Source: Bacteroidota bacterium
GTDB taxonomy: Bacteria; Bacteroidota; Bacteroidia; B-17B0; Aurantibacillaceae
Reading direction: 5' to 3'
NCBI GenBank assembly: GCA_018267475.1
Contig: JAFDYI010000012.1
Coordinates: 124,001 to 188,000, forward strand
DNA: 64,000 nucleotides
Each line of letters opens with the position of its first letter. The first letter of the stretch is position 1. Positions 1-64,000 of the stretch are shown here, piece by piece. The position numbers and the translations under genes were made by a program. The notes beneath the pieces are model-generated. The model was not told the DNA's origin and ran no database searches. It saw only the letters and a list, made by a program, of their open reading frames with translations.

Positions 1-25
1 TTTGCCGTCCTTTTTAGGAGTAAAA

Positions 26-553
26 ATGACAAAAAAACAATTTGTTATCCGGCTAAGCGGATTAGAGGTTGGTAAACATCTTTACGAATTTAAAGTAGAT
101 GATACGTTCTTTGAGTCTTTTGATGATTCAGTTATAGCACATGCCAACCTAAAGGTAGAAGTAATCTTGTTAAAGCATAATTCTATTACTACGCTTACTT
201 TTGTTATTGATGGAACCTTACAATCTGTTTGCGATAGATGCACCGCACCCTTTGATATAGAAATTCATGCAACAGAAGAGATGCACCTGCGCTACGGAAA
301 TCCCGATGAGCCACATCCCGACAATGTACTTGTATTACCTAATGGCGAAAACGAACTGGATATTTCTGCCCCGCTACACGAATTTATTACTTTAGCAATA
401 CCTGCCCGCAAGGTGCCCTGCGAAGAGGATAGTACTTTTGTGTGCGATAACGAAACATTAAATAAACTAAACCACATTTCCATTAGTGAAGCCCCAAAAA
501 AGGTCGATTCACCTTGGGAAAAACTAAAAAATATAAACTTTAACGACAATTAA
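26..553 (+). CDS. DUF177 (YceD-like) protein upstream of L32
   Basis: A 175-residue DUF177/YceD family protein. The family is widely found directly upstream of rpmF and is linked to 23S rRNA or ribosome metabolism; its biochemical activity is not settled. The sequence shows a CxxC pair (CDRC, about residue 70) and two more Cys (VPCEED, FVCDN) in the C-terminal third, the usual DUF177 arrangement. I chose the ATG at 26 rather than the in-frame TTG at 2, because a clear AGGAG lies at 16-20 with a 5-nt spacer, which is uncommon in this genome. Only 13 nt separate it from rpmF, so the two are probably one transcript. The true promoter lies left of the window. Confidence 0.88.
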   Translation: MTKKQFVIRLSGLEVGKHLYEFKVDDTFFESFDDSVIAHANLKVEVILLKHNSITTLTFVIDGTLQSVCDRCTAPFDIEIHATEEMHLRYGNPDEPHPDNVLVLPNGENELDISAPLHEFITLAIPARKVPCEEDSTFVCDNETLNKLNHISISEAPKKVDSPWEKLKNINFNDN

Positions 554-566
554 AAAATAAGAAAAC

Positions 567-755
567 ATGCCAAATCCTAAACGAAAACACTCGAAAGCCC
601 GCACCCGTAGCCGCCGCTCTACTTACAAAGGTACTGCCCCTACTTTAGGAACAGACCAAACCACCGGAGAAACCCATTTGTGGCACCGCGCCTATTGGCA
701 CGAAGGCAAACTGTACTACAAAGGAAAAGTAGTGATGGAAAAACACAGCGCGTAA
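567..755 (+). CDS. rpmF: 50S ribosomal protein L32
   Basis: A 62-residue L32, very basic at the N-terminus (MPNPKRKHSKARTRSRR), which matches the family start exactly. The protein contains no cysteine, so it is the zinc-free form of L32. In many bacteria DUF177-rpmF is followed by plsX-fabH. Here a terminator follows immediately and the next gene is an exported protease, so the lipid-synthesis genes are not linked. The gene lacks a good Shine-Dalgarno sequence and is likely translated from the DUF177 transcript. Confidence 0.96.
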   Translation: MPNPKRKHSKARTRSRRSTYKGTAPTLGTDQTTGETHLWHRAYWHEGKLYYKGKVVMEKHSA

Positions 756-776
756 CAGCCTTATAAACTTAAATAT

Positions 777-806
777 AAAAGCAGGTTAAATACCTGCTTT
801 TTTGTT
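777..806 (+). terminator. Rho-independent terminator after rpmF
   Basis: Perfect stem AAAAGCAGGT / ACCTGCTTTT around a 5-nt loop, running into a T-rich tract. It ends the DUF177-rpmF transcript. Confidence 0.88.
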
Positions 807-895
807 TTTAGCTCTTTTCCTCATAGAAAAGACGTGCTACGCCTCAAAAAGCGAAAAATAAATGTTAAAAAAACATAAAATAATTTTATTTTATA

Positions 896-903
896 TACCT
901 TTG
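896..903 (+). promoter_or_regulatory. -7 box TACCTTTG
   Basis: Perfect match to the Bacteroidota -7 consensus TAnnTTTG, 26 nt before the ATG of the metalloprotease gene. I see no clear -33 TTTG at the right distance, so activity may depend on an activator. Confidence 0.6.
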
Positions 904-929
904 AAAAAATATCTAAACAAATATATATC

Positions 930-3125
930 ATGAAAACATCGCATAAATTAGTAATGGTATCGGCGTTGGTCACCTCGGCTGCTTTTGCCCAGCAAGAAAA
1001 ACCTTTTTTGCCCTGCATTACCGACCACGCTACCGAATATTATTTTCAAACGCATCCGCAAGAAAAAGTGCGTTATGAAAAAGAAATGAAAGAAGCTACG
1101 CTATCGCCTGAATACGCTGCAAAAATGGCAGCGAACAACCAACGTTTAAATGGCAATAATGCCGTACAAAACGCTACATCATGGCCATTGGATACCATAC
1201 CGGTAGTGTTTCATATTTTGCACATGGGCGGGCCTGAAAACGTACCTAACTCTTACATATACCAAGCCTTGGCAGAGGTAAACCGCGTGCATACCAAAAC
1301 CATTCCGGATACAGCGGGAATAAGCCCCCTTTTTAAAGGGGTATCAGGAGCCAACAACTATGTGTTTCAATTAGCTACTAAAGACCCCAGCGGTAATTGC
1401 ACCAATGGTATTTTACATTATTACGATGCCAATACGAATTGGAGCCAAACAAACCCCGGCTATAATTATACATGGGATAGAACAAAGTACCTAAACGTAT
1501 ATATCGTAAAAGAAATTTGCCAAAGCACGGCCCCTTGCAGCCAAAGTGGGGGTATTGTAGTAGGCTATACGTACTTGCCCGGCACGGTATCATCGGCATA
1601 CGATGCTATTGTATATAACTATCAGTTTTTAACCGGAACTAACGCGCGCTCTTTAGCTCATGAATTTGGGCATTGGTTGGGCTTGAGCCACACCTTTGGC
1701 AGCACCAACAGCCCGGGCACTTGTATGAGCGGTGGCAACAGCGACGACTTTTTAGCTACTAACCCTCCGTCTGTAGCTTGCGTGGGGGTAACTGATGACA
1801 CCCCAAAATATTACGGGGCGTTTAGCACCTGTCCTTCAAGCAGTTCCAATTCGTGTGATGTGAGCAATACAGCCAACGTACAAAATATTATGGATTACTC
1901 TTCATGCCCTAAAAACTTTACATGGGGACAAATACAACGCATGCACAACATTATGAACTCTACCGTAGCAAATAGAAAAAATGTAACAAGTGCTGCTAAT
2001 AAAATAGCTACAGGGGTGCGCTACCCTCAGGTATGTATCCCTACTCCGTATTTCCATGCCAGTGCACGTATTGTATGTGCGGGTACTACCATTACATTTA
2101 GTGATAGCAGTCAAAACGCACATGCTACTTCTTGGAAATGGAATTTTCCTGGAGGTACTTTAGCCGGAGCTTCTACACTCAATGATTCCATGCCTCAAGT
2201 AACATACAGTACTCCTGGCATGTATGCTGTGTCTTACACAGCAGGTACTTCAGCAGGTGCTGCATCCATTACACAAACTTCCTATATAAACGTACAAAGT
2301 AGTGTAGCCACTTACAACACCAACTTTACCGAAGGTTTTGAATCTTCGGCTGTTCCAGGTACCGATTGGAGCGTTACAAGCACTCAAAACGTAAATTGGG
2401 CCGTAACCTCTTCGGCAGCGGCTTCCGGCTCTAAATCGGTTATGATACAGAACATATCTAACATACCCGGAGATACGTCTAACTTAATAAGCAATACATT
2501 TAATGTGCAAGCTATTGGCTCACCCATTATGACGTTCCAAATGTCGTATCAACAACAAGCCACTTCCAACATGGATAAATTGCAAATTTACTCTTCTATT
2601 GATTGCGGCAACACATGGCAAACACGTTGGGTTCGTTCGGGGGTTTCTTTACAACCATCGGTAGTAAGCGGAACCAGCACCACTCCCTTTGTTCCCACTC
2701 CTAGCCAGTTTGCTACTTACACCATAAACCTTGCACCCGTTTCGGCTTCTACCAACGCTCGTTTTAAATTTACTTTTTATGCCGATCCAAGTGCACCCGG
2801 AAACAACATTTATTTAGATAACATCAACATTATAAATTCTACTACAGGCATTCAAACCTTTGAAGAAAAAATAAACTTAAGTGTATATCCCAACCCATCT
2901 TCTGGTCGTGTAAATGTAGCTTTCAGCCTAAGTGAGAAACACCAAGTATCGGTTACCGTTACCGATATGCTAGGAAGAGTGGTAGAAAATATAGCAGCAC
3001 AAAACTATGCTTCGGGAGAAAGCATTATTTCTTTAGCAAGCAATAACGCGTATCAAGCAGGCGTTTACGCTGTGTGCATCCATATAGATGGCCAACAGGT
3101 TACTAAAAAAATTGTGATAGAATAA
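930..3125 (+). CDS. Secreted M43-type zinc metalloprotease with T9SS sorting domain
   Basis: A 731-residue exported protease. Order: Sec signal peptide (residues 1-20, ending AAFA-QQ); a metzincin catalytic domain with HEFGHWLGLSH at residues 244-254 (three His ligands, catalytic Glu245) and a Met-turn NIMDYSS at about 319-325; a PKD-like Ig domain (about 380-460, WKWNFPGG and a TYSTPGMYAV-type ending); a jelly-roll-like region (about 465-640); and a C-terminal T9SS type A domain (YPNPSSG, then DMLGR, ending KKIVIE). The spacing fits pappalysin/cytophagalysin (M43) peptidases. It should cross the outer membrane by T9SS and be surface-attached or released. It is a single-gene unit between two terminators. 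The substrate is unknown. Confidence 0.9.
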   Translation: MKTSHKLVMVSALVTSAAFAQQEKPFLPCITDHATEYYFQTHPQEKVRYEKEMKEATLSPEYAAKMAANNQRLNGNNAVQNATSWPLDTIPVVFHILHMGGPENVPNSYIYQALAEVNRVHTKTIPDTAGISPLFKGVSGANNYVFQLATKDPSGNCTNGILHYYDANTNWSQTNPGYNYTWDRTKYLNVYIVKEICQSTAPCSQSGGIVVGYTYLPGTVSSAYDAIVYNYQFLTGTNARSLAHEFGHWLGLSHTFGSTNSPGTCMSGGNSDDFLATNPPSVACVGVTDDTPKYYGAFSTCPSSSSNSCDVSNTANVQNIMDYSSCPKNFTWGQIQRMHNIMNSTVANRKNVTSAANKIATGVRYPQVCIPTPYFHASARIVCAGTTITFSDSSQNAHATSWKWNFPGGTLAGASTLNDSMPQVTYSTPGMYAVSYTAGTSAGAASITQTSYINVQSSVATYNTNFTEGFESSAVPGTDWSVTSTQNVNWAVTSSAAASGSKSVMIQNISNIPGDTSNLISNTFNVQAIGSPIMTFQMSYQQQATSNMDKLQIYSSIDCGNTWQTRWVRSGVSLQPSVVSGTSTTPFVPTPSQFATYTINLAPVSASTNARFKFTFYADPSAPGNNIYLDNINIINSTTGIQTFEEKINLSVYPNPSSGRVNVAFSLSEKHQVSVTVTDMLGRVVENIAAQNYASGESIISLASNNAYQAGVYAVCIHIDGQQVTKKIVIE

Positions 3126-3148
3126 GCTCTTTTATTCTGCCAATAATT

Positions 3149-3181
3149 TAACCCGGTTTATTTGATAAATCGGGTTTTTTT
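3149..3181 (+). terminator. Terminator after metalloprotease gene
   Basis: Stem ACCCGGTTTA / TAAATCGGGT (one G-T wobble) with a short loop and a following T-run, about 25 nt after the stop codon. Confidence 0.82.
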
Positions 3182-3284
3182 ATGATGTACGCATTCTGTT
3201 TTTGTTCCAAGCAGCATGCCATACGCCTATTTTCTTGCTACAAAATGATAAAAAAACCGTATTATTGTGCTTGCATTTTTATTT

Positions 3285-4373
3285 ATGAGTAAAGTAGCAT
3301 TAATTACCGGAATTACAGGGCAAGATGGCGCCTATTTGGCCGAGCTTTTATTAAACAAAGGATACGTGGTGCACGGCATTAAACGCCGCAGCTCCTTATT
3401 TAATACCGACAGAATAGACCATCTGTATGAAGATTATCACGAAAAAGGTGTGAAGTTTTTTTTGCATTACGGCGATTTAACCGACTCTACCAACCTCATT
3501 CGTTTAGTAAGCGAAATAAAACCCGATGAGATATACAACTTAGCTGCCCAAAGCCATGTAAAAGTGAGCTTTGAAACCCCCGAATACACAGCCAATGCAG
3601 ATGCTATAGGAACGTTACGTATTTTAGAAGCCATTCGCATTGCAGGGTTAGAAAAGAAAACCCGTTTTTACCAAGCCTCTACCAGCGAAATGTTTGGATT
3701 GGTGCAAGAAATTCCGCAGAAAGAAACTACCCCTTTTTACCCCCGCAGCCCTTATGGAGTAGCTAAACTATATGCCTTTTGGATTACCAAAAATTACCGA
3801 GAATCGTATGGTATGTTTGCTTGTAATGGTATTTTATTTAATCATGAAAGCCCCATACGCGGCGAAACGTTTGTAACAAGAAAAATTACCCGTGCCGTAG
3901 CAAAAATCAGCTTGGGATTACAAAAAAATTTATTTATTGGAAATCTTGACTCAGAAAGAGATTGGGGGCATGCTAAGGATTACGTAGAAGGTATGTGGCG
4001 TATGTTGCAGCACAACGAGCCCGACGATTTTGTGCTGGCTACCAACAAAAAAATTACCGTAAGGAGTTTTATTGAAATGTCGTTTGCAGAAGTGGGCATT
4101 TTGCTGGAATGGAAAGGAAAAGGGGTTGATGAGAAAGGAATTTGCAAAAAAACCGGCGCGGTTTTGGTAGAGGTTGACGAACGTTATTTCCGCCCGGCAG
4201 AGGTAGATTTACTTATTGGCGATTATAGTAAAGCAAAGGCAAAATTAGGCTGGGAACCCAAATATACCGTACAAGAATTATGTAAAGAAATGGTAGCCGC
4301 TGATGTAACTTTGTTTAAACGCGATAGATTGCTAAAAGAGCATGGGCACTCGGTGCTGAATCAAAACGAGTAA
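3285..4373 (+). CDS. gmd: GDP-mannose 4,6-dehydratase
   Basis: A 362-residue short-chain dehydrogenase/reductase that converts GDP-D-mannose to GDP-4-keto-6-deoxymannose, the first step to GDP-L-fucose. The NAD(P) loop GITGQDG is at residues 9-15, the catalytic YxxxK is SPYGVAK (Tyr157, Lys161), and the family signature [17 protein letters not shown] is present. An in-frame TTG at 3267 would add seven hydrophobic residues; I prefer the ATG at 3285, which gives the family N-terminus MSKVALITG. Fucose synthase lies two genes downstream, so both steps of the pathway are encoded here. A degenerate -7 box (TATTATTG, 3260-3267) may drive the operon. Confidence 0.95.
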
Positions 4374-4378
4374 AAATA

Positions 4379-4852
4379 ATGAGCCGCTTTTTTACGACCG
4401 CATTATTAGGCATTTGCTTTATGGCACAATCACAAAATAAAAAACATACTTCCGTATTAAAAGAAAAACAACAAGATACGACGTATGTAATACTTCCTTA
4501 TAGTGCTGCCCCTTGGGTTTTTAAAGAAGCAAAGCCTTCAGCCCTTACAAAAAAAGACGTACTAGAAATAGACCATCTGCTAAAAGAAAGCGTAAAAGAA
4601 TATCAGGCTAAGCACCCCTCTGCGCAAGAAAATGAAAGGGTTGATTTAAAAAAATACCAGCGGCAGTATATAGCTGTTATCAATAATAAGGGAGAAAAAG
4701 AAGTGTGGGTAAATTGTTTTTGTTACAATATGGGAGTAGATTTTTATACACAAGTACTGGATATAAAAGACGGAGGCTCTTGTTTTTTTAATGTAAAAAT
4801 AAACCTTACTCAAAAAAAACATTATCAATTTACGGTAAACAGTAACGGATAG
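4379..4852 (+). CDS. Exported protein of unknown function in the GDP-fucose operon
   Basis: A 157-residue protein I do not recognise. It has a short signal peptide ([19 protein letters not shown]), a charged middle region, and a C-terminal half with [16 protein letters not shown] and a final [14 protein letters not shown] stretch that reads like beta strands. Its three cysteines sit within that half and could form a disulfide in the periplasm. It starts 5 nt after gmd and ends 1 nt before fcl, so it is certainly co-transcribed with the GDP-fucose genes, but nothing in its sequence suggests sugar chemistry. No function can be assigned. Confidence 0.75.
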
Positions 4853-4853
4853 C

Positions 4854-5798
4854 ATGATGAACCTACATTCAAAAATATATATAGCAGGACACAGAGGCAT
4901 GGTAGGCAGCGCCCTTATGCGCAACCTGCAAGAAAAAGGATTCTCTAACTTACTTTACAGAACCAGTACAGAACTGGATTTACGTAACCAGCAAGCCGTA
5001 CATGCTTTTTTTGCAGAAGAAAAACCAGAATATGTTTTTTTGGCCGCTGCTAAGGTAGGAGGCATTTATGCCAACAACACCTATCGCGCTGATTTTATAT
5101 ACGAAAATCTTACTTTGCAAAACAATGTAATACATGCAGCTTATCTCCACCAGGTAAAAAAACTAATGTTTTTAGGCTCTTCTTGCATTTATCCTAAATT
5201 GGCACCCCAACCACTAAAAGAAGAATACCTGCTTACCGGCCCCTTAGAATATACCAACGAGCCTTACGCCATAGCTAAAATTGCCGGTATCAAAATGTGT
5301 GAATCGTACCATAAACAGTATGGTTGCAACTTTATATCCGTAATGCCTACCAATTTGTATGGGAAAAACGACAATTACGATTTAAATAATTCGCACGTAC
5401 TTCCCGCGTTGTTACGCAAGTTTCATGATGCTAAAGAAAATCAGCAAGCCACCGTTACGGTTTGGGGCACAGGCACGCCTCGCCGCGAGTTTATGTATGC
5501 CGATGATATGGCTGATGCCTGTATATATTTAATGCGCAACTACGAAGGCGAACAATTTGTAAATGTAGGGGTGGGTACCGATGTAAGCATTAACGAGCTG
5601 GCACAACTCATCAAAAAAATGGTAGGGTATCAGGGCGAAATTGTTTTTGACCATACCAAACCCGACGGCACCCCGCGCAAGCTTATGGACGTATCGTATT
5701 TGCATAGCTTAGGGTGGAAACACAAAACCAATTTAGAGCAAGGTATTGCTGAGGTGTATGCCGATTTTAAACAACAAAAAAACAGTAGAGTAGCCTAA
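4854..5798 (+). CDS. fcl: GDP-L-fucose synthase
   Basis: A 314-residue epimerase/reductase (WcaG/Fcl family) that turns GDP-4-keto-6-deoxymannose into GDP-L-fucose. The Rossmann motif GHRGMVG is at residues 12-18 and the catalytic YxxxK is YAIAK (Tyr138, Lys142). The segments SSCIYP and PTNLYG with the nearby nucleotide-sugar-binding region are typical. Two adjacent ATGs (4854, 4857) are possible starts. It completes the pathway begun by gmd; the product would fucosylate surface glycans. The next gene starts 4 nt downstream. Confidence 0.94.
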
Positions 5799-5802
5799 TA
5801 AT

Positions 5803-6918
5803 ATGAACGCACTGATATTAGCATTGGTTTTTGTTACCTCATTTATTGTGGTGTTGTACGCTACCCCCCCCCTTATTAAAGTAGCGATACTAAAACGTCT
5901 TTTTGATGAACCCGGTAATGAAAGAAAAATTCATAAGCGCATTGTGCCTACCATTGGCGGTATTATTATTTTTGCCGCTACCTTATTTTCGTATGCACTG
6001 TGGTTTGAATTGAATTTTTTTAGCCCTCAAAACACAACCTCCAACATACCTCTTGCTTATTCCTATTTTACAGACTTTAAGCTCATTATAGCTACTATGC
6101 TTATGCTTTTTTTTGTAGGCATAAAAGACGACATCATTGGTACTGCCCCTATAAAAAAACTGATTGCACAAATGCTTACCGCTTTAATTTTAGTATTGGT
6201 AGGCAACATCCGTATTACGGGACTACATGGTGTTTTTGAGGTAAACGAAATTCCATATTGGGCTAGTGTTTTTTTGTCTTTATTTACTTTTATTGTCGTT
6301 ATCAATGCATTTAATTTAATTGATGGGATTGATGGATTGGCTGCCGGCATTGGTTTTATTGGTTGCATGGCTTTTGGCATTTGGTTTGTGCTGGCCGGTA
6401 GCAGCGCGTTAGCCTCTTTGGCTTTTGCTTTAGGCGGATCTCTTTTAGGATTTTTAGTTTTTAATTTTAGCCCCGCAAAAATTTTTATGGGCGACTCAGG
6501 ATCGCTTACCATTGGTTTAATTTTAAGCGTATTGGCTATAAAACTTATTGAGTTTCCGGTAGATAAACTTACCGGTATTATGCCTTATTTATCCAAACCC
6601 GTTTTTGTAATTGCTGTTTTAATGTATCCTTTGGCCGATACCTTACGCGTGTTTACCCTACGTGCCTTAGCAGGCACCTCTCCCTTTTCGGCGGACAGAA
6701 ACCACCTACACCATCGTCTTCTTGATTTGGGTTTTGGGCATCGCAAAATTGTATTTTTTATATACCTTTTTAATATAATATGTATCGGCCTTGTTGTAGC
6801 CTGTTATCCTCTTAACGCTAATTTAGCTCTTGTTTTTGTAGTGCTTTTTGCCTTACTGAGCGTGGGTGTTTTACTGTTAGCCGGAAAATCAAAGCATCAC
6901 AAAAGAGAATCGTTTTAA
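5803..6918 (+). CDS. Undecaprenyl-phosphate sugar-1-phosphate transferase (WecA/MraY family)
   Basis: A 371-residue polytopic membrane enzyme of the GT-4/MraY superfamily. It moves a HexNAc-1-phosphate from a UDP-sugar to undecaprenyl phosphate, the first membrane step of O-antigen or other surface polysaccharide synthesis. Visible family motifs are VGIKDD (Mg/nucleotide site), NAFNLIDGIDGLAAG, IFMGDSGS and the basic cytoplasmic loop DRNHLHHRLLDLG that in this family selects the sugar. About ten hydrophobic segments are present. Absence of cell-wall-cluster neighbours and the HHLHH-type loop favour WecA/TagO over MraY. It is followed with zero spacing by an ABC exporter. Confidence 0.88.
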   Translation: MNALILALVFVTSFIVVLYATPPLIKVAILKRLFDEPGNERKIHKRIVPTIGGIIIFAATLFSYALWFELNFFSPQNTTSNIPLAYSYFTDFKLIIATMLMLFFVGIKDDIIGTAPIKKLIAQMLTALILVLVGNIRITGLHGVFEVNEIPYWASVFLSLFTFIVVINAFNLIDGIDGLAAGIGFIGCMAFGIWFVLAGSSALASLAFALGGSLLGFLVFNFSPAKIFMGDSGSLTIGLILSVLAIKLIEFPVDKLTGIMPYLSKPVFVIAVLMYPLADTLRVFTLRALAGTSPFSADRNHLHHRLLDLGFGHRKIVFFIYLFNIICIGLVVACYPLNANLALVFVVLFALLSVGVLLLAGKSKHHKRESF

Positions 6919-8760
6919 ATGGATTTATTTAAAGTTTTTAAATACTTAAAAGGGTATCGGGGCTACACGGCGCTTAATATCTTTTGCAATATATTGTTTT
7001 CGTTTTTTTCTTTGTTTTCGTTTGTAGTGTTAAAGCCTTTCTTGGATTTACTTTTTATGCAAAACGAAAACTATGAAGGTATTTTAGCAAAAGGGCAACC
7101 TGCTTTTTCTCTTTCAACTTCTTGGATTAACGATTTTTTTAATTACCATATATCCCTTATTATTACTCAGCAAGGCAAGTCGGGGGCACTGCTTCTTATT
7201 TGTATTGCGTTTGTGTTGCTTACCTTATTCAAAAACTTATTTCGCTATTGGGCCTTATATGCTTTAGCCCCTATAAGAAATGGAGTAGTGCGCGATTTAA
7301 GAAATAAAATGATGGATAAAGTGTTGCAACTTCCTCTATCTTATTTTAGTAATGAAAAAAAGGGAGATATCATGTCGCGCATTACCTTTGATGTAGGCGA
7401 AATAGAATGGGGTATTATGATTTCGTTAGAAATTATTTTTAGAGAACCGTTACTTATTCTTTTTTTCTTAGGTACCCTCATAGCTTATAGCCCCTACCTT
7501 ACCTTGTATATTTTAGCCTTACTACCCATAGCTGGTTTGCTTATTGCCCTTATAGGCCGTAGCCTAAAACGAAACGCCAGCAAAAGCAAAGAAATTTTAG
7601 GTAATTTGTTTATTGTAATGGAAGAAACCTTAGGTGGATTAAAAGTAATTAAATCTTTTATTGCTGAAAAATTTGTTTCCGAAAAGTTTAAAAAAACCAA
7701 CCAAGAGTACACCAACCTATCTATAAAAATTTACCGAAAGGTGGATTTATCCTCGCCCCTTACCGAGGTAGTAGTAACCGCTATCTTAATGCTGGTTATG
7801 TTTATTGGAGGCACTATGGCTTTGAGTGGCAGCCACGAGCTTACTCCCTCGTCTTTTATTGTATATATTATCATAGCATCTCAAATTATTACCCCCATAA
7901 AAATGATTACACAATCATACAATATTGTACAAAAGGGCATTGCTTCTGAAGAGCGCATCAATAAAATTATAGACGCACAAAATCATATTACAGAAATAAA
8001 AAACCCGATAGAAATAACCTCGTTTAACGAAAAAATAGAATTAAAAAAGGTATCTTTTGCCTACACCAAAGGCGATGCCGGGCACGTACTGCATCAAGTA
8101 GATTTAATTATTCCTAAAGGCAAAACCATTGCCTTGGTAGGGCAGTCGGGTTCCGGAAAAACAACCCTTACCGATATGATTGCTCGTTTTTACGATTGCG
8201 ATGAAGGCGAAATTTTATTTGATAACACCAACATAAAAAACGCTTCTTTAAAAAGCTTGCGAAGTCAATTAGGTATTGTATCTCAAGATCCCGTATTGTT
8301 TAATGATACTATTTTTAATAACATCGCCTTCGGTATAGAACACGCTACCCCACAGCAGGTAGAAGAAGCCGCTAAAATTGCCAATGCCCACGATTTTATT
8401 ATGCAGATGCCGGAAAAATACCAAACCAGTATAGGCGATAGGGGCGGCAAATTAAGTGGCGGACAAAGACAACGCATCAGCATTGCGCGAGCCGTGTTAA
8501 AAAGCCCGCCGGTACTCATTTTAGATGAAGCTACCTCAGCCCTTGATAGTGAAAACGAACGCATGGTACAAGATGCTTTACAAAAACTCATGCAAAACCG
8601 CACTACTATAGTTATTGCACACCGACTTTCTACCATTGTACATGCCGACGAAATTATTGTATTAGACAAAGGAAAAATTATTGAGCGTGGCTCGCATCAG
8701 CAACTGTTAGCCCAAAAAGGCAGCTATCTAAAACTATACGAAATGCAAACTATTAAATAA
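6919..8760 (+). CDS. MsbA-like ABC transporter (fused TM and ATPase)
   Basis: A 613-residue half-transporter. The N-terminal about 330 residues carry six membrane helices of the type I exporter fold. The C-terminal ATPase has Walker A GQSGSGKTT (from about residue 408), the signature LSGGQRQR, Walker B LILDEATSALD and the H-loop IAHRLST. It most resembles MsbA/lipid-linked oligosaccharide flippases. The ATG follows the stop codon of the sugar-phosphate transferase directly, which ties it to lipid-linked glycan or LPS export rather than drug efflux. Works as a homodimer. Confidence 0.88.
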   Translation: MDLFKVFKYLKGYRGYTALNIFCNILFSFFSLFSFVVLKPFLDLLFMQNENYEGILAKGQPAFSLSTSWINDFFNYHISLIITQQGKSGALLLICIAFVLLTLFKNLFRYWALYALAPIRNGVVRDLRNKMMDKVLQLPLSYFSNEKKGDIMSRITFDVGEIEWGIMISLEIIFREPLLILFFLGTLIAYSPYLTLYILALLPIAGLLIALIGRSLKRNASKSKEILGNLFIVMEETLGGLKVIKSFIAEKFVSEKFKKTNQEYTNLSIKIYRKVDLSSPLTEVVVTAILMLVMFIGGTMALSGSHELTPSSFIVYIIIASQIITPIKMITQSYNIVQKGIASEERINKIIDAQNHITEIKNPIEITSFNEKIELKKVSFAYTKGDAGHVLHQVDLIIPKGKTIALVGQSGSGKTTLTDMIARFYDCDEGEILFDNTNIKNASLKSLRSQLGIVSQDPVLFNDTIFNNIAFGIEHATPQQVEEAAKIANAHDFIMQMPEKYQTSIGDRGGKLSGGQRQRISIARAVLKSPPVLILDEATSALDSENERMVQDALQKLMQNRTTIVIAHRLSTIVHADEIIVLDKGKIIERGSHQQLLAQKGSYLKLYEMQTIK

Positions 8761-8776
8761 ATCGGTTTTTATTTTT

Positions 8777-9907
8777 GTGAAATTCACCTTACAACATCAA
8801 GATACCTCTTCAGCCGCGCGTGCCGGCCTTATTGAAACGGCCCACGGCCTTATTGAAACACCTATTTTTATGCCTGTAGGTACTGCTGCTACCGTAAAAA
8901 CAGTACACCAACGCGAACTAAAAAACGACATTAACGCACAAATTATTTTAGGGAATACGTATCATCTATATTTACGGCCGGGTATCCGGGTGTTAGAGCA
9001 GGCGGGAGGTTTACACAAATTTAATGGCTGGGATAAGCCGCTGCTTACAGACAGCGGAGGGTATCAAGTTTTTTCTTTATCTGCTCAAAGAAAAATTACA
9101 GAAGAAGGGGCTACCTTCAAATCGCATATAGATGGCTCTAAACATTTGTTTACCCCTGAAAACGTGATGGATATTGAGCGCAGCATCGGTGCCGATATTA
9201 TGATGGCTTTTGATGAATGCACACCCTACCCCTGCGAAGAAGAATACGCCCGAAAATCCATGCACCTTACACACCGTTGGCTTGATAGATGCATCGCTCG
9301 TTTTAATGCCACACCTAATAAATACGGTTATTCGCAAAGCTTGTTTCCTATTGTGCAAGGCAGCGTGTATAAAGAATTGCGGAAACAATCGGCAGAATAC
9401 GTTGCTTCTAAAAATTTAGAAGGCAATGCCATAGGAGGTTTATCGGTGGGCGAACCCGCTGAAATGATGTACGAAATGACCGAGTTGGTATGTGCCATTT
9501 TACCCAAAGAAAAACCCCGGTACCTAATGGGCGTGGGCACCCCCGCTAATATCTTAGAAAGTATTGCCTTAGGAATAGATATGATGGATTGCGTAATGCC
9601 TACCCGAAATGCCCGGCATGGCTTGCTTTTTACTCAACATGGCATCATCAACATTAAAAATGAAAAATGGAAAATGGATTTTTCTCCCCTTGATGCCGAT
9701 AGCGATTGTTTTGTAGATACTCAATACAGCAAAGCATATCTGCGTCACCTTTTTCATTGCGAAGAAATGTTAGGCATGCAAATTGCCAGTATACACAACC
9801 TTCACTTTTATTTGTGGTTGGTAGGGCAAGCTCGAAAAAAAATACAAGAAGGCTCCTTTTCTTCTTGGAAAAATAACATGATACAGAAAATAGGGAAAAG
9901 ACTATAG
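8777..9907 (+). CDS. tgt: tRNA-guanine (queuine) transglycosylase
   Basis: A 376-residue Tgt that exchanges guanine-34 of tRNAs for preQ1 in queuosine synthesis. Seen: DSGGYQVFSL with the catalytic-region Asp92, GGLSVGEP, the RYLMGVGTP motif and the nucleophile region GIDMMDCVMPTRNARHG. The start is GTG (MKFTLQH...), which matches the family N-terminus. The usual zinc motif CxCxxC before YSRAYLRH is not intact: the aligned stretch reads SDCFVDTQYSKAYLRH, leaving one of the three Cys, although the IHNLHFY His is present. It lies 16 nt after the exporter gene and may be read from the same transcript. Confidence 0.94.
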   Translation: MKFTLQHQDTSSAARAGLIETAHGLIETPIFMPVGTAATVKTVHQRELKNDINAQIILGNTYHLYLRPGIRVLEQAGGLHKFNGWDKPLLTDSGGYQVFSLSAQRKITEEGATFKSHIDGSKHLFTPENVMDIERSIGADIMMAFDECTPYPCEEEYARKSMHLTHRWLDRCIARFNATPNKYGYSQSLFPIVQGSVYKELRKQSAEYVASKNLEGNAIGGLSVGEPAEMMYEMTELVCAILPKEKPRYLMGVGTPANILESIALGIDMMDCVMPTRNARHGLLFTQHGIINIKNEKWKMDFSPLDADSDCFVDTQYSKAYLRHLFHCEEMLGMQIASIHNLHFYLWLVGQARKKIQEGSFSSWKNNMIQKIGKRL

Positions 9908-10097
9908 CTTTTTACCGTTTTGTTTGATAACAATAGATGATTCCTTGTCATTGTAGTGTTGGATGTGAAGGTGTGCATCTTTAATTGGCGTTTGTGAATG
10001 CTTTGCATTTCAACCCAGATTATGCATTAGCCTCGTTCATTACTTTTGAAACATAGTAATAGTATCGGCTTATTGAGCAAGTCTAAAAATTATGATT

Positions 10098-11372
10098 TTA
10101 TCTTAACACCTCATCAACCCAAGTGCTTATTTTTTCTTTTGTAAAAGGGGTAGGTAATTTTTCTAATATTTCATAAGCAAAAGCATGTAACAACAATTTG
10201 CGTGCGTTTTCTTCACCTATGCCGCGCGCTTTTAAATAAAAGAGCGCATTTTCATCTACCTTTCCGGTTGAGGTGCCGTGGCTGCATTTTACATCGTTGG
10301 CATAAATTTCTAATTCGGGCTTTGCGTTTACTACGGCGTCGTTGCTTAACAAAATGTTTTTACTGCTTTGATAGGCATTTGTTTTTTGTGCATGGCGCTC
10401 TACAAAAATACGCCCATTAAATACCGCAGTTGATTTTTCGGCCACAACTCCTTTATATAATTCGTTGCTTTGTCCGTTTGGTTTTAGGTGATTTACTTCC
10501 GTATGGTTATCTACTAATTGCTGTTGTTGTGTAATAAACAACCCGTATAAATGACTTTCGGTATATTCTCCGTTGAGGTCAAGTTTTAAATTGTTGCGCA
10601 CCAGGGCACCACTAAAAGTATAGGTGTGATTGGTATAAGTACTTTGTTTTTCTTGATGCACTTGGGTGTTGGCAAATAAGTAATTGTGTGCGCCTGTATT
10701 TTGAGCGATGACGTGCTGAATATGTGCCTGCGTATCTACAAAAATTTCAGTTACCGTATTACGAAAAGAGTTTTCGTTAGATGAGTAATAAAATTCTGTT
10801 ATTTGCGCTTCCGTATTTTTTTCTATTACAAATAAGTTGCGCGTATTAAAAAATAAATTTCCTTCTAATGAGTTGATGTGATGAATAATAAGTGGTTTAT
10901 CCAACGTTTGGCTTATGCGAAGAAAAAACCCCCTATCCGCATAGGCGGCGTTTAGCGCTATCATAGGATCGGTGTTGCTTTTGGCATATTGAGCCAAATG
11001 GGCAGCACTTATTTCTTTTGATATTTCTTGTATGGGGCTCGCTTTTATGGCGCTTGATACTTCTAATTCATCGGTGCATATATGGCCATTTACTATAAAC
11101 AGGTTGTAGGCTTCTTGTACGGCGTATTGTTTTTTTATTTCAGAGAAAGAAACGACCTGCTCTTTTCCTGAGATAGTTTTGAAGTTTTTCCGTAGTATAG
11201 CTTCTATGTTGCAGTATTTATACGATTCGTTTTTTGAGTTTGGAATGCCCTGTGTTTCTAAACACTGCAAAGCCTGTCCAATTTCATCAGAGGGCATAAA
11301 GTGAGCTTTGCCTGCGTGCTGTGCCAGCTCTTCCAAAAACTGATGCGTAACAGTAAGTTTGTCTGTAATCAT
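10098..11372 (-). CDS. sufD: Fe-S cluster assembly protein SufD
   Basis: A 424-residue SufD, the partner of SufB in the SufBC2D scaffold that builds Fe-S clusters. The C-terminal beta-helix core shows NAKPELEIYANDVKCSHG and LFYLKARGI, the SufB/D family signature containing the conserved His of KCSHG. It is the last gene of the suf operon, 7 nt downstream of sufC. It lies tail to tail with tgt across a 190-nt gap in which I see no gene or convincing terminator. Confidence 0.93.
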   Translation of the reverse strand: MITDKLTVTHQFLEELAQHAGKAHFMPSDEIGQALQCLETQGIPNSKNESYKYCNIEAILRKNFKTISGKEQVVSFSEIKKQYAVQEAYNLFIVNGHICTDELEVSSAIKASPIQEISKEISAAHLAQYAKSNTDPMIALNAAYADRGFFLRISQTLDKPLIIHHINSLEGNLFFNTRNLFVIEKNTEAQITEFYYSSNENSFRNTVTEIFVDTQAHIQHVIAQNTGAHNYLFANTQVHQEKQSTYTNHTYTFSGALVRNNLKLDLNGEYTESHLYGLFITQQQQLVDNHTEVNHLKPNGQSNELYKGVVAEKSTAVFNGRIFVERHAQKTNAYQSSKNILLSNDAVVNAKPELEIYANDVKCSHGTSTGKVDENALFYLKARGIGEENARKLLLHAFAYEILEKLPTPFTKEKISTWVDEVLR

Positions 11373-11379
11373 GTTGCGT

Positions 11380-12129
11380 TTACACCGCCTGTTTTTTTAT
11401 TTCGTCGTACCCTTTTTCTTCCATTTCAAGAGCCAGTTCTTTGCCTCCGCTTTTTACAATTTGTCCATTGTACAGAATATGCACAAAATCGGGCACAATG
11501 TAATCCAGCAGGCGTTGATAGTGGGTAATAACAATGGTGGCGTTGTTTTTTGTTTTTAATTTGTTTACTCCGGAAGCTACAATGCGTAAAGCGTCAATAT
11601 CCAGGCCGCTGTCGGTTTCATCAAGTATAGATAGCTTGGGCTCTAGCATAGCCATTTGAAAAATTTCGTTGCGTTTTTTTTCGCCTCCGCTAAATCCTTC
11701 GTTTACACTGCGATTAGCTAATTTAGAATCCAGTTCTACTAATTTTTGTTTTTCTTTTACTAGGGCTAAAAAATCTTTTGCTTCTATATCGGGTAAGCCG
11801 TGATAATGACGAATTTCATTTAATGCGGTTCGTAAAAAATTGATGTTGCTTACCCCCGGTATTTCTATGGGGTATTGAAAAGCTAAAAAGATACCTTCGC
11901 GCGCACGGTCTTCGGGCGCTAATTCTAACAAATTTTTTTCGTTAAAAAGCACATCGCCTGCTGTAACGTTATATTCTTCGCGACCGGCAAGCACAGCCGA
12001 TAGGGTGCTTTTTCCAGAGCCGTTAGGCCCCATAATAGCGTGCACTTCTCCGGCTTTTACGTTTAGGTTAATGCCTTTCAGAATTTCTTTTCCGTTTATT
12101 TCGGCTCGTAAATTTTTTATAGAAAGCAT
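11380..12129 (-). CDS. sufC: Fe-S assembly ATPase SufC
   Basis: A 249-residue ABC-type ATPase without membrane domain. Walker A is GPNGSGKST at residues 34-42, the signature is the SufC-specific [11 protein letters not shown], Walker B is [10 protein letters not shown], and the switch His lies in IVITHYQ. It powers conformational change in the SufBCD scaffold. The upstream neighbour on the same strand is not sufB but a four-helix-bundle gene ending 3 nt before sufC. Confidence 0.95.
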
Positions 12130-12132
12130 GTT

Positions 12133-12636
12133 CTAAAAATTAGAAACGGGCGAGCTGGCATAATCAATGGTGTTTCCAAAATTATCGGCAGCTACGTTGC
12201 CGTTGTTTTCATTGCGATAGTTTCCTCCGGGTTTGTTGTTGCGCATTTTTCCTTTGCGAACATCTTCTTTGTACTGTATAAGTCCCGAAACCAGTTTGTC
12301 GGTATGTTCTACTAAAGGCAGTATGTCTATAGTTTGTTCGTGGGTAATGGCCCCTAAATCAATGCTAATGGCCAATGCTGTTTTAAATTCAAAAATACAC
12401 TCGCGGGCTTCGTATAAATTTTCGAGCGATTGCACGCGTTGTTTTACGCCGTAGCTACGCGCTACGCTGTAAGAGACCTCTAAAGCAGAGTGTATCAGTT
12501 TGTCTTTTATAGTAGCGTCTAAATTAATTCCGTTTACTAGTTTGTAGGCGTTTACAGCCAATTCTTTAGCTTTTTGCCAGGCCACTAAATCTTCTATATT
12601 ACCTTTTTTTTCAGTAGCGATGTGTGTATTTTCCAT
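12133..12636 (-). CDS. Four-helix-bundle (23S rRNA IVS-type) protein inside the suf operon
   Basis: A 168-residue protein of the four helix bundle family first known from 23S rRNA intervening sequences and related to the Avd accessory protein of diversity-generating retroelements. Residues about 10-120 hold the family pattern: LVAWQKAKELA helix, then DKLIHSALEVSYSVARSYG, ENLYEARECIFEFKTAL and a last helix with LVEHTDKLVSGLIQY. The usual NIAEG-like turn is diverged (SVARSYG). A glycine/asparagine-rich tail of about 40 residues follows. I chose the ATG at 12636 (MENTHIAT) over an upstream in-frame ATG at 12681. It sits between sufB and sufC with tight spacing. Its role is unknown. Confidence 0.85.
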   Translation of the reverse strand: MENTHIATEKKGNIEDLVAWQKAKELAVNAYKLVNGINLDATIKDKLIHSALEVSYSVARSYGVKQRVQSLENLYEARECIFEFKTALAISIDLGAITHEQTIDILPLVEHTDKLVSGLIQYKEDVRKGKMRNNKPGGNYRNENNGNVAADNFGNTIDYASSPVSNF

Positions 12637-12729
12637 GTTTATTTTTTGATGAAAGGGTTGATTTTTAAAATATGGCTGCAAATCTATGTGTAATTTTTTA
12701 TTAAAAAGAATGTTTAACGTTTTTTTAAT

Positions 12730-14181
12730 TTACCCTACGCTGCCTTCAAGGCTTACAGCCAGCAATTTTTGGGCTTCTACGGCAAATTCCATGGGTAGTT
12801 TATTTAACACATCTTTGCAATATCCATTTACAATTAAGCCGATGGCTTTTTCGGTATCAATGCCGCGCTGTTTGCAATAAAACAGTTGGTCTTCGCCAAT
12901 TTTTGAAGTGGTGGCTTCGTGTTCTACTACGCCGCTTTTATCTTTTATTTCTATATACGGAAAGGTATGCGCGCCGCATTGGTTGCCCATAAGCAAGCTG
13001 TCGCATTGAGAAAAGTTGCGTGAGCCGGTGGCGCCTTTTTGTATGCGTACTAAACCGCGGTAGCTGTTGTTGCTAAAGCCGGCCGATATGCCTTTTGATA
13101 TAATGGTTGATTTGCTGTTTTTTCCTATGTGTATCATTTTAGTGCCGGTGTCGGCTTGTTGGTAATTGTTGGTTACGGCTACCGAGTAAAATTCACCTAC
13201 CGAGTTATCTCCTTTTAGGATAACAGATGGGTATTTCCAGGTAACGGCCGATCCGGTTTCTACTTGTGTCCAGCTAATTTTGGCGTGGCTATCTAAGCAA
13301 ATGCCTCTTTTGGTAACAAAATTAAAGATGCCTCCGTTTCCATTTTTATCCCCCGGATACCAATTTTGTACGGTACTGTATTTTACTTCGGCATTTTTAT
13401 GTGCAATAATTTCTACAATAGCTGCGTGTAGCTGATTTTCATCGCGCTTTGGGGCGGTACACCCCTCTAGGTAAGATACATAAGCGTCTTCGTCGGCTAC
13501 GATAAGGGTGCGCTCAAACTGACCGGTACCTCCGGCATTGATACGGAAATAAGTGGATAATTCCATAGGGCAACGAACGCCTTTGGGGATATAGCAAAAG
13601 GAGCCATCTGTAAACACCGCGCTGTTGAGTGCTGCATAAAAATTATCGGTATAAGGTACTACGGTTCCCATAAACTTGCGAACCAAATCGGGGTGCTCTT
13701 GCACGGCTTCGCCAAATGAACAAAAAATAATTCCTTTTTCGGCCAGTGTTTCTTTAAAAGTGGTTTTTACGGATACGCTGTCTATAACCGCATCTACCGC
13801 TATTTTGCTTTCTACACCTGATAGGCGTTTTTGTTCTTCTAACGAAATGCCTAGTTTTTCAAAGGTTTTGAGCAACTCGGGATCTACCTCGTCTAGGCTG
13901 TTTACTTTCTTTTTTTGTTTTGGAGCCGAGTAGTAAATGATGTCATTAAATTTGGGCTGAGCGTAGGAAACATGCGCCCATTTAGGCTCCTCTAGGGTAA
14001 GCCAGTGTTTGTACGCTTTTAACCTAAAGTCTAACATCCATTCGGGCTCGTTTTTTTTATGAGAGATAAAACGAATAATATTCTCATTAAGGCCTACGGG
14101 GGCGTTTTCTGCCTCAATATCTGACACAAAGCCGTATTTGTACTCGTTGCTTATGTGCTCTTCTATAACCTCGTTCGACAT
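12730..14181 (-). CDS. sufB: Fe-S cluster assembly protein SufB
   Basis: A 483-residue SufB, the main scaffold subunit on which the nascent cluster forms. Typical segments: [58 protein letters not shown] and the C-terminal [20 protein letters not shown]. The conserved Cys in CTAP and the Glu in EHEA are present. It is the first core gene of the minus-strand suf operon. 93 nt separate its stop from the four-helix-bundle start, a wider gap than elsewhere in the operon, so that gene may have its own expression signals. Confidence 0.96.
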
Positions 14182-14306
14182 ACTTTTAATTTAAAATTAT
14201 AAATTACACCATGCTATGATGAGGAATTTCTGTGCGGTTGCGGGCTGCAAAAAATGTACACCTGCACTCAAACTCCTTCGTCTTTTTATTTTTTTATAGC
14301 GCTTCA

Positions 14307-14633
14307 TTAAATAGAAAAACTCTCGCCACAGCCGCAGGTGCGAGAGGCGTTGGGATTTTTAAAAACAAAGCCTTTGCCGTTTAGTCCGCCGGTATAGTCT
14401 AGCTCGGTACCTATCAGGTATAAAAAGCTTTTTCTATCTACTACTACTTTTATTCCATTATCTTCAAAGCTTTGATCGCCTTGCTTCATTTCGGTATCAA
14501 AAAGCAGGTTGTACATTAGGCCGGAGCACCCCCCTCCTTCAACCCCTACACGAATAAAGGTGCCATCAGGCTTGTTTTCTTCGCGTATTAGTTTTAGGGC
14601 GTGCTCTTTTGCCGCATTGGATACTTTTATCAT
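14307..14633 (-). CDS. A-type Fe-S carrier (HesB/IscA/SufA family)
   Basis: A 108-residue HesB/IscA-family protein that carries Fe-S clusters to target proteins. The three ligand cysteines are in place: GGGCSGLMYN (about residue 36) and CGCGESF at the C-terminus. I use the ATG at 14633 (MIKVSNAAKEH), which matches the family start, instead of one 14 codons upstream. A perfect -7 box lies at 14664-14671, between the two starts, which supports this choice. It heads the suf region, 125 nt upstream of sufB. Confidence 0.93.
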   Translation of the reverse strand: MIKVSNAAKEHALKLIREENKPDGTFIRVGVEGGGCSGLMYNLLFDTEMKQGDQSFEDNGIKVVVDRKSFLYLIGTELDYTGGLNGKGFVFKNPNASRTCGCGESFSI

Positions 14634-14663
14634 TTTATTTAGATTTATTCTAAAAACACGCCG

Positions 14664-14671
14664 CAAAGTTA
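14664..14671 (-). promoter_or_regulatory. -7 box TAACTTTG before the A-type carrier gene
   Basis: Perfect TAnnTTTG match on the minus strand, 30 nt before the ATG at 14633. It lies inside the longer possible reading frame, so it argues for the shorter protein. Could serve the whole suf cluster. Confidence 0.6.
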
Positions 14672-14741
14672 CCACATTTATGGTATTCTGCGAAATTATT
14701 TTGTGTGATTTTATTTTTAGGGTTTGCCAAGCGGGTTGGTA

Positions 14742-15998
14742 TTACTCGGTACGTAGCGCTTCTACGGGGTGTATGGCGGCGGCCTTGCGAGCAGGGATAA
14801 ACCCGGCTAATAAGCCGCCTACAATAATTATAGACAGCGCTTTAAGGGCGGTATATAAATCAACCGTAGGGTTAGCAAACATACTGCCATCGCCGCTGCC
14901 TACCAATTTGTTTAAGCCTTCCAACAAAAAAATACCAAAAACCAAGCCGGCATATCCGGCTATGGCCGTAATAAGCAAGGATTCTAATAAAATTTGTGCA
15001 ATAACATTAAAAGGGGTAGCGCCCAAGGCACGTTTTACACCAATTTCTTTCGTGCGTTCTTTTACTACAATAAGCATAATATTGCTAATGCCGATAACCC
15101 CTGCCAGCAGGGTACCAATGCCCACTACCCATACCAGCCAATCAATGCCGGTAAAGAGGCCCATAATTTTTCCAAATTCTACCCCCATATTCCAATGCCC
15201 TATGGCTACTTTATCTTCAGGGGCTATTTTGTGGCGTTCTTTTAATAGGGCTACTGCGCGGTCTTCGGCGGTGGCGGCCGGCACTTGGTCTTTTGCTTTT
15301 ACCACAAACCAACCTACTTTATCGCCGTAATTAAATGCTTTTTGAAAGGTGGTAAAAGGTATGTAAATGGTTTGGGCTTCTTCTTGCCCGTCATTGCCGC
15401 CCCGGTTGTTTCGGGTGGTGCCTACCACCATAAAATACACGCCATTGATACGAATGTATTTTCCTAAAGGGTTTTCTTCTTTTTTAAATAAAATTTCTGC
15501 TACACGCGAGCCTATCACGCATATTTTTCGTCTATCATCTACATCTTTTTGATTGAGAAATCGGCCGCGCGTAATGTCTTTTTTCATAATTTTAATTAAA
15601 TCAGGATATTGCCCCATCACGCTAAAAGTTCCCGACTTTAACCCTCTTACTACATTATTGCTTTCGCGAAAGCCGCCTAATTGATTTTGCGGGCAGATAA
15701 TATCCAGTTCCGGTAACTGTTTTAGGGCCATCACATCAGCATTGTTATAGGTAAATACACGCCCGGCTTTAAAGCCTCCATACGGTTTGGTGGTAGGCTG
15801 CGCCCATAAGAAAAAACTATTAGTGGCAAAGCCTCCAAAGCCTTGCATCACCCCGTTGCGCATACCATTTCCAAAACCCAGCATCAGCACTAACATAAAA
15901 ATACCCCAAGCTACGCCTAGCATAGTAAGGGCGGTACGCAGTTTGTTTTTTTTTACGGTGGCGTAAATTTCTTGCAGACTATCTCGGTCTATCATCAT
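14742..15998 (-). CDS. MacB/FtsX-type ABC transporter permease
   Basis: A 418-residue permease of the MacB/LolC superfamily. Topology: one N-terminal helix (LTMLGVAWGIFMLVLMLGFGNG), a large periplasmic MacB-PCD-like domain (about 50-270), then three C-terminal helices (LVWVVGIGTLLAGVIGISNIML onwards). The motif VKERTKEIGVKRALGA after the second helix is the FtsX-domain hallmark. The family uses mechanotransmission to move lipoproteins, peptides or drugs. No ATPase or periplasmic adaptor gene adjoins it here, so its partners must be encoded elsewhere. Confidence 0.88.
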   Translation of the reverse strand: MMIDRDSLQEIYATVKKNKLRTALTMLGVAWGIFMLVLMLGFGNGMRNGVMQGFGGFATNSFFLWAQPTTKPYGGFKAGRVFTYNNADVMALKQLPELDIICPQNQLGGFRESNNVVRGLKSGTFSVMGQYPDLIKIMKKDITRGRFLNQKDVDDRRKICVIGSRVAEILFKKEENPLGKYIRINGVYFMVVGTTRNNRGGNDGQEEAQTIYIPFTTFQKAFNYGDKVGWFVVKAKDQVPAATAEDRAVALLKERHKIAPEDKVAIGHWNMGVEFGKIMGLFTGIDWLVWVVGIGTLLAGVIGISNIMLIVVKERTKEIGVKRALGATPFNVIAQILLESLLITAIAGYAGLVFGIFLLEGLNKLVGSGDGSMFANPTVDLYTALKALSIIIVGGLLAGFIPARKAAAIHPVEALRTE

Positions 15999-16088
15999 AT
16001 ATCACAGGCAAATATCGGTGTTTTTTTATGAGAGAAGCAAATTTAATCTTTTGAAAAAACCCCTTTCGCGCCATCAAAATAAATACTG

Positions 16089-16096
16089 TAACTTTG
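16089..16096 (+). promoter_or_regulatory. -7 box TAACTTTG before osmC-like gene
   Basis: Perfect TAnnTTTG match 15 nt before the ATG at 16112, implying a leader of about 10 nt. It overlaps the TTG at 16094 that would extend the frame, which rules that start out. Confidence 0.62.
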
Positions 16097-16111
16097 GAAA
16101 AAACTAAAAAC

Positions 16112-16528
16112 ATGGTAAATACCGTAGAAATAACATACACCGGAAACCTGCATACCGAAGCTATGCACGTAGAGTCTAAAACCCGTATTGTAACGGATGC
16201 GCCAAAAGACAATCAAGGCATGGGGGCTGCTTTTTCTCCTACCGATTTATTAGCTACCTCTTTGGCCACTTGTATTTTAACCACTATGGCTATTGTAGCC
16301 AAACGAGATGGTATAAACCGAAATATAGACGGGGCAAAAGCAGAGGTAATAAAAGTAATGCAGCCAAACCCACGACGAGTAGCCGAGATACACGTAAAAG
16401 TAATCTTTCCGAAAAATTACGATGAAAAAGAAAGGAAGATTTTAGAAAGCGCAGCCCACAACTGTCCGGTAGGCAAAAGTTTGCACCCCGACTTAAAACA
16501 AATACTGCAGTTTGTTTATCCTGTGTAA
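16112..16528 (+). CDS. OsmC/Ohr-family protein
   Basis: A 138-residue OsmC-superfamily protein, likely a thiol-dependent reductase of organic hydroperoxides. The two catalytic cysteines are Cys54 (LATCILTTMAI) and Cys118 (AAHNCPVGKSLHP), both in typical context. Length fits the YhfA/OsmC branch. Start at ATG 16112 (MVNTVEITYTGNL) because the promoter box at 16089-16096 overlaps the upstream alternative. It stands alone and converges with a small minus-strand gene 4 nt downstream. Confidence 0.9.
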   Translation: MVNTVEITYTGNLHTEAMHVESKTRIVTDAPKDNQGMGAAFSPTDLLATSLATCILTTMAIVAKRDGINRNIDGAKAEVIKVMQPNPRRVAEIHVKVIFPKNYDEKERKILESAAHNCPVGKSLHPDLKQILQFVYPV

Positions 16529-16532
16529 GAAA

Positions 16533-16661
16533 TTAGATATGCTTAGCAACGTGTTTTGCAGGAGCTTGGGCGTAAGCCGCACAAGTACCGTGACGACTGC
16601 GGCACGAGCATACAGAAATTACAATAGCTAATAAAAACAGAGAAGAGATGGCTTTTTTCAT
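16533..16661 (-). CDS. Small cysteine-containing exported peptide, probable lipoprotein
   Basis: A 42-residue open frame. It begins MKKAISSLFLLAIVISV, a classic signal sequence, followed by CSCRSRHGTCAAY and a short basic tail ending KHVAKHI. The second Cys (VCSC) fits a weak lipobox; after processing only about 24 residues would remain, with two Cys. It accounts for most of the 335-nt gap between the OsmC gene and the T9SS protein gene. I see no homolog by eye and no perfect -7 box upstream; codon use looks native. The remaining about 200 nt (16662-16863) are AT-rich with no other gene. Confidence 0.55.
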   Translation of the reverse strand: MKKAISSLFLLAIVISVCSCRSRHGTCAAYAQAPAKHVAKHI

Positions 16662-16863
16662 GTGTATATTTGTTTTAATTCGTTATTATTTAAAAAATTT
16701 AGTTAAACGACTATCCTACAAAGTTTAGATACTTGATATTAAATAGAGTTTAACGCGCCAACAAAAATAAAGCAATTATTTATACTTGCAAACAAAAAAC
16801 ATTTTTTTTATTGTTGTTTGATAAAAGTGTAAAATAAATTGTAAACGGGTTTACCGTAACTTA

Positions 16864-18120
16864 CTAATTGCTTTTAATAAATTTTTGTGTGTAACTGCCT
16901 ACTTGAATAAAATAAACCCCATTAGGTATGCTGCTTACGTCTATAGTAGATAGAGACTTGTTTATAGCTGTTTTTTGAACGATGCGCCCCAACATATCAT
17001 AAATAATCGCTTCGGTAGCTGTATTATCTTCTGTTATCAGTTGCAAGTGCGAGTTCGTAGGATTAGGGTACACGCTTATTTTTTTGTTTTCTTGAACGGT
17101 GTTGATGCCTGTGGTAGCGCAATTTACTGGGGTTGCCAACCATATCATAATGTTCATTAGCCAAGGGCGGTGGTTTCCACTGGCATCTCCGGTATAGCCG
17201 GTATAAAGGGTAGAGCTTGGGTTTCCGGTTCCATCGTCTGGAGGCGAGCTATCTCCAATGGAGGCTATTTTTCCGCATTTCCAACGGGAAGTAACGCAGC
17301 ATACGGCGGTATCGGTTTGACCCAATCCGGCTCTCCAAACATGTCCTTTTACCGAAGGGTTTTGGCTGGGCGTCATGTTCATAGCGGTACCGTTGCTCCA
17401 TTTTACCATAGCGCAAGTACCAAAAGGCCCGTGAATAATAGAGTCGGTAGTTGAGGTAGCTACATTAGTGTTAGGCGAGCTGCTTCCGTCCGAAAAATTT
17501 TCGTACGAAAAAACATATCCAAACGCATTGTTTTGCACCGGGTTATTGGTAAAAAAATCATTCCAAATATGTGGAGAGTCCCAGCCATCGTTGTTTCTAT
17601 CGCTGTGGTCGTGGTCGGATATAGCCAGTAAGCTGCCTCCGTTTTCAATAAAGTGCATCATAGCGGCTATTTCCGATTGGGTAAAGCGGGTGTTGGGCTC
17701 ATCCACTACAAATACGTTGTAATTGCTTAAATCTTGCGGGTTACCGCTGTTTCCATACGTAATAGAGTCGGTAAAAGGCAGCGTTTCAACCCAATATCCT
17801 TTACGCACGCAGTCAATAGCCCAATAAGATAGGGCTCCTGTCCAAAATGTTTCGGAGGTAGTAGAGGTAATACCGCTTTGTGCCGGGGTAGGTATGCGTT
17901 GCGGGTTTGAGTGGTGGCAGGTGGTACAGGTATAGCCGCTGGGGGTAGTTGATGCCCAGTTCATATTCCAAACGTCCGCATCTATGCACCAGTCGGCTGT
18001 GGTGCCCGATGTTTCGGCGTGTGTGTTATCAAATAAAATTTTTACTTGCCCGGGTGTTTGCGCTTGTGTTTGCAAGCCTAACAAAACAAAAGAAGATGCG
18101 ATTAAAATAGTTTTTTTCAT
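16864..18120 (-). CDS. Secreted T9SS-sorted protein with GATase1/DUF4350-like fold
   Basis: A 418-residue exported protein. It has a signal peptide (ending QTQAQ), then a region beginning VKILFDNTHAETSG with NYNVFVVDEPN and FIENGGSLLAISDHDHSD. That pattern recalls the glutamine-amidotransferase-like (ThuA/DUF4350) fold, in which such proteins usually lack an active triad. A CxxCHH motif (CTTCHH, about residue 60) and paired Cys (AVCCVT) are present. The C-terminus is a T9SS type A sorting domain (VYPNPTNS, YDMLGRI, YFIQVG, final KFIKSN). It is a single-gene unit. Function unknown; a haem link from one CxxCH would be speculative. Confidence 0.75.
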   Translation of the reverse strand: MKKTILIASSFVLLGLQTQAQTPGQVKILFDNTHAETSGTTADWCIDADVWNMNWASTTPSGYTCTTCHHSNPQRIPTPAQSGITSTTSETFWTGALSYWAIDCVRKGYWVETLPFTDSITYGNSGNPQDLSNYNVFVVDEPNTRFTQSEIAAMMHFIENGGSLLAISDHDHSDRNNDGWDSPHIWNDFFTNNPVQNNAFGYVFSYENFSDGSSSPNTNVATSTTDSIIHGPFGTCAMVKWSNGTAMNMTPSQNPSVKGHVWRAGLGQTDTAVCCVTSRWKCGKIASIGDSSPPDDGTGNPSSTLYTGYTGDASGNHRPWLMNIMIWLATPVNCATTGINTVQENKKISVYPNPTNSHLQLITEDNTATEAIIYDMLGRIVQKTAINKSLSTIDVSSIPNGVYFIQVGSYTQKFIKSN

Positions 18121-18143
18121 GATGAAACGGTGTTTTAGGGCGA

Positions 18144-18151
18144 CAAAAATA
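18144..18151 (-). promoter_or_regulatory. -7 box TATTTTTG before the T9SS protein gene
   Basis: Perfect TAnnTTTG match on the minus strand, 23 nt before the ATG. It abuts the A-run that is the U-tail of the rplT terminator, so terminator and promoter are packed together. Confidence 0.55.
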
Positions 18152-18183
18152 AAAAAACCCTAAGTATAAAATACTCAGGGTTT
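18151..18183 (-). terminator. Terminator of the rpmI-rplT operon
   Basis: Read on the minus strand, the stem AAACCCTGAGTAT / ATACTTAGGGTTT (one mismatch, 3-nt loop) runs into T7. It lies about 35 nt beyond the rplT stop. Confidence 0.85.
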
Positions 18184-18216
18184 AAACTTTAACATTAAAA
18201 ACAGATTGTTGTTTGT

Positions 18217-18561
18217 CTATTTAATAGAATTTAACACTGCTTTGAAAGCTTCTGGATGATTTAGCGCCAAGTCGGCTAAAGCTTTGCGGTTTAATTGCAC
18301 ATTTTTTTCATGAATTTTGTGCATAAACTGCGAGTAGCTCATACCGTTTTCGCGGGCGGCAGCGTTAATACGCTGAATCCACAAAGCGCGCATATTGCGT
18401 TTTTTGTTTTTACGATCGCGATAAGCGTAGGTTAACCCTTTTTCCCAAACGTTTTTGGCTATAGTCCAAATGTTTTTGCGGGCGCCCCAATACCCTTTGG
18501 TTAATTTAAGGACTTTTTTTCTGCGTGCTCTACTGGCAACATGATTGACTGAACGTGGCAT
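18217..18561 (-). CDS. rplT: 50S ribosomal protein L20
   Basis: A 114-residue L20, an early-assembly 23S rRNA-binding protein. The N-terminus [16 protein letters not shown] and [22 protein letters not shown] are diagnostic. It follows rpmI after an unusually long 126-nt spacer (18562-18687). In other bacteria L20 represses its own operon by binding a structured mRNA region, so that spacer is a reasonable candidate for such a site, but I cannot demonstrate a fold by eye. infC, the usual first gene of this operon, is absent. Confidence 0.97.
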
Positions 18562-18687
18562 TTTCTTTTTTTAATTTGTTTTTAGATGATTTAGTGTTTG
18601 CTCACACGGCAAATCTTGTTACTAAACATCGGTTTTACAATTGATTTTTACCTCTGGCTTACTATTCGTGTTCGGCTTTTAAAAAAA

Positions 18688-18888
18688 TTATTTTCCAAGG
18701 GTAAGCAAAAACTTAATGTTTCCTAAGTCTGCTTTGTCCACCAAGCCGTTACCGCGCAGGGCGCGTTTGCGGTCTTTTTCTTTCTTGGTTAATATATGTC
18801 TTTTAAAAGCGTACTTGCGTTTAATTTTTCCAGACCCGGTTACTGAAAATCGCTTTTTAGCTCCGGAGTTTGTTTTCATTTTTGGCAT
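18688..18888 (-). CDS. rpmI: 50S ribosomal protein L35
   Basis: A 66-residue L35 ([14 protein letters not shown]..., FKRHILTKK). I take the ATG at 18888 because it gives the universal L35 N-terminus. An upstream in-frame ATG at 18912 would place the start inside the -7 box at 18910-18917. First gene of a two-gene ribosomal operon that is divergent from rfbA. Confidence 0.96.
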
Positions 18889-18909
18889 GACGTCTTTTTT
18901 TAAGGGCGA

Positions 18910-18917
18910 CAAATATA
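18910..18917 (-). promoter_or_regulatory. -7 box TATATTTG before rpmI
   Basis: Perfect TAnnTTTG on the minus strand, 21 nt before the rpmI ATG. A TTTG at 18934-18937 (16-nt spacer) could be the -33 element, slightly close. The 11 nt AGGGCGACAAA here also occur at the promoter of the T9SS protein gene (18137-18147). Confidence 0.65.
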
Positions 18918-18961
18918 CAACAATTTTCTATATCAAAAAAAATTTTTACCCGTTTGCTGAT

Positions 18962-18992
18962 TTTGCCTTACATTCGCTCCATAATACTTCTG
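18962..18992 (+). promoter_or_regulatory. Promoter of rfbA: TTTG-N19-TACTTCTG
   Basis: A -33 TTTG (18962-18965), exactly 19 nt, then TACTTCTG (18985-18992; one mismatch to TAnnTTTG). The start site would be near 18999, leaving about 6 nt before the ATG at 19005. Confidence 0.6.
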
Positions 18993-19004
18993 TTTTAGCA
19001 AAAT

Positions 19005-19859
19005 ATGAAAGGAATAATTTTAGCCGGAGGCTCGGGTACACGCTTGCACCCTCTTACCTTAGCCATGAGCAAGCAAATGATGCCCGTGTATGATAAGCCT
19101 ATGATTTACTACCCGCTGTCTATACTTATGATGGCCGGTATAAAAGAGGTGCTTATTATTTCTACCCCAGCCGATTTGCCCCATTTTGAACGCCTTTTGG
19201 GCGATGGCTTGCGCTTGGGTTGTCGTTTTTCGTATGCGGTACAAGAAGTACCAAACGGTTTAGCGCAAGCCTTTGTTATAGGCGAAAAATTTATAGGAAA
19301 CGATAGCGTGGCCTTGGTGCTTGGCGATAACATCTTTCATGGGCAAGGGCTTGGACGCCAATTGCAAACTTGCAAAAACCCGCAGGGCGGCATTGTGTTT
19401 GCCTACCATGTAAGCGATCCCGAACGTTATGGAGTAGTTGATTTTGATGCGCAAAACCGCGTACTTTCTATTGAAGAAAAACCCGCAAAACCCAAATCAA
19501 ATTATGCGGTGCCGGGCTTGTATTTTTACGACAACAGCGTAGTGCCCATAGCCAAAAACCTAAAGCCCAGCGCCCGCGGCGAATACGAGATTACCGATGT
19601 AAACAAGCAATACTTAGAACAAAAAAAACTGGAAGTACGTATTTTAGATAGAGGCACCGCTTGGCTAGATACCGGAACCTTTGCATCGCTTATGCAAGCC
19701 GGACAATTTGTGCAGGTAATAGAAGAGCGGCAAGGTTTAAAAATTGGCTGCATAGAAGAAATTGCTTTTAATATGGGATATATAAACCGCGAACAACTGC
19801 ACCTCATCGCACAGCCCCTAGTAAAAAGCGGCTATGGAAACTACCTTCTTAAACTATAA
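19005..19859 (+). CDS. rfbA: Glucose-1-phosphate thymidylyltransferase
   Basis: A 284-residue nucleotidyltransferase that makes dTDP-glucose from dTTP and glucose-1-phosphate, the entry to dTDP-rhamnose and other deoxysugars. The N-terminal [11 protein letters not shown] loop, the [17 protein letters not shown] segment, LGDNIFHG and [20 protein letters not shown] are the RmlA hallmarks. rfbB, rfbC and rfbD are not adjacent; an RmlD-like reductase gene is 36 kb away at 54905. It heads a three-gene plus-strand unit with the Cdd1-like gene and a polyprenyl synthase. Confidence 0.95.
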
Positions 19860-19865
19860 CACCTT

Positions 19866-20150
19866 GTGAGTACTGCCAGCGAAAAAAACAAAACGCAAGC
19901 CATTAAAGAGCTGATGCAAATTCCGGGGGTGGGTAAATCCATTGCAGCCGATTTGTATCATATAAATATAAAAAACGTGAAGGCACTCCAAAACCGGTCG
20001 CCCGAAGAATTATACCACCTTTCTAATCAATATGCCGGGGTAGTTCAAGATAGGTGTTTGCTTTATACTTTTAGGTGCGCGGTATATTTTGCATCTAACC
20101 AAAAGCATGAAGCCGAAAAATTAAAATGGTGGAACTGGAAAGACAAATAA
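19866..20150 (+). CDS. Helix-hairpin-helix protein, Cdd1-like
   Basis: A 94-residue protein matching the small Cdd1 (pathogenicity-locus) family as I know it: an HhH-type element LMQIPGVGKSIAADLYHI (about residues 17-34), then PEELYHLSNQYAG, DRCLLYTFRCAVYFA and the family ending LKWWNWKD. HhH elements usually bind DNA non-specifically, but the role of this family is not known. The start is GTG, 6 nt after rfbA. It ends 2 nt before the polyprenyl synthase start, so it is co-translated with a sugar and a lipid gene to which it has no obvious link. Confidence 0.82.
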   Translation: MSTASEKNKTQAIKELMQIPGVGKSIAADLYHINIKNVKALQNRSPEELYHLSNQYAGVVQDRCLLYTFRCAVYFASNQKHEAEKLKWWNWKDK

Positions 20151-20152
20151 AT

Positions 20153-21139
20153 ATGAGCCAGCACCCATATAAAATATTTTCTGCCGAGTTTGATGCCTAT
20201 TTACAACAAGCCATCTCTCAACTTCCTGCCAGTCCGAAAAACGTGTATGAGCCTTTAAGCTATTTTTTAGCTTTAGGGGGCAAGCGCATACGACCTCTAC
20301 TGGTTTTAATAGCAGCCGATTTTTTTAACAGCAACACTCAAGAAGTGCTTCCCGCAGCGGCAGCTATAGAGCTGTTTCATAATTTTTCTTTGATACACGA
20401 TGATATTATGGATAATGCCCCCTTGCGGCGCAACCAAGCTACAATACACGAAAAATGGAATAGAGATACCGCCATTCTTAGTGGCGATGTATTGTTTGTA
20501 AAAGCCTATCAGCAATTGGCGCTATTACCTGCCAACAGCGCCCCGGCTATCTATGAGTTGTTTTCAAAAACAGCTATTGAGGTATGCGAAGGGCAACAAC
20601 TGGATATGGATTTTGAAACCCAAGCCGTTGTTTCTATTGATGAATATATTAAGATGATTCGTTTAAAAACGGCAGTAGTGCTTGCCGGGAGCCTTAAAAT
20701 GGGCGCTCTGTGCGCACAAGCATCTAAAGCCGATAGCGAATATATATATCAGGTAGGAGAAAAATTAGGCATTGCCTTTCAGCTAACCGACGATTATTTA
20801 GATGTATTTGGCAAGCCCGAGCAAGTAGGTAAGCAAACAGGCGGCGATATCATTGCCCGTAAAAAAACATGGCTTTGGCTAAAAGCACTAGAGCGGGCCA
20901 ACCCACAACAAAAACAACAACTACAAGAATTGTTTTTAAATACAAATATAAAAAACGCAGATAAAGTACACGCGGTTACAAAAATTTATAGCGACCTAAA
21001 CTTACCCTACTTTTTAAACCAGGAAATAGAAAATTATTACCAAGAAGCCCTTTCTTTATTGCAAAAAACAAGTACCCAAAAAGATAAAGCGGCCACTTTT
21101 GCGGCCTTTGCAAAAAGCCTCATGGTGCGAGACAACTAA
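20153..21139 (+). CDS. trans-Polyprenyl diphosphate synthase (IspA/IspB type)
   Basis: A 328-residue prenyl chain-elongating enzyme. The signature GGKRIRPLLVLIAAD, the first aspartate-rich motif in LIHDDIMDNAPLRR and the second in FQLTDDYLDVFG are all intact, so it should be active. Product length (FPP, GGPP or octaprenyl) cannot be told by eye. A GTG-like upstream extension (from 20126) overlaps the previous gene; the ATG at 20153 is preferred. It could supply menaquinone or carotenoid side chains. It is tail to tail with recA across a 316-nt gap. Confidence 0.92.
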   Translation: MSQHPYKIFSAEFDAYLQQAISQLPASPKNVYEPLSYFLALGGKRIRPLLVLIAADFFNSNTQEVLPAAAAIELFHNFSLIHDDIMDNAPLRRNQATIHEKWNRDTAILSGDVLFVKAYQQLALLPANSAPAIYELFSKTAIEVCEGQQLDMDFETQAVVSIDEYIKMIRLKTAVVLAGSLKMGALCAQASKADSEYIYQVGEKLGIAFQLTDDYLDVFGKPEQVGKQTGGDIIARKKTWLWLKALERANPQQKQQLQELFLNTNIKNADKVHAVTKIYSDLNLPYFLNQEIENYYQEALSLLQKTSTQKDKAATFAAFAKSLMVRDN

Positions 21140-21455
21140 AAAAGAATTACGTGTAAAAAACACAGGGTAAGCCCCCCTTAAAAAGATGGCTCAAAAGTAG
21201 GAATTTTGGCTGTATTTTCAGAATATGAAAATAAAGCATAGACAAAAGAACTCATATTACACCTCCCTTTCATAAGGCTTTGCCCGTCTTTCCTTTGTTT
21301 GAATATCAATCCGACCTTTTTGTTTAAACTCGGCATTCCGTGCGCTATTAACAAACGATTCTATGTCCGTAGTTTTTACTTTTTTGTTGCGCAAACTACC
21401 CGCAGCGCTTGCTGATAGCGTTGCTATTTTTATTTTTGCTTACACTCGTATTCCC
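21140..21455 (-). other. 316-nt gap with two short open frames of uncertain nature
   Basis: The gap between the prenyl synthase and recA holds two back-to-back minus-strand frames. One runs 21394-21257 from a TTG (45 residues; TTDIESFVNSARNAEF, then GRIDIQTKERRAKPYEREV). It reads like a genuine charged protein tail, and the frame stays open up to the end of recA. The second runs 21255-21178 (25 residues, MSSFVYALFSYSENTAK...). Neither has a promoter box, and I recognise neither. They could be a decayed gene or a dispersed repeat. No terminator stem is evident. Confidence 0.35.
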
Positions 21456-22508
21456 TTAGGCTTCGTAGGCAGGCTCTGCCTTATCTTGGCTTACCAAGTT
21501 TTCTTTTATACGGCGTTCTACTTCGGCTGCCAACTCCGGGTTGTCAAAGAAAAGTTGTTTTACCGCATCGCGTCCTTGCCCCAACTTGGTATCGCCGTAG
21601 CTAAACCACGATCCGCTTTTTTTAATAACATTTAGTTCTACGCCCAAATCAATTATTTCACCTGTTTTACTAATGCCCTCTCCAAAAATAATATCAAACT
21701 CCGATTGACGGAAAGGAGGGGCTACTTTGTTTTTAATCACTTTTACGCGTGCGCGGTTACCCACCACATTTTCGCCATCTTTTAGTTGCCCTATGCGGCG
21801 AATATCCAAACGTACAGAAGCATAGAATTTAAGCGCATTTCCGCCGGTAGTCGTTTCGGGATTTCCAAACATAACGCCAATTTTTTCGCGTAACTGGTTA
21901 ATAAAGATAACACAACAATTGGTTTTGCTTATGGTGCTGGTTAATTTTCGCAAAGCTTGGCTCATCAATCGGGCGTGTAAGCCCATTTTACTGTCGCCCA
22001 TTTCGCCTTCTATTTCTGCTTTTGGGGTAAGCGCGGCTACGGAGTCGATCACAATTAAATCAATAGCGCCCGAGCTAATTAAGTTTTCCGTAATTTCTAA
22101 AGCTTGTTCTCCGTTATCGGGTTGAGAAATTAAAAGTCCTTCGGTATCTACTCCTAGTTTTTCGGCATAAAAACGGTCAAAAGCATGCTCGGCATCAATA
22201 AAGGCGGCAATACCACCGCTTTTTTGCACATTAGCAATAGCGTGAATGGTAAGTGTGGTTTTTCCGGAAGACTCAGGCCCGTATATCTCAACAATACGTC
22301 CTTTAGGAAAACCGCCTACGCCCAAGGCTATATCCAAACCTACCGAACCGGTGCTGATAACCTCCATGGCTTCGGTTTGGGTATCTCCTAATTTCATTAC
22401 GGTTCCTTTTCCGTATGTTTTTTCTAATTTATCTAGGGTAAGTTGTAGTGCTTTTAGCTTCTCTACATTCGCCTTTTTGTCGTTGGTTTCTTCGGTTTTT
22501 TTAGCCAT
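21456..22508 (-). CDS. recA: Recombinase RecA
   Basis: A 350-residue RecA, the strand-exchange ATPase of homologous recombination and SOS co-protease. Walker A GPESSGKT is at residues 77-84; Walker [12 protein letters not shown], loop L1/L2 residues ([34 protein letters not shown]) and the KVVKNK-like [11 protein letters not shown] are present. The ATG at 22508 is preferred to one 7 codons upstream, since the -7 box at 22529-22536 would overlap a start at 22529. Single gene; no LexA-box-like palindrome was noticed upstream. Confidence 0.97.
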
Positions 22509-22528
22509 GATTTTTGTTTTTGATGGCA

Positions 22529-22536
22529 CAAAGATA
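22529..22536 (-). promoter_or_regulatory. -7 box TATCTTTG before recA
   Basis: Perfect TAnnTTTG match on the minus strand, 20 nt before the recA ATG. No TTTG is found at the expected -33 distance. Confidence 0.58.
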
Positions 22537-22645
22537 CGGTATAAAAACGAATTTAGCTAATTTTTTTATTAACAAAACTCGTTTTTTAGCTAAAATTTTT
22601 AGCAATCCTTGATTTTACTAGGCTTTTAGGGGTGTAAAAACCTCG

Positions 22646-23701
22646 TTATTTGTCGTGTTCTTTCAAAAAAATAGAATATACCGAGAAATGGTCGCTGTAG
22701 CCATTGGTGTAAGTGCCGCCCGAGTGGGTGCGGAGCGGATAGCCTTTGTATTTACCTTCGGTTTCTTTTACAAAAGAGGAGTCAAAAATATGCGAAGAAT
22801 AGAAGTTAAGGGTTTTGTAATTTCCTTGTACCAAGGCGGGCGTCATAATTTGTTGGTCAAATAAATTCCAGCTATCGTTATAGGCTAAGGTGCCTATCCC
22901 TCTTTTAAAATACGTTTCCATAGCATTAAACATGGTGCCGTTTTTTACATCTTTAGCTTTGGCAACGGTGTTCAGGGTTTTTACGCTTTTGTCGGTGGGG
23001 TCGTCGTTCAAATCGCCCATTAAAATAATTTTTGCTTGGGCATTAATAGTCAATAAAGAATCTATAATTTTTTGCGCCACCTTGGCCGCGGCAATACGAT
23101 TTACCTCACTTATCGTGCCTCCGCGACGCGAGGGCCAATGGCAAATAATAAAATGAAAATCTTCGCCCAACAGCTTGCCGTTTACTAGCAGTTCGTCGCG
23201 GGTAGGATAGGTGTTATCGGTTACTAGCTTTACCGTATGAGCCGACATAGAAGTAAGCGAAAAATATTTTGGGTTGTACAACATAGCTACATCTACTCCG
23301 CGGCGGTCGGGGCCTTCTATGTGGGCTATTTTATATTTGCGTGATTTTAATTTCGGGGTGTTAGCCAAATCTTGCAACACGGTTTTGTTTTCTATTTCGC
23401 ATACACCCAACACAGCCAAGCCATCGGGCGTGCTTTCGGTGCCCATCATCGATATAACGGTGCTAAGATGCTCTAACTTGTTTTTATATTTCATGGTGCC
23501 CCAGGCATAAGTGCCATCAGGCAAAAACTCTTCGTCGTTTTTTAAAGGGTCGTTTAGGGTGTCGTAAAAGTTTTCTACATTCCAAAAGCCGATGGCTACC
23601 GGCGTATATTGTTTGTTTTTATCTAACGAAAATTCTTGCCCATAACTCTCAAAAAAACAAGCGCTTAGGCATAAAATAAGAAAAAAGACCTTGATATTCA
23701 T
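22646..23701 (-). CDS. Secreted endonuclease/exonuclease/phosphatase-family protein
   Basis: A 351-residue exported EEP-fold hydrolase. Signal peptide MNIKVFFLILCLSACFFESYG (its internal Cys could also be a lipobox, SAC). The EEP motifs follow in order: GFWNVENFYDT, VLGVCEIENKTVLQDL (catalytic Glu), FIICHWPSRRGG, LMGDLNDDPTDKS and a C-terminal SDHFSVYS (catalytic Asp-His). It could act on nucleic acid, phosphoinositides or other phosphodiesters outside the cytoplasm. I choose the ATG at 23701 because the -7 box ends 6 nt before it and would overlap the ATG at 23710. Confidence 0.88.
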   Translation of the reverse strand: MNIKVFFLILCLSACFFESYGQEFSLDKNKQYTPVAIGFWNVENFYDTLNDPLKNDEEFLPDGTYAWGTMKYKNKLEHLSTVISMMGTESTPDGLAVLGVCEIENKTVLQDLANTPKLKSRKYKIAHIEGPDRRGVDVAMLYNPKYFSLTSMSAHTVKLVTDNTYPTRDELLVNGKLLGEDFHFIICHWPSRRGGTISEVNRIAAAKVAQKIIDSLLTINAQAKIILMGDLNDDPTDKSVKTLNTVAKAKDVKNGTMFNAMETYFKRGIGTLAYNDSWNLFDQQIMTPALVQGNYKTLNFYSSHIFDSSFVKETEGKYKGYPLRTHSGGTYTNGYSDHFSVYSIFLKEHDK

Positions 23702-23707
23702 ATCAAG

Positions 23708-23715
23708 CAAAAATA
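23708..23715 (-). promoter_or_regulatory. -7 box TATTTTTG abutting the EEP gene start
   Basis: Perfect TAnnTTTG match on the minus strand only 6 nt before the ATG at 23701. Transcription would start at or within a few bases of the start codon, so the mRNA is probably leaderless. Confidence 0.55.
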
Positions 23716-23747
23716 CATTTTCTTTTTTTAATGCTATGTTATTTCAT

Positions 23748-23778
23748 AAAAAAACCCCACTTAACGAAGTGGGGGTTT
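23748..23778 (-). terminator. Terminator after the His-rich gene
   Basis: Stem AAACCCCACTT / AAGTGGGGTTT with one bulged G and a 4-nt loop. On the minus strand it runs into T7; on the plus strand a T7 tract also follows, so it could work both ways. Confidence 0.85.
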
Positions 23779-23785
23779 CCTTTTT

Positions 23786-23986
23786 TTAGTGATTGTGATG
23801 CTGGGCATGATGCTTGGCCGCTTCATGCTTGTGGTGCTCGGCCTGCACGTGATGTCCGTGGGCAATGTGAGCGTGATGAGCCGCTTTTTCGTGCTCGCCG
23901 GCTTTGTGATGTTCGTGTGCTTTTTTGTGATGGTGAGCTGCTTTCTCGTAATGATGAGCTGCCTCCTCGTGATGATTGTGTTTCAT
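23786..23986 (-). CDS. Small histidine-rich protein
   Basis: A 66-residue protein with 26 His (about 39 per cent), plus many Ala, Lys and Glu. His pairs recur in a helical rhythm (HHYEKAAHHHKKAHEHHKAG), compatible with one or two amphipathic helices lined with His, so binding of Ni, Zn, Cu or Co is likely. It has no signal peptide and no Cys, so it is probably cytoplasmic. A perfect promoter box and a strong terminator flank it, making it an independent gene rather than a chance frame. I believe similar short His/Ala/Lys proteins occur in other bacteria, but no function is established. Confidence 0.75.
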   Translation of the reverse strand: MKHNHHEEAAHHYEKAAHHHKKAHEHHKAGEHEKAAHHAHIAHGHHVQAEHHKHEAAKHHAQHHNH

Positions 23987-24012
23987 TTTATTTGTGTTTT
24001 AAAGTTATGAAG

Positions 24013-24020
24013 CAAAGGTA
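24013..24020 (-). promoter_or_regulatory. -7 box TACCTTTG before the His-rich gene
   Basis: Perfect TAnnTTTG on the minus strand, 26 nt before the ATG. A TTTG on that strand at 24036-24039 gives a short 15-nt spacer. Confidence 0.58.
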
Positions 24021-24215
24021 CCGCTCCCTTACCGACAAAAATAAAACGCGCTGTTAAATAAATATAATACGGCTGTTAAATAACAGTACTTAACAATAAA
24101 GCATCTGAAATGAAAAAATATTTAACACGCAATATAGCTTTACATAGAGGTTGTTTTTCCTTTTCTCTATTTGTAAAAATCAAAAAACAATTCTTTTTTT
24201 ATAAAAAAGTACTTT

Positions 24216-24250
24216 TTTGCAAAAAGAAACGCGTATTTTTCTTATTTTTG
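24216..24250 (+). promoter_or_regulatory. Promoter of the lpx operon: TTTG-N23-TATTTTTG
   Basis: -33 TTTG at 24216-24219 and -7 box TATTTTTG at 24243-24250. It lies inside the longest open frame of lpxD and therefore fixes the lpxD start at 24265/24268. Confidence 0.6.
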
Positions 24251-24267
24251 GGATTTTGATATTTATG

Positions 24268-25296
24268 ATGAATTTTTCTGCTACGCAGATAGCCAACCTA
24301 CTAAACGGCCTTGTTGAAGGAAACGCCGAAGCTACCGTTAATAACCTATCAAAAATAGAGGAGGGTAAGCCTCAAACGCTTTCATTTTTAGCAAACACCA
24401 AGTACCTGCCCCACCTATATACTACCGATGCCTCTATTGTTATTATAGACAAAAACCTTGTTTTAGAAAAGCCTGTAAAAACTACCTGCACCCTCATTAG
24501 GGTAGATGATGCGTACGGCTGTTTTGCTAAACTACTGGAGCTATACAATCAAGTAAAAAACAATAAAAAAGGAATAGAACAACCCAGCCACATAGCAGCC
24601 TCTGCTAAAGTAGGAACCGATGTTTATATAGGCGCCTTTGCCTACATAGGAGAGAATACCGTGTTGGGCAACAATGTAAAAATATACCCGCATGCCTTTA
24701 TTGGCGACAACGTAAAAATAAACGATAACACTACTATTTTTTCGGGAGTTAAAATTTATAGCGATTGTGTAGTGGGCGCCCATTGCACCCTGCACTCGGG
24801 CTGCATCATTGGTGCCGACGGCTTTGGCTTTGCGCCCAACAGTCAAAACAATTACCAAAAAGTACCGCAAATAGGCAATGTAGTGATAGAAGATTTTGTA
24901 GAAATAGGGGCCAACACTACTATTGATAGAGCTACGCTGGGCTCTACCCTTATTCGCAAAGGCGTAAAACTAGATAACCTGATACAAATTGCCCACAATG
25001 TAGAGATAGGCGAAAACACCGTAATAGCCTCGCAAAGCGGCGTAGCCGGCTCCACCAAAATAGGAAAAAACTGCATGATAGCCGGGCAGGTAGGCATTAT
25101 AGGCCACCTAAAAATAGCCGACGGGGTAAAAATAGCGGCTCAATCGGGTATTGGCCATAGCATCGAAAAAGAAAATGAAGTAGTGCAAGGCTCTCCGGCC
25201 TTTGCGCATGGCGAATATACCCGAAGCTACGTGCTGTTTAAAAATTTACCCAAGCTAAACAAACAAATCAACGAACTAGAAAAAAAAATAAAATAA
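24268..25296 (+). CDS. lpxD: UDP-3-O-acylglucosamine N-acyltransferase
   Basis: A 342-residue LpxD that adds the N-linked acyl chain in lipid A synthesis. The N-terminal uridine-binding domain (about residues 1-100) is followed by a left-handed beta-helix of hexapeptide repeats and a C-terminal helix ([12 protein letters not shown]). The catalytic His lies in [14 protein letters not shown]. The frame is open further upstream, but the family N-terminus [10 protein letters not shown] and the internal promoter point to the ATG at 24268 (or the adjacent one at 24265). It is first in lpxD-lpxC/fabZ-lpxA. Confidence 0.95.
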
Positions 25297-25313
25297 CAAC
25301 CGATATATCAAAT

Positions 25314-26747
25314 ATGAGTGAAAAACAATGCACGATAAAAAAAGCCGTTTCTCTTACCGGCGTAGGCCTTCATACCGGTAAAAAAGTAACCCTTACTTTT
25401 AACCCCGCTCCCGAAAACCATTGGTATAAATTTCAACGCATAGATTTAGAAGGACAACCCATTATTGAAGCCGATGCTGATTTGGTGGTAGATACCTCGC
25501 GCGGCACGGTGCTTGAAAAAAACGGCGCACGCGTTCACACCATCGAGCACGTACTGGCTGCCCTACGCGGATTGGAAATTGACAATTGCCTTATTCAAGT
25601 AGATGGCCCCGAAATGCCTATTATGGACGGATCTTCTATAAAATTTATAGAAGCGCTGGAGTTGGCAGAAAGGGTAGAGCAAAACGCCCCACGAGAATAT
25701 TTTGTATTAAAAAACAACCTCACTTACGAAGATACCGAAAAAAACGTAGAGATGCTTGCCGTGCCGCAAGAAACCTTTCGCACCACGGTAATGGTAGATT
25801 ACAACAGCGATATTTTAGGAACCCAACACGCCAGCATCTATGCCCTGTCTGAATTTAAAAAAGAAGTAGCCAACTGCCGTACCTTCGTTTTTTTGCATGA
25901 GTTAGAAATGCTGCTGCAACACAACCTCATAAAAGGCGGCGATTTGGATAACGCTATTGTACTGGTGGATAAAGAACTTCCAAAAGAAAAATTAGACCAT
26001 CTGCGCAAAGTATTTCACAAAGAAAAAGACCATATTGATGTAAAAAGAGGCGTATTAAACAATACCAAACTACACCACTACAACGAACCCGCCCGCCATA
26101 AATTACTAGACATTGTGGGCGACCTAGCTCTGGTAGGCAAGCCTATGAAAGTACATATATTAGCTGCGCGCCCCGGACATGCAGGAAATGTAGCCTTTGC
26201 AAAAAAAATAAAAGAGCTTATTAAAAAAGAAAAAAAAGAAGGAAACATCCCTCAGTACGACACCAGCGCCCCCGCCTTATACAACACGGTAGATATTATG
26301 AAAATACTACCGCACCGCTATCCTTTTTTACTGGTAGATAAGATTTTAGAACTTACGCCCCAATATGTAGTGGGGGTAAAAAATGTAACCTACAACGAGT
26401 TTTGGTGCCAAGGGCATTTTCCTGACGAGCCCATTATGCCGGGCGTTTTAATTATAGAAGCTTTAGCACAAACAGGGGGTGTACTATGCTTAAAAACCGT
26501 ACCCGACCCCGAAAATTATCAAACCTACTTTGTAAAAATAGAAAGCGCTAAGTTTAAAAACAAAGTAACCCCGGGCGATACGGTTGTTTTTAAAATGGAA
26601 CTAGCAGAGCCCATTCGTAGAGGGTTATGCCACATGAAAGGTACTGCCTATGTAGGTAATAAAATAGCAGCGGAAGCCGACATGATGGCGCAAATTGTAA
26701 AAGTAAGGGGCTTAGAAAAAAAAGTAATGGAAACCCAAAACGCCTAA
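25314..26747 (+). CDS. lpxC/fabZ: Bifunctional LpxC/FabZ
   Basis: A 477-residue fusion. Residues about 1-310 are LpxC, the zinc deacetylase that commits to lipid A: HTIEHVLAALRGL, IQVDGPEMPIMDGSS and the HKILDIVGDL-like RHKLLDIVGDLAL, with the HAARPGHAGN His. Residues about 325-470 are FabZ, a 3-hydroxyacyl-ACP dehydratase: LPHRYPFLLVDK (catalytic His), GHFPDEPIMPGVLIIEALAQ (catalytic Glu). The fusion is a known Bacteroidota trait and links use of hydroxyacyl chains for lipid A to fatty acid synthesis. Confidence 0.96.
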   Translation: MSEKQCTIKKAVSLTGVGLHTGKKVTLTFNPAPENHWYKFQRIDLEGQPIIEADADLVVDTSRGTVLEKNGARVHTIEHVLAALRGLEIDNCLIQVDGPEMPIMDGSSIKFIEALELAERVEQNAPREYFVLKNNLTYEDTEKNVEMLAVPQETFRTTVMVDYNSDILGTQHASIYALSEFKKEVANCRTFVFLHELEMLLQHNLIKGGDLDNAIVLVDKELPKEKLDHLRKVFHKEKDHIDVKRGVLNNTKLHHYNEPARHKLLDIVGDLALVGKPMKVHILAARPGHAGNVAFAKKIKELIKKEKKEGNIPQYDTSAPALYNTVDIMKILPHRYPFLLVDKILELTPQYVVGVKNVTYNEFWCQGHFPDEPIMPGVLIIEALAQTGGVLCLKTVPDPENYQTYFVKIESAKFKNKVTPGDTVVFKMELAEPIRRGLCHMKGTAYVGNKIAAEADMMAQIVKVRGLEKKVMETQNA

Positions 26748-26766
26748 CCTCAGTTATACCAAAAGC

Positions 26767-27540
26767 ATGATTTCAAAACTAGCCCATGTAAGCCCAAAAG
26801 CACAAATAGGTGCCAACGTAACCATAGAGCCTTTTGCTAACATATACGATGATGTAGTAATTGGTGATGGCACTTGGATTGGATCAAACACGGTAATAAT
26901 GGACGGAACCCGTATTGGCAAAAATTGCAAAATTTTCCCTGGGGCTGTGCTGGGCGGCATCCCTCAAGATTTAAAATTTAATGGCGAAAACAGCCTGGCC
27001 GAAATTGGAGATAACACCGTTATTCGCGAATATGCTACTATAAACCGCGGCACCGTTGACAGAATGGTTACTCGTGTAGGAAAAAACTGCCTCATTATGG
27101 CTTATGCCCACATTGCACACGATTGCCTTATTGGCGACCACGTAATAGTGGCCAGCTACGTAGGCATTACCGGCCATGTAACTATAGAAGATTACGCCAT
27201 TATAGAAGGATTAAGCGGCACTCAACAATTTATTACCATCGGCGCTCATAGCTTTGTGGCCGGAGGCTCGCTCATGCGCAAAAGCGTTCCGCCTTTTATA
27301 CGAGTTGCCCGAGAACCCTTGCAATATATAGGAGTAAATATTGTGGGGCTTACCCGACGTGGCTTTTCAAAAGAAGCGATAAAAAATATTGAAGATATTT
27401 ATCGTATTATTTTTGTACGAAGTTACAACATGACGAAAGCCATAGAAGTAGTTATGGACGAATGCCCCGATACGCCCGAGCGCAAACAAATACTTCATTT
27501 TATAGCCAACGCCAAAGATGGCGTAGTAAAAGGAATTTAA
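26767..27540 (+). CDS. lpxA: UDP-N-acetylglucosamine acyltransferase
   Basis: A 257-residue LpxA, the first lipid A enzyme, which transfers 3-hydroxyacyl from ACP to UDP-GlcNAc. Hexapeptide beta-helix repeats fill residues about 5-185; the catalytic His is His118 in AHIAHDC, and REYATINRGT and GLTRRGF are family marks. The C-terminal about 65 residues are helical. It begins 19 nt after lpxC/fabZ and ends 10 nt before the M1 peptidase, so all four are probably one transcript. Confidence 0.96.
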   Translation: MISKLAHVSPKAQIGANVTIEPFANIYDDVVIGDGTWIGSNTVIMDGTRIGKNCKIFPGAVLGGIPQDLKFNGENSLAEIGDNTVIREYATINRGTVDRMVTRVGKNCLIMAYAHIAHDCLIGDHVIVASYVGITGHVTIEDYAIIEGLSGTQQFITIGAHSFVAGGSLMRKSVPPFIRVAREPLQYIGVNIVGLTRRGFSKEAIKNIEDIYRIIFVRSYNMTKAIEVVMDECPDTPERKQILHFIANAKDGVVKGI

Positions 27541-27550
27541 TTTTTAAACG

Positions 27551-30500
27551 ATGATAAAAAGATATTTTTTACTGATACTAATACCCTTTTTTGCACAAGC
27601 ACAAACAGAAGAATACCGTTCCACAGCGAACAGCTACTACTGGAAAAACCGAAAACCCTATGAGGGTTATTGGCAACAAGATGTGGATTACCACATAAAA
27701 GCAACCTTGCTGGATAGCCTGAATATTATAGACGGAGAGGAAACGCTAACGTATTACAACAACTCGCCCGACGAGCTGCCCTTCGTGTTTTTTCATTTAT
27801 ACAACAACGCGCAAGTAAAAGGCTCTTACCTGGCTGACTTATATAAAAACAACAACGTGCCGCTACACTTTGGGAAATACCGAGCCGCTGGCTTAGGTAC
27901 CGCAGTAGAAAGCATGCAGGTAAACGGGCAAGCCCTAAAAACCGAATTAGACAACACGGTACTGAAAGCTTGGCTTGCAGCCCCCCTTAAACCAGGAGAA
28001 TCCATCACCTTCAAGATAAAATTTAAAACCTATTTTGATAAAGAAACCATTCGCAACCGCATGAAAATGTACGACGCTTTCGGCTACAAACATTTTAATT
28101 TAGTACACTGGTACCCGCGCATATCGGTGTATGATAAAAAACAAGGCTGGGATACCGACCAACACATGGACCATGAGTTTTATGGTGATTTTGGAAAATA
28201 CCATGTGGAGCTTACGCTGCCCAACCATTATATAGGCGATGGCACCGGCGTATTACAAAACGAAAAAGAAGTACTGCCCGAAAGCCTTCGCAAACAAATA
28301 GACATCTCTAATTTCGCAAAAAAAGCATTCAACTCAGCCCCTTCAGAAATCATAAAACCCAATGGCACTTTTAAAACATGGATTTTTGACGCCATAAACG
28401 TACACGATGCCGCTTATACTTTTGACCCCACCTACCGCATAGCAGAAGTAATGCAAGGCAAAGTACGCTGCATTGCTTTAGCTCAGGAACAACACGCCGG
28501 CTATTGGCAAAACGCTGCCAAATACGTAGCTAAAGTAATAGAAACCAATTCAAAAAACATTGGTGAATACGCTTACCCGAAAATGATTGCCGCCGATGCC
28601 GACGATGGCATGGAATATCCTATGATAACCCTTGACGGGGGTTCTGACCCCGGCTATAGAGGCTTGTTTATACACGAAATATCGCACAATTGGTTTTTCG
28701 GAATGGTAGGCAGCAACGAAACCTACCGCGCTTTTTTAGATGAGGGCTTCACCCAATTTTATACCTGCGATGGTTGGGAAAACATTCAAGGAAAGTACAA
28801 CATCTATCCTAAAACAAAAAATGCCTATATACGCAACCATACCGATTCGGTGTATTATAGAGAAACCAACGCCTACTTACGCCACTTTGGCGATGTGTTG
28901 CGCGGAGATGAAACAACCCTAAATACCCACAGCGACGACTTTAATGGAGCCCTTGCCCATGGCGGCGGTTATAGCCAGGTATATATGAAAACAGTGGTGA
29001 TGCTGTACAACCTACGCTATGTGTTGGGCGATAGCCTTTTTAAAGCGGCCATGCAAAACTACTTTAACCAATGGAAAATGGGCCACCCGTACCCAGAAGA
29101 TTTTAGAAACTCCATCATTCAATTTACGCACAACGACCTAAACTGGTTTTTCGACCAATGGTTGGAAACGGCCAAAACAATAGACTATGGCATAAAACGA
29201 GTAAAAAAAATAAAAGGTGTAAACAACCAATATGCTATTACCCTAAAACGGTATGGTCGCATGCAAATGCCTGTTGATTTTACGGTAGAAACAACTATGG
29301 GCGAAAAACTACATTACTACATTCCCAACACCTGGTACGAAAAGAAAACAACAGCTACCACCCTGCCTCGCTGGATAGGATGGGGTAAAGTAAAACCTAC
29401 CTACACAGCCACTATTACTATACCACAGGGAAAGGTGCGCAACGTAACGCTTGATACAGCACATGTTTTTCCAGATGTGAACCCGCTAAACAATTCGTAC
29501 AAAAAAAACATAACACTGCGTTTTGATTCTAAAATTTACAACCCGCCCAACCGCAACAAATACCAAGCCTTTTTGCGCCCTGCCCTTTGGTGGAACGGCT
29601 ACGACGGAGCGCAAGTAGGAATAAACGTAAACGGCAGCTACATGAATTACAAACATATTTTTGACTGCACCTTATTTTTAAATACCGGCTTAGGGCAAGC
29701 TTTTTTGCCGTATCGCGCTTCTGTAAACAGCCACGACCCCTTAGCCTTTATGGTTAGCTATAAAACAGCCACCGATAAATTTATGAAAAAATCGGCGGTA
29801 TATGCCAGCGTACGCTACCTAAATGGATTAGGTGCAGGCTTGGTCGGTTTTGAACGAAAAAGTAATAACGAAAAATGGCGTTTTTATGCACAACTAAAAG
29901 CCATGCAACGTTTTGATACCAGCGCTCTCAACTACCTTATTTACCGTGGCGAGTGGAGCAGTGTAAAAAATATGAACAGCGCTGCTTCGGCCGGCGCCGA
30001 TTATCACTACGCCTACAAAAGAGGTATCGGCTTCATCAATATACATGTACGCACCCCCTTCTTAGGCGACTACAACTACTCGTATGTGTCGGGCACGGCT
30101 ACAAACAAAACGTATTTTGGTAAAGTAGGTTTGCATACCCGTTTTTTTATACAATATGGCATCGGAACCAACGTTCCTAAAGAATCCATGTTGTACGCCG
30201 CCGGTGCTAACCCCGAAGAATTGATGGATAGCAAATATACACGAGCTATGGGTATCTTCCAGCCCTTTAGCTTTGGAGCTACTACCACTAATGTAAATTT
30301 TGCAGCGGGTGGAGGCTTAAATTTACGCGGCTATATGGGCTACCTGTTGCCCAGTGTAGATAGCAAAGGCAATTACCACTATAATTACCAAGGCACCAGC
30401 GGGGCAGCCGTTAATGCCGAGTTGGATTTCAGTCGTTTTTTTAACTTTATATCCAAAGCCAGCAAGCAATCAGTGGCTTTTGGTACCTATCTGTTTGGCG

Positions 30501-30730
30501 ACGCCGGCGTAATGAATACCAGCAATCCCAATAGCGCCCTTACCCTATCTAGCGTAATGGTAGATGCCGGCATAGGCACCACCTTTACCATACAGCGTTG
30601 GTGGAAATTGCAAGGAATAAAACCCCTTACCATCCGTGCCGACTTCCCTCTTTTTGTAAACCACTTGCCTTACGTAGAGAGCAATTATTTTCAGTTTAGA
30701 TGTATGATTGGAATTAGCAGGGCTTTTTAA
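27551..30730 (+). CDS. Exported M1-type metallopeptidase with C-terminal barrel-like domain
   Basis: A 1059-residue protein. Signal peptide (MIKRYFLLILIPFFAQAQ), then an M1 aminopeptidase-like region: the substrate-binding loop is DDGMEYPMI, and the zinc site is HEISHNWFF (His375, Glu376, His379) with the third ligand Glu398 in FLDEGF, exactly the HExxH-x18-E spacing. Residues about 650-1059 contain no peptidase motifs and are rich in alternating aromatic strands. They include GGGLNLRGY (RGY at 926-928) and end in Phe (GISRAF), features of outer-membrane barrels, the RGY one of the Omp85 type. This suggests a peptidase anchored in the outer membrane by its own barrel. It is last in the lpx transcript. 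Confidence 0.82.
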   Translation: MIKRYFLLILIPFFAQAQTEEYRSTANSYYWKNRKPYEGYWQQDVDYHIKATLLDSLNIIDGEETLTYYNNSPDELPFVFFHLYNNAQVKGSYLADLYKNNNVPLHFGKYRAAGLGTAVESMQVNGQALKTELDNTVLKAWLAAPLKPGESITFKIKFKTYFDKETIRNRMKMYDAFGYKHFNLVHWYPRISVYDKKQGWDTDQHMDHEFYGDFGKYHVELTLPNHYIGDGTGVLQNEKEVLPESLRKQIDISNFAKKAFNSAPSEIIKPNGTFKTWIFDAINVHDAAYTFDPTYRIAEVMQGKVRCIALAQEQHAGYWQNAAKYVAKVIETNSKNIGEYAYPKMIAADADDGMEYPMITLDGGSDPGYRGLFIHEISHNWFFGMVGSNETYRAFLDEGFTQFYTCDGWENIQGKYNIYPKTKNAYIRNHTDSVYYRETNAYLRHFGDVLRGDETTLNTHSDDFNGALAHGGGYSQVYMKTVVMLYNLRYVLGDSLFKAAMQNYFNQWKMGHPYPEDFRNSIIQFTHNDLNWFFDQWLETAKTIDYGIKRVKKIKGVNNQYAITLKRYGRMQMPVDFTVETTMGEKLHYYIPNTWYEKKTTATTLPRWIGWGKVKPTYTATITIPQGKVRNVTLDTAHVFPDVNPLNNSYKKNITLRFDSKIYNPPNRNKYQAFLRPALWWNGYDGAQVGINVNGSYMNYKHIFDCTLFLNTGLGQAFLPYRASVNSHDPLAFMVSYKTATDKFMKKSAVYASVRYLNGLGAGLVGFERKSNNEKWRFYAQLKAMQRFDTSALNYLIYRGEWSSVKNMNSAASAGADYHYAYKRGIGFINIHVRTPFLGDYNYSYVSGTATNKTYFGKVGLHTRFFIQYGIGTNVPKESMLYAAGANPEELMDSKYTRAMGIFQPFSFGATTTNVNFAAGGGLNLRGYMGYLLPSVDSKGNYHYNYQGTSGAAVNAELDFSRFFNFISKASKQSVAFGTYLFGDAGVMNTSNPNSALTLSSVMVDAGIGTTFTIQRWWKLQGIKPLTIRADFPLFVNHLPYVESNYFQFRCMIGISRAF

Positions 30731-30761
30731 AAAACAATACCTTTACCCTCTTTAAATAATT

Positions 30762-31340
30762 ATGGAAAAAGAATATTTTGCACACCCCACCGCCCTTATT
30801 GACGAAGGCTGCACTATCGGAAAAGGCACTAAAATATGGCACTTCAGCCATGTAATGCCTAATTGCACCTTAGGCGAAGGCTGTAATTTAGGGCAAAACG
30901 TAGTAATATCGCCTGATGTAGTACTGGGAAAAAACGTGAAAGTACAAAACAACGTTTCTATTTATACCGGCGTTACTTGTGATGATGATGTATTTTTAGG
31001 CCCGTCTATGGTTTTTACCAACGTCATAAATCCACGCAGTGCCGTAAACAGGAAAAACCAATACGCTAAAACTCATGTAGGCAAAGGCGCCAGTATTGGG
31101 GCTAATGCTACCATTGTATGTGGGCACGATATTGGTAAATTTGCTTTTATTGGCGCCGGCGCCGTAGTTACTAAAAACGTGCCCGACTACGCTCTGCTGG
31201 TAGGCAACCCCGCCCGACAAATAGGCTGGATGAGTGAGCATGGGCATCGCTTAGAATTTGAGAGCAATGGAATAGCCACCTGCCCCGAAAGTCATAAAAA
31301 ATATCAATTAAAAAACAATATAGTTACGGAAATAGTATGA
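30762..31340 (+). CDS. WbpD-like sugar N-acetyltransferase (hexapeptide)
   Basis: A 192-residue left-handed beta-helix acyltransferase. The start EKEYFAHPTALIDEGCTIGKGTKIWHFSHV and the segments VFTNVINPR and GANATIVCGHDIGKFAFIGAGAVVTK match WbpD/WlbB enzymes, which acetylate the 3-amino group of UDP-2-acetamido-3-amino-2,3-dideoxyglucuronate. It overlaps the next gene by 4 nt (ATGA), and that gene encodes the matching WlbA-like oxidoreductase, which supports this assignment over a generic acetyltransferase. The aminotransferase WlbC/WbpE is not in the window. Confidence 0.82.
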   Translation: MEKEYFAHPTALIDEGCTIGKGTKIWHFSHVMPNCTLGEGCNLGQNVVISPDVVLGKNVKVQNNVSIYTGVTCDDDVFLGPSMVFTNVINPRSAVNRKNQYAKTHVGKGASIGANATIVCGHDIGKFAFIGAGAVVTKNVPDYALLVGNPARQIGWMSEHGHRLEFESNGIATCPESHKKYQLKNNIVTEIV

Positions 31341-32356
31341 TAAAATTTGCTGTTATAGGCCAAGGACATATAGGAAAGCGCCATGCCGAAATGGTACGCC
31401 GCAATAGCGCGTGCGAGTTAGTAGCCGTATGCGATGTGTTACCAAAAGATAAAATTGGAGTACCCGATTTAAAAGAAAAATTCTACTCCAATATAGATGA
31501 TTTGCTAAAAAACCATCCCGAAGTAGAAGTAGTAAACGTGTGTACCCCAAATGGCTTTCATGCCGAACATGCTCTTAAAGCCTTAGCCGCCGGAAAAAAT
31601 GTAGTGGTAGAAAAACCAATGGCGCTTAGCAAACACGATTGTGAAAAAATTATTTACGAAGCCCTGCATCAACATAAAACGGTTTTCTGTGTGATGCAAA
31701 ACCGCTACTCACCTCCTAGTGTATGGCTAAAAGAAGTGATAGATGCCAAATTGTTAGGCGAAATTTATATGGTGCAACTTAATTGCTATTGGAATCGCGA
31801 TGAGCGATACTACAAAGCCGGTGGTTGGAAAGGAACACAAGATTTAGACGGGGGTACTTTGTTTACGCAGTTTTCACACTGGATTGATATTATGTATTGG
31901 CTTTTTGGAGATATTGCCAACATACAAGCCAAATTTGCTGATTTCAACCACCAACAATCTACTGCTTTTGAAGATAGTGGTTTTGTAAGTTTTGATTTTG
32001 TAAATGGAGGTATGGGCTGTGTAAACTACTCTACCGCCGTATGGGATAAAAACTTAGAAAGCTCGCTTACCATTGTAGGAAGTAAAGGAAGTGTGAAGGT
32101 AGGAGGGCAATACATGGATCAAATAGAAACGTGTAATATAAAAGACTATACCATGCCCACTCTTGAAGCCACTAATCCTGCTAATGATTATGGAGCCTAT
32201 AAAGGATCGGCCAATAATCATAACTTTGTAATAGAAAACGTAGTAAACACGCTTACCGGTAAAAACAAAATCACTACCAATGCCTTAGAGGGCTTAAAAG
32301 TAGTGGATATTATAGAGCGTATTTACTCCTTACGTCCCAAAAAAGTATTAAAATAA
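31337..32356 (+). CDS. Gfo/Idh/MocA oxidoreductase, WlbA/WbpB-like
   Basis: A 339-residue NAD(P)-dependent oxidoreductase with an N-terminal Rossmann fold (IGQGHIGKRH) and the family motif VVEKPMAL with catalytic Lys. The C-terminal domain includes NRYSPPSVWLKEV, CYWNRDERYYKAGGWKGT and GGGTLFTQFSHWIDI-like residues (DGGTLFTQ), typical of UDP-N-acetylglucosaminuronate 3-dehydrogenase (WlbA/WbpB). Together with the overlapping acetyltransferase it would make a 2,3-diacetamido uronic acid sugar for surface glycan. Confidence 0.83.
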   Translation: MIKFAVIGQGHIGKRHAEMVRRNSACELVAVCDVLPKDKIGVPDLKEKFYSNIDDLLKNHPEVEVVNVCTPNGFHAEHALKALAAGKNVVVEKPMALSKHDCEKIIYEALHQHKTVFCVMQNRYSPPSVWLKEVIDAKLLGEIYMVQLNCYWNRDERYYKAGGWKGTQDLDGGTLFTQFSHWIDIMYWLFGDIANIQAKFADFNHQQSTAFEDSGFVSFDFVNGGMGCVNYSTAVWDKNLESSLTIVGSKGSVKVGGQYMDQIETCNIKDYTMPTLEATNPANDYGAYKGSANNHNFVIENVVNTLTGKNKITTNALEGLKVVDIIERIYSLRPKKVLK

Positions 32357-32388
32357 CAGTGCGTATAATCGTTTATTAACTTTATTTT

Positions 32389-32419
32389 TTTGAAACACTA
32401 AAAAAAACAACTATCTTTA
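32389..32419 (+). promoter_or_regulatory. Promoter of fabD: TTTG-N19-TATCTTTA
   Basis: -33 TTTG at 32389-32392, exactly 19 nt, then TATCTTTA at 32412-32419 (one mismatch). The ATG of fabD is 18 nt further on. Confidence 0.62.
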
Positions 32420-32436
32420 TTAACTTAAAAAAGAAT

Positions 32437-33321
32437 ATGAAAGCGTATGTATTTCCCGGTCAGGGTTCTCAATTTTCCGGTATGGGAAAAGAACTGTACG
32501 ATACCCACGACTCCGCGAAACAATTATTTGAACAAGCCAATCAAATTTTAGGGTTTCGTATTACCGATGTTATGTTTAATGGGAGCGACGAAGATTTAAA
32601 GCAAACAAAAATTACACAACCCGCTATTTTTTTGCATTCGGTAGCATTAGCTCATACCATACCCCACTTTAAACCCGATAGAGTAGCCGGCCATTCTTTA
32701 GGCGAGTTTTCGGCTTTAGTGGCCAACAACACCTTGTCTTTTGAAGATGCCTTAAAATTAGTATATAAACGCGCTATGGCTATGCAAAAAGCCTGCGAGC
32801 TAAACCCCAGCACGATGGCCGCCGTACTTAATTTGGACGATAAAAAGGTAGAAGAGGTGTGCGCTTTAATCACACATGAAACAAAAGAAGTAGTAGTGGC
32901 TGCTAATTATAATTGTCCGGGGCAGTTGGTTATTTCAGGTAGCATAAAAGGCATTGAAATAGCTTGCGAAAAAATGAAAACCGCCGGAGCCAAACGCGCT
33001 TTAGTATTGCCCGTAGGCGGAGCCTTTCACTCGCCGCTTATGGAACCCGCCCGCGCCGAACTGGCAGAAGCCATTAACCAAACTCATTTTAATCAACCGT
33101 TGTGCCCGGTGTATCAAAACGTAAACGCACAAGCAGTTACCAACCCTACCGAAATAAAAACAAATTTAATAGCGCAACTTACCGCCCCTGTACGTTGGAC
33201 GCAAACCATAGAACAAATGCTGCACGATGGCGTTAGTGAATTTATAGAAGTGGGTCCGGGCAAGGTGCTGCAAGGGCTCATAAAAAAAATACACAAAGAT
33301 GCTGTTGCCATAAGCGCATAA
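32437..33321 (+). CDS. fabD: Malonyl-CoA:ACP transacylase
   Basis: A 294-residue FabD that loads malonate onto ACP for fatty acid synthesis. PGQGSQFSGMG at the N-terminus, the nucleophile Ser87 in GHSLGEFSAL, catalytic His198 in GGAFHSPLM, and the final IEVGPGKVLQGLIKK motif are all intact. It stands alone: no other fab gene adjoins it except the FabZ half of the lpxC/fabZ fusion 6 kb upstream. Confidence 0.96.
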   Translation: MKAYVFPGQGSQFSGMGKELYDTHDSAKQLFEQANQILGFRITDVMFNGSDEDLKQTKITQPAIFLHSVALAHTIPHFKPDRVAGHSLGEFSALVANNTLSFEDALKLVYKRAMAMQKACELNPSTMAAVLNLDDKKVEEVCALITHETKEVVVAANYNCPGQLVISGSIKGIEIACEKMKTAGAKRALVLPVGGAFHSPLMEPARAELAEAINQTHFNQPLCPVYQNVNAQAVTNPTEIKTNLIAQLTAPVRWTQTIEQMLHDGVSEFIEVGPGKVLQGLIKKIHKDAVAISA

Positions 33322-33402
33322 AAATAAAAGGCAAAACGGCTCTATTTTGTAAAATGTAAAGAATAATATTATACCATCATTAAAAATAAATAATTTAGAA
33401 AC

Positions 33403-34137
33403 ATGAAAAAACAACTCGTACTATTTTTTACTTTTTTGCTGATAGGCATATCCGATCAAGCGCAATACCGTTTTTTACAAGGCATTGGTATTTTTGTAGG
33501 CGAAACTTCTTCGCGCAATAAATATGTAAACGGGTACCCCCAAGACTATCAGCACGACCCCTTATTTTTACACACCATGCCCCCTTCGCATAACTCGGCT
33601 GAATTGCAAGGTTTTAGCGTAGGTATCATGTTAGAAATGCTGAGAAGCGCTAACTGGCGTTGGGTTTCTGAAATAGATTTTTGCAACAAAGGAGCGGTAG
33701 AAAACGAGTTGTTACAGCCTGCTTTAGCCAACATACGCCGCCCAGGAGTAAATCATTATGCTAACTTGCAATGGAACAATTATATAAAACGTTGGATTTA
33801 CTGGAAGAAAAAACCACGGCCTTATATTATGGGAGGAGTTCGCTTAGAATATAATCTTATTACCAGTGCAGGTGCTTACAGTTATGTGAGTGGCGCTGTG
33901 CGAAAAATACAGGTAAGTTTTGATTTAGGAGCGGGTATGGAATTTCACATAAAAGGCCCTTGGAATTTCTTTGTAGAAGAGCACTTTAACCCCGATGTAA
34001 TTCCTATTTACGCACAAGATAAAGTAGCTATGTGGAATAGAACTTGGGAAACCCGTATTGGAATTATGTATCGCTTTAAAAGCGGTATTGGCGCTGTTGA
34101 TTTAGATTGCCACGCCCCCCGCTACCACGGAAGATAA
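33403..34137 (+). CDS. Exported beta-rich membrane protein of unknown function
   Basis: A 244-residue protein with a signal peptide (MKKQLVLFFTFLLIGISDQAQ). The body has alternating aromatic strands and Gly-rich turns (GIGIFVGETSS, IMGGVRLEYNLI, VSFDLGAGMEFHI, WNFFVEEHFNPD, TRIGIMYRF), which resembles small eight-strand outer-membrane barrels of the Bacteroidota porin-like type. It does not end in the aromatic residue usual for such barrels but in a His/Arg-containing tail. A TATTTTG element (33342-33349 region) lies upstream. No function assigned. Confidence 0.65.
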   Translation: MKKQLVLFFTFLLIGISDQAQYRFLQGIGIFVGETSSRNKYVNGYPQDYQHDPLFLHTMPPSHNSAELQGFSVGIMLEMLRSANWRWVSEIDFCNKGAVENELLQPALANIRRPGVNHYANLQWNNYIKRWIYWKKKPRPYIMGGVRLEYNLITSAGAYSYVSGAVRKIQVSFDLGAGMEFHIKGPWNFFVEEHFNPDVIPIYAQDKVAMWNRTWETRIGIMYRFKSGIGAVDLDCHAPRYHGR

Positions 34138-34205
34138 CAGACAGATGACATATTCCTCTTAAATTTACAGTGCTATTTTGTAACCTAAAATAAAAACAAA
34201 ACCCT

Positions 34206-34550
34206 ATGTCAGAATTCCCGCCTTGTCCAAAATGTAATTGTGAATACAGTTACTCAAATGGAACCATAATGATATGTCCCGAATGTTTTTTTGAGTGGAA
34301 TCCAACAGAAGAAAAAAAAGAAACTACCCACGAAGCCATAAAAATAACGGATGCCAACGGCAATGAATTATATGATGGCGACACCGTTGTGATAATAAAA
34401 GATTTGCCGGTAAAAGGCTCGTCAAAACCAGTAAAGGTGGGAACCAAGGTGAAAAATATTAAATTGGTAGATGGCGACCACAACATAAGCTGCAAAATAG
34501 AAGGCTTTGGCGCTATGGGCTTAAAATCAGAATATGTGAAAAAGGCCTGA
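34206..34550 (+). CDS. yjdM: YjdM (PhnA-type) zinc-ribbon protein
   Basis: A 114-residue member of the small YjdM family (once called PhnA). The N-terminal zinc ribbon has CPKC (Cys7, Cys10) and CPEC (Cys24, Cys27). The C-terminal SH3-like domain shows [25 protein letters not shown] and [14 protein letters not shown], which closely match the family. Despite the old name it has no proven role in phosphonate use, and no phn genes are nearby. It is a single gene between a membrane-protein gene and a glycosyltransferase. Confidence 0.92.
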
Positions 34551-34575
34551 TTTATCGGTTTCCCGGCATTGTTTG

Positions 34576-34608
34576 TTTGTTTTTTTCTCAAAAAATTAGC
34601 TACTTTTG
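34576..34608 (+). promoter_or_regulatory. Promoter TTTG-N21-TACTTTTG abutting the glycosyltransferase start
   Basis: -33 TTTG at 34576-34579, 21 nt, then a perfect -7 box TACTTTTG at 34601-34608. The box overlaps the TTG at 34606, and the GTG at 34612 begins 3 nt after it, so the transcript would start at or just after the start codon. Confidence 0.62.
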
Positions 34609-34611
34609 AGT

Positions 34612-35730
34612 GTGCAAAAACACCTCCATGTTATTTCATTTGATGTGCCTTACCCTGCCAACTATGGCGGCGCAATTGATGTGTTTTACAAAATAAAAAA
34701 CTTGCATCGGGCAGGAGTATCTATTATTTTACATTGTTTTGAGTACGGGCGCGGCACCCAATCGGCACTAGAAGCGTATTGCCAAAAGGTGTATTACTAC
34801 AAAAGAAATACCTCTTTTTTTCAACACCTTTTTTGCACCCCTTTTATTGTACAATCAAGGGTTTCGGAGGCCTTAATGTACAACCTGTTACAAGACGAAT
34901 ATCCTATTTTGTTTGAAGGTTTGCATACGTGTTATTACCTTGGCGATGCGCGGTTAAAAAACAGAAAAAAAATATACAGAGAAAGTAATATCGAACATCA
35001 GTATTATTTTCATTTAGCTAAAGCAGAAAAAAGCATATTAAAAAAAGCATATTTTTTTTTAGAGGCATTAAAACTAAAACGGTTTCAAAAACAATTAAAA
35101 AATGCCGACGAAATTTTAGTGGTTTCTACAGCCGACCAAGCGTACCTTCAGCGCTATTTTCCAAATAAAAAAATTACGTATGTACCCAGCTTCCACGCTT
35201 TTGATGCCCTAAGTATAAAAGAGGGTATCGGCACGTATATTTTATATCATGGTAATTTAAGTGTAGGAGAAAATATAAAAGCGGTTGAATTTTTGATACG
35301 ACATGTGTTTTCAAAAACAAAGCACCAAGTACTTATTGCGGGATTAAACCCCGATAAAAAAATAGAAGGCTGGATAAAAAAATACCCACATATACAAATA
35401 GCAGCCAACCCTTCGGAAAACGAGATGCAACAACTTATAGAAAATGCGCAAATACACTGCTTATACACCCATCAACCCACAGGCTTGAAGCTGAAACTGC
35501 TACACGTACTGTATAGCGGACGTTTTTGCGTTTGCAATACCCACCTGCTTTCCGGAACCAACCTACACGAAGCTTGTATTGTAAAAAACACACCGGAAGA
35601 AATACTAACAAGTATGGAAAAAATAATGAACGAGCCTTTTACGAAAAAAGATGTGGCGCAAAGAGCACAATATCTACACGCTTTTAATAATCATTTGAAA
35701 ATACAGCAAATAACAGAAATGCTAGAATAG
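34612..35730 (+). CDS. Glycosyltransferase (GT4/GT-B type)
   Basis: A 372-residue GT-B fold glycosyltransferase. The N-terminal domain starts LHVISFDVPYPANYGGAIDVFYKIKNL, a pattern of sugar transferases acting on glycans. The C-terminal domain has YHGNLSVGENIKAVEFL, LIAGLNPD and the donor-site stretch THQPTGLKLKLLHVLYSGRF, where the family usually has an EGFG/KLLEA motif. Donor and acceptor are unknown, but the next gene is an O-antigen-ligase-type gene, so LPS or capsule assembly is likely. Start is GTG 34612 or TTG 34606; the promoter overlaps the TTG, which favours GTG and a leaderless message. Confidence 0.8.
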   Translation: MQKHLHVISFDVPYPANYGGAIDVFYKIKNLHRAGVSIILHCFEYGRGTQSALEAYCQKVYYYKRNTSFFQHLFCTPFIVQSRVSEALMYNLLQDEYPILFEGLHTCYYLGDARLKNRKKIYRESNIEHQYYFHLAKAEKSILKKAYFFLEALKLKRFQKQLKNADEILVVSTADQAYLQRYFPNKKITYVPSFHAFDALSIKEGIGTYILYHGNLSVGENIKAVEFLIRHVFSKTKHQVLIAGLNPDKKIEGWIKKYPHIQIAANPSENEMQQLIENAQIHCLYTHQPTGLKLKLLHVLYSGRFCVCNTHLLSGTNLHEACIVKNTPEEILTSMEKIMNEPFTKKDVAQRAQYLHAFNNHLKIQQITEMLE

Positions 35731-35754
35731 CATTTACGTTTTCTGGAAAAACGA

Positions 35755-35762
35755 TACATTTG
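35755..35762 (+). promoter_or_regulatory. -7 box TACATTTG before the ligase gene
   Basis: Perfect TAnnTTTG match, 44 nt before the ATG at 35806. No clear -33 element. It suggests the disrupted gene is or was transcribed on its own. Confidence 0.5.
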
Positions 35763-35805
35763 TGTAGAAACAAAGCAATAATATCGTTTTAATGAAGTAT
35801 TTATT

Positions 35806-37378
35806 ATGGAAATAAAGAGGCCTAAGCAGGTTCATACTCACTGGGATGCGGATAAAAAGCAATGGTTGTTTAACCACAGAAAAACAAAGCGCCCCACCTT
35901 CATCACGGTATTTTTTATACTAATTATTTTTATACCGGTATCCATTAAAGTATTTTTTACTGACATTAATACAGAGATTATTTTCCCTGCTGAAATAATG
36001 ATTGGTGGTTTGGGTTTGTATTTTTTAAGGACTTTTTTTTTACAAAAACAAGACTATATAAAAAGCAATTTTTTTAGACATCCTATTACTTACCTTGTTT
36101 TCGCGTACTTTATAACAGGAGTTTTATCTTGTTTTTTTTCTTCTATGCCAATCGTTTCATTAAAAGCACTAGTGGTTCAGGTTAGTTATATTATGGTGTT
36201 TTATTTTGGGGCTTATATGCTTATGGGCAAAAGTAATGCAATGTATTATTGGAATATAATGAAACTATACGGATTGGCTTTAGCAGCAGTTGTTGTTTAT
36301 TCCTTTATTTCTCAGATGGGTTTAGGATTTAATCGGAGTGGAGCATCATACGCCTCATACCCTTTTTTTAACGACCATACTATTTATGCTGCAACCATTG
36401 TGTTTGTTCTGCCTTCATTCGTCTGCATGTGTTTGTTTTCACCTATATTTAATCTTTCGTATAAAGAGAGAGCACTATTTATTTTATTAATGATATTACT
36501 TATTGTATCTCTATTTTTTTCCTTTTGCAGAGCGGCAGACATAAGCGTAATTTTTCTGATGCTTTTACTAGGATTTATCAAAATGAAAATGCGGTTTAAT
36601 TTCTTTTTGCTATTTGCAGGGGTATTCACATGCGGTGTAGTTATATTTTCCGGCCACATTGTAGAGTATTTTAAGAAAAACAAAGTGGATTCTAATGTAA
36701 AAAATGCAGGGTTTTATGAACAAGTTGCTTCCGTTACCAATATTACTACCGATGCAAGTAATGCCGAGCGAATAAACCGATGGGCTTGTAGCATTCGGAT
36801 GTTTAAAGATAAGCCATTTGTTGGATTTGGCCCTGGCACTTTCCAGTTTAAATATATCGACTATCAAGTATCTAACGAGCAAACATATATGAGTGTAAAA
36901 AAGCCGTACGACCCCAATTTAATAGCTCATTATTACTGGTCAAATGGGCTAAAAATAAATTCAAACCGCAAAGGCTTTCGGGGCAGAGGAGGATCGGCGC
37001 ATTCGGAGTATTTTTTAGTATTAGCCGAGGAAGGATATTTTCTTTATTATTTTTTTTACTGCTCCCATTAATTACCTTGCGCACAGCTTTAAAAATAGTT
37101 TACACAACAAGCGATAAATTAGTAAAAACAACAGCCATTGTTTGTTTACTGGGACTCGCATCATACTTCGTGCACGCTATATTTAATAATTTTTTAGACG
37201 ATTGTAAGATAGCATCTCTGTTTTGGATTTCCTTAAGTTGTTTAGCCTCGCTAGATACTGAAAGCGACAATAAAAAAATTTTAAATAAAAATTGAATGCG
37301 TTTTACTTTATTACCAGACAAAAAGAAAATGCTCAATATACATCCTTAGAAGAGTTTGATATTGATGATGATGTTTAA
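35806..37378 (+). pseudogene. O-antigen ligase/polymerase-type membrane protein, two frameshifts
   Basis: A polytopic protein of the O-antigen ligase (WaaL/Wzy_C) family. The first frame (421 residues, to 37071) has about ten hydrophobic helices and the typical loop RINRWACSIRMFKDKPFVGFGPGTF and HSEYFLVLAEEG, then stops early. The missing C-terminus continues in the next frame (LLPLITLRTALKIVY ... LDTES) and, after a second shift, in the third frame (LNAFYFITRQKENAQY ... DIDDDV, stop 37376-37378). Both shifts fit loss of one base in a run: T8 at 37050-37057 and A5 at 37287-37291. Repaired, it would encode 524 residues. It may be decayed, phase-variable or a sequencing artefact; no slippery motif for programmed shifting is seen. 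Confidence 0.8.
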
Positions 37379-37442
37379 AAAACGAGCGCATAAATAAAAC
37401 CAACCCTTTTAAATAATTTTAAAATGGTATCTCTGTAGATAT

Positions 37443-37940
37443 TTAGTATTGAGAAAACCCGGTACGCTCAGATAGTTTATTTTCTATCAACATACCTACG
37501 CAGGCTGCATCCATGGCTTTCCCTTTTTGTTCTTTTGTATCACCTACAGGAACGGTGGCTTCAATAATAAGTTGGCGTGTGGTGGCTGCCGAAAATTCAA
37601 ACTGTTGTGTGTCGTCATTTTTGGTATTGTCAAACAACAATTCATTTGTTTTTGAGTCATAAATTTTAAAATTTACTTTTTCACCTAAAATAGTTTCGCA
37701 GCAAACACTGATGCGGTAATCGTTTCCTTTATACACAATACAGCGCATTTTGGACACGGTTCCTTGCGAAAACAAACCGCTTTTTGATTGTGCGTTATAC
37801 ATAAATTGGCGCGCATCGCGGCGTGTACCTTCCATGTAGCAGGCTTTGCGATGAAAATTAGTGCAAACGCCTCCTTGGGCTTGTGCTTTTTCAGTTAAAA
37901 AAAGAGTGCTTATCAATAAAGTTAAAAATACGTGTTTCAT
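37443..37940 (-). CDS. Exported protein of unknown function
   Basis: A 165-residue protein with a signal peptide (MKHVFLTLLISTLFLTEKAQAQ). The mature part has six or so cysteines (VCTNFHRKACYMEG, CIVYKGN, VCCETILGE, DAACVGM), so disulfides are likely outside the cytoplasm. The strands RISVCCETILGEKVNFKIYD and FEFSAATTRQLIIEATV suggest a small beta-sandwich. It follows the lipoprotein gene by 22 nt and is probably co-expressed with it. I recognise no family. Confidence 0.7.
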   Translation of the reverse strand: MKHVFLTLLISTLFLTEKAQAQGGVCTNFHRKACYMEGTRRDARQFMYNAQSKSGLFSQGTVSKMRCIVYKGNDYRISVCCETILGEKVNFKIYDSKTNELLFDNTKNDDTQQFEFSAATTRQLIIEATVPVGDTKEQKGKAMDAACVGMLIENKLSERTGFSQY

Positions 37941-37962
37941 ACTTAAATGTTTATGTGTTCGG

Positions 37963-38877
37963 TTATTTTCCTATAAATGAATTTCTAATAGAGGCTACTT
38001 TTTCGGCAATGGCTTTGTATTGCGTTTCGGTTATTTGCATTTCGCTGCCACCGCCCAATACGGTGGTTCCTTTTTCTTTTTTCACCGCTAAGGCACCTTC
38101 TTCTTTTTCGGGCACTTGATTAAATACATTTTTTAAGCCTTCTAGTTGTGTCATCGTTTCTTTTACCGCGGCGTCGCTTTCGTATTTTTTCATAAAATCA
38201 ATGACGTTTTCAAGGGTAAATTTTTCGTCGGCAATTCTATCTACAGCAGGGTTTTTAGCGCTGTATTTTACCAGGTTGCAAGCAATATGCAAGCCTTCTA
38301 TATAACCTCCGGCCACCGCTAAAGCCAAGGTGTTTCCTTTTTGCGAATTCTGTAGGGTTTCAAAAGAAGAAAAATACAAGTTGTCGGCAATACTTACTAA
38401 AGAATCAGCGTTACCCATATTTTTTTCTAAACTTTGTAAGGTGCTGACGCTAATAATATTGGATATTCCTACCCCGTCGCCCAGTTGTTTTACGGCTTTA
38501 AAGTATTTGAGGGCGTTCGATCCTATCTCAAAAATAGAGCAGTAGGTAAGGTCGCAACTGTAGGCCCCAAAGTTCAAGGCTTGCGATTTAGCGTCCACGT
38601 AATTTTTTGCATTATCGGGGTTGTTAAGCATATCTACCCGTTTATTGTTTTTGCCGGCCACTTGTTTTATAAACACAAACATTTCTTTAGGAGAAGGGAT
38701 TTGGTAGGTCATCTCCGAGCTGGATTGTGTGCCGGGAGCTTCGGTGGTTTCTACTTTTGTAGTATCGGCCGATAGGTTTTCGCTATCTGATTTGGCATCG
38801 CCTCCGCCGCAAGAAGTCATTAAAAAAAGGCTGCTGAAAGCGGCTGCCGAAAGGGTTTTGATAAGGGGTTTTTTCAT
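37963..38877 (-). CDS. Lipoprotein of unknown function
   Basis: A 304-residue lipoprotein. The lipobox is MTSC at about residues 20-23, followed by GGGDAKSDSEN, an acidic Ser/Thr-rich linker (to about 55) of the sort used for surface-exposed Bacteroidota lipoproteins. The rest is mostly helical (KYFKAVKQLGDGVGISNIISV, SLEKNMGNADSLVSIADNLYF), with LAVAGGYIEGLHIACNLV near the middle. I do not recognise the family by name; such helical lipoproteins are common in this phylum. It heads a two-gene unit with the Cys-rich exported protein. Confidence 0.75.
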   Translation of the reverse strand: MKKPLIKTLSAAAFSSLFLMTSCGGGDAKSDSENLSADTTKVETTEAPGTQSSSEMTYQIPSPKEMFVFIKQVAGKNNKRVDMLNNPDNAKNYVDAKSQALNFGAYSCDLTYCSIFEIGSNALKYFKAVKQLGDGVGISNIISVSTLQSLEKNMGNADSLVSIADNLYFSSFETLQNSQKGNTLALAVAGGYIEGLHIACNLVKYSAKNPAVDRIADEKFTLENVIDFMKKYESDAAVKETMTQLEGLKNVFNQVPEKEEGALAVKKEKGTTVLGGGSEMQITETQYKAIAEKVASIRNSFIGK

Positions 38878-38900
38878 ACGTGAGGTATCAAAGGTTAAAG

Positions 38901-38908
38901 CAAATATA
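38901..38908 (-). promoter_or_regulatory. -7 box TATATTTG before the lipoprotein gene
   Basis: Perfect TAnnTTTG on the minus strand, 23 nt before the ATG, in the 38-nt gap after sucC. It separates the lipoprotein unit from sucC transcription. Confidence 0.55.
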
Positions 38909-38915
38909 TAAAAAA

Positions 38916-40109
38916 TTAGTTATTAATTACTTTTTTTACTAAATCGGCTGCTTCTTGCAACAAGATAGCCGAATATACTTTCAGGCCGGAGGCTTCTATT
39001 AGTTTTTTTGCTTCTTCGGCATTAGTACCTTGCAGGCGCACGATGATGGGTACGGGTATGCTGCCCATATTTTTGTACGCATCAACAATGCCCTGTGCTA
39101 CGCGGTCGCAGCGCACAATACCTCCAAATATATTAACCAAAATAGCTTTTACATTTTTATCTTTTAATATAATGCGAAAGGCTTTTTCTACGCGTTCGGC
39201 ATTGGCGGTACCTCCCACATCTAAGAAGTTGGCCGGGTCGCCTCCGCTTAGTTTAATAATATCCATGGTGGCCATAGCTAAGCCGGCTCCGTTTACCATA
39301 CAGCCTACGTTTCCGTCTAATTTTACGTAGTTAAGTTCGGCTTTACGAGCTTCTACATCTATGGGGTTTTCTTCCAATTCATCGCGCATGGCTTCAATAT
39401 CTTTGTGGCGATATAGGGCGTTATCATCTAAAGTTACTTTGGCATCTACGGCAATAATTTTATCGTCTGATGTTTTTAGTACCGGGTTTATTTCAAACAA
39501 AGAAGCGTCAATGCTTACGTAGGCGTTGTACAAGCTGGCTACAAACTTGGTCATTTCTTTAAAGGCATTGCCGCTTAGGCCTAAGTTAAAAGCTACTTTA
39601 CGGCATTGAAAATCGCGCAGGCCTACTTTCGGATCAATTTCTTCTTTCCATATTAAGTGGGGGGTTGTTTCGGCTACGTGCTCTATATCCATGCCGCCTT
39701 CGGTGCTGTACATGATAATGTTTTTTCCGGTAGTGCGGTTTAATAAGATGCTCATATAAAACTCTTTAGTAGGCGATGCACCGGGGTAGTACACATCTTG
39801 AGCCACGAGTACTTTATGCACCTTTTTTCCTTCTTTAGATGTTTGAGGTGTTATTAGTTGCATGCCAATAATGTTGGTAGCTACTTCTTTTGCTTTTTCT
39901 AAGTTAGGAGCAAATTTTACTCCGCCTCCTTTGCCGCGTCCACCCGCGTGTATTTGAGCTTTTATTACTACGCCATCGCACTTATGGGTTTCCATTACTT
40001 TTTTTGCGGCTTCTACGGCTTGTTCGGGGGTTTCGGCCACAATGCCTTCTTGTACGGCTACGCCAAAACTTTTTAAGATGCTTTTTCCTTGATACTCGTG
40101 AATGTTCAT
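38916..40109 (-). CDS. sucC: Succinyl-CoA synthetase beta subunit
   Basis: A 397-residue SucC, the ATP-grasp subunit that binds ADP and succinate in the TCA cycle step succinyl-CoA to succinate. MNIHEYQGKSILKSFGV, KAQIHAGGRGKGGGVK, ASLFEINPV, NGAGLAMATMDIIKL and GGIVRCDRVAQGI are family hallmarks. The alpha subunit gene sucD is not adjacent, so the two subunits are expressed from different loci. A perfect -7 box lies 46 nt upstream. Confidence 0.97.
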   Translation of the reverse strand: MNIHEYQGKSILKSFGVAVQEGIVAETPEQAVEAAKKVMETHKCDGVVIKAQIHAGGRGKGGGVKFAPNLEKAKEVATNIIGMQLITPQTSKEGKKVHKVLVAQDVYYPGASPTKEFYMSILLNRTTGKNIIMYSTEGGMDIEHVAETTPHLIWKEEIDPKVGLRDFQCRKVAFNLGLSGNAFKEMTKFVASLYNAYVSIDASLFEINPVLKTSDDKIIAVDAKVTLDDNALYRHKDIEAMRDELEENPIDVEARKAELNYVKLDGNVGCMVNGAGLAMATMDIIKLSGGDPANFLDVGGTANAERVEKAFRIILKDKNVKAILVNIFGGIVRCDRVAQGIVDAYKNMGSIPVPIIVRLQGTNAEEAKKLIEASGLKVYSAILLQEAADLVKKVINN

Positions 40110-40155
40110 ATCGTTTACTATTAGGTTTGTAAAATTACAATTGCAATATACCGCC

Positions 40156-40163
40156 CAAAAGTA
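40156..40163 (-). promoter_or_regulatory. -7 box TACTTTTG before sucC
   Basis: Perfect TAnnTTTG match on the minus strand, 46 nt before the ATG of sucC, giving a leader of about 40 nt. Confidence 0.55.
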
Positions 40164-40228
40164 CTAGTTTTTTGCAAATAGCCATACTCTTATTGCCTTT
40201 TTTACAAAAGCCGATGGCTAATCGGTTT

Positions 40229-41272
40229 TTATTTCTTTAAAAAGGCGTCCCAGCCTTGCGCTGTAAGCGGTATGGAGCTGCCTGAGCGGGTTACAAGTTG
40301 CGCGCCGGCGGCTTTATCGGTTATATGTCCAATGATGGTGAAGTCGGGGTGGTTTTTTATTTTTTCAAAATCTTTTTGGTTTATGGTAAACAGCAGTTCA
40401 TAATCTTCGCCTCCGCTAAGGGCGCAAAGGGTAGGGTCTATATTAAAATCTTGGGCGCGAGATACGGTCATGCTGTCTAACGGAATTTTTTCTTCGTATA
40501 GGGTGCAGCCTACCGAAGATTGGTCGCACAGGTGTAAAATTTCGGAGGCCAAACCATCGCTTATATCTATCATAGAAGTGGGTTTTATATCCAATTCTTT
40601 TAAGATGGGGCGTATATCGGTGCGGGCTTCGGGTTTTAGCTGGCGTTCTAAAATATAATCGTTGCCCTCTAAGTCGGGTTGGATGTTGGGGTTTTCTTTA
40701 AACACGGCTTTTTCGCGTTCTAAAATTTGTAAGCCCATGTACGAGCCTCCTAAATCGCCGGTTACCACCAGCAAATCTTTTTCTTGCGCCCCGTTTCTAT
40801 ACACAATTTCGTTTTTTTCGGCTTCTCCTATTATGCTGATGCTGATGCACAAGCCGCTAAGAGAGGAGGTGGTATCGCCTCCTACCAAATCCACTTTATA
40901 TTTTTTGCAGGCCGCCAATACGCCGCTGTACAATTCTTCTAAGGCTTCTACCGAAAAACGATTCGATGCCGCAAGGCTTAGCGTTATCTGCTTGGGTACC
41001 CCATTCATAGCGCATATATCCGATACATTAACGGCCACTGCCTTATAGCCCAGGTGTTTAAGGGGCACATAGGTTAGGTCAAAGTGTACTCCTTCTATCA
41101 GCATATCGGTAGATAAGAGTATGTGCTGCCCGCCCGGCTCTATTACGGCCGCATCATCGCCCACGCCTTTTATAGAGTTGCTGTGTTGTAATTTTATGGT
41201 TTTGGTAAGGTGTTTTATGAGCCCAAATTCGCCCATTTGCGACAATTCGGTTCGGGTATTGTTTTCAAACAT
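40229..41272 (-). CDS. thiL: Thiamine-monophosphate kinase
   Basis: A 347-residue ThiL that phosphorylates thiamine monophosphate to the active cofactor TPP. The N-terminal GEFGLIKHLTK, the Mg/ATP motif GVGDDAAVI and LLSTDMLIEGVHFDL, then VGGDTTSS, MIDISDGLASEIL and GGEDYELLFTI are all typical. No other thi gene and no TPP riboswitch is visible near it. A short stem (ACCGAT/ATCGGC) just beyond the stop lacks a T-tract and is a doubtful terminator. Confidence 0.95.
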   Translation of the reverse strand: MFENNTRTELSQMGEFGLIKHLTKTIKLQHSNSIKGVGDDAAVIEPGGQHILLSTDMLIEGVHFDLTYVPLKHLGYKAVAVNVSDICAMNGVPKQITLSLAASNRFSVEALEELYSGVLAACKKYKVDLVGGDTTSSLSGLCISISIIGEAEKNEIVYRNGAQEKDLLVVTGDLGGSYMGLQILEREKAVFKENPNIQPDLEGNDYILERQLKPEARTDIRPILKELDIKPTSMIDISDGLASEILHLCDQSSVGCTLYEEKIPLDSMTVSRAQDFNIDPTLCALSGGEDYELLFTINQKDFEKIKNHPDFTIIGHITDKAAGAQLVTRSGSSIPLTAQGWDAFLKK

Positions 41273-41290
41273 AACGTGTTTTTAGCGCTT

Positions 41291-41298
41291 CAAAGATA
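41291..41298 (-). promoter_or_regulatory. -7 box TATCTTTG before thiL
   Basis: Perfect TAnnTTTG match on the minus strand, 18 nt before the ATG of thiL. The remaining intergenic sequence to 41460 is AT-rich with no other signal noticed. Confidence 0.57.
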
Positions 41299-41460
41299 GG
41301 GAGAAAAAAGAAGTATCAAGGTAAAGAACGCCCAAAAGGATTTTTTTCATTCTTTTTTGGCAAAAAATACAAGCAAATGAGGTGTAGCAGATAAAAACGC
41401 AGAACAAAAATCAAGTAGAAAACAAAAAAACGGAAGGACTTTCGGTGTTTTAACTTTTTT

Positions 41461-41494
41461 TTTGAAACAGTTATTCTTTTTTTTTGTACTTTTA
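41461..41494 (+). promoter_or_regulatory. Promoter of the sensor kinase operon: TTTG-N22-TACTTTTA
   Basis: -33 TTTG at 41461-41464 and TACTTTTA at 41487-41494 (one mismatch to TAnnTTTG), 31 nt before the ATG at 41526. Confidence 0.52.
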
Positions 41495-41525
41495 GGCATA
41501 GCTTATATTGAGCTTGTTTTTTTGT

Positions 41526-44510
41526 ATGCTGAAACGTGTTTTTTTGTGTGTGTTGTATTTGGTTTTGGGGCTAAATCAGATGTTTTCACAAACCTATAAT
41601 TTTGATTTTATAGGTTTAGAGAAAGGCCTGCCTCAATCGCAAATTAATTGTATAAAAGAAGACACCCGTGGTTACTTGTGGTTTGGCACGCAGGGTGGCG
41701 GCGTAGCTTGTTACGATGGCGTATCGTTTAAAGTATATGATGAAAGCAACGGACTGGCCGGAAACATGGTTACCGCCATTGATGAAGATGCCAACGGCAC
41801 CATGTGGTTTGGCTCTACCTACGGCGGCGTAACCCGCTTTGATGGGCAAAACTTTTTTACGATAAATCAAGAAAACGGATTGTTGAACGACAACATTCTT
41901 AGCTTGCTAACCGATGCTAAAAACCGCGTACACGCATTTACCCCGCAAGGGCTAAGCATCATAGAAGGAAAAAATGTGTATGCTTCAAAAAAAGCATACC
42001 CCTTCTTTAACAAACCCATACAGCAAGCTATTAAAGATTTGCAGGGAAATCTTTGGTTTTTGGCCGACAACAAACTGTATTTGCACAGCGATACCAATTG
42101 GTTTGACGTAAGCAAAGCGTATCAAATAAACAATACCATAAACGATATTTCTCTAGATAATTCGGGCAATATGTGCTTGTGGGTGCAAAACGAAGGGTTA
42201 TTTATTTTATCTAAAAAAGCCAAAAATAAGTATCAAAAAACAGCTTACGCTAAAAACAACACGATAGAACACATAGCTACGCAACGTTTTATGTTTGACA
42301 GCCACAACAACTTATGGCTTGCCACACAAAACCAAGAACTAATAAAAGTGGGGCATAACAAAACGCAAGTGTTTAATAGCAATAACGGCTTGGCGGCGGT
42401 ACAGATAGGCTCTATGTACGAAGACAGGAGCGGTAATGTATGGCTGGGTACACAGGGAAAAGGCATTATAAAATACGCCCCCTCCCCTTTTATTTACTAC
42501 GGTAATTTACCCGGGTTTGATAATGATGCCATATTTGGTATCCTATCTGATAGCGAAGGTAATTTATGGGTTTCTCCCAACGGAAACGAAGTACTGCAAT
42601 ACAACGGCGCTACCACTACCCATTACAATGCAAAAAACGGACTGGACATAAAAAACATACGCATCATAAAACAAGATAAAGAAAAAACAGTATGGGTAGG
42701 CGGCGGCAACGGCTTATTTTATATAAAAAACAAACAAGTACAAAAATTTAAAGCGCTGCCCGACAGTGTAAAAGTACGTTCTTTATTATTTGACACCAAT
42801 GGAACGATGTGGGTAGGCAGCAACGGGCAAGGTATTTATTGTTTTGAAAAAAACAAATTAAGCGCTCATTACGGGCTTGAAAATGGATTAACACATAATT
42901 ACATTCATATTTTGTACCAAGACAGCAAAGGAATAATTTGGATAGGAACCGGAGGAGGCATCAATTATTTTACCAATAACAAAATAGGAAATTATCATCA
43001 CGAACCGGCTTTTTGTAATGATTATATAGGTTCTATAACCGAGGATTTATATGGCAATATGTACTTTGGTACCGATAGGTGTTTGGTACAATACAACCGT
43101 TCTTCATTTAAAATGTTTACTCAAAAAAACGGACTTACCTCAGCTACTATTTTCTCGCTCATAACCGATAATATAGGCAACGTGTGGGTAGGTACCAACA
43201 AGGGTATTGACAAGCTAAGCATTGCCAGTGGCGGCGAAATAACCCGTATAAAAAACTACTCGTACTTAGATGGTTTTATAGGCATTGAGTGCAACAGCAG
43301 AGCCGTTACTAAAGGAAAACGCGGCAACTTGTTTTTTGCCACTATAAAAGGTATCATAGAGTATTTGCCCACCAGCGATATAACCACCGATATAAAACCC
43401 GTAGTGCATATTACCGGTATAGATATTTCTTTTAAACCTTTTGATTTTAATATAAAAGGTTACGAAACCAAAGGCTGGTTCCACCTACCCGAAAACCCTA
43501 CTTTTAAATACAATCAAAACAACCTCACCTTTAAGTTTGTAGGCATCAACAACAGGCAAGCCTCAAAAATGCAATACCAATACATGCTAGAGGGATTTAA
43601 CAACCAATGGACCTCCACCCCCGACCAGCAAGCTACTTATACTAACCTAAAACCCGGAAGCTATACCTTTAAAGTAAAAGCTTATACCGACTCGCCTTAC
43701 AGCTACACCAGTGCTCAATATCATTTTTATATTGCCACCCCTTTTTGGCAATCGGCCTGGTTTTATATCGTTATGATAGGAGGTCTAATTTTCGGTATTT
43801 TTTGGCTTATTCAGTACCGCACCTACAAAGCCGAGCAAAGAAACAAAGAACTGGAAGCCATAGTGCAAGTACGTATTGCCGAAGTAGAAAAAAAAAAAAA
43901 AGAAATAGAATACCTTTTTAAAGAAGTGCACCATCGAGTAAAAAACAATTTGCAGGTAATAAACAGTTTGCTTAACCTCCAAAAAAATTATATTGATAAC
44001 GAAGAGGCACTGAGTGTTTTTCAAGATTGCCAAAACCGAATTTATACCATGAGCTCTATACACGAAAAACTATATCAAAACAGCGAACTATCTACCGTTA
44101 ACTTTAACGAATATATCAAAAATTTAATCAAGCACCTTATCCACACCTATCAGATAAATTACAACATCAAATATCATATAGATGTACATGTGCAAAAAAT
44201 GGATTTAGATACCATCATACCCGTAGGCCTGCTCATTAACGAAATTATATCCAACTCGCTCAAATACGCTTTTTCCTCAAACGATACCCACAACCTCATC
44301 ACCTTTAAAATGAAAAAAAACGAAGACCACAGCTATACCATACTGATTGGCGATAACGGCGTAGGAAGCACCGTAGATATAAACCAAACCCAAACTACTT
44401 TTGGTATGGAGTTGATAAAAACACTTACCGAACAACTGCAAGGAACCATAAAAAAAATACCACAAAAAGGCACTATGTATGAAATTGTTTTTATGGACAT
44501 AGAAAAATAA
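41526..44510 (+). CDS. Reg_prop/Y_Y_Y sensor histidine kinase (HisKA_2 type)
   Basis: A 994-residue membrane sensor kinase. Order: signal peptide (MLKRVFLCVLYLVLGLNQMFSQ); a periplasmic array of two-component-regulator propeller repeats (about 25-630) with recurring ED..G.LWFGT, GLP/GL.., NVWLGT blocks; a Y_Y_Y Ig-like domain (about 658-725, YMLEGFNNQW, YTNLKPGSYTFKVKA); one membrane helix (about 744-763); a coiled-coil; a HisKA_2 dimerisation domain EVHHRVKNNLQVINSLL with His803 the likely phosphosite; and an HATPase_c with NEIISNSLKYAF, GDNGVG and FGMELIKTLTEQL. It has no receiver or DNA-binding domain, unlike hybrid members. The start is ATG 41526 since the upstream TTG precedes no signal. 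The ligand is unknown. Confidence 0.92.
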   Translation: MLKRVFLCVLYLVLGLNQMFSQTYNFDFIGLEKGLPQSQINCIKEDTRGYLWFGTQGGGVACYDGVSFKVYDESNGLAGNMVTAIDEDANGTMWFGSTYGGVTRFDGQNFFTINQENGLLNDNILSLLTDAKNRVHAFTPQGLSIIEGKNVYASKKAYPFFNKPIQQAIKDLQGNLWFLADNKLYLHSDTNWFDVSKAYQINNTINDISLDNSGNMCLWVQNEGLFILSKKAKNKYQKTAYAKNNTIEHIATQRFMFDSHNNLWLATQNQELIKVGHNKTQVFNSNNGLAAVQIGSMYEDRSGNVWLGTQGKGIIKYAPSPFIYYGNLPGFDNDAIFGILSDSEGNLWVSPNGNEVLQYNGATTTHYNAKNGLDIKNIRIIKQDKEKTVWVGGGNGLFYIKNKQVQKFKALPDSVKVRSLLFDTNGTMWVGSNGQGIYCFEKNKLSAHYGLENGLTHNYIHILYQDSKGIIWIGTGGGINYFTNNKIGNYHHEPAFCNDYIGSITEDLYGNMYFGTDRCLVQYNRSSFKMFTQKNGLTSATIFSLITDNIGNVWVGTNKGIDKLSIASGGEITRIKNYSYLDGFIGIECNSRAVTKGKRGNLFFATIKGIIEYLPTSDITTDIKPVVHITGIDISFKPFDFNIKGYETKGWFHLPENPTFKYNQNNLTFKFVGINNRQASKMQYQYMLEGFNNQWTSTPDQQATYTNLKPGSYTFKVKAYTDSPYSYTSAQYHFYIATPFWQSAWFYIVMIGGLIFGIFWLIQYRTYKAEQRNKELEAIVQVRIAEVEKKKKEIEYLFKEVHHRVKNNLQVINSLLNLQKNYIDNEEALSVFQDCQNRIYTMSSIHEKLYQNSELSTVNFNEYIKNLIKHLIHTYQINYNIKYHIDVHVQKMDLDTIIPVGLLINEIISNSLKYAFSSNDTHNLITFKMKKNEDHSYTILIGDNGVGSTVDINQTQTTFGMELIKTLTEQLQGTIKKIPQKGTMYEIVFMDIEK

Positions 44511-44523
44511 AATAAACAAAAAC

Positions 44524-47500
44524 ATGAGTAAAAAATTTTCCTCCTACAAAGCATCGGCTGGCTCCGGAAAAACTTATACCTTAGTAAAAGAATATCTAAC
44601 CATAGCACTGGCCGACCCTCAGCGCATAGACCAAACCTACAAACAAATTTTAGCCATAACCTTTACCAACAAGGCCGCTGCCGAAATGAAAGGACGTATC
44701 TTAAAAGATTTAAAAGAAATAGCTTTCGGAAAAACAGTAGATAAATCTAAGGATTTGCAAACAGAATTAAATATATCGGAAGAAGAACTACGCGCGCGCT
44801 GCAACACATTACACCAACACATTTTGCATCAATACAGCGATTTTTCGGTATGCACTATTGATAGTTTTATGTACCGCTTAGTAAAGCGCTTCTCTATGGA
44901 GTTGCAATTACCGTCCAACTTTTCGGTGGATATGAACGAAAAAGAAGCGCTATCCTTAGCTGTAGATAATTTGCTTGTAACCATGCAGCGCAATGAACTA
45001 TTGAAAACAACCTTGCTGCAATACGCGGAAGAAAAAATAGAAGATGATAAAACTTGGCGTATAGAAGAGGACATTTTAGAATTAGTAAACAATATCTTAA
45101 TTGGGCATAAAGAGGCCAAAGAGACCCAGTTGCTTACGCAAAAAAGCCTTAGTGATTTTTTAAAAGTAAAAGAGGTTTTAAAAAAAGAAGTGAAAGAAGT
45201 AGAAAAGACTTTAATTTCATGGGCAAACAAAGCCTTTGATTTAATAAAAGAAAAAGGCCTCTCAGTAGAGGATTTTTTTTACGGAGAAAAAGGTGTTTTT
45301 GGTTATTTTAAAAAAATACAAAGTTTGGACGTTTTTGACGACAAGCTGAATGGAAGCTATGTGATAAAAACCATTGAAGACGGTAAATGGTACACCGGCA
45401 CATCTAACCCCGCTATTGATGCCATAAAAGATACACTCAAAACCTATTATACCGAAATTGAAACCTGCCTGGCCGCAAAAAGAGCCCTTTACGGCTTATA
45501 TAAAGAAGTATTAAAAAACATCAACGCTTTGTGTTTGCTAAGCGAAGTGCAGCAATTACTTAAAAACTATCAGCAAGAAAAAGGCTTGGTATTTATATCC
45601 GATTTTAATGCGGCTATATCTTCTTTTATACAAAATGAGCCGGTGCCTTTTATATACGAGCGCTTAGGAAATAGGTACAAACATTTTTTAATTGATGAAT
45701 TTCAGGATACCTCTACGCTGCAATGGCTCAATTTATTACCCCTGCTGCACAACGCCCTGTCCGAAGGTAAATTTTGTATGGTGGTGGGCGATGGTAAACA
45801 ATCTATATACCGCTGGCGCGGAGCTGACATAGAGCAATTTGTACATTTACCTAATATAAAAGGCGCCGACGAAAACCCCATTGTACAAGAGCAGCAAGAA
45901 GCCTTAACACGCAATTACGAGCATAAAACTTTAGATACCAACCGCCGTAGTAGAGCGACCATTATTACTTTCAACAATTCTTTATTCAACTACTTATCAG
46001 AAAAAAAATTAAGTGAAAAACATAAAAAAATATACAAAGGCAGCGAGCAAAAAACAAATGATAGAACCGGAGGAAAAGTAAGTATTTCTTTGATAGGAAA
46101 AGAAGTGGGCAACAAACAAGAACAAGCCTTAAAAAAAACAGAGGGCTTTATAGAAGAAGCCCTTAATAAGGGGTACGGGTACAAAGACATAGCTCTTTTG
46201 GTTCGGAAAAATAAAGAAAGCGATACCCTGGTGCAACACCTAACAGAGAAAGGCCATCCGGTTATTTCATCTGAATCGTTGTTGCTAACAAAATGCCCCG
46301 AGGTTCATTTCTTACTTTCTTTTTTTTCTTGGTTTGTATCGGATAAAGATGCTGTTGCGGCAACAGCGGTGCTTAATTACTTAAAAAAAGAATTGGGGCA
46401 CGATATACCGGATGTTGTTTTTTTTGAAATAGCTAAAAAGCCGTATTGTTTACCGGAAATAGTACAAAAATACATACCGCATTTTAGCGCTCATATAGCC
46501 TCTTTACCTTTGTACGAAATAAGTACCGAGCTGATTCGGGTTTTTAAAATAGAACAAAAAAACGCGCTATACCTCACCTTTTTTTTAGATGAGGTGGCCT
46601 CATTTGCAGAGCAAGAAAGCGCTTCGCTGTATTTGTTTTTGCAGTGGTGGAAAAGCGAAGGAAAAAGGGCTTCGGTAAAAATACCCGAAAGCTCTAATGC
46701 CATACGCATCATGACTATTAACAAATCAAAAGGTTTGGAGTTTCCCATCGTTATTTTACCGTTTGCTGATTGGCAAATAGAAAACAACGACAACAACATA
46801 TTATTAAATACCGAAGGTAAAATAGAGGGTTTGCCCGTAATGCTTACATCTCTCAACAAAAAAATGCAAAAAACAGATTTTGCCCCGCATATTACAGAAG
46901 AAAAAGAGCGAATAACGCTAGATAGTTTAAACCTTTTGTATGTAGCTTGCACACGGGCCGAATCGGTACTGCATATTATCAGTGCGGAAAAAAGGAGTGA
47001 GTATATTTTTTCGTGGCTTAAAAGTTATATAGACTCTGTATCCGACTTAAAAACAGATACCTCTGATTTTCACGAGTGGGGCAGCTACCCTGCCCTTGAA
47101 AAAAAGGAACATGCAGACCCCGGCTGTTTTTTATCAGGGATAGAATACCGCGATATACGCTCGGCGCAAGAGGGGGTTGCCATAAAACGAGGCCGTTATT
47201 ACGGAGAACAGGATAAGCGCAAATACGGCATCGCGGTGCACGCGGTACTGGCTTATATTCATTTTGAAAAAGACATAAACCATGCGATACAAAAGGCACT
47301 CCTTTCCGGACTTATTAAACAAGAAGAAAGCAAAGAAATAGAAAGCATCGTTCGCGAACTCATAAACAGCCCATCCTTGCGTGCTTATTTTACGGAAGGT
47401 ATAGAAGTGAAAAATGAAACGGAATTGTTGGCAGCCGATGGCAGCATCATTCGCCCGGATAGAATTGTAAGTACGCCGGAGCAGCATACCATTATTGATT

Positions 47501-47634
47501 TTAAAACCGGAGAAAAAGCAGCCGGCCATGTTGCCCAATTACAAGAATATAAAAATACGCTTCGCAGTCTTTCTACCAAAAAAGTTAACGCTTTTTTAGT
47601 TTATTTACCCGATGAGGTGGTAGAAGTAGTTTGA
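44524..47634 (+). CDS. AddA/RecB-like UvrD helicase with C-terminal nuclease
   Basis: A 1036-residue SF1 helicase-nuclease, likely the helicase-nuclease subunit of a recombinational double-strand-break repair enzyme. Walker A is ASAGSGKTYT (residues 10-19), followed by AITFTNKAAAEMKGRI, the DEFQDTS Walker B box, VVGDGKQSIYRWRGAD, TMNKSKGLEFP-like TINKSKGLEFPIV and LLYVACTRAESVLHI. The C-terminus has a PD-(D/E)XK nuclease core (RPDRIVST, IIDFKTGEK, about 975-1000). It begins 13 nt after the kinase gene. No AddB partner is seen. Its last 34 nt overlap the convergent MMPL gene. Confidence 0.9.
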   Translation: MSKKFSSYKASAGSGKTYTLVKEYLTIALADPQRIDQTYKQILAITFTNKAAAEMKGRILKDLKEIAFGKTVDKSKDLQTELNISEEELRARCNTLHQHILHQYSDFSVCTIDSFMYRLVKRFSMELQLPSNFSVDMNEKEALSLAVDNLLVTMQRNELLKTTLLQYAEEKIEDDKTWRIEEDILELVNNILIGHKEAKETQLLTQKSLSDFLKVKEVLKKEVKEVEKTLISWANKAFDLIKEKGLSVEDFFYGEKGVFGYFKKIQSLDVFDDKLNGSYVIKTIEDGKWYTGTSNPAIDAIKDTLKTYYTEIETCLAAKRALYGLYKEVLKNINALCLLSEVQQLLKNYQQEKGLVFISDFNAAISSFIQNEPVPFIYERLGNRYKHFLIDEFQDTSTLQWLNLLPLLHNALSEGKFCMVVGDGKQSIYRWRGADIEQFVHLPNIKGADENPIVQEQQEALTRNYEHKTLDTNRRSRATIITFNNSLFNYLSEKKLSEKHKKIYKGSEQKTNDRTGGKVSISLIGKEVGNKQEQALKKTEGFIEEALNKGYGYKDIALLVRKNKESDTLVQHLTEKGHPVISSESLLLTKCPEVHFLLSFFSWFVSDKDAVAATAVLNYLKKELGHDIPDVVFFEIAKKPYCLPEIVQKYIPHFSAHIASLPLYEISTELIRVFKIEQKNALYLTFFLDEVASFAEQESASLYLFLQWWKSEGKRASVKIPESSNAIRIMTINKSKGLEFPIVILPFADWQIENNDNNILLNTEGKIEGLPVMLTSLNKKMQKTDFAPHITEEKERITLDSLNLLYVACTRAESVLHIISAEKRSEYIFSWLKSYIDSVSDLKTDTSDFHEWGSYPALEKKEHADPGCFLSGIEYRDIRSAQEGVAIKRGRYYGEQDKRKYGIAVHAVLAYIHFEKDINHAIQKALLSGLIKQEESKEIESIVRELINSPSLRAYFTEGIEVKNETELLAADGSIIRPDRIVSTPEQHTIIDFKTGEKAAGHVAQLQEYKNTLRSLSTKKVNAFLVYLPDEVVEVV

Positions 47635-49883
47635 TGCGGAAGTGTTTTTTTTCTTTTAAAAAGCCACATAAGCAACACCGGCAGCAAAGCTATTTCGGCG
47701 GCTAAAGCCACTACCAGCGTAAGACAAGTAAGCAACCCAAACAGGCGAATGCTTTCAAAGTCGGATAAGGTAAGGCTTACAAAGCCTCCCAGTAAAATTA
47801 AAGTAGTAATAAACACCGGCTTCCCTGTTTCGGAGTAGGTATGCTTAAAGGCGCGTAGCGCAGAAGTGTTTTTTTCTAATTCTAACTTAAAACGAGAAAT
47901 AAAATGAATGGTATCATCGGTAGCGATACCAAAAGCGATAGAAAAAAAGATGGCGGTGCTTGCCTTTAAAGGAATACCCACCAGGCCCATCAGCCCGGCC
48001 ATAAGCAACAGCGGAATGATGTTAGGAATTAAAAACACCAAAACCATTTTGATAGAGCGATGCAGAAAAAAGGTAAGCAGTGCCAAAGAAAAAACACCAG
48101 TAAGCAAGCCTTGTAGCGTGTTTTCTACTAAATAATCGTTGTTTAAATCGATTAAATGGGCGGCGCCGGTAAGAGTAAAATGTACGGTGTTGGTATCGGT
48201 ATATGTGCGTATAAACTGATTTAGTTTTTCGTTTCGTTTTGTCATTTCCAGGCTGCCTACATCTTTTATTTTTGTACTGATGCGGCTTTGCTTTCCATTA
48301 TTCGCTATTATTTTTTTTACCTCTTTATTGTTCTTGTTTTGTGTAATAAAACGAACATCTCTATAAAAATCAGCACTATCGGTAGGAAACACATACACGC
48401 CATCATAAGCCTGATGCACCGCTTTTACAAGGCTTGCCGGCGAAGCCGAAAAACTACCTGCGTAGGTTTTGTTTACAAAACTATCTACTTTTTGTATTTG
48501 CGCAAGCACCTCGTAATTAAAAATGGTTTTATTTTCTTTACGTACATCAATAGCTATTTCAAGGGGGCGCACCCCGCCGTACTGTTCTTCAAAAAACAGA
48601 AAATCTTTTTTTATAGGTTCGCTATTTGATAAATCGTCTAATAGTTTTTGATTGGTTTTTATGCCCGTAGCTCCCCATATAGAAAGCACCGCCAGCAGCA
48701 AGCTGATACAAGCGATGCTTTTTCCATTTCTAATAATTTTAAAGAATAATGAATCGATGCGTAACGCAGTATTGGGTTTCGTGTTTTCTTTTTTCTTTTT
48801 ATCGGGTAAAAAAAGAAGCATGGCGGGTAAGTACGTATAGGTAAGCACAAAGGCCACCACAATACCTAAAGAGGTGTATAGGCCAAACTCCCTTATGGGT
48901 TTAATGCCCGACCAAGCTAAGCTTAAAAAACCTACTACGGTGGATATTAGTGTAAGAAAAGTAGGTTTCGCCACCTCTTGGAAGATAAGCGATAGTGTTT
49001 GCTTCGTAGAAGAGCCCGCGGCTGTTTCTTCAGAAAATTTAGTATAAAAGTGAATCACATCGCTCATACCGGCCACAAAAATCATAGTGGGTATTACCAC
49101 AGCCATAATGTCAATGGTTTTTCCTAAGGCAGCCATGCAGCCAAAAGTGATGAGAATGCTCATTAAAATTAAAGAAAGAGGCAGCCATACCGCTTGTATT
49201 TTTTTAAAGGAAAGCCAAAGCAAAATACTTACAAAAAAAATAGATATAAGTAAAAAAAGGACGAACTGCTTTTGTAACTTTTGTAAAAAAACAGCTTGCG
49301 CAAAAATTCTTCCGGCGCTATGACACGATTCAAAATTTTGTTGGCTTACAGCCTTGGTGATGGCCTGCGCCAGTATATCCGATTTTTTTTTAGATAAACC
49401 ATCTTCTGTCTTTATATATAAGCAAAGCGATTGGCCGTTTTCTGAAAAAAAAGTATGTTTCCATGGGGTATTTTCATACATATAAACAGAATCGTCGGCG
49501 TACAAAGAAGGTTTGTATAAATGCAGCAACGGAGTTTGTGTGCTGGCAAAGCCTTGCAGCGAACTTCGCTTTAAAGAGCCCAACCAAACCACCTCTTTAA
49601 CATAGGTTATACGTTTTAACTGTTTTGCCAGCGTATCGGCTTTTTTTAGAAACTCTTGCTCAAAGATGCCTTTTTTGCTTTCAAGAGCCAACAATACAAA
49701 TTCATTATCGTAGCCAAATGTTTTTCTATACTGCTTGTAAAAAGATACATCTGCCTGCGAATCCGGAAAAAACGACTCAAAATCGTAGCTAAAGCTTAAT
49801 TTTTGGCACCAAAAAGCACTTATAAGGCTTACAAAAAAAAGAAGAAGCAAAACTAATAAGGCTTTTTTCTTTAATGCATTCAT
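47601..49883 (-). CDS. MMPL/RND-family lipid or export transporter
   Basis: A 760-residue polytopic protein with two similar halves, each starting with one helix, a soluble domain of about 180 residues and a block of five helices, the RND/MMPL design. Family motifs: GMSDVIHFYTKF in the first block and AFGIATDDTIHFISRF in the second, each with the proton-relay Asp. It resembles hydrophobe/hopanoid-type or Bacteroidota predicted RND exporters (MMPL). There is no membrane-fusion or outer-membrane partner nearby. The last 34 nt overlap the convergent helicase-nuclease gene. Confidence 0.86.
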   Translation of the reverse strand: MNALKKKALLVLLLLFFVSLISAFWCQKLSFSYDFESFFPDSQADVSFYKQYRKTFGYDNEFVLLALESKKGIFEQEFLKKADTLAKQLKRITYVKEVVWLGSLKRSSLQGFASTQTPLLHLYKPSLYADDSVYMYENTPWKHTFFSENGQSLCLYIKTEDGLSKKKSDILAQAITKAVSQQNFESCHSAGRIFAQAVFLQKLQKQFVLFLLISIFFVSILLWLSFKKIQAVWLPLSLILMSILITFGCMAALGKTIDIMAVVIPTMIFVAGMSDVIHFYTKFSEETAAGSSTKQTLSLIFQEVAKPTFLTLISTVVGFLSLAWSGIKPIREFGLYTSLGIVVAFVLTYTYLPAMLLFLPDKKKKENTKPNTALRIDSLFFKIIRNGKSIACISLLLAVLSIWGATGIKTNQKLLDDLSNSEPIKKDFLFFEEQYGGVRPLEIAIDVRKENKTIFNYEVLAQIQKVDSFVNKTYAGSFSASPASLVKAVHQAYDGVYVFPTDSADFYRDVRFITQNKNNKEVKKIIANNGKQSRISTKIKDVGSLEMTKRNEKLNQFIRTYTDTNTVHFTLTGAAHLIDLNNDYLVENTLQGLLTGVFSLALLTFFLHRSIKMVLVFLIPNIIPLLLMAGLMGLVGIPLKASTAIFFSIAFGIATDDTIHFISRFKLELEKNTSALRAFKHTYSETGKPVFITTLILLGGFVSLTLSDFESIRLFGLLTCLTLVVALAAEIALLPVLLMWLFKRKKTLPHQTTSTTSSGK

Positions 49884-49924
49884 TCGGTTTTTGTTTGTCT
49901 GCTTTTTTTACAGCGGCTAACCTA

Positions 49925-49932
49925 CAAAGATA
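49925..49932 (-). promoter_or_regulatory. -7 box TATCTTTG before the MMPL gene
   Basis: Perfect TAnnTTTG match on the minus strand, 41 nt before the ATG at 49883. Confidence 0.55.
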
Positions 49933-50058
49933 ATTTTATTCTTCTCATGCCTGCCTCTTTTTTAGCAGCAAACAGCTTGTCTTTTTTTTGGATATTTTCA
50001 AAAAAAACAGTTCCTTAGCCCCCTCAAAATAAGGTCTTGTTTATATAAATAAAACATT

Positions 50059-51948
50059 ATGGTAAAATTAATTGGTTTCGTTCCGCTATTTCCGTTATTA
50101 GGCTTTTTAATAAACGGTTTTTTTGGTAAAAAAATGAGCAAAGGTGCGGTGGGCTTTATAGCCTGCGCCTCTATACTGGCTTCGTTTGTGGTGTCGTTGC
50201 TTATTTTTTTAGAAGTGCATAACTCCTCCGCACAAAAAGCCACCGTGGTAGAGCTTTTTTCGTGGATTAACTCCGACACATTAAAAATACCTTTTTCTTT
50301 TTTAGTGGACCCCTTATCGTGCTTGTTTTTACTCAACATCACGGGTATTGGCTTCTTAATTCATGTGTACTCAGTGGGCTATATGCACGATGATGCCGGG
50401 TTTTCTCGTTTTTTTACGTATCTCAATCTTTTTGTGTTTTTTATGTTGTTGTTGGTTTTAGGTAATAATTATGCATTGATGTATGTAGGCTGGGAAGGGG
50501 TAGGCTTGTGCTCGTACTTGCTTATTGGTTTTTGGTTTAAAAACGATGCGTACAACCGCGCGGCCAACAAGGCTTTTATCATGAATCGTATTGGCGATTT
50601 AGGCTTTTTGTTAGGCATTATTCTTATTTTCATGAATTTTGGCAGCATCTCTTTCGGTGAGGTGTTTAATAAAGCGTCTTCGGTTTCTACGGGCACCATT
50701 ACGGCTATTTCGTTGTTTTTATTTATAGGCGCTATGGGAAAATCGGCGCAATTGCCTTTATATACCTGGCTGCCCGATGCCATGGCCGGCCCCACCCCTG
50801 TATCGGCTTTAATACATGCTGCCACTATGGTAACGGCGGGTATCTATATGGTAGTACGCTCTAACATTTTTTATTCTATATCGGCTACGGCCAGCGAGTT
50901 TGTAGCCGTTGTAGGTGCTGTTACCGCTTTGTTTGCTGCGCTAATAGGCTTGTTGCAAACCGACATTAAAAAGATATTAGCCTATTCAACCGTATCGCAA
51001 TTGGGTTTAATGTTTTTGGCTTTAGGCGTAGGTGCATACAGCAGCGCGGTGTTTCACGTTACTACACATGCCTTTTTTAAAGCTTTGTTGTTTTTGGGCG
51101 CAGGCTCGGTAATACATGCTATGGGCGGCGAACAAGATATTCGTAAAATGGGCGGCTTAAAAAAAGCATTACCCGTTACCTTCACTACCATGCTGTTAGG
51201 TACCCTTGCCATTAGTGGTGTTCCTCCTTTTTCAGGTTTTTTTAGTAAAGATGAGATTTTAGCCCACACCTACGAGCATAGTAAGTTGCTGTGGCTTATA
51301 GGAAGTTTAGCCTCCTTATGCACGGCTTTTTATATGTTCCGTTTAATGTTTATTACTTTTTGGGGCTCGTTTCGTGGTACACACGAGCAAGAGCATCATT
51401 TGCACGAATCTCCCAAATCAATGACTGTTCCTTTAATGGTGCTGGCGGCTCTTTCGGTAGTAGGAGGCTTGTTGGGCTTACCCGAATTTTTTGGTGCTTC
51501 TAACTTTATGAGCGAAAATTTAGATACCGTTATTTTACGTAAAAACCCAAGCATTCTTTCTCACGAAACAGAATGGATGCTTATGGGCATAGCCGTAGCG
51601 GTAGCTCTTTCTACCATTTATTTTGCTTACCAAATGTTTGTAACACACAAAGTGTTGCCTGCCGAAAAAGAAAGCGAAATGAAATCGTTTCAACGGGTGG
51701 TATATCATAAATTTTATGTTGATGAGTTATATGAAAGTATGATACGCAAACCGATCGACCTTATTTCAGAAGCGTTTTATAAATTTTTTGACGTGCAAAT
51801 TATTGATGGTATTGTAAACGGTATTGGCACCGTTTCTATGTGGAAAGCAGGTATTATACGCAAACTGCAAACAGGCCACATTGGGTTTTACATCATGGCC
51901 ATGACCGTGGGCGCCTTAACCATTTTGTTTTTTAGTTTAATGAACTAA
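50059..51948 (+). CDS. nuoL: NADH-quinone oxidoreductase subunit L
   Basis: A 629-residue complex I proton-pumping subunit. About 15 membrane helices are present, with family motifs VDPLSCLFLL, YVGWEGVGLCSYLLIGFW (the conserved Glu), MNRIGDLGF, GKSAQLPLYTWLPDAMAGPTPVSALIHAATMVTAG and KDEILAHTYEH, plus the long C-terminal lateral helix followed by a last transmembrane helix. All channel residues in those motifs look intact. It is flanked by opposite-strand genes on both sides, so it is not part of a nuo operon here. No DUF2309 (DabA) partner is present, which argues against the DabB alternative. Confidence 0.93.
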   Translation: MVKLIGFVPLFPLLGFLINGFFGKKMSKGAVGFIACASILASFVVSLLIFLEVHNSSAQKATVVELFSWINSDTLKIPFSFLVDPLSCLFLLNITGIGFLIHVYSVGYMHDDAGFSRFFTYLNLFVFFMLLLVLGNNYALMYVGWEGVGLCSYLLIGFWFKNDAYNRAANKAFIMNRIGDLGFLLGIILIFMNFGSISFGEVFNKASSVSTGTITAISLFLFIGAMGKSAQLPLYTWLPDAMAGPTPVSALIHAATMVTAGIYMVVRSNIFYSISATASEFVAVVGAVTALFAALIGLLQTDIKKILAYSTVSQLGLMFLALGVGAYSSAVFHVTTHAFFKALLFLGAGSVIHAMGGEQDIRKMGGLKKALPVTFTTMLLGTLAISGVPPFSGFFSKDEILAHTYEHSKLLWLIGSLASLCTAFYMFRLMFITFWGSFRGTHEQEHHLHESPKSMTVPLMVLAALSVVGGLLGLPEFFGASNFMSENLDTVILRKNPSILSHETEWMLMGIAVAVALSTIYFAYQMFVTHKVLPAEKESEMKSFQRVVYHKFYVDELYESMIRKPIDLISEAFYKFFDVQIIDGIVNGIGTVSMWKAGIIRKLQTGHIGFYIMAMTVGALTILFFSLMN

Positions 51949-52123
51949 TCTCCTTTTGCAGGCTTTGACGGCATAAGAAACAACGTTTACTTAACAATAT
52001 CTCGCCTTTTATATAGCACTTAAACGGTTTGCATTTGAACCCAAAAGTACCTAAGATGATGCCATGCTAAACGCGCAAATATTCAACTAAACAGATATTC
52101 ACTTTGGCGTAATTTATACTGCA

Positions 52124-54739
52124 TCAAAAATCTTCCTCGTCTTCTTTTTCTTTTTTTGCATTTTTAGGTTGCGGTTTTCCTGAGTTAAAATCTACTTTAA
52201 ATTTTTGTGCATCTTCTTTTTTGTTGAGCGAAGTATCTTTTTTAAACCAACCAAATTCCTCTTTTAGCAGGCGTTTTAAATTTTGTTTTTCTTCTTTTAT
52301 GTCTTGTCGTATTTTTTGCTTCATGGCTTTTTTATCATATTTGATAGTAGGGTTTTCTGCCGGCCCATATAAGTGTAAAAATACAGTGCGTTTTAGTTCG
52401 GGATCGGTTTCGTTTTCCATTAACTCTTCATCAAGCTGCTTCGCTTTGCCGGGGCGTTTAGCTAGATAGTCGCTTAATAATAATTTTATATGATAATCTA
52501 CTTCATTATTAAAATTATGAGTACCCCATATATCCAAATTTAAAGCCGAATTGCCTACCTGTGTTTTGGAAAGCGTAATGGTTTTGTTTTTTATCTCTAC
52601 ATGTGTGTTTAGGGTGGCAAACTTTATTTGTTGTAGTTCTTTTAGCTCAATGTGTTTTGATAGGCTTTGCAAAGGTTTGTAATCTATCAGTTCGCCTTTA
52701 TTTATATTTACATCAGCGCTGGCCAAAATGCTTGATAAATCGCACTCTAAAAGGTTGTTCCAGGTGGCTGCAAAATCGGTTTGTAGGCTCGCCGTTCCTT
52801 TTATATTTTTATCGCTAATAGCTTGTTGCCCAAAATTATTAAGTTCGTAAAACATTTTCTTTATATCTACTTGTTCTAAGTTGGTAGAGCAGTTTACATG
52901 CACGCGGGTAGTGTCGCTGTTATCTGCCAAAGCGCGTAAAGTAATGTGCCCGCCAAAGGCATCTAATTTCAAGTCATCAGCTATTATTTTTCTGTTTTTT
53001 ACTTGTAGTTTTCCCGAAATATTTTTTCCCTCAAAAGCATGAAATACTATTTTATCAAAAGAAAAATGAATGTCGGCAGTAATGTATGGATTTAATGAAA
53101 TAATTTTTTTGTTTGTACCTGAGGTATTAGCTGATACCGGAAAAATAAAGTCATTCATATCTATCATGGGCGAGGCTATGTGCGCTTCTACTTCCATTTT
53201 TTGCTGCTCTTTAAAAAGATAATTAAACAAGTTGGTTGCTTTCCCATTTATCTGTAAAGAAGAGTTACCGTGTATGAGTTGTAAATTTTCGGTAAGCAAA
53301 TCATCATCTTGCCATTTTATTGTGCCTTGCGGCACTTGAATTGTTTTTTTGTTTTTAAAAACCAATTCCATATCGCTCACCTGTATTTGCCCCTGCACTT
53401 TGATAGCGTCGTTTCTTTTTGTTGAAAGTTCGTTAAGCTGTATAGCGGCTTGCACATCAAAATTTAGTTGCCCTTTGGCTGCAGATAGCGTATCAATAGG
53501 CATAAGGGCAAAAAGATCTTGCAAATGGTAGGCTCCTTTTGCATTAAAAGTAAGGTGTGGGTAAGAAAAATTTTTGAGTTCCATATTGCCCTGCACATAG
53601 TTTTGATTTTGTTGCGCTTCTATATTTTTAAGCGATAAGTATTCGGGTTGATGTATTCCTTTAGTAAAAAGGCCGTTTATGTTTACGTTAGAAAGCTTGG
53701 TGTTTAAAGGCTTGTAACTTATAGATGCATTTTTTATACCAAAAGAGCTGTTGATACCTAAGGCGTAATAATCGCTTAAATCCCCTTTTAAATGCGCTTC
53801 TGCATAAAACAACCCTTGACTTTCATACTCTTTTATTTTGTCGTGAAATTTTTCAGGCAAAAGCGATAGCAGCGCCTGTATATCTATGTTTTGTCCTTTG
53901 CAACTGAGAGCACAAGGTAAGCCTTCGGTAGTGTTTTCAATGGTGCCGCTGGCAGAAAAAACCAATTTGTTTAGTTTAATCTCTGTTTTTTGAAGCGTAT
54001 ATGCGTTGTTTTTTATATCTATTACGGCTTCTATCTGCAAGTGCTTATTGGTTAGGTATTTTTTATTTTCTATCGCGATGTTTTGCACCAAGCCGCTTCC
54101 GCTGAAATTCATATTGTAGGTGGTTTCTGAAAAATCACCGGAAAGAGTAAGGGTTTTAAAATAGGTGGTTCCGTGAAATTTATTTTGGTCATTTTTGTAA
54201 GAAACGGTAAAGTTATCCAACGCAATTTTTTTTAATTTGAAATGCGTATTTTGTTGTGCAGGTGCCGCACTTACAGCAGTTTGCCAAAACTCGTAATTGC
54301 CTTCGCCCAGCGTATTGGTTTTTATAGATAGCGCCGCATTTGTTATTTCTATCTGGTTTATTTCGTATTTTTTGTTCCAAATATCTTGGGCATTAAAAAG
54401 CAAATAGATACGCTCGGCTTTTAATAGGGTATCATTTTCTGTATCCGGCAGCGAACCCATAACGGTTACATTCTTTAACCACAACGCTGCCTTAGGAAAA
54501 GTTCTTATAATGGTAAGGTCTATATCCTCAGGTTGAATAAATACTTTTGTTTTTAAGTGCTTGTTGAGTTCTTGTACTATTTGCTCTTTTATTTCTTTTT
54601 GGTAAATAAACAGCAGCAGTATAGGTGTTAGCAATAAAGCCAGCAAAATACCAAAGCCCCATAATACTACCTTAGCAAGCGTATTTCGTTTGGGCGGAGT
54701 GGGGGGGAGGGTGTTATGTTCTTCTTCCGGCAAAAGCAC
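52124..54739 (-). CDS. AsmA-like protein
   Basis: An 871-residue protein of the AsmA family, inner-membrane anchored with a large periplasmic repeating beta-groove of the VPS13/Tam type now linked to phospholipid transport to the outer membrane. A short Pro-rich cytoplasmic N-terminus precedes one helix (LAKVVLWGFGILLALLLTPILLLFI, about residues 21-45), then AsmA-type sequence (DLTIIRTFPKAALWLKNVTV) and a C-terminal AsmA_2-like part (GTASLQTDFAATW, YHIKLLLSDYLAK). The last about 40 residues are highly charged (KKEKEDEEDF), which is unusual in the family. The start is GTG at 54739. The 175-nt gap to nuoL shows no other feature. Confidence 0.85.
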   Translation of the reverse strand: MLLPEEEHNTLPPTPPKRNTLAKVVLWGFGILLALLLTPILLLFIYQKEIKEQIVQELNKHLKTKVFIQPEDIDLTIIRTFPKAALWLKNVTVMGSLPDTENDTLLKAERIYLLFNAQDIWNKKYEINQIEITNAALSIKTNTLGEGNYEFWQTAVSAAPAQQNTHFKLKKIALDNFTVSYKNDQNKFHGTTYFKTLTLSGDFSETTYNMNFSGSGLVQNIAIENKKYLTNKHLQIEAVIDIKNNAYTLQKTEIKLNKLVFSASGTIENTTEGLPCALSCKGQNIDIQALLSLLPEKFHDKIKEYESQGLFYAEAHLKGDLSDYYALGINSSFGIKNASISYKPLNTKLSNVNINGLFTKGIHQPEYLSLKNIEAQQNQNYVQGNMELKNFSYPHLTFNAKGAYHLQDLFALMPIDTLSAAKGQLNFDVQAAIQLNELSTKRNDAIKVQGQIQVSDMELVFKNKKTIQVPQGTIKWQDDDLLTENLQLIHGNSSLQINGKATNLFNYLFKEQQKMEVEAHIASPMIDMNDFIFPVSANTSGTNKKIISLNPYITADIHFSFDKIVFHAFEGKNISGKLQVKNRKIIADDLKLDAFGGHITLRALADNSDTTRVHVNCSTNLEQVDIKKMFYELNNFGQQAISDKNIKGTASLQTDFAATWNNLLECDLSSILASADVNINKGELIDYKPLQSLSKHIELKELQQIKFATLNTHVEIKNKTITLSKTQVGNSALNLDIWGTHNFNNEVDYHIKLLLSDYLAKRPGKAKQLDEELMENETDPELKRTVFLHLYGPAENPTIKYDKKAMKQKIRQDIKEEKQNLKRLLKEEFGWFKKDTSLNKKEDAQKFKVDFNSGKPQPKNAKKEKEDEEDF

Positions 54740-54870
54740 GAAGTAAATATCGGTATTTTTAAAATAGCTTGTCCGCTCTTTTTTTTATTTTAATAAACAA
54801 TATAAGCTCATAAATTATACAACGACCTTCTGTCGCTATTAAATAACGAAAAGATACCTTAAAAATTGCG

Positions 54871-54878
54871 TACCTTCG
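54871..54878 (+). promoter_or_regulatory. Near-consensus -7 box TACCTTCG
   Basis: One mismatch to TAnnTTTG, 26 nt before the GTG of the RmlD-like gene; no -33 element seen. Weak candidate. Confidence 0.35.
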
Positions 54879-54904
54879 TGCGTTATTTTTTTAAAACTTA
54901 AAAC

Positions 54905-55831
54905 GTGAAAATTTTAGTTACAGGCAGCAACGGGCTATTGGGGCAAAAACTTATTTACAAACTGCGCAACCAAGCGCACATACAATGTATTGCCACCGCC
55001 CGTGGTACTAATAGATTGGTAAAAACCGAGGGATATGTATATACCGAAATGGATATAACCAACCCCGCACAGGTGCAGCAAGTATTAGCAAGCCACAGGC
55101 CTGATGTGCTTATTCATACCGCGGCTATGACGAACGTAGATGCTTGCGAAAATGCGCAAGAAGACGCTTTGGCTATGAACGTACACGCTGTGCGCTATAT
55201 AGTAGATGCGCTAGAGGTTTTGCAAAAAAAACACGAGCAATACACCCCTCAGCTCATACACCTTTCTACCGATTTTATTTTTGACGGCACACACGGCCCC
55301 TTAGATGAAAATGAAGCACCCAACCCTCTTAGTTACTACGCCCACACCAAGTTAGAAGCCGAAAAAATAGTACAGGCAAGCACGCTACACTGGGCTATTG
55401 CCCGCACCGTATTGGTATATGGTATTGTGGATAATATGAGCCGAAGCAACATTGTACTTTGGGTAAAACAGAACTTAGAACAAGGTAAAACCATTAATGT
55501 AGTAGATGACCAATTTCGTACACCTACCCTTGCCGAAGATTTGGCTGATGGCTGCATCTTACTAGCAACCAAAAAGGCGCAGGGTATTTACAACCTTTCG
55601 GGCAACGATTTTATGAGCATCTTGCAACTGGCACAAACCGTTGCCGATTATTACAAGCTCGATAAATCCCTGATAAAACCTGCAAAATCAGCCGATATTA
55701 AGCAGCCGGCCAAGCGCCCCCCCATCACCGGTTTTATTATTGATAAAGCAATAAAGGATTTAGGCTACAAACCCCATCGTTTTACAGAGGGAATTAAAAT
55801 AATGGAAGAACAATTGGCTGCTATGAAATAA
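54905..55831 (+). CDS. RmlD-like sugar nucleotide reductase (SDR family)
   Basis: A 308-residue extended SDR. The Rossmann motif GSNGLLGQK is at residues 7-15; ALMIHTAAMTNVDACE, STDFIFDGTHGPLDENEAPNP-type residues (LSTDFIFDG) and YYAHTKLEAE (YxxxK) follow, and the pattern matches dTDP-4-dehydrorhamnose reductase. It could finish dTDP-rhamnose from the dTDP-glucose made by rfbA, but rfbB and rfbC are not in the window, and such SDR proteins can reduce other sugars. The start is GTG 54905. It precedes an ABC-F gene by 48 nt. Confidence 0.82.
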   Translation: MKILVTGSNGLLGQKLIYKLRNQAHIQCIATARGTNRLVKTEGYVYTEMDITNPAQVQQVLASHRPDVLIHTAAMTNVDACENAQEDALAMNVHAVRYIVDALEVLQKKHEQYTPQLIHLSTDFIFDGTHGPLDENEAPNPLSYYAHTKLEAEKIVQASTLHWAIARTVLVYGIVDNMSRSNIVLWVKQNLEQGKTINVVDDQFRTPTLAEDLADGCILLATKKAQGIYNLSGNDFMSILQLAQTVADYYKLDKSLIKPAKSADIKQPAKRPPITGFIIDKAIKDLGYKPHRFTEGIKIMEEQLAAMK

Positions 55832-55852
55832 AAATTCAACTCTTTTTTTTGA

Positions 55853-57508
<1,656 letters not shown>

Positions 57509-57574
57509 TTTTTGATACATCTTTAGCATAAAAACAAAAAAATAAAGAAACGTACAAGTATGGCACGATTTTGG

Positions 57575-57582
57575 TATATTTG
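57575..57582 (+). promoter_or_regulatory. -7 box TATATTTG before the DUF1573 pair
   Basis: Perfect TAnnTTTG, 25 nt before the ATG at 57607. It lies inside the longer open frame from 57571 and fixes the shorter start. Confidence 0.6.
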
Positions 57583-57606
57583 GAACGGAAATTAAACCTT
57601 AAAAAC

Positions 57607-58092
57607 ATGAAAAAAATAATTATAAGTTTAGGATTGATGTCGTTTGTAGCGCTAAACGGCATGGCACAAGAAGTAAAAGCAGCTACCCCTGCCGCGGCCC
57701 CCGCATCAACAGCTGACATAAAATTTGAAAAAATGGTACATGATTATGGAACCATAAAACAAGGAGGCGATGGCGGTTGCGAATTCAAATTTACCAATAC
57801 CGGCAAGGAACCGCTTATCATAAGCAACTGTCAAGGCAGCTGCGGCTGCACGGTGCCAAGCTGTCCAAAAGAACCGATATTGCCCGGCAAAACAGGCGTA
57901 ATAAAAGTACACTACGACACGAAACGCGTAGGCCCTATTGCTAAAACCGTAATGGTACAATCAAACGCCATAGTAGGAAGCCAAACGCTGCAAATAAAAG
58001 GAACCGTAGAAGCTACTCCTGCCGAAGAGCAATTTCCTATGGGGGGAGCACCATCTAAAACCGGAGCCCCTGCAGAAAAAGGAAATAATTAA
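57607..58092 (+). CDS. Exported DUF1573 protein (copy 1)
   Basis: A 161-residue exported protein: signal peptide MKKIIISLGLMSFVALNGMAQ, an Ala/Pro-rich spacer, one DUF1573 Ig-like domain (KMVHDYGTIKQGGDGGCEFKFTNTGKEPLIISNCQGSCGCT, here about residues 38-80, quoted in parts) with the family core SCGCT and PKEPILPG, and a Gly/Pro-rich tail. Six Cys include a close CxC, so disulfides or metal are possible. DUF1573 domains are small beta-sandwiches of unknown role at the Bacteroidota cell surface. It is followed 33 nt later by a paralog. Confidence 0.88.
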   Translation: MKKIIISLGLMSFVALNGMAQEVKAATPAAAPASTADIKFEKMVHDYGTIKQGGDGGCEFKFTNTGKEPLIISNCQGSCGCTVPSCPKEPILPGKTGVIKVHYDTKRVGPIAKTVMVQSNAIVGSQTLQIKGTVEATPAEEQFPMGGAPSKTGAPAEKGNN

Positions 58093-58125
58093 TCCCATAT
58101 TTTAGAAATTTAAAAAAAGAATACC

Positions 58126-58554
58126 ATGAAAAAAGTAATTGCAAGTGCCTTTTTATTTTTAGGATTAACTTTTGCCGCGCAAGCCCAAGAAACGGCTACT
58201 CCTAACATTGACCCTAATGCTCCGGAAATAAAATTTGATCAAACCGAAATTGACTACGGTACCATTGAATACGAAGGAAACCCTCAACGCGAATTTAAGT
58301 TAAAAAATATAGGTAAGTCGCCGTTGGTTATTAGCAACTGCCAAGGCAGCTGCGGCTGTACAGTACCTACCTGCCCAAAAGAACCTATTATGCCCGGGCA
58401 ATCGGCTGTGATTAAAGTAAATTACGATACCAAACGCGTAGGTCGCTTTGATAAAAAAGTAACTGTTACTACCAACGGCAAAACGCCCAGCGTAGTACTT
58501 ACCATTAAAGGAGAAGTAAAACCACAACCTACCCCTGCGCCTACTACAAAATAA
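58126..58554 (+). CDS. Exported DUF1573 protein (copy 2)
   Basis: A 142-residue paralog of the previous gene, with signal peptide MKKVIASAFLFLGLTFAAQAQ and one DUF1573 domain. Shared blocks include PLVISNCQGSCGCTVP, CPKEPIMPGQ and VNYDTKRVG, close to those of copy 1, while signal peptide, spacer and tail differ. The two evidently arose by tandem duplication, are probably one transcript, and end at a shared terminator. Confidence 0.88.
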   Translation: MKKVIASAFLFLGLTFAAQAQETATPNIDPNAPEIKFDQTEIDYGTIEYEGNPQREFKLKNIGKSPLVISNCQGSCGCTVPTCPKEPIMPGQSAVIKVNYDTKRVGRFDKKVTVTTNGKTPSVVLTIKGEVKPQPTPAPTTK

Positions 58555-58572
58555 AACAGAAGCAATAAAAAA

Positions 58573-58605
58573 GAAAAGCGAATCGCTGAGGTTCGCTTTT
58601 TTTGT
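58573..58605 (+). terminator. Terminator after the DUF1573 pair
   Basis: Stem AAAAGCGAA / TTCGCTTTT with a 9-nt loop and a T7 tract. Confidence 0.86.
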
Positions 58606-58618
58606 GTCGTATTTTTAG

Positions 58619-58626
58619 TACCTTAG
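58619..58626 (+). promoter_or_regulatory. Near-consensus -7 box TACCTTAG
   Basis: One mismatch to TAnnTTTG, ending 7 nt before the DUF2851 ATG at 58634; transcription would start near the start codon. Confidence 0.4.
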
Positions 58627-58633
58627 CTTTTTT

Positions 58634-59905
58634 ATGACCGAAGAATTACTACACTTTATTTGGAAATATAAATTGCTAAAGCCGGGCGCCTACAGCACTA
58701 CCGATAATACAGCTATAGAGTTTTTGCATTACGGGCAACACAACAGCCATGCCGGTCCCGATTTTTTAGATGCCCGTATAAAAATAAATCATACCGAATG
58801 GGCGGGATCTATAGAGATGCACAAAAAATCATCAGATTGGTTTTTACATCAACATCATACCGACAAAGCCTACGACAATGTGGTGCTGCACGTGGTGTAT
58901 GAACACGATAAAGAGATATACAACTCCAAACAGCAAGCCATTCCCTGCTTTGAAATAAAAAAATACGTACCCAACGAGGTGCTGTTGCAATATGAAAAAT
59001 TATACAGCAACAAACAAAAAATACCTTGTGGTAGCTTGTTTTGTGAAGTAGCTGAAGCTACCCGCGAGCTGTGGTTGGAGCGTGTTTTGATAGAACGTAT
59101 GGAAAGTAAAACGCAATTTATAGAAGAAATTTTTGCCTTTACTCAATACAACTGGGACGAAACCTTTTATCTGTTGCTCTGCAAAAATTTTGGCTTTCAT
59201 GTAAACAGCGAAGCCTTTTTTCAATTAGGAAAATCCATACCCCTTACCCTTTTATTAAAACACACCCACAACCTAAACCAAGTAGAAGCCTTGCTGTATG
59301 GACAAAGCGGCTTGTTGCACGAAAAACACAAAGACTCCTATCCACAACAATTGCACAAAGAATACCAATACCTACAGCATAAATATAGGCTGCACAGCAT
59401 AAATAATTCCTTAAAATTCTTGCGTTTGCGGCCCAAAAATTTCCCTAGCATACGCCTTGCGCAGTTGGCCGGATTTATATTAAAATATCAACACACTTTT
59501 TCAAAAATAGTAGAAGCAAAATATCTACAAGAGGCAAAAAAACTCTTTGAAGTATCGGTATCAGGGTATTGGAAAACACACTATACTTTTGATACACCAA
59601 GCACCCGGGAGGAAAAACCTTTAGGAACTTCATCTATTGAAAACATAATGATAAATACGGTGTGTCCTATTTTATTTTTTTATGGAAAGCAAAAACAAGA
59701 CGATAGCCTATCAGAAAAAGCGGTGAAATGGTATTATCAACTAAAAACAGAAAAAAACAGCCTTGTTGCCTTGTTTTTTGACGTAGGTTTTAAAGCGCTG
59801 CACGCAGCCCACTCTCAAGCCTTGCTGCAATTACATCAAAACTACTGTGCGCAAAAAAAATGCCTGCAATGCGGCATAGGGCTTGCTATTGTGGGGAAAA
59901 GGTAA
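58634..59905 (+). CDS. DUF2851 family protein
   Basis: A 423-residue cytoplasmic protein of the Bacteroidota DUF2851 family. The N-terminus MTEELLHFIWKYKLL, HYGQHNSHAGPDFLDARI, GSIEMHKKSSDW and VVLHVVYEHD are strongly typical. A GPDF...E...H...D arrangement resembles a restriction-endonuclease-like fold, but I cannot show catalysis. The C-terminus carries a short Cys pair (KKCLQCGIG), possibly metal-binding. The role is unknown. A likely leaderless promoter precedes it, and a terminator separates it from the DUF1573 pair. Confidence 0.88.
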   Translation: MTEELLHFIWKYKLLKPGAYSTTDNTAIEFLHYGQHNSHAGPDFLDARIKINHTEWAGSIEMHKKSSDWFLHQHHTDKAYDNVVLHVVYEHDKEIYNSKQQAIPCFEIKKYVPNEVLLQYEKLYSNKQKIPCGSLFCEVAEATRELWLERVLIERMESKTQFIEEIFAFTQYNWDETFYLLLCKNFGFHVNSEAFFQLGKSIPLTLLLKHTHNLNQVEALLYGQSGLLHEKHKDSYPQQLHKEYQYLQHKYRLHSINNSLKFLRLRPKNFPSIRLAQLAGFILKYQHTFSKIVEAKYLQEAKKLFEVSVSGYWKTHYTFDTPSTREEKPLGTSSIENIMINTVCPILFFYGKQKQDDSLSEKAVKWYYQLKTEKNSLVALFFDVGFKALHAAHSQALLQLHQNYCAQKKCLQCGIGLAIVGKR

Positions 59906-59923
59906 AGTCGGTTAAGAAATAAA

Positions 59924-60154
59924 CTAGCTTTTTAAACAAGATAACAAGTCACTGGCTGACATATTAAAAGAGTGAGCTATGGCTAAAAGAATATGCAAAC
60001 CTACTCCATATTCGCCTTTTTCTATTCTTTGTATTGTTCTTACATCTACATCACATTTAGCCGAAAGGTCTTGTTGCGTAAGACCATGCACCTTTCTTAA
60101 TCGTGTTATTTCCTTTCCAAGTTTTTTTAGTAGAATGGTATAGGACTTTTGCAT
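59924..60154 (-). CDS. XRE-family transcriptional regulator
   Basis: A 76-residue protein that is almost entirely one Cro/C1-type HTH domain: ITRLRKVHGLTQQDLSAKCDVDVRTIQRIEKGEYGVGLHILLAIA, here cited in parts as LTQQDLSAKCDV (helix 2) and RTIQRIEKGE (recognition helix). A longer frame reaches 60235, but MQKSYTILLKKLGKE from the ATG at 60154 is the better start. It is too small for a sensory domain and is divergent from the TonB-type receptor gene, 161 nt away, so it may regulate it. It may instead act elsewhere. Confidence 0.85.
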   Translation of the reverse strand: MQKSYTILLKKLGKEITRLRKVHGLTQQDLSAKCDVDVRTIQRIEKGEYGVGLHILLAIAHSFNMSASDLLSCLKS

Positions 60155-60315
60155 AGCCCCCAAGATGTAAAATTGGGTAAAAAAACAGGACGACAAATTT
60201 GCCGTATTTAAAAATAATATTTTAACTTTGCTCAAGCTATAAAACGAAACAAATACAAAACGCTTATAATAATTAACTAAATTTATCGTTTTTTAACAAA
60301 AATTGGATTTCCTAT

Positions 60316-62724
60316 ATGAAAAAACTGTTTTCTCTATTCTTTCTTTTTTCTTATATACCTTTTACGGCCCAAAATATAATAGAAGGACAAATTAGCGATA
60401 CTAAAGCGGAGGCTGTTCCTTTTTGTCCAATAGCAGTACTAAACGCTACAGGCAGTACCATTAGCAAAGGTACTGTAACGAACGAAGATGGTAAGTTTAC
60501 AGTTGAAAATTTAAAAGCAGGGTACTATCTTCTTAAAATAAGTTACGTTGGTTATATAGACACCGTTATTTCAATTGGTGCGATAGATTCTTTTTCTAAA
60601 ATAAAAATAGCGCCCATTATTTTAAAATCAAGTTCAGTAAAGTTAAATGAAATTGCGGTTACAGCCATGAAAAAACCCATGGAATTTAAAAATGGAAATG
60701 TTACGGTTAATATAGATGGTAGCCCGATGGCCATAGGAAACAGCGTGTATGATTTATTGATGCGGCTTCCGGGGGTGATAGTAACCAATGGGGTGATTAG
60801 CATACAAGGCAAATCGGGTGTACGAGTTATGATTGATGATAGGGTGCAACAACTTTCGGGTGAAGCATTAATGGCTGTTTTAAAAAGCATGAGCGCGTCT
60901 CACATTTCAAAAATAGAAATACTGAAAAACCCTCCCGCAAAATACGATGCCGCAGGTAACGCAGGGATCATCAATATAATTACTAAAAAAATAAGCATTA
61001 CGGGGTTTAGCGGCAGTGCTAATTTTTCTAATCAACAAGGTTTTTACGATATAATGATGGGAGGTGTTACCTTAAATTACAAAGCAAAAAAGTGTGCTTT
61101 TTTTAGCGGAATCAATATCAATACTGAGGGTACAAATAGAGTAAATAAAAAAACAAGAGTTATGACGAATAATGGTGTAACTACCACGTTTAATGAAATT
61201 TCTTCTAATCATGAAAGCGGCCCGGTGGCTAATATTTTTGTTGGTGCAGATTGGTATGTAAATAGTAAAAATACTATTGGTATTCGGGTAGAAGATATTC
61301 CGGGAAATGTAAAGAATGTTCGTACTGGTACAGATCAGATTACAGACAACTCACTAGGGTATAATCAGCTTAATTTTAATTCCGAAATAAAAAACCCTTG
61401 GAATTACGTTTATACCAATGTAAATGCGGAACACCTGTTTGATACCGTTGGAACAAAATTAAAATTTAATGGGGATGTTTATAGCCCGTATAATGATATA
61501 TATCCAAGTACTTACCAAAATAATTTTTTTAATAGTGGAGTAGCACTGCCTTCAACAAACTTTAGAAATACAAATACGATTCACTTAAATACCTTTATCG
61601 CTCGCTTAGATTTTGAAAAAAAGATTTTTAAAACGATTAGTTTAGAAACAGGTGTAAAGGGTTCTTTTAATAATATGAATAGCATTTACAAGCTTGAAAA
61701 CTTAAATAACACAACGGGGCAATATACTACCGATACTAACTATACGAATACATTTACATACAGAGACCAAATTTTAGCAGGATATGTAAACCTACAAAAA
61801 CAAGTAAAAAAAGTTGCGTTGCAAGCCGGACTTAGAGCCGAAAATACCAGCATACAAACGCTAAGTATAACAAGCGGTATTGCGTATAAAAGACAATATT
61901 TTAATTTGTTTCCTACTGCAAGCGTTAGTTATAGTAAAAATGATAAACACACCTTTCAATTATCCTTTAGCAGAAGAATTGACCGACCCGACTACAACAA
62001 CTTTAATCCATATCGGCAATTTTATGGAAACATTTTAAGCTACGGAATCGGCAATCCATTTTTATATCCTCAGTTTACCAATAATTATGAAATTTCACAC
62101 AATTACAAAGGTATAGTTGGCGGCTCTTTTGCCTATTCGCGCACTACAAACGTAATTATGGGATATAATCTGCAAAATGATTCTACAAAAATTAACGAAG
62201 GTAAAATAGGAAATCTACATTCACTTGAAACGTATGCTTTGTCTGTGTTTTTTTCTAAAGATGTGATAAAATGGTGGACACTTTCCGTAAGCGCAACGGG
62301 CTACTATTTCAAATATGCCGGAAGCCTTGATGGCATTGATTATACGCGCGGAGCTCCCTCTGGCTACGGAAATATCTCAAACACCATCAATTTGCCAAAA
62401 GGTTTTAAAACTGAGATTAGCGGCTTTTATATTGCCCCTTGGCTGTCAGGCTCAAATGAAACAAAAAGTAGGTGGGCAGCCAATTTTGCAGTCAAAAAAT
62501 CTTTTTTAAAAGATAAATTAAATGTCTCTATTGGCGTAAACGATTTATTTTTTACAATGGGTTTGCGAACTATAAATTATATACCAGGTCAAACATTTAA
62601 TGTCAATCTTACCATGGACACGCGAAGATTTGTTGTGGGGGCTACCTACAATTTTGGAAAAGTAAAAGTAGAACAGAGGGATATTAAAAATAACGATGAG
62701 GATAAGAAACGCTTAGGGCATTAG
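60316..62724 (+). CDS. TonB-receptor-like outer-membrane beta-barrel protein
   Basis: An 802-residue outer-membrane protein: signal peptide (MKKLFSLFFLFSYIPFTAQ); a CarboxypepD_reg-like domain (about 20-105: EGQISDTKAEAVPFCPIAVLNATG, ENLKAGYYLLKISYVGY); a plug-like domain (about 115-220: VYDLLMRLPGVIVTNGVISIQGKSGVRVMIDD, KNPPAKYDAAGNAGIINI); and a barrel to the end. This is the 'outer membrane beta-barrel family' related to TonB receptors. It lacks a clear TonB box and a SusD partner, so it may not import polysaccharide. AT content looks higher than in neighbouring genes. Divergent from the XRE gene. Confidence 0.87.
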   Translation: MKKLFSLFFLFSYIPFTAQNIIEGQISDTKAEAVPFCPIAVLNATGSTISKGTVTNEDGKFTVENLKAGYYLLKISYVGYIDTVISIGAIDSFSKIKIAPIILKSSSVKLNEIAVTAMKKPMEFKNGNVTVNIDGSPMAIGNSVYDLLMRLPGVIVTNGVISIQGKSGVRVMIDDRVQQLSGEALMAVLKSMSASHISKIEILKNPPAKYDAAGNAGIINIITKKISITGFSGSANFSNQQGFYDIMMGGVTLNYKAKKCAFFSGININTEGTNRVNKKTRVMTNNGVTTTFNEISSNHESGPVANIFVGADWYVNSKNTIGIRVEDIPGNVKNVRTGTDQITDNSLGYNQLNFNSEIKNPWNYVYTNVNAEHLFDTVGTKLKFNGDVYSPYNDIYPSTYQNNFFNSGVALPSTNFRNTNTIHLNTFIARLDFEKKIFKTISLETGVKGSFNNMNSIYKLENLNNTTGQYTTDTNYTNTFTYRDQILAGYVNLQKQVKKVALQAGLRAENTSIQTLSITSGIAYKRQYFNLFPTASVSYSKNDKHTFQLSFSRRIDRPDYNNFNPYRQFYGNILSYGIGNPFLYPQFTNNYEISHNYKGIVGGSFAYSRTTNVIMGYNLQNDSTKINEGKIGNLHSLETYALSVFFSKDVIKWWTLSVSATGYYFKYAGSLDGIDYTRGAPSGYGNISNTINLPKGFKTEISGFYIAPWLSGSNETKSRWAANFAVKKSFLKDKLNVSIGVNDLFFTMGLRTINYIPGQTFNVNLTMDTRRFVVGATYNFGKVKVEQRDIKNNDEDKKRLGH

Positions 62725-62767
62725 AATTTTTTAACGTTATAATCGGTTTTTATGCCCAAATTGTTTG

Positions 62768-62775
62768 TACTTTTG
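62768..62775 (+). promoter_or_regulatory. -7 box TACTTTTG abutting fumC
   Basis: Perfect TAnnTTTG ending 4 nt before the fumC ATG at 62780, so the message is probably leaderless. Confidence 0.57.
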
Positions 62776-62779
62776 CCCT

Positions 62780-64000
62780 ATGGAAACACAATCTTTATCT
62801 AAAACAGAATTTAGAACCGAACACGATACAATGGGCGAGGTGCAAGTGCCTGCCGATAAATACTGGGGTGCGCAAACCGAACGCAGCCGCAACAATTTTA
62901 AAATAGGCCCTGAGGCCAGTATGCCGAAAGAAGTGATTCATGCTTTTGGGTATTTAAAAAAAGCAGCTGCTCAAGCCAATTGCGAGTTGGGCGCCCTAAG
63001 CAAAGAAAAAAGCGATCTGATAGGAAAAGTATGCGACGAGATTTTAGCTCACAAGCTAGATGACCAGTTTCCTTTAGTAATATGGCAAACCGGCTCGGGC
63101 ACGCAAAGCAATATGAATGCCAATGAGGTTATAGCATATCGTGCACACGTACTCAGTGGCGGCAAGCTAAGCGATGCTACTAAAGTTTTGCACCCTAACG
63201 ATGATGTCAATAAATCGCAATCAAGCAACGATACCTACCCTACCGCCATGCACATTGCGGCCTACAAGCAAGTGGTAGAAATCACCATTCCGGGTATGGA
63301 AAAACTGCGCGATACCTTACATAAAAAAGCCGAAGAATATAAAAGCATTGTGAAAACCGGCCGTACCCATTTTATGGACGCTACCCCTCTTACCCTTGGC
63401 CAAGAATTTAGCGGCTATGTGCAACAAATAAGCAACAGCGTACGTGCTTTGAAAAGCGCTTTAGAAATGGTGCGCGAGCTTGCTTTAGGCGGCACAGCCG
63501 TAGGCACCGGACTTAATACACCAAAAGGATACGATGTGTTGGTGGCAAAAAAAATTGCTGATTTAACGGGCTTGCCTTTCGTTACGGCACCCAACAAGTT
63601 CGAGGCTCTGGCCGCACACGATGCCATGATTGAATTGTCAGGAGCATTAAAACGCAGTGCGGTATCGCTCTTTAAAATAGCGAACGATATTCGCATGCTC
63701 AGCTCGGGCCCACGCTCAGGTATAGGAGAAATTATTATTCCTGACAACGAGCCCGGATCTTCTATTATGCCCGGCAAGGTAAACCCTACGCAACCCGAAG
63801 CCATGACTATGGTATGCGCGCAAGTGATCGGAAACGATGTAGCGGCTTCTGTGGGTGGATTAACCGGTCATTTTGAGCTCAATGTGTTTAAACCCCTTAT
63901 TGCTGCCAACGTATTACAAAGCGCCCGCCTTATTGGCGATGCCTGCGTATCGTTTAACGATAAATGCGCTGTGGGTATTGAACCCAATAAAGCGGTAATA
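62780..64000 (+). CDS. fumC: Class II fumarate hydratase (5' part; runs off the window)
   Basis: The first 407 residues of class II fumarase, which hydrates fumarate to malate in the TCA cycle; the gene continues past the window edge (full length is usually about 460). Seen: [66 protein letters not shown] and the superfamily signature [11 protein letters not shown] (Gly326 to Pro336) that holds the catalytic serine. No disruption is seen in the visible part. The ATG at 62780 directly follows a -7 promoter box. Confidence 0.95.

Follow-up and report, generated by a model that had tools for sequence, protein, structure and literature searches.

Among the genes of the window (the whole stretch of 64,000 nucleotides analysed here) is one whose product is, with a probability that we put at about 0.68, a two-domain outer-membrane protein in which an M1 zinc peptidase, probably periplasmic, is joined in one chain to a C-terminal barrel of Omp85 type that would have a task of its own. 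We rate this as a new domain architecture within a known superfamily, Omp85, the mechanism being one that we infer. The reading frame is intact and specifies 1059 amino acids plus a stop (Table 1). Conservation figures refer throughout to an alignment of 62 sequences, in which the relatives are 49-75% identical to the window protein. In one same-genus orthologue (L089; G006:C101:3675-6833) an in-frame TAG interrupts the late part of the barrel, for which an error in sequencing, readthrough or a gene that is broken are the alternatives.

Table 1. Features of the gene and of its predicted product, with positions in the window
Feature	Position	Strand	Basis
Whole gene: M1 peptidase with C-terminal Omp85-like barrel (predicted)	27551..30730	+	Intact ORF; most genomes of the order have a full-length relative
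Sec signal peptide, ~residues 1-18 (MIKRYFLLILIPFFAQAQ), without lipobox Cys	27551..27604	+	Direct reading; similar N-terminus in relatives
M1 N-terminal beta domain, ~residues 44-308	27680..28474	+	AlphaFold2 secondary structure; Foldseek to IRAP/ERAP1, ~650 columns
GMEYP (353-357), presumed counterpart of M1 GAMEN	28607..28621	+	Glu355 invariant
Peptidase_M1 catalytic region, residues 373-539	28667..29167	+	PF01433
Zinc site HEISH (375-379) to Glu398, HExxH-x18-E	28673..28744	+	Invariant in 62/62
Tyr478, putative catalytic Tyr of M1	28982..28984	+	Invariant in 62/62
All-beta domain III, residues 546-634, without POTRA pattern	29186..29452	+	DSSP of model
Omp85-like 16-strand barrel (predicted), residues 671-1054	29561..30712	+	Full-length and barrel-alone models; fold search; profile match to TamL, E=8.5e-4
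GGGLNLRGY (920-928), L6 loop between strands 11 and 12	30308..30334	+	AlphaFold2 position; R926 and G927 invariant in 62/62
YLFGDAG (980-986) on strand 13	30488..30508	+	Aligns with FVDAGNIW of TamL; D984 invariant
Terminal Phe1059, BAM-signal-like	30725..30727	+	Phe last in 61/62 relatives

That the protein has an intact M1 zinc site, with Glu398 as third ligand at x18 spacing, had been stated in the preliminary description, and direct reading, the Pfam match and invariance all confirm it. Peptidase_M1 (PF01433) matches residues 373-537 (E=3.4e-14; 53.4 bits against a cut-off of 27.7), and H375, E376, H379, E398, Y478 and E355 are each invariant in the alignment. From its position, and from knowledge of the M1 family, we take GMEYP to stand for GAMEN and Glu355 to be its exopeptidase glutamate. 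The full-length AlphaFold2 model, built with 62 sequences (pLDDT 85.1, pTM 0.83), matches IRAP and ERAP1 in a Foldseek search with E-values to 2.9e-21, and in it the place of their helical domain IV is taken by the barrel. HExxH-x18-E is present in 98 of 105 sequences examined; the other seven are five proteins considered below (G441, G465, G040, G037 and G581), a sequence that is cut by a contig end (L212, for that reason rejected as a peptidase-less copy), and one, L207, that proved to be the wrong stretch, neither of these last two being used. With zinc ligands preserved in almost every member, the peptidase is clearly of use as well, and the M1 part would be active as such.

What of the C-terminal region, for which an outer-membrane barrel had been proposed? 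M1 structures dominated the fold search with the whole protein, so a separate model of the barrel was made and used as query, and 16 strands, the number for which the preliminary description had suggested looking, were again predicted (pLDDT 78.8). All 50 of the PDB matches listed are Omp85 proteins (BamA, including that of Flavobacterium johnsoniae, TamA and FhaC), with E-values down to 7.9e-8, and their moderate TM-scores, about 0.36-0.51 by query length, fit a remote Omp85 member with long loops, membership not being proven by them. Neither an ERAP-type helical domain nor soluble Ig domains, the folds that had been named as speaking against a barrel, appear in the prediction. In the AlphaFold2 model strands 1-8 are at residues 671-682, 686-697, 701-711, 731-740, 748-757, 760-770, 776-786 and 808-822, and strands 9-16 at 825-839, 844-856, 859-871 and then, following a loop of 79 residues, 951-959, 975-989, 1003-1014, 1026-1036 and 1051-1054. 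The RGY at 926-928, earlier likened to the VRGF/Y-type loop of Omp85 proteins, does sit in the L6 position, residue 928 being Y or F across the alignment, and the terminal Phe, earlier likened to a BAM signal, is shared by nearly all relatives. Conservation of the zinc site, RGY and terminal Phe across 62 sequences means that these features are not due to chance.

The sequence profile of the barrel matches Bacteroidota TamL barrels significantly (Table 1), and better than TamL matches BamA with similarly small profiles (E=6e-3), and its comparison with BamA profiles was insignificant (E=0.19). Neither of the Omp85 HMMs PF01103 and PF19143 matches the gene; Pfam has nothing on residues 655-1059 here and, across 44 relatives, nothing meaningful; hints of a barrel from NCBIfam all stay below threshold and are weak and inconsistent, none of its models recognising the barrel. 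PDB sequence searches, whether the query was the protein or the barrel profile, yielded no relative of the barrel, a search of a viral fold library was uninformative, and no POTRA domain is present in the model, the domain ahead of the barrel being all beta. Lack of a barrel HMM match had been named beforehand as counting against a barrel; it is what was found, and the fold search is judged to outweigh it. Models and fold matches together support a C-terminal region that is an Omp85-type barrel.

The M1-barrel fusion is not a one-off. Within the order 62 of 65 genomes encode the barrel, and so do 152 of 296 drawn from the class, its frame in both sets being nearly always 1050-1120 codons, i.e., fused to M1. 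A phylum-wide draw gave 55 genomes of 296 with the barrel, and as many class members in that draw lack it, the family, though common, is patchily distributed. The assignment to a lipid A transcript just after lpxA was right as to adjacency, lpxA ending 10 bases upstream of the gene in the window, but the arrangement is not conserved: outside the window, lpxA was seen directly ahead of the gene in just two genomes of the genus (L005/L087 and L088), and upstream of the gene in L085 and L089 no lpxA was found. The adjacency being confined to some members of the genus, we read the lipid A transcript as a local gene-order feature and discarded the lipid A link as a clue of general value. Elsewhere a recurrent neighbourhood is nadC-yihY (17/80 and 15/80 loci). 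Between lpxD and lpxA in the window, a single 477-residue frame (25314-26747) joins lpxC to fabZ, a fusion that is usual in Bacteroidota.

The barrel also occurs without the peptidase. Outside the class, though within the phylum, genes of 400-470 codons with their own signal peptide encode the barrel alone, and the stand-alone and fused barrel profiles match over 357 columns (E=7e-37). RGY and the strand-13 Asp are invariant in the stand-alone barrels, for which the match to the TamL profile was insignificant (E=0.15). In the genomes G441 and G465 a separate barrel gene of ~445 codons (L196:317-1651 and L197:372-1703) lies directly after nadC and yihY, which is a usual site of the fused gene in relatives; this is an apparent natural loss of the peptidase domain. 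The rest of these two genomes, each ~95% complete, yielded no close M1 copy, and survival of the lost peptidase as a separate gene was rejected because the nearest M1 proteins are only 31-33% identical and a similar protein of ~630 residues is present also in a fused relative, G045. In G040 a remnant of ~200 residues, without the zinc motif, precedes the barrel. The proteins of G037 and G581 (L203:119-3205 and L211) are full-length, their zinc ligands are gone, the former falls below the Pfam M1 cut-off, and they are apparent pseudo-peptidases. Barrel motifs and terminal Phe are kept in all five complete cases. Given the stand-alone barrels and this repeated loss of peptidase or zinc site with retention of the barrel, the barrel seems to serve a function in its own right.

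On which side of the outer membrane would the peptidase be? With 16 strands both ends of a barrel are on one side, and in characterised outer-membrane barrels that side is periplasmic. An even strand count with L6 outside puts the N-terminus in the periplasm, and with this the connections in the AlphaFold2 model agree, the would-be extracellular loops (3, 19, 2, 21, 4, 79, 13 and 14 residues) being longer than the would-be periplasmic turns (3, 7, 5, 2, 2, 15 and 11). The patatin enzyme domain of PlpD, the type Vd model, was shown in 2024 to stay periplasmic (PMC11116518). Taken together, the number of strands, the lengths of the loops and the precedent of PlpD make it most likely that the peptidase is under the outer membrane and inside the envelope, as opposed to on the cell surface. 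The preliminary description had favoured a peptidase passenger in a layout parallel to type V systems; in such a reading the barrel would export or display M1 on the cell surface, where it would digest external peptides. An N-terminal enzyme followed by a C-terminal barrel is indeed the layout of autotransporters, and protein translocation is known for Omp85 relatives of TpsB type (PMC4104836), but we consider a surface protease improbable. Type Va proteins have 12 strands and a helical linker through the pore, whereas here there are 16 and no such helix is predicted; the M1 domain would need to cross the membrane unfolded; and PlpD, the very parallel that had been drawn, keeps its enzyme on the periplasmic side (PMC11116518).

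Might the barrel nevertheless be a mere anchor, a closed and inactive plug, with only the periplasmic peptidase of consequence? The near-universal zinc site would suit that reading, as would the slower evolution of M1 than of the barrel in two intact relatives (59% vs 40% and 50% vs 28%). Yet a barrel that exists alone in another class, and that at its own locus outlives the peptidase or its active site, makes a mere anchor rather unlikely. Far less credible again is an ordinary soluble M1 peptidase whose C-terminal region, Ig-like or ERAP-type helical, has been misread; in its favour, no barrel HMM matches above its cut-off, but two models give a 16-strand barrel, the fold matches listed for it are all Omp85 and there is no helical C-terminal domain.

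For the preferred reading, a periplasmic M1 peptidase with an Omp85-type barrel, the following is proposed. After Sec export, BAM would fold the C-terminal part into the 16-strand barrel with RGY in L6, and the zinc peptidase would stay in the periplasm, tethered beneath the barrel via all-beta domain III, where it could trim peptides or polypeptide N-termini on the inside of the outer membrane. More than an anchor, the barrel would keep an Omp85-type task, that of assisting something to enter or cross the membrane, and it is the part retained where the peptidase is lost. What the computations show is the domain layout, the zinc site, the Omp85 fold, where the L6 motif lies, the conservation and the repeated loss of the peptidase; we infer the periplasmic side, the peptidase's activity and the task of the barrel. 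More tentatively, the proteins may constitute an unrecognised Bacteroidota Omp85 subfamily in which the periplasmic M1 cooperates with a substrate-inserting or translocating barrel, for example by trimming clients delivered to it or released from it, the barrel being ancestral and the peptidase an optional module.

The same genome encodes a paralogue of 995 amino acids (L002:1447-4431; G000:C5:40446-43430) that is 33% identical over query residues 39-692, has an intact HEVGH and ~365 further C-terminal residues without RGY, and is widespread in relatives. The profile of its C-terminal part matches that of the stand-alone barrels (E=1.4e-5) and, weakly, that of the window family (E=1.1e-3), and it may represent a second M1-barrel subfamily. 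A further frame in that genome, of ~1150 codons (G000:C18:30489-31373), matches Omp85 (PF01103) in part of its length and is possibly an enzyme-Omp85 fusion.

How does the architecture compare with what is known? The Omp85 superfamily was defined by its barrel in the survey by Heinz and Lithgow (2014), in which there are ten bacterial subfamilies or architectures, some of them POTRA-less and none with M1 (PMC4104836). The survey's 'metalloprotease' group is that of PF00149, a phosphoesterase fold (PMC4104836), so the 'Metallo' subfamily has a metallophosphoesterase where the protein here has an M1 peptidase. The stand-alone relatives found here resemble the 'noNterm' class of that survey, barrels lacking POTRA. 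BamA, TamA/TamL and FhaC share with the window protein the 16-strand C-terminal barrel, RGF/Y in L6, the strand-13 Asp and the fold matches; unlike it, they have POTRA where it has a peptidase, and PF01103 and PF19143 miss it. With the type Vd patatin-Omp85 proteins PlpD and FplA it shares an N-terminal enzyme and an Omp85 barrel in one chain, and for PlpD the periplasmic side on which M1 is here placed, but theirs is a patatin lipase, here it is an M1 zinc peptidase, and POTRA is absent from the window protein. With M1 aminopeptidases (ERAP1/IRAP, PepN, ColAP, LTA4H) it has in common the N-terminal and catalytic fold, HExxH-x18-E, the catalytic Tyr and GxME; the helical domain IV of ERAP1/IRAP and PepN is replaced by a membrane barrel and GAMEN by GMEYP. 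No description of an M1-Omp85 protein was found in the full-text literature searched, a scope outside which lie subscription journals and cellular predicted-structure databases, so that prior annotation is possible. Term searches of the 2025 paper on the structure of the F. johnsoniae BAM complex turned up nothing on a peptidase.

Bacteria, mitochondria and chloroplasts all have Omp85 proteins that build their outer membranes. To the ten bacterial architectures of the 2014 survey is added one that standard HMMs miss and that is yet present in roughly every second genome sampled from the class, an architecture in which a zinc peptidase is coupled to a barrel of BamA type. As there are natural lineages that have the barrel and are without the peptidase or its zinc ligands, the division of labour between the two parts is directly testable.
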